From Candidatus Gracilibacteria bacterium S5_H10 (GTDB lineage Bacteria > Patescibacteriota > Gracilibacteria > Absconditabacterales > Absconditicoccaceae), in the NCBI GenBank assembly GCA_019248075.1, contig JAEHHG010000004.1, forward strand, positions 1,505-39,192: 37,688 nt of DNA, written 5' to 3'. Below are positions 1 through 37,688 of this stretch, piece by piece (within the stretch, counting starts at the first letter, position 1; every line of letters begins with the position of its first letter). The translations under genes were made by a program, and so were the position numbers. The notes under the pieces were generated by a model that made no database searches, was not told where the DNA came from, and saw only the letters and a list, made by a program, of their open reading frames with translations.

Positions 1-74
1 AATCCCATCGGTGCCTCCACTCTACTCTAGCGTATAACAACCGAGCGACTACTATCAGTTCTGTCACCAAAAGG

Positions 75-99
75 AATTCCTACAAAAGGAATTTTTTTT
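75..99 (+). terminator. Rho-independent terminator, copy 1
   Basis: The arms AATTCC (75-80) and GGAATT (88-93) enclose a 7-nt loop and run into T's to 99. It follows the tRNA-like 3' end, as expected for a stable-RNA transcript. Confidence 0.6.
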
Positions 100-213
100 G
101 TTTTACTACAGGTCTGCAACCCCGCAGGACTGCGGGGCGAATCCCATCGGTGCCTCCACTCTACTCTAGCGTATAACAACCGAGCGACTACTATCAGTTC
201 TGTCACCAAAAGG

Positions 214-238
214 AATTCCTACAAAAGGAATTTTTTTT
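214..238 (+). terminator. Rho-independent terminator, copy 2
   Basis: Identical to the hairpin at 75-99, in the second repeat copy. Confidence 0.6.
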
Positions 239-242
239 GTTT

Positions 243-270
243 AAAAAAAACTTAGTCCGAAAACCAAGTT
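243..270 (-). terminator. Terminator downstream of serS
   Basis: Read on the minus strand, a stem of about 9 bp (AACTTGGTT pairing with GACTAAGTT, with G-U wobbles) closes a TTCG loop and is followed by eight T's. It lies 29 bases past the serS stop. Confidence 0.65.
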
Positions 271-298
271 TTCTAATTTCAAATTTTAAATTTCAAAT

Positions 299-1534
299 TT
301 ATTTAATATATTTTTTTCCCATATATGGCACTAAAACATCAGGAATTTTGATAGTTCCATCAGCTTGCTGATTATTTTCTATGAGTGCAATCAATACTCT
401 TGGAGTAGCTATAGCAGTATTATTCATTGTATAACAATATTTGATTTTTCCCTCAGCATCACGATAACGAAGGTTTAATCTACGTGCTTGGAAATCCAAA
501 AAAGAAGTCACTGAATGCGTTTCTCCGTAGGCATCGCGTGATGGCATCCAGCATTCCAAATCATGGGAATTATATTTTCCAATCGCCAAATCTCAACTAC
601 AAAGTTGTAACAAACGGTAAGGAACTTTTAGATCATTTAAGACATCCATAGCATTTTGGAGAATCTGTTGATGATATTCATTAGACATCTTTTCATTTTC
701 TGGCAAGATTACTACTTGTTCCACTTTCATAAACTGATGTACCCTATAGAGTCCTGCTGTATCTTTTCCATAAGTTCATGCCTCTCTTCTAAAACAAACC
801 GAATATCAGCAATATTTTTTAGGCAAATCTTTTTCCTCTAGTACTTCATCCATATGATATGCAGTCACAGGGATTTCTGATGTTCAAATCAATCGTTGGT
901 TATCTCTTTCCATTCGATAAGCATCTTCTTCACCACCAGGAAAATATCCAGTCCCGATAAGACATTCTGGATTAACTATATTTGGCACATTCATAGGAGT
1001 AAATCCTCTTTCTACAAGTTTCTTTAAGGTGTATTGAAGTACTGCCTGTTCAAGAAGCATTCCATCACCCTTAAGAAAATAACTACGAGCTCAAGCTAAT
1101 TTTACACCTCTTTCCACATCGACCATATCATATTGTTTCATCAATGTCATATGATCTTTCAGTGCAAAATCGAACGTAGGAATTTCACCAAACGTTTTTA
1201 CGACAACATTTTCACTTTCATCTTTTCCAATAGGGACATCAGGATGCAAAGCGGTATTTGGCATTTTCAGAAGATCAATATTCAACTCTTCTATGATTTT
1301 TTGATATTTATCTTCCAATCATTGGATCTCTGATTTCAAAGCTTTAGCTCATGCAAAATCTTTTTTGGCTCATAATTCCTTTTGTTGAAATTTCATAGCA
1401 TCAATCTTTTGCTGAAATTCTTTTCTCTGATCATCTTTTGCAAGGATTCACTCAACATCGATGTTTTTTCACTTATATTCGCAAATCTTTTTATATCCTT
1501 CAACATCATCACGAACCTTTTTTAAGTCAATCAT
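299..1534 (-). CDS. serS: Seryl-tRNA synthetase
   Basis: Charges tRNA-Ser with serine in the cytoplasm (class II aminoacyl-tRNA synthetase). The 411 residues match the usual length of about 420. The N-terminal third is the coiled-coil tRNA-binding arm, starting MIDLKKVRDDVEGYKK. A PNTALHPDVPIGKDESENVV segment, typical of bacterial SerRS, ends the arm and enters the catalytic core. Motif 2 is visible as CFRREACTYGKDTAGLYR, and the C-terminal motif 3 region includes TMNNTAIATPRVLIALIENN. Several glycines are encoded by TGA, so the gene looks fragmented under the standard code. The ATG at 1534 is the only start giving the full arm. A terminator follows at 243-270. Identity is certain. Confidence 0.96.
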
Positions 1535-1591
1535 TACTAATACATTAATAATAAAATAATCATATCATTCCCGTATTTCACTCTTACAGGT

Positions 1592-1660
1592 CATTCCCGA
1601 GAAAGCGGGAATCCATTTTGCTTTGTATGGATTCCGGCCGCAATTTCTTAGCGCCGGAAT
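1592..1660. repeat. Dispersed hairpin element (dRS3-like plus GCCGGAAT hairpin)
   Basis: The ATTCCC-N8-GGGAAT dyad (1593-1612) has the same form as the neisserial dRS3 repeat. A second strong hairpin follows at 1630-1660 (ATTCCGGC / GCCGGAAT with an inner GC/GC). Related copies lie at 7134-7222 and 23242-23261. It occupies the gap between serS and the upstream glycosyltransferase. Confidence 0.75.
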
Positions 1661-1679
1661 GACGTCAGCACGGGGAATA

Positions 1680-2795
1680 TTATCTAAAAAATATTTTTTT
1701 GTAAATCATTTCTGCTGCAAGTTTCAAACTATTAGAATTTTTTTGTCATTTTTTGAGGCTATAATCTGTATATTTTATATGCACAGGAATTTCTTTATAT
1801 TTCATATGATATTTTTTGATTTGTTCATTTACTTCATTAGCATAATGCATTCCATCAGAGGTGATAAAGATTTTCCTTAATGCAGAAAGAGAAATGACTC
1901 TATATCAACTATGAGGATCAGTAAGTTTAGCGCCATAGAATATCCTTGTTACCAATTTTGCTATGATGAGAATATATTTTCTCATCGTAGGCATATTTTC
2001 TACCTTACTTCCTCCAATAAATCTCGAGCCGAGATAAAGATCAGGCTTTTTGTTTTCAAGATCCAATCATAATTTTTGATCAGCATGAATATATTGCATA
2101 AAGACATTCATATCTTTGATATTCATTTGTCCATCAGAATCAAAACCTACAAATCGTTTAATTTTGAGTTCATCTCAATATTTTTTGACAAAGTTATATC
2201 AAGTTTGATTAGCTGCTCATCATCATCTATTTATTGTATGAGAAAGGATTATGATCATTTCATTAGGATATTGTCCCTGTTTCTGCAACAAAGTTTGCAA
2301 GATATTGGAACCATCACTGATAAGAAGAAGTTTTCTGAATCATGCATGGATAATTTCATCAATAACATCACTAACCACAGACGCATCTTCATTATATACT
2401 CTGATATTGAAAATGAAATCATCTTTTTCTCATTCATTTTTTCGATGGGCGATCTTATCTTTATTTTCTTCATATCCTTCGTTGATAGCAGTCTGAGAAA
2501 TGAGTTTAGTTAGTTGAAAAGTATCTTTTGTTTGTCTATTTAGTGCATTGATATAAAAATAGAACAGTAAAATAAGTGAAATATATACAAGCAAATCAGC
2601 ACCTCTAGCTACACCAAAAAAATTACCGAACTGATTGAGCAATTCTTGATTCAAAGCAAAAATACCAACCATAGCTCCACCAATAAAGAATACGACAAAA
2701 TGAAGCACATTCATTTTTTTACGTTTGTAGAGATCCAAACCAAACAAAACAAATACGACAGCCGAAAGCAATATCACAAACTGCAACAACGACAT
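1680..2795 (-). CDS. DUF2304 membrane domain fused to GT2 glycosyltransferase
   Basis: 371 residues. The first 110 or so have the DUF2304 layout: three hydrophobic helices (MSLLQFVILLSAVVFVLFGL, then two more at about 30-50 and 65-85) and a charged end. Then comes a GT-A domain of the dolichyl-phosphate sugar transferase type: a DDFIFNIRVYNEDASV-like start, nucleotide-binding FDSDGQM (DxD-like), YLGSRFIGGSK, and acceptor-loop LTDPHSGYRVIS. It probably transfers a sugar to a polyprenyl phosphate on the inner membrane face. DUF2304 and GT2 are often separate neighbouring genes, so a single polypeptide is notable. The junction contains a TGA (Gly) codon after residue 121 that would falsely split the gene. 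CGA before FVGFDSDG suits Trp better than Arg. Confidence 0.88.
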
Positions 2796-2843
2796 ACTTT
2801 GATAGTATTAAATAATAAATAGCAGATGACAAAAAAAAATAAT

Positions 2844-4166
2844 TTATAATCAAATCTCTTTTTCTTCGCCAGTTTTCATAGTTTTTATTTTATATTTTTT
2901 CAAAGCTTTTTCTTCTTCACCCAAAATAATAACATTTGGAATTCATTTTTTATCTGCATAAGCAAATTGTTTTCCTAATTTGTCAGCGGTCGGATAGATT
3001 TCTATATTTTTCCCTTCATTGATAAAGACTCATGCTAACATCAAAACATCTTGTATCGTCTCTGAAAAATGCACAAAAAGATACTCAGTGATAGTTTTTT
3101 GATGATCTTCATGATCTTTATTTTCAAATAGTTTACCTAAGATTCTTGATATTCATATACTTCCTCCGACTCCACAATACCCTTGTTTTTTTGGATCAAT
3201 ATATCCTGCAAGATTATCATATCTTCATCATCAACAAATCGATCAGAGTCACTTATCATTTTTCAAATAGCATTCAAATACAGTTCACGTATAATAATCC
3301 AATCCCCTGACAATTTTAAAATCAACCTTGTAGGTAACTCATCACATCATTTCATTGAACATATCCAAATATTTCATAACAGTAATCAATTCATCAATTC
3401 CAAGAGAAAATTCTTCATGATCGACAAATCATTTGAGAGCAAGCAAATCATTTTCATGCTTGATATCAAATTTCAAAAATTGTAATAACTTATCAATATG
3501 TTTTTTTTCAATAGACAAATCTTTCAAAGAAAGAACAAACTTATCTTCTCCTATTTTATTGTATTTATCGATCAAAGTAGATACATATTTTGCTGTCTCA
3601 GGCGTAAACAATGACAAAAGGAAGCCATTGATAATTTTTTTGTTGTTAATATGAAAAATAGGCTCATCATCAAACTTTCCGTATGCCACGATTTCACGAA
3701 TAGCTTTGTATAAGTCTAGGATAACTTCAGCATCATAATATACATAATCAGATTTTTTATCGTCTTTCCAAATAGCATCAACATCACACTGCCAAAATTC
3801 TCTATATCTTCATTTTTGAGCTCTTTCTCATCTTCGAACGGGTTGGATTTGATAACGTTTAAAGGGAAATGTTAATTCATTTTCTCGATCCAAGACATAT
3901 CTAGCAAAAGGAACAGTCAGATCAAAATGTAATGCATATTCCTTTACATCTTCAACTCATTGTGCCAAACCGTACAATCAAAAAATTTGCTTACCTGTTT
4001 CTTCACCATTTTTGGAAAGTAAGACAGTATTAGCTTCAACAGCAGGCGTATGAATATGTGTATATCAAAATTGTTGATAATGCTTTTCTATGATTTTTAC
4101 AATATCATCAAAAACAATCTGTTGCGCTGGACTATATTCGGGGAATCATCCTGGACGTAATGCCAT
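2844..4166 (-). CDS. hisS: Histidyl-tRNA synthetase
   Basis: Charges tRNA-His. 440 residues, in the normal range. The N-terminus [16 protein letters not shown] holds the usual PxGF-P start. Motif 2 reads PV-(CGA)-RGERAQKGRYREFWQ at residues about 109-126, and the DAEVI segment follows. The CGA at 3834-3836 is the residue that is Trp in the PVWR(A/G)E(R/D) form of the family, one of the clearest signs that CGA is not Arg here. Glycines of RGER and QKGR are written TGA. The C-terminal anticodon-binding domain runs from about residue 340 to the stop. The start is chosen at the ATG giving the conserved N-terminus. Confidence 0.96.
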
Positions 4167-4260
4167 TTTTCAAAGTTTAAATTTTAAATTTTGAATATTG
4201 AATATTGAATTCATCCCTAATGTATGTTCTTGTGCTGAAAATTCAAGTGAATTATAGCTA

Positions 4261-5412
4261 TTACGCAATATGACTGGTTAAATGTTTTTTAGCATATATA
4301 TAAGCAAGAAAAATTAAAAAAGCAACCAAACCAAAAGGAGAAATATTTACATCAATCATATATCCGCCAATAATAGGTCAAAAAATATTTGCAAGATTGG
4401 ATAATGCTGAAACATTCCCGTTCACCACTCAGACATCCTGCCTATTTCCCAGCATCATATTCTGAAAAACTGGACGAAAAATTCATCCAAACACACTACT
4501 CAAAGCGACTAACGCAATCACCGGAATCGCTCATGGGAAAATGAATGCTCAAAGATAACAAATAATCATTCAGAAAAGACTAATACTGATCAGTTTTTTA
4601 TTGGAGAATCTCTTGAGCCAAAACGGTTTCAATAAGAATCACTGGTTGATAACCATAATAAGTCAAAACAATGCCATAATATATCAGCTCTGTTCTCATC
4701 AGATGCCAAAAAATTTAGAAAGATACAAAGTAAATGACATCTGATAGATCATGATACCGAGATTGACAATCAAGAAGACGAGATAATATTTTTTTTCACG
4801 GGAAACAAACATATCTTTGAATACACGAGCTATTCCGATACGTATTTTCTTTGCCTTATCCAGAAGTTTATTGGTCTCAGGAACTCATCGGAAAATAAAT
4901 GCCAGATTGAGCAATGCCAATATTCCGCTGACAATAAAAGGAATTTTGACCCCATATCCAAGAAGCCATCATCCGATCGCAGGACCGATGATAAATCCTA
5001 TCCCAAACACCGCACCGAACAATCAAAAATTTGCAGCACGCTCTTTGTGATCTACAGAAATATCACTGAGAATGGATTGAACAGCTCAAATATTTCCTGA
5101 AGCCATACCCGCGACAATTCTTGCCAACAAATAGATATAAATATTTCATGACAAAGCGATAATCACATAGCTCAAAAAAGTAAACAAAACAGAGATCAAT
5201 AGCACAGGTCTTCTTCAATATTTATCGGAAATCATTCATAAAATAGGACTAGAAAATAATCCGAACAAGGCAAAAAGCGTCACTCCAAGAGAAATCATAA
5301 AATAATCTGTATGAAAAAAATCTACAAGATTTGGATATGCAGGAATAACAACAGTCAATCAAAGAATATCCATAAATAACGTAAAAATGACGATTCGCTT
5401 GATGTTATTCAT
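4261..5412 (-). CDS. MFS transporter, drug/H+ antiporter type
   Basis: 383 residues with about 12 predicted hydrophobic helices, the size and layout of the DHA1 (TetA/Bcr-like) major facilitator group. The loop 2-3 signature GMISDKYGRRP is present at residues about 57-67 and the motif-C-like segment GFIIGPAIGGWLLG in helix 5. The end of helix 6 reads F-(CGA)-GVPET, where related proteins have a hydrophobic residue before PET. It probably exports a small molecule by proton antiport across the cytoplasmic membrane; the substrate cannot be told. It is co-directional with the AbrB-like gene (27 bases downstream of that stop) and may be cotranscribed with it. Confidence 0.88.
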
Positions 5413-5439
5413 AGCGCTATATTTCTAAAAAAATAAAAA

Positions 5440-5652
5440 TTAATCAATATTAAGCTGAACTTTTTCAATAAATTCTTTTACATTACTTGCTTTGATAAGT
5501 CAGATGGCAAAGGTTCATTTACTTGTCACAAGCAATTTATCTCATGCTTTAATTCACAAAGCATCTCTTGCTTCTTTTGGAATAATAATTTGTCATTTAG
5601 TATTTACGGTAACACTTCCATAAATATGATGATCAGTCATAGGATCTCCCAT
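5440..5652 (-). CDS. AbrB/SpoVT-type transcriptional regulator or antitoxin-like protein
   Basis: 70 residues. The SpoVT-AbrB swapped-hairpin fold is evident from VNTKGQIIIPKEARDALGIK followed by AGDKLLVTSKG. It binds DNA as a dimer in the nucleoid. No toxin gene is adjacent, so a stand-alone regulator is more likely than an antitoxin. Four glycines, including those in TKGQ and LGI, are TGA codons, so standard-code gene callers would miss it. The start at 5652 gives MGDPMTDHH; the internal ATG at 5640 is an alternative. Its leader (5670-5710) holds two overlapping perfect inverted repeats, suggesting attenuation or self-binding. Confidence 0.88.
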
Positions 5653-5669
5653 AGTACTATAAAAAAATA

Positions 5670-5710
5670 TAAAAAAGTAATACTTGTAATATAAGTATTA
5701 CTTATATTAC
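5670..5710 (-). promoter_or_regulatory. Two mutually exclusive 10-bp hairpins, the second followed by a U-run
   Basis: On the minus strand, hairpin 1 uses arms 5710-5701 and 5695-5686 (GTAATATAAG/CTTATATTAC, perfect). Hairpin 2 uses arms 5702-5693 and 5685-5676 (AGTAATACTT/AAGTATTACT, perfect) and runs into U's at 5675-5671. The shared segment 5693-5702 lets only one form at a time. The site lies between the murA stop and the AbrB-like start. It could be an attenuator, the murA terminator, or overlapping operator dyads for the AbrB-like dimer. Confidence 0.7.
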
Positions 5711-5761
5711 TTTTAAAATCAAGAGAAAAATAAAAAATAATTTTTTATATGCAATGTTTTA

Positions 5762-6988
5762 TTATACAGTTTTTATATGTACTCATATATTTTGTAATTT
5801 TTGGACAATATTATCATATCATCTCGCAATAATATCTTCGTTCATAATGTTCGTTGTTCATCTTGCCATAATACCAGCAAGGACCATAGCTCATCCACAT
5901 CTCAAATCAGTAGTAGAGACATATTCTCATCTCAATTGACTTGGTCAAATAACAATAGCTTCATGAGGATTAAGGATTTCTATTTTTGCTCATAAATTTT
6001 CCAATTCAGTCAGATAATTAAATCTTCCTTCATATAATGTTTCAAATATTTTTGAAATTCATGTCGCTTGGGTCAATAAGGTTCAAAAAATAGATTGCAA
6101 ATCAGTAGGAAATCATGGGTAAATTCTCGTTTCAAATTTCACTGCCTGATAATTTTTTTTATTTTTAGAACTCACTCGGATAGTCTCTTTATCAATTATT
6201 TTAAAATCAATTCCTATTTTACTTGCTACACTATAAATCGCAGAAAGATCATCTACATCGCATCATTTGATCATCAATTCAGAATTGTCAGCACCAGCAC
6301 CAATCGCAAAATACGTTCCCGCCTCGATATAATCAGAAATAATTTTAAATTCTTTTATCTGAATATTGATATTGGAGGGTTTGACAACGATGCTATGATC
6401 GACATTCAAATGGATATTTGCTCCGACACTATTCAAAAAATCTATTAAATTTCTTACATGCGGTTCGATAGCAACCTGATAGATATTGATCTCATAATCA
6501 AAATTTTTGGAAAATGCAAGATACGTCAATAAAGCTTCTATAGCAGTTACAGAAAATCCAAGCAGCATAATATTTTTTTTGGGTTTCCCTGTTACTTCAA
6601 ATTCTTTGTATTCTCATTCTTTGATAGTGATTCATGCTTTAACCAATGCATCATCGAACATATCCAAAGGTCTCTTTCCAATATTACAACCACCACTTCC
6701 GACAAATTTTACTTTTCCATACTTGATAAGCCCAAATGGGATAAGCAGAATTGATGCTCTAAATTTTTTTGCTAAATCATCCGTAAGATCAAAAAAAATT
6801 TTGGATTTCTTAATAGCTTCTGCAGCTAGCATTTCCATAGAAGCGACATCTTTAATATTAGGTTTATTGAGTAATTGTATTTGATTATCTATACACAAAT
6901 TAGCTGCAACAATAGGCAAAGCTGCATTTTTGCTTCCAGAAACGACAACTTCTCATGTTAGATTAGCTGAATAGTCAATTTGGAACAT
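5762..6988 (-). CDS. murA: UDP-N-acetylglucosamine 1-carboxyvinyltransferase
   Basis: First committed step of peptidoglycan synthesis: transfers enolpyruvate from PEP to UDP-GlcNAc in the cytoplasm. 408 residues, normal for the family. The N-terminus has SGSKNAALPI, the substrate-binding Lys-Asn pair. The catalytic Cys loop is GSGGCNIGKRPLDMF (Cys at about residue 100, the fosfomycin target). Further on are FETRIYPGFPTDLQ and the C-terminal STTDLRCGGAMVLAG. The ending MNEDIIARGYDNIVQKLQN replaces the usual IxRGYE...KL segment. Many glycines are TGA. It shows that the cell makes at least the first peptidoglycan precursor. Confidence 0.96.
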
Positions 6989-7133
6989 AGAATATTAATA
7001 AAATGATAAATACAAACGATAAATATTTCGCGATAAACATATATTATATCTTATTCGTTAATAATTATATCTAATCAATTAAGCAGTTTTTTCAAGCAAA
7101 GAAAAGGAATCGATACACCAACACAAGTACCTC

Positions 7134-7222
7134 ATGCCGGTGGGGTTATTTGCGACCGGCATCCATACTAACAAACTTAATAATAAAGCATGGATTCCGG
7201 CTGCAAAACTTAACGCCGGAAT
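7134..7222. repeat. Dispersed hairpin element, two stems
   Basis: The 319-base gap 6989-7307 has no gene. It holds the hairpin ATGCCGGT/ACCGGCAT (7134-7141 with 7155-7162) and ATTCCGGC/GCCGGAAT (7195-7217), the same inner sequence as the element at 1630-1660. The gap also contains the terminator at 7274-7300. Confidence 0.7.
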
Positions 7223-7273
7223 GAGGTGATGTGAGAGAAGGATGCCGGAATAAAGCAAAGACAAAATCATAAT

Positions 7274-7300
7274 AAAAAAAGCCCCGCCAAAATGACGGAG
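7274..7300 (-). terminator. Terminator of the 73-residue hypothetical gene
   Basis: On the minus strand a 7-bp stem CTCCGTC/GGCGGGG (with G-U pairs) and a 5-nt loop is followed by a run of seven T's, eight bases past the stop at 7308. Confidence 0.7.
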
Positions 7301-7307
7301 ACAAATG

Positions 7308-7529
7308 TTAGATACTTTGCTCAAGTTCATCTGCTTCTTTGACCAAATGATCAGGTAATTCATAAGGATAATCAATCCATGAAATATCTCCGACCTCTTG
7401 ATCAAGACAAATCTTATACTTAAGCTCTTCGACTTTTTTTTGAAGCGTTTCTTTGTACGCATCATCATCGCTTGCCTGTAAAGAGCTTTCAGCTCTCTCA
7501 ATAATAGTTTTTACATCAGTTAGCTTCAT
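7308..7529 (-). CDS. Small acidic hypothetical protein
   Basis: 73 residues, MKLTDVKTIIERAESSLQAS to the end DHLVKEADELEQSI. No family recognised. It is rich in Glu, Asp and Lys, has no membrane segment, and is predicted mostly helical with a possible short coiled coil in the middle (YKETLQKKVEELKYK). It has its own terminator just downstream and stands apart from porB by 111 bases, so it is probably a single-gene transcript. It contains no TGA codon. A real gene is supported by the codon pattern and terminator; the function is unknown. Confidence 0.6.
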   Translation of the reverse strand: MKLTDVKTIIERAESSLQASDDDAYKETLQKKVEELKYKICLDQEVGDISWIDYPYELPDHLVKEADELEQSI

Positions 7530-7640
7530 ATTGTTGCTTTTTGTTTTATACTAATACTATATATATTTAATGAAAAATAACAAGTTTTTTATTTATAAAA
7601 AACAATAGATGATATTTTTAAAATAATCATATTTCAACAA

Positions 7641-8243
7641 TTACCACTTTCTCCGGCTTGGACATTGCTGATCGACGTCAATATGAGAGAATCCTTGATA
7701 CTGAATAGCATCCACAATCAGTTTTGTCAACCCAGCGATATCTTTATCTTGATGAGTAAATGAGAACTGGCAGCCTGCGGATTTTGCTAACGCAACAGGA
7801 TCAAACGGTTGTATTTCATTACCTGCAGGCGTAGATTTAGTTTTAACATGCAAAGGTGTCGTAGGTGATGCCTGTCCCGTAGTCAATCCGTAGTTCTCGT
7901 TATTTGCGACGATATAGGTCAGATTGATATCCCTTCTACAAGCAGAGAGGAAATGTCAGAGTCCTATCCCATATCCATCACCGTCTCCTCCGTAAGCGAT
8001 AACCGTCAAATCAGGATTGGCCATTTTGACTCCAGTAGCGAACGGTAATGATCTTCCATGTAACGTCTCACAACCATAACTATCTATATACTGCGGCATC
8101 TTGCTCGCACAACCAATTCCAGAAAGCACGACTACCTTATGCTTAGGAATATTCAATTCTTTGAGCGCTGCCTTGATAGCGGCCATAATAAGGAAGTTTC
8201 CACAACCAGGACATCGTTGAATTTTGGTTAGATTTGTTCTCAT
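7641..8243 (-). CDS. porB: 2-oxoacid:ferredoxin oxidoreductase, beta subunit
   Basis: TPP-binding subunit that decarboxylates pyruvate or another 2-oxoacid and passes electrons to ferredoxin. 200 residues, much shorter than the usual 280 or so, but the core is whole. It has the [4Fe-4S] ligand segment (CGA)-CPGCGNF at residues 10-17, LSGIGCASKMPQY, the GRSLPFATGVK loop, the TPP motif GGDGDGYGIGLGHF...ANNENYGLTTGQ, and the final QQCPS-(CGG)-RKW. In the family the residue before CPGCG is Trp (WCPGCG) and the end reads CPTW, so both CGA (8214-8216) and CGG (7653-7655) fit Trp. Start chosen at MRTNLTKIQ; an upstream ATG at 8285 lies inside a dispersed repeat. Substrate not certain. Confidence 0.92.
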
Positions 8244-8270
8244 TGATAGAATAAAATATATAAAGCCAAT

Positions 8271-8326
8271 GTCATTGCGAGGCACGAAGCAATCTTATAA
8301 GATCGCCGCGCTTTGCTCGCGATGAC
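8271..8326. repeat. GTCATTGCGAG-type inverted-repeat element between porA and porB
   Basis: A 56-bp imperfect palindrome starts GTCATTGCGAG and ends CTCGCGATGAC, with inner GCAATCTTATAAGATCGC. It resembles the widely dispersed GTCATTGCGAG...CTCGCAATGAC hairpins of many bacterial genomes. Its right end carries the porA stop codon TAG (8326-8328) and its left end lies just upstream of porB. Confidence 0.75.
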
Positions 8327-9957
8327 TAGATAATAATCTCTTCAGCAAATATCGGATACGAAGTCACCTTTCTAATATTGCCAATCTTATTGTTCCATTT
8401 TTTATCATTCAATAGACATTTATTGGTAATTAATGCCTGTAATTGTCCACTATAATTCATTTCTACGAAGATTAATTTTTTGATCTGCTTCACGTTCGCA
8501 TCCAAAAATTCTTTCAATCTCATATCCAACGGTTGAAACACTTTAATCACGATAATTCAATATTTTGGAGGAAGTCCTTTTGCTTTATTCCTTGTCTCTT
8601 TTGCCTGGATATAATCTTCAAGTGCAAGTCTATTCATTCCAAAGGTCACGAAGAAAATCTTTGCTTCTGGATTAATGATTTCGTAACCGTAAAAATCTTT
8701 GGTGAATTCCTGTTGGACAAAAGTATCGAGTTTCTTAAATCTCTTGTTATTCATCAATTGTTTATTTATCGGATCTTCGCTTGTCGCTCCATATTCGTCG
8801 TGTTCATAGGAAGTAGCAATAAATTCGCCGTTCTCCGTTCATGGAATTATCACCGGAGAAATTCCGTCAGCAGTCAATTCATATCTTTTGTATCATTCAC
8901 TTCATGTGATTTGCAATTTTCCTCTATTGATTTTTTCGGCAATTAACTTTGTCTTGTCTACAGAAAGATAGCTCTCTGAATATTGTTTGTCGAGCAACAC
9001 AATGACCGGATGTTGGTATTGGTCAGATCGATTCAAGGCTTTTCCAATAAGTGCATATCAGTCTTCATAACTAGAAGGAGCTAATACGATAGGGAAGGTA
9101 TCACCAAAACTTGCATTCAATGCATAGTTGATATCTGATTGCCCAGTATAGGTAGGTGTTCCCGTACTCGGACCGTCACGCTGAGAAAGTACATAGACTC
9201 CTCACAATTCCGCTTGATTGGAAAAACTGATAGATTCCGTCATCAAAGCAAATCCTCCTCCGCTCGTTCCCGTCATTGCTCTCTTGCCGGTAAACTTAGC
9301 TCATAACATAGCGATACTACAAGCTATTTCATCTTCACCTTGATAGAAGATAACGTCTTTTTTTTCCGTAATTACTTCAATAAGTGATGAAGCTGGCGTC
9401 ATAGGATATGCAGCATAAAAGTCCATTCATGAAGCTATCGCTCATTTTCCGATAATCTCATTTCCAAACATAAACACTTTTTCCGGACCAGCATTCTGAG
9501 ACAGATCATACTTCGACGTAGAAAAATACGCATACCCTTTACGGACACAATCGACATTGACCGCTAAAATATCATCTTTAAAATATTTTGCTAATAATGT
9601 TTCTCCTTCCTCGCACGGGATTCCGAGCAATTTCAATGTCGCTCCAAAAAAATAGACGTTCTTGTATTTGATATCAGTCTTTTTGAGTTTATGAATTTTT
9701 TTGAGATCATAGATTTTTTCATTCTTAGTAATCGAATAATCATCGAACGGAAAGAAATGGTCGATCTTCTTAGTAATGAATGGATGAGAGTCTGAGACAT
9801 ACAAGAAAAAATCATTATTATCCCCCTTAATAATAGACGCGTACTCCTTGTCACCGAGGACCGTATATCATTTGGAACATAAAAGTTCTCACAATAGCAT
9901 TCCAGAAGTATTTACTCCTGTTCCAGCAGCTCATGAGAAGCCAATTGCTATTTTCAT
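8326..9957 (-). CDS. porA: 2-oxoacid:ferredoxin oxidoreductase, fused gamma-alpha subunit
   Basis: Partner of the beta subunit. 543 residues. Residues 1-170 are the gamma (catalytic) domain, starting MKIAIGFSGAAGTGVNTSG and containing GDKEYASIIKG. From about 180 the alpha (pyrimidine-binding) domain begins: FYAAYPMTPASSLIE, then FYQGEDEIACSIAMLGA, MTGTSGGGFALMTESISF and QRDGPSTGTPTYTGQSDI, all standard for KorA/PorA. ALN-(CGA)-SDQYQHPVIVL has CGA where a hydrophobic residue is usual. A C-terminal stretch IFVEMNYSGQLQALI matches the family's 'vEmN.sGQl' segment. With porB it forms a two-gene operon; no delta/ferredoxin subunit is visible. Confidence 0.93.
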
Positions 9958-10022
9958 ACGAATAGAAAAATAAGATAAATAATATATCCAAGTGGTTATA
10001 ATAAAAGTAAAAAATAAAACAA

Positions 10023-10054
10023 TTGAAAAATAGAGCTATTTTATTACCTATACT
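10023..10054 (+). promoter_or_regulatory. Possible promoter of the flippase operon
   Basis: TTGAAA (10023-10028) and a good -10 box TATACT (10049-10054) lie in the 148-base divergent gap between porA and the flippase. The 20-base spacer is too long for a standard sigma-70 promoter, so only the -10 is credible. Confidence 0.3.
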
Positions 10055-10105
10055 ACTACAAGACATTGGTTAGTCATTTAAACATTTATCTGTTTCATCG
10101 TTTTT

Positions 10106-11635
10106 ATGGAGTGAGAATTATTAACAGATCAACCATTGGGACAGAAATTGATCAAAAAAGGATTTTGGTTATATTTTTTCACAATAGTAATAGCTCCAAC
10201 AGGATATTTCATTAGAGTCTTAATATCAAACAGCATAAGTGTAGCTGACGTAGGTATCATCTATAGTATTATATGACTAATGGGAATAATTTCAGCATAT
10301 CACGATCTATGATTGACTGAAGCACTTCAATATCATCTTCCAAAATATCGAATACAAAAAAAATATAATGCATTTAAAACAAGCATTTTGTTTACTTTTA
10401 TTATTCAAACAATAACAGGCATTATAATTGCTCTCATATTATTTTTTTGAGCCAATTATTTAGCGCTTCACTATTTTCATTCTCCAGAATCTGGGAATAT
10501 TATAAAGATATTCTGCTTGTATTTTCTAGGTCTCAATATTTTTAATATGCTTTTTTCTATTTTTATTGCATTCCAAGATGTTATACAATATAAGCTTATT
10601 GACTGAATAAAATCATATACAACATTAATTTTTACGTTATGTTTTTTCTTGCTAGGAACATTAAATATAACAAATTTCACTCGAGCATGGATACTATGAT
10701 TATGAATAGCTTTACTCATATCATGAGCATTATTTATCAAAAAATATAGCTATACATTAACTAGATGAAAAATAGAACGAGATGCTACTATACTAAAAAA
10801 TCAATTAAAATATGCATTTTGGGTATTTATAGGAATAAATGTTTCATTGCTTTTGCTTCAAATAGATCAACAATTCGTTATCTATTTTTTATGAGCAAAC
10901 GCTGCATGATACTATACCAATTATTTGAGTCTTATTACATCATTTAGCGTCATTGTAGGACCGATTCTTTGATATATTTTTCCACTTACTGCAGAATTGA
11001 TAGAAAAAAAACAATATGAAAAAGTAAAAGAGCTAAAAAACATTCTCTATAAATACTTTTCTCTCTTTGCTATAAGTATATCATGATTGTTTTTAACATT
11101 TTGACCAGAAATATCGACGATATTATTCGGAAAAAAATTCATATATTCATGAAATTTATTAACTTATTCATCAGTATTTCTTATATTTTATGTATTATAT
11201 AACATAAATCTTGGTTTCTTAGCGGGTATGGGAAAAGTCAAACAAAGAGCAAAAATAATCTCTATAGCGCTTTTAACCAATATTATATTAAATTTAATCT
11301 TTATACAATTTCGAGGAACAATTGGGGTAATAGCTGCAACGATGATTTCATGGATCATGTTATTTTTTATGAGTTATAAACTTATAGACAAAGAAAAAGA
11401 AATTTTATTCAACTGGACATATCTTATAAAAAACACCTTTGTTATAGCATTAATATGTATATTACTCTATTATTTCAAAGACAAAATATTTATACTGGAA
11501 GATATATATAGATATAAAAATCTTTTATATTTAGTATTGATAAGCTTGTGATATTACGTATGTATTTTAGGAACCAATTATAAAAGCATAGTAGTAATCA
11601 AGAAAGAAATTCACCAAATAAGGAAATGAGCATAA
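10106..11635 (+). CDS. Polysaccharide flippase (Wzx/MATE-like)
   Basis: Predicted to flip lipid-linked oligosaccharide across the cytoplasmic membrane. 509 residues with about 12-14 hydrophobic helices. It has the family start pattern (LGQKLIKKGFWLYFFTIVIAPTGYFIRVL), a GADV/SVADVGIIYSIIG helix-2 segment, and a second-half GLNxxLLLLQIDQQFVIYF-like helix. FIQF-(CGA)-GTIGVIAAT near residue 403 matches the 'yG..Ga.iAt' segment, where CGA occupies an aromatic position. Start ATG at 10106 gives MEGELLTDQ with TGA as the third codon. First gene of the plus-strand glycan operon; the next gene begins 29 bases on. Confidence 0.9.
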
Positions 11636-11664
11636 AAAATACTTTTTATTTTTAGTTTAAAATC

Positions 11665-12654
11665 ATGTTAAATCTATTATTAAAATTCTATTACTATACG
11701 ATTTCCAAGTGACGAAAATTTTTCAAAAAATTACATTATACCTGACACGCAATTAAATATCTAAAATCAATAAAATGAGGTTTGCGATATAGAGATGAAG
11801 ATATAAAAAATCGAGCTCAAGACATAATGTGATATTATACATGAGAGATGTTTGAAAAACTTAAAAAATGATTACAAGAAAAAGATCAAGCATTTATAAC
11901 ACGTATGCTAAACAAAATCAAAACCATTTCAGAGAACAACATACTACCCTATAAAGAACTTTTTTCTCATACAGAAGAACAAGAGCAAAAAGCTTTTGCA
12001 AAATTTTGTCTACAATATCCAAACAAATATTTTAGTTTTAACGAAATAACTAGCCGGCTAAATTTATTTTACAAAAAAACATTACATGAGATTCCATGAG
12101 CAATGGAATATGTAAAAAATAAAAATATTCTTGATTGTTGATGATATATTGGAGACACTGCATTGGTATTCAGTAAGACATTTGAATACGACAAAATATA
12201 TACATTCGAACCAGATACAAAAAATTATCAAAGAGCTAAAAAAACCATAAAAGACAATAATCTCAACGACAAAATTATTCCCATAAAACTAGGACTTAGT
12301 TGATCTGAATACAATGGAAAAATAACAGGTTTTTCAGCAGGAAGTAAAATAGAAAAATCATGAGCATGAGAAGACATATCTGTTACAACAATAGACAATT
12401 TTGTTAAAAAAGAAAACATACATGTATGATTGATAAAGCGAGATATAGAAGGGATGGAATATGAAAGTATACTATGAGCAGAAAAGACAATAAAAGAACA
12501 AAAACCAATTCTACTTATCAGTATTTACCATACAGGAAAAGATTTCTTTGAAATAAAACCGCTGCTTGAGAGTCGAAACATTTGATATAAATTTATGTTT
12601 CTCAAGTGGAACTGTTTTCATCCATTTGCAGATATTCTTCTAGTTTGTTATTAA
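11665..12654 (+). CDS. FkbM-family SAM-dependent methyltransferase
   Basis: 329 residues. The first 150 or so are an unrecognised helical part (TGEMFEKLKKGLQEKDQ). Then comes the methyltransferase domain with NILDCGGYIGDTALVFSK (SAM motif I), TFEPD (motif II), and the FkbM hallmark LIK-(CGA)-DIEGMEYESI at about 256-269, ending KPILLISIYH and FADILLVCY. FkbM enzymes O-methylate sugars and other small molecules, so methylation of a glycan residue is likely here. The residue before DIEG is hydrophobic in the family, which again favours Trp for CGA. It lies 29 bases after the flippase and 50 before the next methyltransferase. Confidence 0.88.
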
Positions 12655-12704
12655 TTTTTTATACACAAAAAGAATAGATTTTATATATTACAAGAATCAA
12701 CAAA

Positions 12705-13700
12705 ATGAATCAAAAAATTCAATGTAATCTTTGTGAAAGTTATGATACAAAACTCATAGATATAGTTAAGGATTATAACAGATGATTCAAAGGAGAATTC
12801 AAATTATATAAATGCAAAAAATGCTGACTAGTGTTTTTAAATCCTCAAATAAATTTTGAGGAAAGTATGAATTATTATGATACAGATTATTATTCAAAAA
12901 TTGATGAATGAACAATAATAAAAAATATTGTTAAAAAGTTTATTTTTTTGTTGCAAAAGATTTATGCAGAACAACCAAATATCATAGGAAAAACATGTAT
13001 ATTTTCTCAATATGTTAGAGGAATAAAAACAATTCCACACGGGAAATATTTAGATGTTGGATGCGGTAATGGATCATTTTTATATTCAATTAAAAAAATA
13101 AATCCTTCATGAGAATATTATGGCATTGACCCATGAAAATTCGATGAAAAAGATGTTCAGAAGCATAAATTAAATATAAAAAAGGGCGTTTTAGAAGATG
13201 GAAAATATCCAGACGATTTTTTCGACATGATAACATTAAATCATGTATTTGAGCACGTTTCTGACCCATCAGAAACACTTAAAGAATTAAAAAGAATTTT
13301 AAAAATAGGGTGAATTTTAATAATTGCAGTTCCAAATATAAATTCATTAGCATATAAAATTTTTGGTAAGTATTTTCATCAGATAGACGCACCAAGGCAC
13401 ACATATCATTATTCTAACAAAACATTAAAAATGTATGCTAATAAATTCAATTTCAAATATCTAAAAACAAGATATGGAGCATTATGGGATCAAACAACAT
13501 TTATCATTTCAACATTTCATTACATAGGAGCTATTTTCAAAAAAAAATACTGAACAAATTTTCTTAAAAAAATAACAGAAGGAAACATATATATCATAAT
13601 AATATACATATTATTATATATCATATTTACACCTATAACTATAATATTAAATCTTATAAAATATGGTGACAATATCGAAATTTGGCTAGAAAAAAAATAA
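12705..13700 (+). CDS. Zinc-ribbon class I methyltransferase
   Basis: 331 residues. The N-terminus carries a zinc ribbon: CNLC (Cys 7, 10) and CKKC (Cys 37, 40), followed by GLVFLNPQ. The SAM-binding motif is YLDVGCGNGSFL at about 107-118, and post-motif III is NHVFEHVSDPSETLKELKRILK (Methyltransf_11/23 type). IDAPRHTYHYS near 230 is the segment found in relatives from O-antigen and capsule clusters. The C-terminal 50 residues contain a hydrophobic helix pair, so the protein may sit on the membrane. Likely methylates a sugar or nucleotide sugar in the glycan pathway; the substrate is unknown. Confidence 0.85.
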
Positions 13701-13750
13701 AATATAACATTATCTATAAATACTCATGTTTATTTGCATATTAAAACAAT

Positions 13751-15091
13751 ATGAAAATACCTAATTATATAATAGAAAACAAAAAATGAATTTTGAGACG
13801 AGAAAATCGAAAAAAATTTATAAAAAACATTGAAAAAATAAAATATAAGAAACAGAATAAAACAGCAATAATATGCTTATTTTATTCTTCATGGGATAAT
13901 ATAAAAAAGCTTTCAAAATATATATATCAAGAAAATTTTCATGACAATTTTGATCTCATTATAATAAACAATTCCTCATACAAAAACCCTAATTTTGAAA
14001 AAGAACTAGAAAACAACAATATAATAATTCTTTCTCCTATAGCAAATTTATGAACAGATGGATGATACGCTTTTGGACTAGAATACTGTATTGAAAATAA
14101 TTACGAATATGTTTTTTTAGTAGAAGATGATGTAACATTTCTTGATTTATGAATATTTTCAGAAATATATAAAAATATGAATAAAAATACCTTATGATTT
14201 TTAACTCCACTTATAAATTTCAACAAACTTCATTCACGATATGTACAAATTGCCTGTTATCCCATAGATTTTATAAAAAAATGCGGAGTTATTGACCCTA
14301 GATTTTTTACTAGAGGATGAGATGGTGAATGGTCACAAAGAATAGAAAAAACAATTAAAAAATATTGATATACAAAAAGTATAATAAACAAAAAGCATTA
14401 TCATCCTTATCTAAAAAAAAACAATCGAAATCCTTGGCGAATATATTTTTCTTGGAGAAATATTTTTCGAAACATTAAAAAAACAGACATATTCCAAACA
14501 GAAATCATATTTTTTATGTATATCCGAACATGATTTTCCAAATTATTACTTGAAAAATACTGAATTTATTTAAATTCACTATATTATGCCATAAGAGATT
14601 TTTTATTAAATAAAAGAAACTTAAGTATATCATTAAAAAGGATGAATATATTATCTAAATCACAACAATCAGTCATAAAAAATACTCAAGAACTTATTAT
14701 AAATTTAAATAACATTTCAGAATACACAAAAGACTTATTTGTTCTAAGTTGATTATGAATAAGATGATTTACAGATTATGATTTAAAAAAAATACAATGA
14801 AAAAATAGATTATCAAATTTCAGAAAGAAATGAATGATTATACCGAATATCAATTGTCCCTTATATCCCATAGCAATACTTACAAAAAAAATAATCACAA
14901 TAAACGAATTTGATATCATAAAAGATACTGCGAACATATCAATTATAAAGGTTGATTTTAAACGAAAATATTTAAAAATAATAATATCATTTTTACTAAC
15001 AATAATAGTTTATATATTTATTCTAATACCAATTAACATAAAGTTTTTTGTCCTTTGAATTAAATCATTATTAAATAAAATTAAATCTTAA
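13751..15091 (+). CDS. GT2-like glycosyltransferase with C-terminal extension
   Basis: 446 residues. The GT-A core starts with TAIICLFYSSWDNIKKLSKY, then DLIIINNSS, NLGTDGGYAFGLEYCIENN and the acidic metal site LVEDDVTFLD (DxD-like). RFFTRGGDGEWSQRIEK matches the general-base region of galactofuranosyl-type GT2 enzymes. From about residue 260 there are helical segments, and a final hydrophobic helix (about 415-437) suggests membrane anchoring; this extension is not recognised. At least 14 glycines are TGA, so the standard code shows only scraps. Probably adds one sugar during assembly of the repeat unit. Confidence 0.8.
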
Positions 15092-15116
15092 TATATTTTA
15101 ATATTTATTATTTTGT

Positions 15117-16184
15117 ATGAAAGTTTTTTTTAATAAAAACTTAATTAAAAAAGATTATATTAGTTTTTTAACACCATTATTATGATGTCCTGATTTTACC
15201 ATTTTTTGAGAAAATATAAAACAAATAAAAGATCGATACAAAGAAGGCAGGAAAACAATAAAACTATCAAATGAAAAAGACTGTGATTATTTCGTTTATC
15301 CTAAATATTTCAAGTTAGAACTATCTAATGAAGTAAAAAAATACTCACATGAAGCCAAAAAATACAATAAAAAAGTTATACTATTTTATTATGGAGAGAT
15401 AGACGATTACATAAAAATAAGTGATAACATTTTACGATATAAAAGATCAACAAAAAGATCTAATCCTAAAAATGAATTTTGTCTTCCTCCATTTCCTGAA
15501 GATTTGTTACCATACAATGACAATAAAATAACATATATATCTCCTTGAAAATCAAAATATTCTATCTGATACACATGATATTCAAATTATTCATCTATAT
15601 TGTGATTTTTCCGTTATTTAGCAGTGAGATGTATATGATTGATATCCAGACTTCGTCCACTTAAATATCTTCTTATGCGCATACAAAAAGAAGATCTTTA
15701 TGCGACACTAGTAAATGCATGAACCTGAAATTATTGTAGGGGAAAAATGATAAAAAGTATAAAAAAAACAAAAAAATATATATTTAATTTTACACAAAGA
15801 AAGCATGCATTAACTACAGATACAGCAAAAAACATGAGAGAAGAATATATAAATAATCTTATAAATTCAGATTTTCCCCTCTTAATTAGATGATTTTGAA
15901 ATTATTCTGTCAGACAATATGAAGTGATGAGTCTTGGTAAAATTCCGATCTATATAGACACATGAGCTAAGCTTCCTTTTGAAGATCAGATAGCATATGA
16001 TAAATTATTTATTATTGTTCCATTCAAAGATATATCAAATATAGAAAACTATATAGATACATATATCAAAAAAAATAAATGAAATTTTGCAGCAATACAA
16101 CAAAAAATAAGAAACATATATAAAGAATACTTTACTATGGAAAGTTACTATACTAAAATAATATCATCATTAAAAAATAAATAA
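15117..16184 (+). CDS. Exostosin-like (GT47-type) glycosyltransferase
   Basis: 355 residues. The C-terminal third carries the exostosin signature: FPLLIRGFGNYSVRQYEV, then MSLGKIPIYIDTGAKLPFED and FIIVPFKDISNIE, equivalent to the 'RG.gnyS.RfYE.ls.GriPV.idtd..LPF' block of bacterial exostosins. The N-terminal half is weaker but contains FFYYGEID-like and PPFPEDLLPY segments expected in the acceptor domain. Family members transfer an inverting-linkage sugar (for example GlcA or Gal) in surface glycans. It starts 26 bases after the preceding GT and is 26 bases from the next gene, so it sits firmly in the operon. Confidence 0.8.
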
Positions 16185-16209
16185 TATTTTACCTGATTGG
16201 CATCAACAC

Positions 16210-16941
16210 ATGAATACATTACTTTTGACTTGAACTATCCAACCGAAAGAAAACATCTTATTTCTTAATATCAAAGACCCGGAAATAAGATATATGCAAT
16301 ATATCCAAAACATTATAAGATATATAGCTTTTTCAAATGCGGAAAATATTGTTTTCTGTGAAAATTCAGGATATCCGATTCAAGATAAAGACACACTAAC
16401 AGCCATAGCAAAACTCTTTAAAAAAGAATTAGAAATACTCCAATTTAATGGTGATCACGAAAAATCTGTGAAAAAATGAAGATGATTTTGAGAAAATGAA
16501 ATAATAGAATATGCTATACAAAAATCTCAATTAATAAAAGAGTCATGAACATTCATCAAAATAACCTGAAGATATCGATGTGAAAATATCAATCAAATAA
16601 TTGATTGATCCAAAAACAAAGACATATGCTTTTCAAAGCTAATGCCAATCTCTCTTAAAGAAATAAACACAAAAGCAGTAAATACTGCAGTATTCAAAAC
16701 AAGCGTTGATTTTTTCAATAAAGTATTAACTGGAGCAGGAAAAGATGTAGACGACACCAAAATACATTTTCTAGAACACGTATATTTTGATAGACTGAAA
16801 AAAAAGTCAAAAAAGATTTTTTCCTTGCCACAATATCCAAAAATGAGAGGAATGACGTGAGAAGGGAAAATACTAAAAAAATCAAGGTTAGTAGAGACAA
16901 TTATGCATATACTCCACAAACTATGAATTACCAAAATATAA
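16210..16941 (+). CDS. Unknown protein of surface-glycan loci
   Basis: 243 residues, no firm family call. It begins MNTLLLTGTIQPKENILFLN; the middle holds NAENIVFCENSGYP, then a Gly-rich KKGRGFGENEIIEYAIQ segment and FIKITGRY. This 'fcenS.y......GkgyGEgei..ya......FiKiTGRy' pattern recalls uncharacterised proteins of capsule and LPS clusters that resemble glycosyltransferases, but no DxD is obvious. Last gene of the plus operon; its stop is only five bases from the stop of the opposing gene at 16947. A glycan-modifying role is inferred from position only. Confidence 0.7.
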
Positions 16942-16946
16942 TATAC

Positions 16947-17882
16947 CTATGCTACCTGATTTTGTATAAACTTTTTATAAAAAAAGTATAATTTTCTAAA
17001 AAAAGGATTTTTTTTGTAATCTATATGTAGCCATCTCAAAAGTTTTCATAGCAATATCGTTTTTTTCCATCAAGAAACAACAGTTCTCTTGAGTGTTTTC
17101 CATTTTTTTGATGATTGAAGTCAATTAGCTTTTTCAATCATATCCATCGCAAGTTTAAAATCAGTAATAAACTTCATCGATGCTTTATACGATTCATTCA
17201 AAGTCCTTCCACGAACAAAAACATTATCAGGGATAATGATTTTTTTATTTTGTATATGACTATAAACGACAATATCTTGAGGAAAAATATTTTCATAGAT
17301 AAACTTTCTATCATACATAGACAATGACTCTTTGAAATATGAATGTTTGACTACCAAAATAGAATAAAACTGAAAATAAACAACAAGATCTTGGTAGGTA
17401 TTTCTATGATCATACAAATAATCTACAAAACCAGGCATTCCAGTAAATGTTTTAAACGTATTTGGCTTCTTTTTCACAGGAGTATTCATATCAGGTCAGA
17501 AAACACCATTACAAATCAAAAGATCAAAATGTGTCTTTTCAATGATTTCTATAGCATAGTTCAATGAAAAATCAGTCATACAATCATCATCAGCCATAAG
17601 CCAAAGATATTCTCCATGAGCAAAGGTAGTGACATGCATAAGATTACTAGACAATCGCATATTTTTTGAATATCTATGATACACTATATTATCATATTTT
17701 TCCATAAATTTTTTTACCATAGGTTCTATATTAAGGTCAGGACTAGCATCATCAGCTATGATTATTTCGATTTTTTCATCTATTTTTCAATCAAACTGGG
17801 CAACTATACTTTCCAATCATTCTTTCAGCGTTTGAAGTCTATTATATGCAGGGATGCAAATACTTATAAGTGGCTTTTTCAT
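16947..17882 (-). CDS. GT2 glycosyltransferase
   Basis: 311 residues. Classic GT2 start MKKPLISICIPAYNRLQTLK, then IIIADDASPD, KNM-(CGA)-LSSNLMHV and GEYLWLMADDDCM, which is the DDD metal site at about 97-99. The family has an aromatic residue or Gly where CGA stands (N-x-(F/W/G)). The rest (YQDLVVYFQFYSILVV, then ENIFPQDIVVY) resembles abequosyl/rhamnosyl-type GT2 enzymes. A basic C-terminal tail (WKKTILLGKLLRWLHIDYKK) could lie on the membrane surface. Last gene of the minus-strand glycan operon. Confidence 0.87.
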
Positions 17883-17905
17883 TGATATTCATAAAAAATA
17901 AATAT

Positions 17906-19024
17906 TTATTTTACATCTTGATATACATGCAAAGTCTTTTCAATATTATCTTTCCAGAAGAATTTTTTTTCAGCTATAGATTGATATTTTCATTGATAAA
18001 AATCAATTATTTTCTGAGCAATATCACGTTCATTTGCTGGTTCTACGAAATTGATTTTACCACTTACGACTTCGGTCAATGAAGCGACATTAGTCACGAC
18101 AAGCTGTTGTCATAAAGCACAAGTTTCAGCAGCAGAGAAACCAAATCCTTCAACCAAAGAAGGCACACACACCACATCACTGGCTAAAATATAATTTCAT
18201 AGTTCTTTGTATGGTATTCACGGCAACCAAACAATATGATCCTTAAGATGATGACGAGCAATAAATGCTCTGACATCATCAGCCTTATTATTTGAGCTCT
18301 CCCCTACAATCAAAATAGCCTTAAATGTAGGAATAATTTTTATGATATAAGGAATTGCTCTAACAAAGTAAATCAATCCCTTGGAAATTCATGGTCTTCA
18401 GAAAAAAAGTCAGAGATAATTTTTTTCAAGATGATGTATTTTTCTGATCGCTTGGATATTCGTATCTGCAAAATTTTTCTTATCTCGATGATTATAGTCC
18501 ACACCATTGTATATGGTAATGAGTTTATGGTCAGGGAGTCAAAAATAAATTCTGAGATTGTTTTTAGTATAATTGGACACACAAATATATGTATGATAAC
18601 GAAATGTAAAAATCAGTGATTCAAAAAGTTTATAGAAAAATCCTTTCCATCACATAAATCTATATCGAAGTTTACCGAATATTTCATGAACAGTCAAAAC
18701 AACTTTTTTGCGAGCGATACATCATATGATACTTGCAGGAATAGCAGAATTGTACGTAGTAGTATGGATAAGATCAGCTCGACGGGCAAGTTTCACTCCT
18801 TTTCCAAGACAATACAGCATAAAATCATATCTACTGTGCCCTACCCTATAGATTTCCACACCATCATCCATTTTTTCATATTCCGCAAGTTCTTTAGTAT
18901 ATTTCGATGTCAAAACTTTGATTTCATATCATTGAGCAACCAATCCTTTGATGAGATTCTGAAAAAGTATTTCCACTCATCAAATATGTGGTGTATAGAG
19001 ATCTAAAATAAAGAGTATTTTCAT
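17906..19024 (-). CDS. GT1/GT4-type glycosyltransferase (GT-B fold)
   Basis: 372 residues, usual length. The N-terminal domain starts MKILFILDLYTPHIGGVEIL (Gly-Gly acceptor-loop motif), with HTTTYNSAIPASIIG and VVLTVHEIFG. The C-terminal domain has YNGVD, LFFGRPGISKGL and the nucleotide-sugar EX7E motif VPSLVEGFGFSAAE at about 297-310. A retaining transferase that adds a hexose to the lipid-linked glycan in the cytoplasm is likely. It follows the DPM-type gene by 21 bases and precedes the GT2 by 23. Confidence 0.9.
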
Positions 19025-19045
19025 AAAGATAACATAAAGATAAAA

Positions 19046-19786
19046 TTATTTTTTAGGGATTCTTTTGAATCTTCGGATCAACAATGTCCACAAGGCTTTT
19101 ATCCCATCCTTTCGATTGATTTTTTTCCCTTCATCAAATTTTCTTGCTTCATAATGAATAGGAATTTCTGCATAAGTAAATTTTTTTCTCAATAGAAGCA
19201 TAGTAACAGCAGGTTCCCATTCAAAACCATTTCATGACGGCAAAAGCAAATATGGTTGTAATTTTTTTGCAAACATTTTGTAGCAGGTTGGCTCATCAGT
19301 AACTTTTTTGAAAGAAAGCAAAGTAGTGAGCCAAGAGACAGCCAATCATCAAAGCATAAACGATTTTGAAGAGTAAGTATTTCCAAAGGTTTTCATACCC
19401 AAAGTTCTTGATCCATATAAGAAATCAACTTTTTTCTCTTCGAAAGCCTTGAGCATAGGAATATAATCTTTTTCAGGGAAATATTCAAGATCTGCATCCT
19501 GGACTATCATCACATCACCAGTAGCATATCTAAATCATTCCTTAAGTGAGAATCACTTCCCTGAATTTTTTTTGTTTTTGATATACTTGATCTCACAATG
19601 TTTAGAGTGCTTTGCAATAAGATTATAAATAATTTCTTCTGACCTATCTTTGCTTCCGTCATTCACCAAAAGGATTTCCTTTTCATATCAAACAGGAGAT
19701 AAATCAAGAAGCACAACTTTTTCTACAAGTTCTTTGAGTGTCGCTTCTTCATTATATACAGGGATAATGACAGAAAGTTTTTTCAT
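19046..19786 (-). CDS. Polyprenyl-phosphate glycosyltransferase (DPM1/GtrB-like GT2)
   Basis: 246 residues. Start MKKLSVIIPVYNEEATLKEL, LLVNDGSKDRS, then NSGKGFSLKEGFRYATGDVM and the DxD-type VQDADLEYFPEKDY, YGSRTLGM, and VTDEPTCYKMF. This is the dolichyl-/undecaprenyl-phosphate mannose or glucose synthase pattern without a C-terminal membrane domain. It makes the lipid-linked sugar donor used by GT-C enzymes. The GtrA gene ends two bases upstream, matching the classic GtrA-GtrB pairing, and the GT-C-like gene sits just beyond. Confidence 0.9.
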
Positions 19787-19788
19787 AA

Positions 19789-20187
19789 TTACTTTTTGAA
19801 ATTAAAATAATGGTTTGATACATAGTTTCGGATAAAAACTAATCACTTAGCTACCACTGCGACATACATATAATAGACGTGTAGATGATCAACACCTATC
19901 CGAAGCATAAACATATACAGAGCTTGACCAATTAACTGAAACAACAAAAACAATCCTCACTGCAATATATGGTTTTTAGAATAATTTCTGAATGTTATAT
20001 ATTTTTGAAAAAAATATCAAAAAGTAAAACTAATAATAAAAGCTCAAATAGCAGAATAAAGATAATGCAGACCGAGTACGTCAGTAAAAAGCCACAAGAA
20101 AAAAAGGTCAATCAAAGCAGCTAATCATCAGCCCAAAGAATATCTAATAATTTTATAGCTAAACATTTTCTTTACTAATCAGATCAT
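19789..20187 (-). CDS. gtrA: GtrA-family membrane protein
   Basis: 132 residues with four hydrophobic helices; RYSLGGGLAALIDLFFLWLF is the first helix with the usual 'GG...a.vDf....l' pattern, followed by FIISFTFGYFFQKYITFRN, matching 'n....y..hr.wTF'. GtrA proteins are thought to translocate polyprenyl-linked sugar made by the neighbouring GtrB-type enzyme. At least seven Gly codons are TGA, so the gene is invisible under the standard code. Its start overlaps the GT-C gene by 13 bases. The ending RNYVSNHYFNFKK agrees with the family's 'r.y.fr' ending. Confidence 0.87.
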
Positions 20188-21626
20188 TTTTCCGAAAACA
20201 AATATCAAGTAAAACTAAATAACAAGATAAAGACTATAGTGAATACTCTATTGATGGTAGTTTGATTGAGTGCAAACAAATAATTTTCTGTAAATAAAAA
20301 CACAAAAACCAAAACAAAAAACACACAGATAGGAGCATAGATCAAGAATCTAGAAGAATGAGATATATGTTTCCATCTTTTTATCAAAAACCACGCTATC
20401 AAAATCAAAATGATGAAAACAGTATTATAATTGTCTATCTGCACAAAAATATTAGGGAACACATTGAATATCTCTCGATGGGTAGTTGAAGTCAAACCGA
20501 TTCATGATTCAGATCCTGCAGCTTGATTGAATCCAAGATGATAATAGTTTTTTATGACTAAGAATGGTAAAAAGAAAAATACGAAGAAAAACAAAGAGAC
20601 TAATGCGTTATAGCTATGCTTAAAAAATCACTGAATAAATGTACCGAGTTTTTTTGTGCTAAGCAAAACTACAATAAAAGCTACAAGTATTGCAGGCAGA
20701 TAAACGACGAATCCATCATTTTTTATATACGAAAGAACAAATCAGAATAACAAAGCCAAAGAAATATAATCATAATCTTGATCTTCCAGGAATCTCCACA
20801 AAGCCCAAATAGTCAAAAGAGCATATGCTGCAGAAGGCAATTCCATATATCATTCGCCTACATGAAAAAAAACCAAAGGCAAAGAAACAATCAGTCAAAT
20901 AGGAAGCAAGGAATAAAAAATATTCTTTGTCCTAGAAAAAGTTATCGTAAAGACAAACATAAGGATTCATATGAAAACCAAATATTGTCGAATATTGATA
21001 TAGATATCATCAAAACCACCGACGAAATCGATTATTACAGCTTTATACACAGGGATATAAATAGGATATCCAAGTCTTCCTCTTGCGAGAATCTCACTCT
21101 TTTCTCCAAACATCTTCACTCCTCCATCAGTATAGATATGATAAGCAGGACGATTCCGATTTCCAAAACTATCATCTGCATAGGTAGGAAAATGCGTAGT
21201 GCGAACAAAAGTAACGATAATAAATCAAAGTCCAAGAATAGTGATAATCCATGTGAAAATCTTCTCTACCTTAGAAAGCTGAAAATATGAATGTTTGATA
21301 TCAGAAAATATATTTTTTATTTTCAGGGTTGCCAAATATTCCTTGAAAGAGAGTTTTTTGAAAAATATTTTCCCAACAAAGAAAGTCAGCAACAGTCATA
21401 CAATAAGGAGATACTCACCTATCCCAATACCAAAATGGATAAACTGAAGATTAAACATACTGAATGAAATCACACCTACACCTACAAACCAAGAAAGGAT
21501 ATACAACAACATTCCGCTGATTTTTTTTCAGAAGAATATCCATAAAAACAATATTCCAGGAATCAAAGGAATGACAATATTGAAGAAAAAATGTTGTAAT
21601 CAGAGAAGAAAAGATGCTTCAAACAT
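20175..21626 (-). CDS. Multi-spanning membrane protein, probable GT-C glycosyltransferase
   Basis: 483 residues with about ten hydrophobic helices. After the third helix group a large outside loop contains FPTYADDSFGNRNRPAYHIY (acidic DD pair at about 158-159), reminiscent of the catalytic first-loop acidic residues of GT39/GT83-type enzymes, though spaced later than usual. It follows an unknown membrane protein by five bases and overlaps gtrA by 13. With the DPM-type GT2 and GtrA next to it, the natural role is using polyprenyl-phosphate sugar outside the membrane. The C-terminal 10 codons after LLFSFT exist only if TGA is Gly. Function inferred. Confidence 0.7.
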
Positions 21627-21631
21627 ATGAA

Positions 21632-22630
21632 TTATTTATTATCTAAAAGATAGCTGCCGTTATACTCAAGTAATACTGGTTTTTGAGAATCTCAAGAAAC
21701 AATAGGTGTTTTATAATATACCAAATAATCAGCTTCCGATCAAGTAAGCACAACCGTACATGGTTTTAGGTAGAGCATATCTCGATGAGCCTTGAATGGT
21801 CGATCTTGAAAGCTGTCCACAAACATAGTACAATCTTTTATTCATTCATCAAGCTGTAACGTTTTTCTCATCTTATCCGTGAAAACAATATAATCTCAAA
21901 GATCAAAGAAAGTTTTATGTTCATATGATTGATTGGTATATGTAGTAAGCCCTTGATGAACAATCCATGTATCAGTTATAAAATTTCTAATACCAATAAA
22001 CAAAAATATTCCGATACCTCGAAAGAATATTGTACGAAATTTTTTTTCTTTATTTGATTTTATAAAAAACAAAACATATATAATAGCGAGAAGAAAGATC
22101 CAATAGCCATATTTTAGAAGAGATACTCAAAGCAACGTTACTCAATATCTCAAATTGATACTATATGGAGTCAATGTCTCCATTTTCCAGAAGTCTTTCC
22201 ATCATTGTCATATTTTATTATACAAAGTCATGAATCCAAGTGACAACTGGGCATTATTTCCTATAATATTCCCCTGCGACAAAAAAACCAATTGGGCATC
22301 TGCAGGAATTTGAGAATAAAAAGATAATGCAGAAAATGAGAATTGCTGATTAATACTACCATTTCAATTGATTTGCATAATATCTCATGGAACTATCTGC
22401 TGACCGACAAGGAATCCATATCCTATTACTCCCGTTCCTTGAAAAGTTCATTGTAAGGTCACATAATCGTTTCCTGCTATTGGTCACACTAAAGCAAAAC
22501 ATTGATTGTCACAGACAAAATTCATCTGTCCATTAGTTTCTTGGAATTGAGAAAATCATTGTTGTTGATATTCTGCAAACACAGGGACAGTGAAAAACAA
22601 AAAAAGCGGTAATATTCGTTTGATTTTCAT
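21632..22630 (-). CDS. Secreted/membrane protein of unknown function in glycan operon
   Basis: 332 residues, not recognised. A signal peptide is clear (MKIKRILPLFLFFTVPVFA-E). Residues 20-150 are rich in Gly, Gln, Ser and Thr, predicted beta-structure outside the cell, with a Cys pair CDNQC at about 40-44. Two hydrophobic helices follow (about 165-190 and 200-220), separated by a short basic loop (FFIKSNKEKKFR), then a second external domain ending LEYNGSYLLDNK. First gene of the minus-strand glycan operon, five bases before the GT-C-like gene, so probably an accessory subunit of it; that is inference. Confidence 0.65.
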
Positions 22631-22744
22631 AAGCAACAAGAAAAATAAAATGATGCGATTATGATAAAAATTTACTCATTTTTTACAATGTAAACAAAAA
22701 AACAGTAATTGACATTACTGCTTTAATATAAATAATATAAAACA

Positions 22745-23185
22745 CTAGAGCTTTGCTCTGTAATCACTGCTATTATGAGTTTTTAGCCCTAAACCATCTT
22801 TAATTTCAACTCATAATTGAGCACAGACAGAAACTTCTGGAATATTATGTGAAAATCTATCTCCTCATTTTCCAAAAATTATTTTTACCTCTGAACCATA
22901 TTCACTTCTTATTTGTCAAACAACATAGGTAATACTTTCACAAACTGATCAATCTTGATCGACAGACAAAAAAACACGATCAACTGGTTTTAATGCAGAG
23001 ACTATTCTCATTCTAACAAATTCATCCTGAAACACTTCCTCTTTTCCTGTCTTTGCTCTCACTTGAGCATCTGAATTAACAATCACCCATACTTCATCAC
23101 CCAAAGCTTTACATAATTCAAAACACTCAATGTGTCATGGATGAAGTGGATTAAAATATCATGAAGTAATAACAACTGTTTTCAT
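22745..23185 (-). CDS. Cytidylyltransferase-like nucleotidyltransferase
   Basis: 146 residues. The HxGH motif occurs as SGYFNPLHPGHIECF near the start, giving the nucleotidyltransferase fold; relatives include glycerol-3-phosphate cytidylyltransferase and the adenylyltransferase domain of HldE. VWVIVNSDAQVRAKTGKEE matches the family's 'viVnsD...r.Kk' stretch, and VDRVFLSVDQDGSV follows. The usual final ISSTxIR signature is replaced by HNSSDYRAKL. It probably activates a sugar phosphate or polyol phosphate with CTP or ATP, plausibly for the adjacent glycan operon, 115 bases downstream. CoaD or NadD seem less likely from length and motif spacing. Confidence 0.75.
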
Positions 23186-23241
23186 AGCAAATTCTAGAGC
23201 GAATAAAAAAACAATAATATTCCCGCAAATCACACCACGTC

Positions 23242-23261
23242 ATTCCCGCGAAATCGGGAAT
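23242..23261. repeat. dRS3-like hairpin ATTCCC-N8-GGGAAT
   Basis: A perfect 7-bp dyad ATTCCCG/CGGGAAT between the exonuclease and nucleotidyltransferase genes, same form as 1593-1612. Confidence 0.65.
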
Positions 23262-23275
23262 CACGCATCCAGACA

Positions 23276-24163
23276 TTAAAACAATCCACCCTGCACAGGC
23301 ATCTGTAATTTCTTTTTTAATTCATCCAAAGTCTTGGCAAATGAAGTGAAATGATGGTCACCCACCAATACTTTAGCATATTTTGCAAAATCCAACTTTA
23401 AGACAAAATTTTTGATATCTGAATTTTTTACTTCATCCAACTCTTTCAACTCAATAAGACTCCTACTTGTATACGCATCTTCTTTTCCATCGATTAATTT
23501 TTGTTTCACATCACCAGTGATTTCGTCGATATGTGAATATACATTGTCGATAGTCTGATATTTCTGAATCAAATCAGAAGCTTTTTTTGGTCAGATTCAT
23601 GCAATTCATTTGATATTGTCAGCACTATCTCATACCAATGCTAAATAATCCAAAATATATTGTGGATCAAATCCATATTCCTTGATAAACAAAGGAACAG
23701 TCGTCGTCACAGACTTCATCGAATCCACGCAAAATACATTGTCAGCAAGTAATTGTTTCAAATCTTTATCTCAAGAGTAAATATCTATCTGTATGCTTTT
23801 GTCTTCACTATATTTTTTGGCTAGCGTATAGATAATATCATCAGCTTCATATCATGGCATGATCAAACTAGGAATTCATAACTGATCGACAATATCCTTT
23901 GTCCATGGAATTTGGTTTTTGAAATCATCATCCATCTTTTTACGATTGGCTTTATATTCAGTATACGCTTCATGCCTAAATGTTTTTACCGGAGAATCCC
24001 AAGTAATCACCAAATAATCAGGTTTTTCTTGGAATATTTTCATGAGCATACGAAAAAATCAATATACCACATTTACATTGTGACCATCTTTATCCGTCAT
24101 AGGCGGGAAAGCATAATACGCTCTATAGAGGAAACTTGAACCGTCGATAAGAAAAAATTTCAT
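23276..24163 (-). CDS. 5'-3' exonuclease (Pol I N-terminal type), stand-alone
   Basis: 295 residues, the FEN/PIN-like 5' nuclease domain without polymerase. Start MKFFLIDGSSFLYRAYYAFP with the metal-binding Asp 7, then LVITWDSPVKTFRHEAYTEY, PGYEADDIIYTLAKKYS (acidic EADD cluster), IYSGDKDLKQLL, and YLALVGDSADNIKGIAGIGP (helix-hairpin-helix, with the DNI segment). It removes RNA primers or flaps during replication and repair. The C-terminus LDELKKKLQMPVQGGLF is short, confirming the nuclease-only form. A conserved Trp in ITWD is written TGG, so TGG remains Trp. Confidence 0.92.
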
Positions 24164-24228
24164 ACAAAAAAATAATAATAAACATTGATATATATAGAAT
24201 TTTCGGTATAAATTACAAGATAAGAAAG

Positions 24229-24320
24229 ACAAATCCCTCCTCACCTCCCTTTATCAAGGGAGGAACATCTATTAGCTTCTCCCTTGATAAAGGGAGACAC
24301 CCGAAGGGAGAGGAATTTGT
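24229..24320. repeat. MITE-like inverted-repeat element upstream of tsaE
   Basis: The ends ACAAATCC / GGAATTTGT pair. Inside are two complementary hairpin halves, CCTCCCTTTATCAAGGGAGG (24245-24264) and CTCCCTTGATAAAGGGAG (about 24279-24296). The whole element can fold as a cruciform. It fills most of the divergent gap 24164-24357. Confidence 0.65.
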
Positions 24321-24357
24321 TAAAAAAAGATAAAATATTTTATAATAAATCAAACTC

Positions 24358-24750
24358 ATGCACAAAATTTCCACCCCAGAACAAATGTTGGAATACGGAG
24401 CTATGCTCGCAAAAGAGCATAAAATTTTGTTGTTACACGGAGGATTATGAGCGGGAAAAACATTATTGACCAAAGGATTTGCAAAAGGACTTTGACTGAA
24501 CGAACATCATGTCCAAAGCCCTACCTACGCATATCTCAATATCTACGATTCGAAGCTGCTTCATATCGATATGTATAGGATCAAAAAATATAACGAGCTC
24601 ATAGAAAAATGAATCATAGATCAAATCAACGAATACGAGCATATTGTCATTGAACGACCAAAATTCATCGACAAATTACCAGTAAAAAATAGCACAACAA
24701 TCACTATAGAAAAAATTTCTGAAACTGAGAGAAGTGTTGAAATAAAGTAA
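24358..24750 (+). CDS. tsaE: tRNA threonylcarbamoyladenosine biosynthesis ATPase
   Basis: Works with TsaB/TsaD to make t6A37 on ANN-decoding tRNAs. 130 residues; the family is usually 140-155. Walker A is LHGGLGAGKTLLTKGFAKGL at residues 26-45, where one Walker glycine is TGA; then SPTYAYLNIY and HIDMYRI (conserved HxDxYR). Near the end IVIE-(CGA)-PKFIDKLP stands where the family has 'iEWpe...LP'. CGA at 24655-24657 is therefore at a nearly invariant Trp. The start at 24358 gives MHKISTPEQMLEYG, aligning with the family start. No tsaB/tsaD neighbour is present. Confidence 0.93.
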
Positions 24751-24765
24751 ATATTCCATCCCAAT

Positions 24766-24845
24766 TTTTCACTCCACCGACCCCTCTGAAACAAAGGGGA
24801 GAATTTCCCTCCTCTAAAATAGAGGAGGGTTGAGTGGAGTGAAAT
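24766..24845. repeat. MITE-like inverted-repeat element downstream of tsaE
   Basis: Terminal inverted repeats TTTCACTCCAC / GTGGAGTGAAA flank two short hairpins (CCCCT...AGGGG and CCCTCCTCT...AGAGGAGGG). It differs in sequence from the element at 24229-24320 but has the same architecture. Confidence 0.65.
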
Positions 24846-24880
24846 TTTATAACGAAGATGATGTTGTTTTAAAAAAAATT

Positions 24881-24905
24881 AAAAAAAAGTCCGCACGAAG
24901 CGGAC
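24881..24905 (-). terminator. Terminator of the surface-protein gene
   Basis: On the minus strand GTCCGC-TTCGT-GCGGAC is followed by eight T's, 24 bases past the stop at 24929. Confidence 0.85.
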
Positions 24906-24928
24906 AATTTTAGAAATTAGAAATTACT

Positions 24929-26866
24929 TTATTCCAAACTAATATTATATTCATTCAACGCTCTCTTAAACTGAGTAATATGATAGTTAGAAAGATTCTG
25001 TTTACATTCATTATCATCATCTCTCAAAAACTTCAAGATAATCAAGAAATTATCAAACTTTTTGGTAATATCTTCGATATCTGATTTTGCTATAGTATAA
25101 TCGCCTTTCACTTTATCAAGAACGAATAAGGTGAAAGCATTCACCAAAATTTTCACTTGTGATTTTTTGAAATTAGGCATTTGAAGAATAAAACTATTAC
25201 GTCTCACTTCAAGCTCTATAGGAGTATAGGTAAGTTTTTTTTTACATGCATTAAACTTGTCTACTTCAGCTTTGAGAACAACTGCCAAACTGGAAAGATT
25301 TGATGCGAACGGAGAAGTAAGAGGAACAAAATATACATGAGATACAATAGTTCATAAGTTTGTCCAAGTAAAATCACCAGTAAGCGATCTAGCATTTCCT
25401 ACTCTATCAAAAATCTGCAAAGCAAACGTATACAATTGATCTCTAGCTATTCAACTAAAACTGAGTTGTTGAGCAGTCAGATATTCATTAGTAAATCCGC
25501 TTGCCATATTTCATCAGCTTATTCAATACGTAAACGAATATGTTGTAGCTTCTAATCACGAATATGAAAGCTGAAGTCATTGAGTATATTCGCTAAAAAC
25601 AAATCCAGTAACTATTGGACTCGTAATATCGAAAACAAGCGCTGATGTATAAACTAATGCTCAGGTATTGCCTGCTGCATCAGCAAACGTAATAGTTACA
25701 GGCAAATTTCATTCAGGATATCATGGAGAAAGTCTTCGTATATATTGGTAGGCTAATCATGAAATCGTTGTGCTAGCAGCGATACCGGATCATAATCTCA
25801 CCTGTAATCAACTAAGTTCTTCACTTGCAGTAAACGTTAATGTAACAAGTCCACCACTACCAAGATATCCACTTGTTGATCAACTAGAAGCAAGCAGTAT
25901 TCACGTTAATGTAGGAGATTCATTATCTATAGTAAACATAGCGGTTTCAACAACAGGAATCTGATCGTTATCAATCAATCTCACCTTATATCAGGTAAAT
26001 AAACGTGAATATGTTCAGGTATATGTTCATGTATAAATATAGTAATCTTGTCCACTACCATTAGTTCCTATAATATGATAGAACCCAGATTGCTGAAAAC
26101 TATATAAGCTTTTAGAATCAAAAGTTGTACTAACTGAACCTGAAGTAAATGTTCATAAAGAAATCCACTGATTATTATGATCTCGCAATTGAAGAAACAA
26201 TCAAGACATAAGACAATCTGTTCATGAATATGCCCAACGCAAAGAAAAAATATCTCTGACAACAGATCACGAAATCGGTGATACCCAAACGATATCTCCA
26301 GATTCACAAACACCATTTCCCAAAGAAACTAGAGTATCTTCAGAAGAAATTGGCGTTGATACTACTTCTCATTGATCGTCACTTGTATCAAGAGAGTCAT
26401 CAGCATCACAGACTACTGTTCATCACGTCCAATATCATCAAGTAAGATAGCAACCTGTTATATAGGCAGGGACCAATGTCTGTCCCGTAAGTACACATCA
26501 CGTTTCTACAGGTTCTACTCGAACTGCATCGACAAGATCTCCAGATTCATTATAGGTCCCACCAGTCCGATAGCCAGGAATAGTCTCACAATCAATAAAA
26601 TATCAACTCGTCAATGATTCAGGTACTTCGAAACATCATGTTTCATATTCACCTGTATAATATTCTCCCGTAAGTACACATCATGGATCCAACTGAGCAT
26701 TAGTTACTACTCCATGTTGCATCACAGAAAATCAAAGTAGCAAAAGGAAAAGCTTAACAACAGCGAATCAGCCGAATGCTCCAAAAAGATATTTTTTATG
26801 ATGACGGACGACATGACGATGAAGATGAATAGCATGACGATGTACATGATGAAAAATGTTCTTCAT
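24929..26866 (-). CDS. Large surface protein: His-rich N-terminus, Cys/Tyr/Gly repeats, Ig-like domains
   Basis: 645 residues. Residues 1-25 are packed with His and Arg (HHVHRHAIHLHRHVVRHHKK), then a hydrophobic helix (about 26-48) serving as signal peptide or anchor. Residues 60-150 hold two repeats with CVLTG at each start and Cys/Tyr/Thr-Gly-rich sequence; GY-(CGG)-TGGTY (codon 100) is repeated as GY-TGG-TGGTV (codon 146). From about 190 to 510 come beta-sandwich, Ig-like repeats typical of bacterial adhesins (FTIDNESPTLTGILLASSGS, FDITSPIVTGFVFS). The C-terminal 120 residues are helical and charged. Many Gly are TGA. Likely exported and displayed on the cell surface; an adhesive role is inferred. 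Strong terminator downstream. Confidence 0.78.
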
Positions 26867-27086
26867 AGTAGAGGATATAAACAAGTAAAATTATCAGTCT
26901 TTTTTCTTCATCAAGTATACTCGAAAATAGTCTTTTTGTCAAATATTGTTTATGGTAAATAAAGATAGTTATGAAACAAAAACAATAAAAAAAGAGAGCA
27001 AAATCACATTTGCAAAAAAATACAAAAAGAAAAAGTCTCAAGAGAAAAAATTCAATTGAGACCTAAAATAAGCATATAACTAGCAT

Positions 27087-27170
27087 TCATCAGTTTATCG
27101 CAAAGTATTTATCAGTTTATCACGAAGTGTTTATCAATTTATCACAAAGTATTTATCAATTTATCGCGAG
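27087..27170. repeat. Four imperfect 22-bp tandem repeats
   Basis: Units of the form TTATCA(G/A)TTTATC(G/A)C(A/G)AAGTAT repeat at 27088, 27109, 27131 and 27153 (last one partial). They sit in the 318-base gap 26867-27184 just past the SLH gene stop and upstream of the surface-protein gene. No gene is seen in the rest of that gap. Confidence 0.8.
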
Positions 27171-27184
27171 GAGAAGACGAGCCT

Positions 27185-28450
27185 TTATATCATGGAAAGC
27201 AAGACTCTCAATTTATTTAATAATGTTACATCGTCAGCACTTCAATCTGTAGAATAAACAGCAGGTTCAGCTATGTTTGGTTCAAATCAAAACGACTCCA
27301 CAAGCAACTGAGCCAACTCCCCTCTTGACATCCTTTCTTGATCTGCTTGTTGTTCATCATAAACAAATTGGATAGATAAAGCTTTTGAAAGTATTTGATA
27401 AACTTCATGTTTGGTCATAAAAGCATTTGGATTGAAATACAAAGCTCCTCTTTTACTACTGATAAGGACATCAATAAGTCCACGATCCACTGCATAACTT
27501 AATTGAGGGAAATATGAGGAACTAGATTGAACATCTGCAAATGAAAGAGTTGAAGTCATAGGAAGAGAGATAGCCTCAGCAGTTAAAAACGAATTAACAA
27601 ATAAAACAGTAAAATCATAATGACGGAGATAATTATCAGGATAAAATTTAGAAGATTGTGTATTCACAATATGTAAAATTGCCAATGTATTTATAGCAGA
27701 AGCAAACGTATGCTCTGCAATATCATCAAAAGCGTTCACCGCAAATGAAGAATTTTCTTCTACAACCAAAGCAGGGAGATCAAACATACGAACAAGATAA
27801 TATGCTCACTCTGATCTCATCAACATATCATAAGGATTTCCATCTACAGTTACTTTTTGAACAGCATCAAGTGAATACATACATTGTTGAAGCAATCATT
27901 TGGTCATAAGACCAGATCCACTTCATCAACAAACATCTTGTGGAAGTTCTTGATTAAACTTTTTTTTATAAAGTCTACCCAGTAAAGAAACAAAATCATT
28001 CACACGGAAATAATTCTGCGGATAAAATTTTTGCGCAGAAACAGTCAAGACACCAAAAGCAGCTAATCTGATGATATAACTCTTGTATGGATCATCTGCT
28101 ATATCAATAAAAAAATCCTGACGAGAAATCGCAGGGCTAACTCAAATTCACTGACTGACATCAAACGTACGAACACTTGCTGAACTATGAGAAGAATCAG
28201 AAGAATCTGTGGTTCATTGAATCAATGAAGTCACTTCTGTAGCAACTCAAGAAAATCTTTCCTTAAGTTTAGCTCGTAATACAGAAAGATCTTGATTGGA
28301 TTGTGTCGACTCGATAGGACTAACTGTAGACAACGATGACACACTCAGCGTAGTGGTACTTGCCCAAGTCGGCAATGCGCTTAAAGCAACCACGAAACCA
28401 AAAACTACAGTTGTATACGTCTTTGTTTTTGTTTTTGATGCTACACTCAT
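27185..28450 (-). CDS. S-layer homology (SLH) domain protein
   Basis: 421 residues. Signal peptide MSVASKTKTKTYTTVVFGFVVALSALPTWA-S (written in two pieces: charged start to Lys 10, then hydrophobic core to about 31). Three SLH-like repeats follow: FDIADDPYKSYIIRLAAFG...FYPQNYFRVNDF, FDDIAEHTFASAINTLAILH...FYPDNYLRHYDF, and FADVQSSSSYFPQLSYAVDR...FNPNAFMTKHEV. SLH domains bind cell-wall polymer, so it is a wall-anchored exported protein, perhaps the S-layer or its anchor. A longer start at 28486 (MYVRFTLCPLIL) is possible but would disrupt the signal peptide. The region past the first TGA (after residue 67) is lost under the standard code. Confidence 0.85.
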
Positions 28451-28637
28451 CAATATAAGGGGACAAAGAGTAAATCTAACATACATATTATAATCACAAA
28501 TCTTGATTTGTCAATACCTTTTAACAAATGTCAATAAGAAAAGAAAAATAGATAAATAAAGTAAAAAAAATAAGACTAATACATTACCGTTTCCGAGGTA
28601 TTGCAATTTTATCAAGAATCAGTAATCGTTATTCATC

Positions 28638-28666
28638 TTATTCAACAGAATATTTTATCATATAAT
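28638..28666 (+). promoter_or_regulatory. Possible promoter of the M16 peptidase gene
   Basis: A perfect -10 box TATAAT (28661-28666) has a weak -35 (TTATTC, 28638-28643) 17 bases before it. The start codon is nine bases after the -10, so the transcript would be nearly leaderless. Confidence 0.4.
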
Positions 28667-28674
28667 ACGAAAAC

Positions 28675-29898
28675 ATGAAGTATACAAAAGAATCTATAGA
28701 AGGAATAGACTGTATTTTTGCTCCTATGGACGATGCCAACTCTACCACTATAGAAATCATGTGCAAAGCAGGAAGCATCTACGAAACCAAAGAAAACAAT
28801 GGAATCAGCCATTTTCTGGAACATCTTTTTTTCAAATGAGGAGAAAAATATCCTACACCAAAAGCTGTTGCTGAAGCCGTGGACAAATTTGGAGGAGAAT
28901 TTAATGCATACACCGGAGACGAATATGCCGGCTATTATGTAAAATGTGCTCCCGATTTTGTCCATCAAGCAATCGATGTCTTGGCAGACATGATGAATCA
29001 CGCTAAATTCAGCGTTCCTGAATTGGAAAGAGAAAAATGAGTCGTTATCCAAGAACTCAAGATGTATGAAGATAATCCAATGGCTATGGTTATGGAAAAA
29101 CGGCAAAGCTATTTTTTCTGAGACAACAGTTATGGTCGTCCTATTATCGGAACAGAAAACAACATCAAAACATTCACGCAACAAATGCTTTTTGACCACA
29201 AAGCTAATCTTTATACCAAGGACAATCTTATCATTGTCATTGCTGGCAAGATCAAAGACAAGCAGGAGCTCAAAGATGGAATAAGCAAAGCTTTTTCAAA
29301 AATACCAGAGAAAAAAAGGATACAAAAACCTGAATTTATTCAAACACTTCCTCAAGATCACGTTGGATTCTACGAACAAAAAAACGAACAGGCACACTTA
29401 GTGATCTCTGCCCCAGGATTTAAAGGAGATGATGAAACCAGATACGCAGCGAATGTCTTAGCAACTATCCTCGGAGGAAATATGTCCTCTAGACTTTTTC
29501 AAAACATCAGAGAAAAGGAAGGATTATGCTACTATATAAAAGCATCGCATGCAATCCAACAAGATACATGAGTATTTCTTATCAGAGCTGGAATAGACAA
29601 ACAAAGATTCGATTTCGGTGTAGAAAAGATCTATGAAGAGATAGAAAGAATAGCTAATGGTGATATTAGCCAAAAAGAATTTGAAAATGCTATAGGATAC
29701 AACGAAGGACAGATCCAAATGGGAATAGAATCTTCTGATGAAATGGCAAGTTTTGTAGGAAATCAATATCTAATCTACAAAAAAATAGATAGTTTAGAAG
29801 AAATATTAAAAAAATATAAGAATCTTACATTAGCTGATATTCAATCTATTGCAAAAAAACTCAGCAAAGAAAATTTATACCTTTTCTACATTAAGTAA
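28675..29898 (+). CDS. M16 family zinc metallopeptidase
   Basis: 407 residues, the size of single-domain-pair M16B proteases. The inverted zinc motif HxxEH is SHFLEHLFFKG (His 46, Glu 49, His 50), and the third ligand region is VVIQELKMYEDNP at about 123-135. GDNSYGRPIIGTE and YTKDNLIIVIAGKI match the family's mid-region. The second half has the R/Y pair segment NMSSRLFQNIREKEGLCYYI. It likely degrades peptides, in the cytoplasm since no signal peptide is present. The stop lies three bases from the end of the opposing gene at 29902. Confidence 0.92.
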
Positions 29899-29901
29899 TA
29901 T

Positions 29902-31446
29902 CTATAATTGTTTCAATGTAGTAAAAATTTCTTTTCGTTCAGGCAATTCCCTAAATTGCTGCAATTGTTGGCAACAATTATTTTTTTCTTGTAATGATGT
30001 TCATGGAATGCTAATATTCCTGAGCTCATGAAGGTGATCATCGATGGTCTTAAAAAACGTAGAATAGAGTTCAGGATATTTTGTAAAAATAGTAGTATCA
30101 AAAACAAAATCATCAGGCTTTGTAGTTCCCATCTTAACCTTATGCTCCAGTTGATGAAACTTAAGCAAAAGTGATTGAAAAAACACAAGCAATTCCGCTT
30201 TCAAAAGCAATTTAAAAGGATTTTTTTGTGTTCAAGAGAATATATCATGAATATCACGATCAAAAGACAAAAAAGGCTCTGCCTTTTGGACATTTTTGAT
30301 ATCACGAACATACGTATCAAAAGCAAAAAGCATTTGTCCAACATCACGAGTTGCCACATTTTTCAAAACCTGAGTATGAAACATTGCTATACTTGATTCT
30401 TGGATATAGAGATATTTTTCTAAAGCTTTGTTCTGCAATGACATTTCGGTAACTGCATGCAACAAATGAGATTGCTCGTGGGAAAGCTTATTATGGATAC
30501 CTTCTAGCTGTTTAGCAGCAATGCTTTTGTTATGGAAATTAAGTTCAAAGAGCCCATAGACTTTACTTGCCATTATAGGAAAAGAGCTCGCCTGCCCTAT
30601 TTCAAGGATAATTTGATCAATCTGTCTATGAAGTGACATATCTTTTATTTCTACTTTGATTTGTTGCATAAGTTCAACAATCGATTGTTTAATAGTATCA
30701 TATTTTTCTACTTTGACAAATTCACTGTCTATCGTATGATATTGAGATCTGAGTGCACCATAAAGAGTAGGAAATGCATTCATATACTTTTTGGTATCAT
30801 GTCTTCTTTTGGATCATTGCGTATAAGGTTTTTCATCATCCAAAAGTAACTCCAAAGTCCTGAAAATAACTATTTTCCCATCAATATTGACTACTCTTCG
30901 AGTTTTTTCAGATTTTTCTTTATAATATTCAAGTGCTTGTGCACGTGCAAATAATTCCTTAACATTCTGTGTAGCAACATCAGCAGCATCTATCTGAAAG
31001 ACATCCAAGAACGATTGTGGAATTTTATTCGGATCGATAACAACGGCATTAATTAATTCTTTATGCGTCGCTTTACTGCCAAATGGCTTACGAAAGTAGT
31101 AATCAGACGGAGAAAACGCTGACTGCAAAATCATAGGAAGATAATTAATTGAAGCTATTTCCTCTTTTTTCTTCCATTCAAGGACAGATTTTGGAGGAAC
31201 GATTTTACCTGAACATAAGGTTTGCTGATACTGAGGAATCTGAGATTGTAAAGCTAAATCCGTCTGTTTAATACGCAAAAGTTCAAGCAAAGACGCTTTA
31301 GTATGTTTAGCGGTTCATTGTGGCAAAAGATGCAAAAGCGTATAAAGATCATTGCTATAGTGTTCTGCAAAAACAGATATTTTAGAAGACATTTCAAGCC
31401 CCTGTTTAAGTGAAATGATTTTGTCATATTGTTCAGAAAGACTCAT
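29902..31446 (-). CDS. Large helical protein of unknown function
   Basis: 514 residues, MSLSEQYDKIISLKQGLEMS to EIFTTLKQL; not recognised. Almost entirely predicted alpha-helical, with no signal peptide and no strong membrane segment. Residues 270-400 (IKQSIVELMQQIKVEIKDMS and onward) look like helical bundles or coiled coil. PPKSVLEWKKKEEIASINYL near 80 and FSPSDYYFRKPFGSKATHKE near 115 are the most distinctive stretches. Few TGA codons. Single gene, convergent with the M16 peptidase and divergent from the small secreted gene. It may be a lineage-specific cytoplasmic structural protein; that is only a guess. Confidence 0.7.
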
Positions 31447-31591
31447 AGAAAAATTCAAGGCAAATAAAATAGACAACAATTATCATATATTTTTAAAAAC
31501 ATATGTCAACAAAAATTTCTAAATACAAACAGGGATTACTGCATGCATAATCAGTAAAAGTATACATAATATAAAAATCTTTTATTTTGTC

Positions 31592-31619
31592 TTGACTTAT
31601 TATAAAAAATATATATACT
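31592..31619 (+). promoter_or_regulatory. Sigma-70-type promoter of the small secreted gene
   Basis: TTGACT (31592-31597), a 16-base spacer, then TATACT (31614-31619). Start codon 40 bases on. One of the best promoter matches in the window. Confidence 0.7.
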
Positions 31620-31658
31620 AGACATGTCAAATAAAAAACTAACAAAAAAATCAATATT

Positions 31659-31892
31659 ATGAAAACCACAATTTTTTCCTTCGTCATCGCCATTCTTATG
31701 ATGGCAAGCACCGTTTCTGTATCAGCCACCTCAATTGATCCCATCAAAGGAAAAATTGAAAGCACTATGCGGTGCAAAAACGAAAAAGGCTGGAAACCAG
31801 CTAAACATCAAACCGCAAAAGTAAAAACAGCGACCATAAAACGGTCAAAAAAGAGCTTTCACCAGAAGAAATATCACTTCCGGAAAGCATAA
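31659..31892 (+). CDS. Small secreted basic protein
   Basis: 77 residues. Clear signal peptide MKTTIFSFVIAILMMASTVSVSA with cleavage after about residue 23; the mature part is about 54 residues, strongly basic (Lys, Arg, His) and threaded with KTATIKRSKKSFHQKK. It has a single Cys. No family recognised. Its own strong promoter and strong terminator make it a stand-alone highly expressed transcript. It could be a surface-associated peptide, a wall-polymer binder or an antimicrobial; none is shown by sequence. Confidence 0.7.
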   Translation: MKTTIFSFVIAILMMASTVSVSATSIDPIKGKIESTMRCKNEKGWKPAKHQTAKVKTATIKRSKKSFHQKKYHFRKA

Positions 31893-31906
31893 AGATTTTC
31901 TTTCTC

Positions 31907-31937
31907 AAGCTGCTGATCATACTCAGCAGCTTTTTTT
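31907..31937 (+). terminator. Strong terminator after the small secreted gene
   Basis: 10-bp perfect stem AAGCTGCTGA/TCAGCAGCTT, 6-nt loop, then T's to 31937. Confidence 0.92.
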
Positions 31938-31995
31938 ATTGCTTGATTTCACAAAAGAAAATATATATATTCAAACCACTCAAAAACAAAAAAAA

Positions 31996-32115
31996 ATGAA
32001 AAAAACAAAAGCCATTATCATCGCAATTATGTTGATTGTAAGCATGTGTTGCATTTCTGCTTGTAACGCCAATAAACATCACAGCTGCCCTGCTTATGGT
32101 ACTATGGGCAATTAA
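31996..32115 (+). CDS. Tiny lipoprotein-like peptide
   Basis: 39 residues. MKKTKAIIIAIMLIVSMCC then lipobox ISAC (Cys 22), leaving an 18-residue mature peptide NANKHHSCPAYGTMGN after the lipid-modified Cys. Too short for most gene finders, but the positively charged start, hydrophobic core and lipobox are textbook, and a terminator follows 13 bases after the stop. It resembles entericidin-like small lipoproteins in form only. Preceded by the terminator of the small secreted gene, so it needs its own promoter in 31938-31995, which is not obvious. Confidence 0.65.
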   Translation: MKKTKAIIIAIMLIVSMCCISACNANKHHSCPAYGTMGN

Positions 32116-32128
32116 TAAAAAAGCGTTT

Positions 32129-32158
32129 AAGATGCCTGGAACTCCAGCATCTTTTTTT
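32129..32158 (+). terminator. Terminator after the tiny lipoprotein gene
   Basis: Stem AAGATG-(C bulge)-CTGG / CCAG-CATCTT with AACT loop, followed by T's to 32158. Confidence 0.85.
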
Positions 32159-32224
32159 ATTTGAGAACACAAAGGAAATATATACACTACCTTCTATAGA
32201 ACATTCATTATTTACAAAGATTGT

Positions 32225-33934
32225 ATGAGCAAAATAGCAGAAGATATTTTATCAAGTGTCGATATCATAGACATTGTAGGAAAATATGTTCCTCTCAAAA
32301 GAGCTGGAGCAAATTTTACCGGTAACTGTCCATTTCACAACGAAAAGACTCCGTCATTTATGGTATCCCCTACAAAACAAATCTTCAAATGTTTTTGATG
32401 CGGAAAAGGCGGAAATGTCATAACCTTTATGCAAGAGATAGAAAGAATAGATTTTCGAGATGCTGCGAAAGAATTAGCAAAACATGCAAATATTGATCTC
32501 ACAAAATATCAGATAGATCCCAAAAAACATGATGATCGACAAGATGAGAAAGAAAAGATCAAACGTATCCACAAAATAGCTCAAAAATTTTTTGTAGAAC
32601 AATTAGCAAAGCATCCAGAAGCAAAAATATATCTCCATGAAAAAAGAAAGCTTTCTGATCAAACAATCAATGATTTTGGTATCGGATATGCACCAAATTC
32701 CCATTATGAATTAATCCAAGAGCTCAAAAGCAAATGATTCAGTGACAAGGATCTTATTGAAGCATCACTTGCAAAAAGATCTCAAACATGAGGAGATATC
32801 TATTGATTTTTCAGACACAGAATCACATTTCCGATCTACGATACCATGAACAACATCGTTGGTTTCAGTGCAAGAGTCATCGATCCAAACGATAAACCAA
32901 AATATTTGAATAGTGCTGAACACAAAGCTTTCCAAAAATCACAACTCCTCTACGGACTCAATCGAGCAAAAAATGATATCAAAGAACATAATGCACTCTT
33001 CATCGTTGAAGGACAAATGGATGTTGTTGGATTAGCAAGGATTGGATATCGTCTCGGTGTCGCTACCTGCGGAACAGCACTTACTCCAGAGCATCTCAAA
33101 TTAATCAAAAGATATACAGAAAATATATTTTTATTATTTGATAGTGACGAAGCTGGACAAGAAGCAAATCTAAGAGCACTCACCCTCGCTTATCAAAACA
33201 ATGTCTTTCCAAAAATCATCAAGCTGCCAGAAGGATTCAAAGATGTCGACGAACTCGCAAATACGGCAGATGGAAAAGAAAAATTCGATGAACAACGAGA
33301 AAAAAGTCAGGATGGATTTTCTGTTATTTTTCAGAATTTAAAAAAGAAATTTGATATCACTTCACCCATAGACAAACAAAAGATATTAAATATTTTATTC
33401 TGACTGATCATGAACATAGAAAACAATGCTATGCAAGATCACTACCTACAAATATTATGAGAAAATCTAGGAATCAGAGAAAATATTATGGAAGCACAAT
33501 ATAGGCAATTTGCAAAAAGTTGAGGAAAATTTATCCTTCAGCAAATAGCAAGAAAAACAGAAGGAAAAAAATACGAAATAGATAAAGAGCTTTTTGTCGC
33601 AGCATTATTTTACCAAGACTTCATCAAACAATTTATAGAAAATCAAGAGAGATGGATATCATTACTCGAACTTGTAAAAAAAATTATCACTACATTACCA
33701 GAAAGTAGTATTGCTCAAGCAGCCAATGAAGAAGCGGATAATAAAGAGATTGTAGAATTACAACTAGGACGAGACAAAGAACTTCATGACTACAAAGATG
33801 AAGAAAAAAAATACCAAATGATAAAACAGATCATTATGCCGATACTTCAGAAATATATTCAAAGAATCACAAAAGATACCAAAAATTCTAGTGATCTAAA
33901 ACAAGAAATATTGAATTTCATGAAAAAAATATAA
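32225..33934 (+). CDS. dnaG: DNA primase
   Basis: Makes RNA primers for replication. 569 residues. The CHC2 zinc finger has Cys 35, His 38, Cys 56 and Cys 59 (CPFH ... CFGCGKGG); the Gly in CFGC is a TGA codon. The catalytic core has the RNA-polymerase basic block with YLNSAEHKAFQKSQLLYGLN, and the TOPRIM acidic residues in FIVEGQMDVVGLARIG and FLLFDSDEAGQEANL. The C-terminal 150 residues are helical (helicase-binding domain, weakly conserved). Under the standard code it breaks into at least four ORFs. It stands alone, ending seven bases before the stop of the opposing MscL-like gene. Confidence 0.96.
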
Positions 33935-33940
33935 CAGCTA

Positions 33941-34234
33941 TTACTTAGTCTGTAAAGTGACTCCCGCATACTTCACGATTAAAAAAACCAAGAAAGCAGT
34001 AATCAAAAAATCTATAAGCGTAGAGATAACTTTTCCATATAAGATTCATTTATAGGAAAGATCTTCAATATGTTTTACTCTAAGTTTTGTCAAAATAGGT
34101 TGCAAAATAAGTGGAGTAATAAGATCTTCAATAAGTCATTTTATCAGCGTTCAAACTTTAGTTGCGATAAGCAATCATATAGCGATACCAAAAATATTAT
34201 ATTGAGAAAGAAATGCCATAAACTCTTTTATCAT
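33941..34234 (-). CDS. mscL: Large-conductance mechanosensitive channel (MscL-like)
   Basis: 97 residues versus 120-150 usual. The N-terminal amphipathic helix MIKEFMAFLSQYNIFG runs into the pore helix GIAIGLLIATKVGTLIKGL, equivalent to the family's 'dlavgviig.aFg.iv.slv'. A short external loop (LRVKHIEDLSYKGILYGK) precedes TM2 ISTLIDFLITAFLVFLIVKY, like 'fi...idFliiAf.iF..ik'. The cytoplasmic tail is almost absent. It opens under membrane tension to release solutes in osmotic downshock. Four glycines are TGA, so the standard code loses it. Confidence 0.78.
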
Positions 34235-34365
34235 AATAATTCATGAAGAAATAAAACCAGTGTCGTTGTAACAGATTGATAAATTTTTTCAAGTGATTCT
34301 TGTATAAGAGAAAAAAAAATATACATCATTAAAATATAAAAAAGAGCAGATTATGTAATTAATAC

Positions 34366-34407
34366 TTGAAATTAAAGGTAATTTCGATATTTTAATGCTG
34401 GTATAGT
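34366..34407 (+). promoter_or_regulatory. Possible promoter(s) of the DUF5684 gene
   Basis: Two overlapping candidates: TTGAAA (34366) with TATTTT (34388), spacer 16; and an extended -10, TG-n-TATAGT (34399-34407). Confidence 0.35.
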
Positions 34408-34433
34408 TTATTTTATTTATTTTACAAAAAAAG

Positions 34434-35009
34434 ATGAATTTTTCTTTTGAGCTTCAATGAGCAGCATTGACTGGTAATGTAAATCCAGAAGCAATGATGT
34501 GAATGAGCACAATTCTTTGAGCGTTTTTTGGATGAATGGCAATTATTCGAACAATCATCTACTTAGCCATTATTGTATTCATGATTATTTCTCGATGGAG
34601 AGTATTCAAAAAAGCTGGACTTCCAGGACGAGGAATTTTGATACCTTTTTATAATCGAGTATTGATGTTCAAACTTTGATGACTATCAGGACGATGGACA
34701 TTATCTATTCTTTTCCCTCCATTGTTTCTTGTAATGATGATTATCAATGCATTTAGAATTCCAACAAGATTCTGAAAACATCGAGCGTATGGATTTGGAA
34801 TATTATTTATCAAAATTGTATTCATACCAATCCTCGCATTCGATAACTCAAAATATCTTGAAAAAAAAAATGCTAAACCTATCGTAAAGAATATTGCTAA
34901 ACCAGCAAATACTCCAATAACTACTCCAGCAAAAAAAGTCTCTGCTAAAAAACCAGTTACTAAAAAAGCTCCAGCAAAAAAAGTAAAAACACTTACAAAG
35001 AAAAAATAA
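34434..35009 (+). CDS. DUF5684-type membrane protein with Lys/Ala/Pro-rich tail
   Basis: 191 residues. Two hydrophobic helices flank the DUF5684 signature: WRVFKKAGLPGRGILIPFYN (about 62-81), LGGLSGRWTLSILFPPLFLV, then FRIPTRFGKHRAYGFGILF and ending PILAFDNSKY. The last 50 residues are a repetitive basic tail, AKPxxxNIAKPANTPITTP, AKKVSAKKPVTKKAPAKK, like histone H1 or HU-tail sequence. The tail may bind nucleic acid or a cell-wall polymer, or tether the membrane to the nucleoid. DUF5684 has no known function. Followed by a double terminator hairpin and ssrA. Confidence 0.78.
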
Positions 35010-35053
35010 TCCATACATCATAAAAAAAGAGAACGTCGGAGCAATCTGACAGT

Positions 35054-35106
35054 CTGCCCCGTACGAGCTACGGGAGCCTGCCCCGTACGAGCTACGGGGT
35101 TTTTTT
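35054..35106 (+). terminator. Tandem duplicate hairpin, second copy is a terminator
   Basis: CTGCCCCGTACGAGCTACGGG occurs twice (35054-35074 and 35078-35098). The second extends to CCCCGTA...TACGGGG followed by seven T's (35100-35106), ending the DUF5684 transcript. Confidence 0.8.
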
Positions 35107-35114
35107 AGTTCAGA

Positions 35115-35142
35115 TTGATTTTTTAGAGGAAATATATAGAAT
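35115..35142 (+). promoter_or_regulatory. ssrA promoter
   Basis: TTGATT (35115-35120), 16-base spacer, TAGAAT (35137-35142); the predicted +1 falls at or next to the first G of the mature tmRNA. Confidence 0.55.
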
Positions 35143-35150
35143 AAAAGCAC

Positions 35151-35525
35151 GGGGATGCTTCTGGATTTGATAGGAGGATTCCATATGTATTGGCCGCCAC
35201 CATTCGACGAACGTACCGAGATTAAATAATCGTTCACTCAAAAAATGCTAAAACATTAAACAGAGCTTTTGCTCTCGTACCTAGCTATTCATTAGCCTAG
35301 TGACGTACCAACCCATTGTCCGACTCCTACTACGCTTTGGGTGACTAAGTAGGTAACCCGTTCACTTCGGTGGACACAGTTGTTATGGTAAAAACCTATG
35401 CCTGTTTACTGGCTAACGTATCCTGACATAATAACTCAAAAAAATTGGATAGTTAATAGACTATTGTGGTAGAAATCAGTATATATGCCTTTTAGACATG
35501 GGTTCAATTCCCATCATCTCCACCA
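35151..35525 (+). ncRNA. ssrA: Transfer-messenger RNA (tmRNA)
   Basis: Rescues stalled ribosomes and tags the unfinished protein. The 375-nt RNA starts GGGGATGCTTCTGGATTTGAT; the 5' acceptor GGGGATG pairs with CATCTCC before A-CCA (encoded CCA at 35523-35525). The T-arm is ATGGG-TTCAATT-CCCAT. The mRNA-like part has an open frame ending at TAG 35298-35300: from GCT at 35247 it would read AKTLNRAFALVPSYSLA; the exact resume codon is uncertain, and a GCT at 35265 is another candidate. The stop is TAG and not TGA, as needed if TGA is Gly. The 3' end is the boundary of an integrated element. Confidence 0.93.
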
Positions 35526-37123
35526 AACAGTAATTTACATCAAGAAACTTGGTGATTCAATAGGAACAAAGCGGAAATCGGTAGGGTTCAGAAACTCTCC
35601 GATTTTTTGTTTACCTGTAAATTATTTCTGAACACTAATTGATAGAACATTCTCTTTTCATCAACATTACCGTTAGCCCACACATAGTATGGATCCTGTA
35701 ATATTTCAAAAGCAACATCCATAACTTTCTCTATATTTATTTGTTTATCAAAATTTAACTGCCTTTGTAGAGTTTGTTTTTTAAGTTCCAACTCTTCTAT
35801 CTTCCCTTCAAGTTTTCTCCTTGTAATCTCACTAGAAGTAGTAGTTATAAAGTCCAAAGCATTGTCCATATTCACATCTATATCTTTAATCTCTTTTTCT
35901 ATATTTCTAGTAATCAAACCTTTATCTTTTTGCCTATTATTATATTCTCCCATCAATAATTCCTTAAGAAACACAACTGTTTTAGCTTCCATTTTTAGTC
36001 CCTTTACTATATCATCAAAATTATTGTGTATTTTCTCTGCATTAACAGATTTTCAAGCATAGACACACTTTTTATTGAAAGAATAATAAGGGATTGATTT
36101 TCGTTCTTTCCTCTTTTTTCTAGTAATTCAAGAGCTTAAAGGTTTATTACAACAATCACAGTAAAGAAATCATCTTAATGGAAATTCTTCATGAACCTTT
36201 CTGTGAGGAGCTTTATGGAATCTCTTTTTACCCATTCTTTCTTGAATTTTATCGTATATATCAATTGTTATAATCCCTTCATGTTTAGCTTTTCTTAAAG
36301 GGATATCCCAACTATGTTTAATTAGTCATTTCTGAGGTCATTTTCTGTATCTAGTTACTTTCTGATATTCGATATATCATGCATACAATATATTATTCAA
36401 TATCCTAGCAGTAGTAGATCAATGGATAATATTCATATCTTTATTTTTTCTATTATTCTGGGTTCTGGTGAATTTCAATCATTTCCTTTCAAAAAAATTA
36501 ACAACTTCCTCCTGAGAATTCAAAATTCAATATGCATATGATTCTAACCCCTCCTTAATTATACTAGCATTAGGCTCATCTTTAATTAGTAATCTTCATC
36601 AATCAATTGCTTTGGTTGTAGTATATCATATAGGATAATTAAATGGCCAGTATCAATCCAAAAGTCTTGCCTGTTGTCTTGTAATTACTCTATGTTTATT
36701 TTCTTCTCTAAATAATTGAGCATTAGCCGCCATCATTGTTTCAATGAAATGTCATTGAGGAGTATCTTCAAATTTTTGATTAACAGTAATCAACTCTAAT
36801 CCCCTTTTATGCATTTCTAATTTTAATGCTCGATGGACATTAACATCTCTAGCTATTCTGTCAGCATTATCAGCAATAATAAAAGTAATTTTATCTATAT
36901 TAGATTTATTATACTTATCAACAAAATCAAACATTTTTTTAATCCCTGATCTTTCTAAATCTCATCAAGACACTCATCAATCTTCGAAAGATTGTATTAT
37001 TTTTCCTCAAATAATAGGACAATGTCTTTCACAATTAGTTAATTGAGAGTTAAGTCATCAACCATCCAATTGAGAACCAGAAGATACTCTAGTATATGCA
37101 ACACCAAGTTTAAGTTTGATCAT
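35492..37123 (-). CDS. Large serine recombinase (integrase) of an ssrA-inserted element
   Basis: 543 residues to the first TAA/TAG. The catalytic domain starts MIKLKLGVAYTRVSSGSQLD (catalytic Ser in RVSS), with DGGVSGGDLERSG and ADNADRIARDV. The recombinase domain follows (GYWPFNYPIGYTT-like), then a zinc ribbon YCDCC...KKCVYAG and a coiled-coil C-terminus. The sequence up to NKKSESF ends at TGA 35588-35590. If that TGA is Gly, as elsewhere in this gene, the frame runs on 32 codons into the 3' end of ssrA on the opposite strand, ending at TAA 35492-35494. If TGA were a stop the CDS would be 35588-37123. Start 37123 is chosen (GGA seven bases upstream); 37132 is the alternative. Confidence 0.9.
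35576..35608 (+). terminator. Possible terminator downstream of ssrA
   Basis: AATCGG (35576-35581) pairs with CCGATT (35599-35604) around a 17-nt loop and runs into T's to 35608. The long loop makes it weaker. Confidence 0.4.
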
Positions 37124-37137
37124 TCATTCCATAATAG

Positions 37138-37320
37138 TTATTTAGTAGGGGTAAATTTTGATTTTTCCATAAATTCTTCCAAATCATTTTGGCTTATTCT
37201 AAATTCTTTTCAAATTTTATACGCTTTAAGTTTTCAATTTTTGATATATCTATAAACAGTTAGCTTGGCTACCTGTAATAGTAACATCACTTCATTGATA
37301 GTATAGAATTTTTCCTGCAT
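37138..37320 (-). CDS. Excisionase-like helix-turn-helix protein
   Basis: 60 residues. MQEKFYTINEVMLLLQVAKL then TVYRYIKNGKLKAYKIGKEF and RISQNDLEEFME: the winged MerR/excisionase HTH pattern ('yt..Ea...l.vs..Tv.r.i..GklkA.kig...Ri...dl..fl'). Two glycines, in KNGK and IGKE, are TGA codons. It lies 15 bases upstream of the recombinase and on the same strand, so it likely acts as its directionality factor, bending DNA at the att site, or as its regulator. Confidence 0.85.
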
Positions 37321-37387
37321 ATTTAACATTTATATGATAGTAAACGATATAAAAAGTATACAAAAGATATATAAAATCAAGATTAAG

Positions 37388-37534
37388 TTAATTTTCTTTC
37401 TGTAATTTTGATTCTACATGATCTAACACAACATTTACAAATCTTTTTCATAAATTAATAATATCTTCTATTTCTTTATCAGATAGATCAATAAGCAAAT
37501 CTCATAATAACTCTTTAGCTCTTTCAATTGTCAT
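37388..37534 (-). CDS. Small hypothetical protein of the element
   Basis: 48 residues, MTIERAKELLGDLLIDLSDK then EIEDIINLGKRFVNVVLDHV and ESKLQKEN. Amphipathic helices, acidic, with two TGA glycines. No family recognised. It lies 67 bases upstream of the HTH gene on the same strand. An overlapping frame (37570 downward) is also open but looks less protein-like. Confidence rests on codon pattern and placement only. Confidence 0.5.
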
Positions 37535-37594
37535 AGAAGTATATCAATTTTATGATAAATTTTCTTAGTTCTCATTGTAAAAATCTAGCCCTAT

Positions 37595-37614
37595 TTGAAG
37601 TGTTTTTACTTCAA
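37595..37614. promoter_or_regulatory. Inverted repeat TTGAAGT-N6-ACTTCAA
   Basis: A perfect 7-bp dyad with a 6-nt loop, between the two small ORFs at the right edge. Could be an operator or a weak terminator of the upstream partial gene. Confidence 0.4.
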
Positions 37615-37625
37615 GTGGACACAAA

Positions 37626-37688
37626 CTACCTTTGTCTAATTTTTATTAGTTTTTCATCAAACTTGCCGAATTTTTTGATTTCTTCATA
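37626..37688 (-). CDS. Partial C-terminus of a gene running off the window
   Basis: 20 codons in frame to TAG (37626-37628): YEEIKKFGKFDEKLIKIRQR. Basic and helical; too short to identify. It may be the end of the next gene of the element. Confidence 0.3.
   Translation of the reverse strand, partial: YEEIKKFGKFDEKLIKIRQR

Follow-up and report, generated by a model that had tools for sequence, protein, structure and literature searches.

The recombinase gene and its ssrA target

The window analysed here is a stretch of 37,688 nt from one contig of Candidatus Gracilibacteria bacterium S5_H10. It carries ssrA (tmRNA), the integration target, on the + strand at 35151-35525 (ARAGORN; Rfam RF00023, 71.8 bits). 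On the - strand, at 35492-37132, lies the gene for a large serine recombinase of 546 aa, in its integrated (attL) form and with 25 TGA codons read as Gly (table 25 translation; Pfam). Just upstream of the recombinase gene, at 37138-37329 on the - strand, is the gene for a 63-aa HTH_17 protein (PF12728, 5.5e-16), a candidate excision or direction factor. Pfam places a Resolvase domain (PF00239, 4.9e-19) at residues 11-156 of the recombinase and finds the Recombinase domain (PF07508, 4.3e-6) above cutoff; the YxRVS motif of the catalytic domain is present, with Y13, R15, V16 and S17 invariant. The zinc beta ribbon (PF13408) scores 20.5 bits in the window protein, the cutoff being 25.3, and 37.4 bits, above cutoff, in the relative L196. 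The best NCBIfam match is CcrB (NF047343), at 99.2 bits versus a cutoff of 900. By sequence, then, the window gene and its relatives are large serine recombinases, with recombination activity predicted. The gene has TGA where homologues have glycine, which marks it as a code 25 (SR1/Gracilibacteria) gene.

Contig C22 of G007, a genome of the same genus, and the window have the host genes up to ssrA in common, including dnaG and its neighbours. The sequence 3' of ssrA in the window is different from that at the ssrA locus of G004, likely an empty site, and the element therefore starts at the ssrA 3' end. The window's contig stops ~550 bp beyond the start of the recombinase gene, with the far element end outside the assembly and the attL half alone visible. 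When the window's own genome was searched for attR, the pattern ATCTCCACCA occurred at six places, ssrA itself among them. The sole tempting candidate, C35:17174, was rejected: it directly precedes a cold-shock gene, whose Shine-Dalgarno it appears to be. Two contigs binned with the window's genome, L044 (G000:C214) and L032 (G000:C42), look richer in G+C, and the recombinase stretch of G000:C214 has no in-frame TGA; assembly contamination is possible for these contigs.

A scan of genome contigs with the window protein gave no match; the same type of scan with an alignment as query recovered standard-code relatives. The family is found in Patescibacteria of either code and in Alphaproteobacteria, and phage, plasmid and viral collections held no close relative of it. 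A tRNA or tmRNA gene lies no more than 500 nt from the end of the ORF at 65 related loci, and at all 65 the recombinase is read on into the antisense of this gene, which is more than chance. The targets are tmRNA and the tRNAs for Leu, Gly, His, Lys, Arg, Ser, Thr, Ala, Val, Tyr and Glu.

Gly515 and the end of the integrated gene

The TGA at 35588-35590 (- strand) encodes Gly515 in an FxT motif of the protein's tail, the F being at 35591-35593 and the T at 35585-35587; the context is SF-G-TLPISALF, and homologues have GGA, CGA, CAA or TGA at this codon. Past the TGA, table 25 translation gives 31 further residues and then TAA at 35492-35494, inside ssrA. The first part of this extension (TLPISALFLLNHQVSGCKLLF, 35526-35587, - strand) is element-encoded and unlike the G004 ssrA 3' flank. 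The rest, GGDDGNGTHV and the TAA stop (35492-35525, - strand), is host att DNA, the ~10 residues being the antisense of the ssrA 3' end at 35495-35525. A preliminary description of the locus had claimed that the frame continues for 32 codons, i.e., the 31 residues and the stop codon, that it crosses the element/ssrA junction, and that it ends at a TAA within ssrA, all of which the translation confirms. The description also had the last 12 or so residues coming from host att DNA; the origin is right, but the count is slightly lower, at ~10.

Among relatives the tail motif takes the form G-[FY]-x-T-[PLA]-x-x-S-x-[LP]-[FY], where x is mostly Gly, Arg or Gln. Of the 41 standard-code loci, 19 have GGA in place of the TGA, 8 have CGA and 7 have CAA, Gly being the most frequent residue; code-25 genomes have CAA, CGA or TGA at x. 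Other sites in the window's genus keep TGA or have CGA, with the frame staying open, and TGA is kept in the ssrA-associated tails of L004, L008 and G007 C22. The codon is a sense codon in every locus tabulated. Homologues ending at this position with TAA or TAG, named at the outset as evidence that would count against read-through, were looked for and none was found. TGA 35588-35590 is a sense codon, not a stop, because the conserved FxT motif has GGA, CGA or CAA there in relatives and because 65/65 related loci run on into tRNA or tmRNA antisense. That UGA is Gly at 35588, as originally proposed, is thus borne out by the 25 in-frame TGA codons and by the sense codons in homologues. That the TGA instead stops the recombinase, with the DNA beyond being only att and terminator, is extremely improbable: it is true that the TGA coincides with a terminator-like hairpin and with an inverted repeat, and that the motif shows DNA-level constraint, but the same gene has 24 other TGA codons, homologues of both codes follow their sense codon with the conserved T-[PLA]-x-x-S-x-[LP]-F, and standard-code relatives most commonly have Gly there.

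The DNA of this segment carries signals of its own. The FxT codons double as a DNA motif, TTT-NRA-ACC, whose other strand, GGTTY, is like a tRNA T-loop. In the window this att-like, T-loop-like motif is TTCTGAACC (GGTTCAGAA on the + strand) at 35585-35593, as judged by codon constraint and spacing; its distance to the codon at the ssrA 3' end is 61 nt, compared with 60 nt in relatives. Gly in FxT is GGA in 19/19 standard-code cases, versus GGA at 28% of glycine codons in gene bodies. The putative recombination core, ATCTCCACCA, is placed at the ssrA 3' end (35516-35525, + strand) by its position and by the same core in relatives, and it is also found at the element ends of G007, G008, G451 and G210. 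The hairpin, AAATCGG...CCGATTT followed by a T run (35575-35605, + strand), has the TGA codon in its loop. The TGA lies within both the att-like motif and the terminator-like hairpin, so at least two constraints act here. An inverted repeat, GTTCAGAAA/TTTCTGAAC, flanks the hairpin at 35586-35594 and 35625-35633. In two tRNA-Leu relatives, L005 and L006, both arms have changed together (GTTCGGT/ACCGAAC), a covariation that suggests a conserved structure at the 3' end of the recombinase gene.

Displaced gene ends in relatives

For ~40 insertions, the element-side DNA was searched for a directly repeated copy of the 3' end of the RNA gene. When the recombinase frame was joined across the repeat, as it would be in attP, it stayed open, and the resulting peptides aligned with one another; examples are MVDKVYQSWNQILETVLRWGEWL in G338, (M/L)VEIIEKSFNTIQDYFMRWYPHL in G451 and VVDRNPESWNSFFDVILDWAPKL in G387. 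In 13 Patescibacteria genomes, a conserved peptide of ~30 aa, [MLV]V[DE]....SWNQL......W...L, lies beside tRNA 3'-end sequence at the far element end and continues the recombinase frame. Two apparent far-end repeats were set aside: the core copies of G024 belong to a 99-bp tandem array, and the 11-bp repeat of G034 is too weak to trust. The G024 array (L102, G024:C11, 5425-5798) is a perfect repeat of 3.8 copies around a tRNA-Gly 3' end; it sits at the end of its contig, in the vicinity of an element.

A leave-one-out profile built from five tails was used to scan the code-11 regions at every antisense reading position. Fifteen matches (13 genomes, z 6-9) scored at least 25; the one in G539 begins at a close variant of the CCACCA-type core and the rest at such a core itself. 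The next matches score ~21 or below, and several of these are also at cores. With the core residues left unscored, there were 22 matches of at least 16 in 606 kb, 16 of them exactly at TGGTGRA and three at near variants; on the opposite strand this core-free profile gave zero matches of at least 16. Alphaproteobacterial elements gave weaker profile matches at their own tRNA cores. In code 11 the phase across the core is conserved in 31/34, which is weaker evidence than it seems because the DNA spacing is near-constant at 60 nt.

When the joined profile was run against 381 genomes of the phylum, natural copies of the whole gene without interruption turned up. On contig C26 of G697 (L270; 4,669 bp), which has no tRNA gene, the recombinase leaves one end and resumes in frame at the other; closing the contig gives a complete recombinase of 542 aa ending ...FGFQTAQLPLILELSQQKNISKTHLVDTLRNSLNQLFDYTWRWLPWVMALENDNV. 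This contig is best read as a free circle of the element, the closure being judged from frame continuity with zero overlap. Besides the recombinase, L270 (1-4669) carries a pair of ORFs for lipoprotein-like products and one ORF of 171 aa. A second contig considered as a circle, C45 of G005, was rejected; it has no terminal overlap. Contiguous tails without a tRNA nearby occur on G451 C47 and G597 C1, as expected for insertion of one element beside another; the G451 tail located at a core is the same tandem junction as that of C47. The naturally contiguous G451 protein was modelled with AlphaFold2 from a shallow alignment, with a mean pLDDT of 88. Its tail, residues 337-373, is helical in the model (pLDDT ~85), and a comparison with the PDB gave serine integrases (LI, Bxb1 and phiC31 complexes) as top matches. 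The conserved tail is thus predicted to be helical in standard-code relatives. In G479 C2 (L271), a standard-code locus, three tail copies with the W motif, at 1719-1808, 3110-3211 and 5927-5998, sit between convergent cargo genes (AAA ATPase and Fic-type ORFs), in integron-like arrays with a serine-recombinase att motif.

Turning to the window's own clade, element regions of code-25 genomes were searched for the W motif, and none was found. G007 and G008, of the same genus and with ssrA as target, have a different far-end peptide, [F]NLLHPLEQEL..KQF.IA.LYESL, which is in frame with adjoining recombinase-tail remnants at several junctions. Two G007 copies of it differ at codon position 3 in 15/20 differences (P=1.7e-4), and 161/343 differences are at position 3 when summed over pairs that are non-independent. 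From this third-position bias we conclude that the G007/G008 far-end peptide is coding. In G006 (tRNA-Leu) a 12-bp core is followed by an open continuation of 47 aa, while the other two frames stop immediately. Code-25 relatives cross the core in mixed phases and their tails are less uniform; the window's phase across the core is one base off that of G007 and G008. Tandem cassettes lacking a recombinase gene lie behind ssrA in L043 (G008:C27, 382-3494) and L038 (G007:C36, 1-3327), each unit having the far-end peptide and the core TCTCCA at its end. Their cargo includes a CPBP protease, an LD-carboxypeptidase, and Fic-like and transglutaminase-like proteins, and the units resemble non-autonomous cassettes that are mobilized in trans.

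One might suppose that the far-end peptide is not the recombinase's end but a separate small protein, such as a direction factor, that starts at the NTG of the core, given that the motif's first codon is always NTG (ATG, TTG or GTG) and hence a possible start codon. We think this improbable. An NTG codon is also imposed by the CCA with which the RNA gene ends; G451, G597 and the G697 circle have the peptide in one uninterrupted frame with the recombinase; and upstream of the motif integrated elements have unrelated host flank, leaving no common ribosome-binding site to serve it. The preliminary description had proposed an integration-dependent C-terminus and had suggested looking for attL/attR pairs and the circular junction. 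In relatives such pairs are seen, the gene is joined on the contig that closes into a circle, and the displaced gene end is found at far element ends, in frame and conserved. The integration-dependent C-terminus is thus supported by sequence for the family.

A model for the split gene and its relation to known integrases

Taken whole, the observations are very probably best explained by an attachment site within the recombinase gene, towards its 3' end, such that integration exchanges the conserved C-terminus for residues from RNA-gene antisense. On this view, the window's large serine recombinase belongs to an integrative element that has inserted at the 3' end of ssrA. In the free circles of the family, the recombinase gene would be uninterrupted and would end in a conserved C-terminal segment, which in standard-code relatives is the W-motif peptide. 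Recombination with a tRNA or tmRNA 3' end would cut it around the NTG-GTG-GA codons, with strand exchange presumably at or beside the CCACCA core. The body of the gene, at attL, would gain a new end from RNA-gene antisense, and the true end would go to attR. For the window, the product after integration would be ...SFGTLPISALFLLNHQVSGCKLLF-GGDDGNGTHV; in the free circle the recombinase frame would run past GGTGGAGAT into element DNA. The tail may be needed for the activity of the free form, for synapsis or direction, and the integrated form may no longer integrate efficiently. Excision might then proceed via the HTH_17 protein or the intact recombinase of another element, and insertion beside another element might restore the tail.

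A stronger version of the model is a built-in direction switch, in which an integration-competent form is made from the free circle only, integration rewrites the enzyme, via host tRNA or tmRNA antisense codons, to an integration-deficient or excision type, and non-autonomous tandem cassettes bear this tail, which serves them as attachment half-site for mobilization in trans. This we put forward tentatively, as rather unlikely. There is a little less than an even chance that the overlap is passive, i.e., a compact att/int module in which integration alters the protein without effect on activity or direction. The strong DNA-level constraint on the tail codons (Gly always GGA, TTT for Phe) is what such an overlap predicts, as is the near-constant spacing to the core of 60-61 nt, which a binding site would have, and the catalytic and DNA-binding parts are intact at attL. 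However, the displaced peptide is conserved at the protein level in 13 genomes and at many targets, and it has third-position bias, which together argue that it is selected as part of the protein.

In some bacterial phages the attP of a tyrosine integrase overlaps the int 3' end. Classical serine integrases have att outside the coding region. The Listeria LI integrase, Bxb1 and phiC31 have the Resolvase and Recombinase domains in common with the present family, and the zinc ribbon in common with the relative L196, but the present family differs in having the core inside the gene and tRNA/tmRNA 3' ends as targets. The SCC recombinase CcrB, whose target is rlmH, is alike in having tandem cassettes that follow a single host gene at its 3' end; the present family differs from it in targeting tRNA/tmRNA and in the overlap of the recombinase gene with the att core. 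A closer likeness is to the archaeal 'suicidal' tyrosine integrases (SSV, pTN3 and pT26-2 types), whose gene is split by integration and which have been described as exclusively archaeal (PMC8371274). There too att lies inside the integrase gene, and integration at a tRNA splits this gene, which is intact only while the circle is free or after restoration by another element. Gene splitting by integration is seen in relatives of the window recombinase, with the far-end motif at the core and the whole gene on an apparent circle. But the archaeal enzymes are tyrosine integrases and have their catalytic part severed, whereas the present family is serine-type and bacterial, with the catalytic part complete and a tail of ~30-60 residues exchanged. 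By these sequence comparisons the family resembles the suicidal integrases but is not a member of them. A literature search that covered few subscription papers returned no bacterial or serine-type gene-splitting integrase.

In sum, this widespread family appears to be a bacterial, serine-type variant of the self-disrupting integrase, milder in that the catalytic body is kept and the tail alone is swapped. Database entries of these recombinases would have host tRNA/tmRNA residues as C-termini, with the true ends missing. The displaced tail offers a simple marker of far element ends and cassette arrays in Patescibacteria, and two natural forms of one protein would open serine integrase directionality to test.
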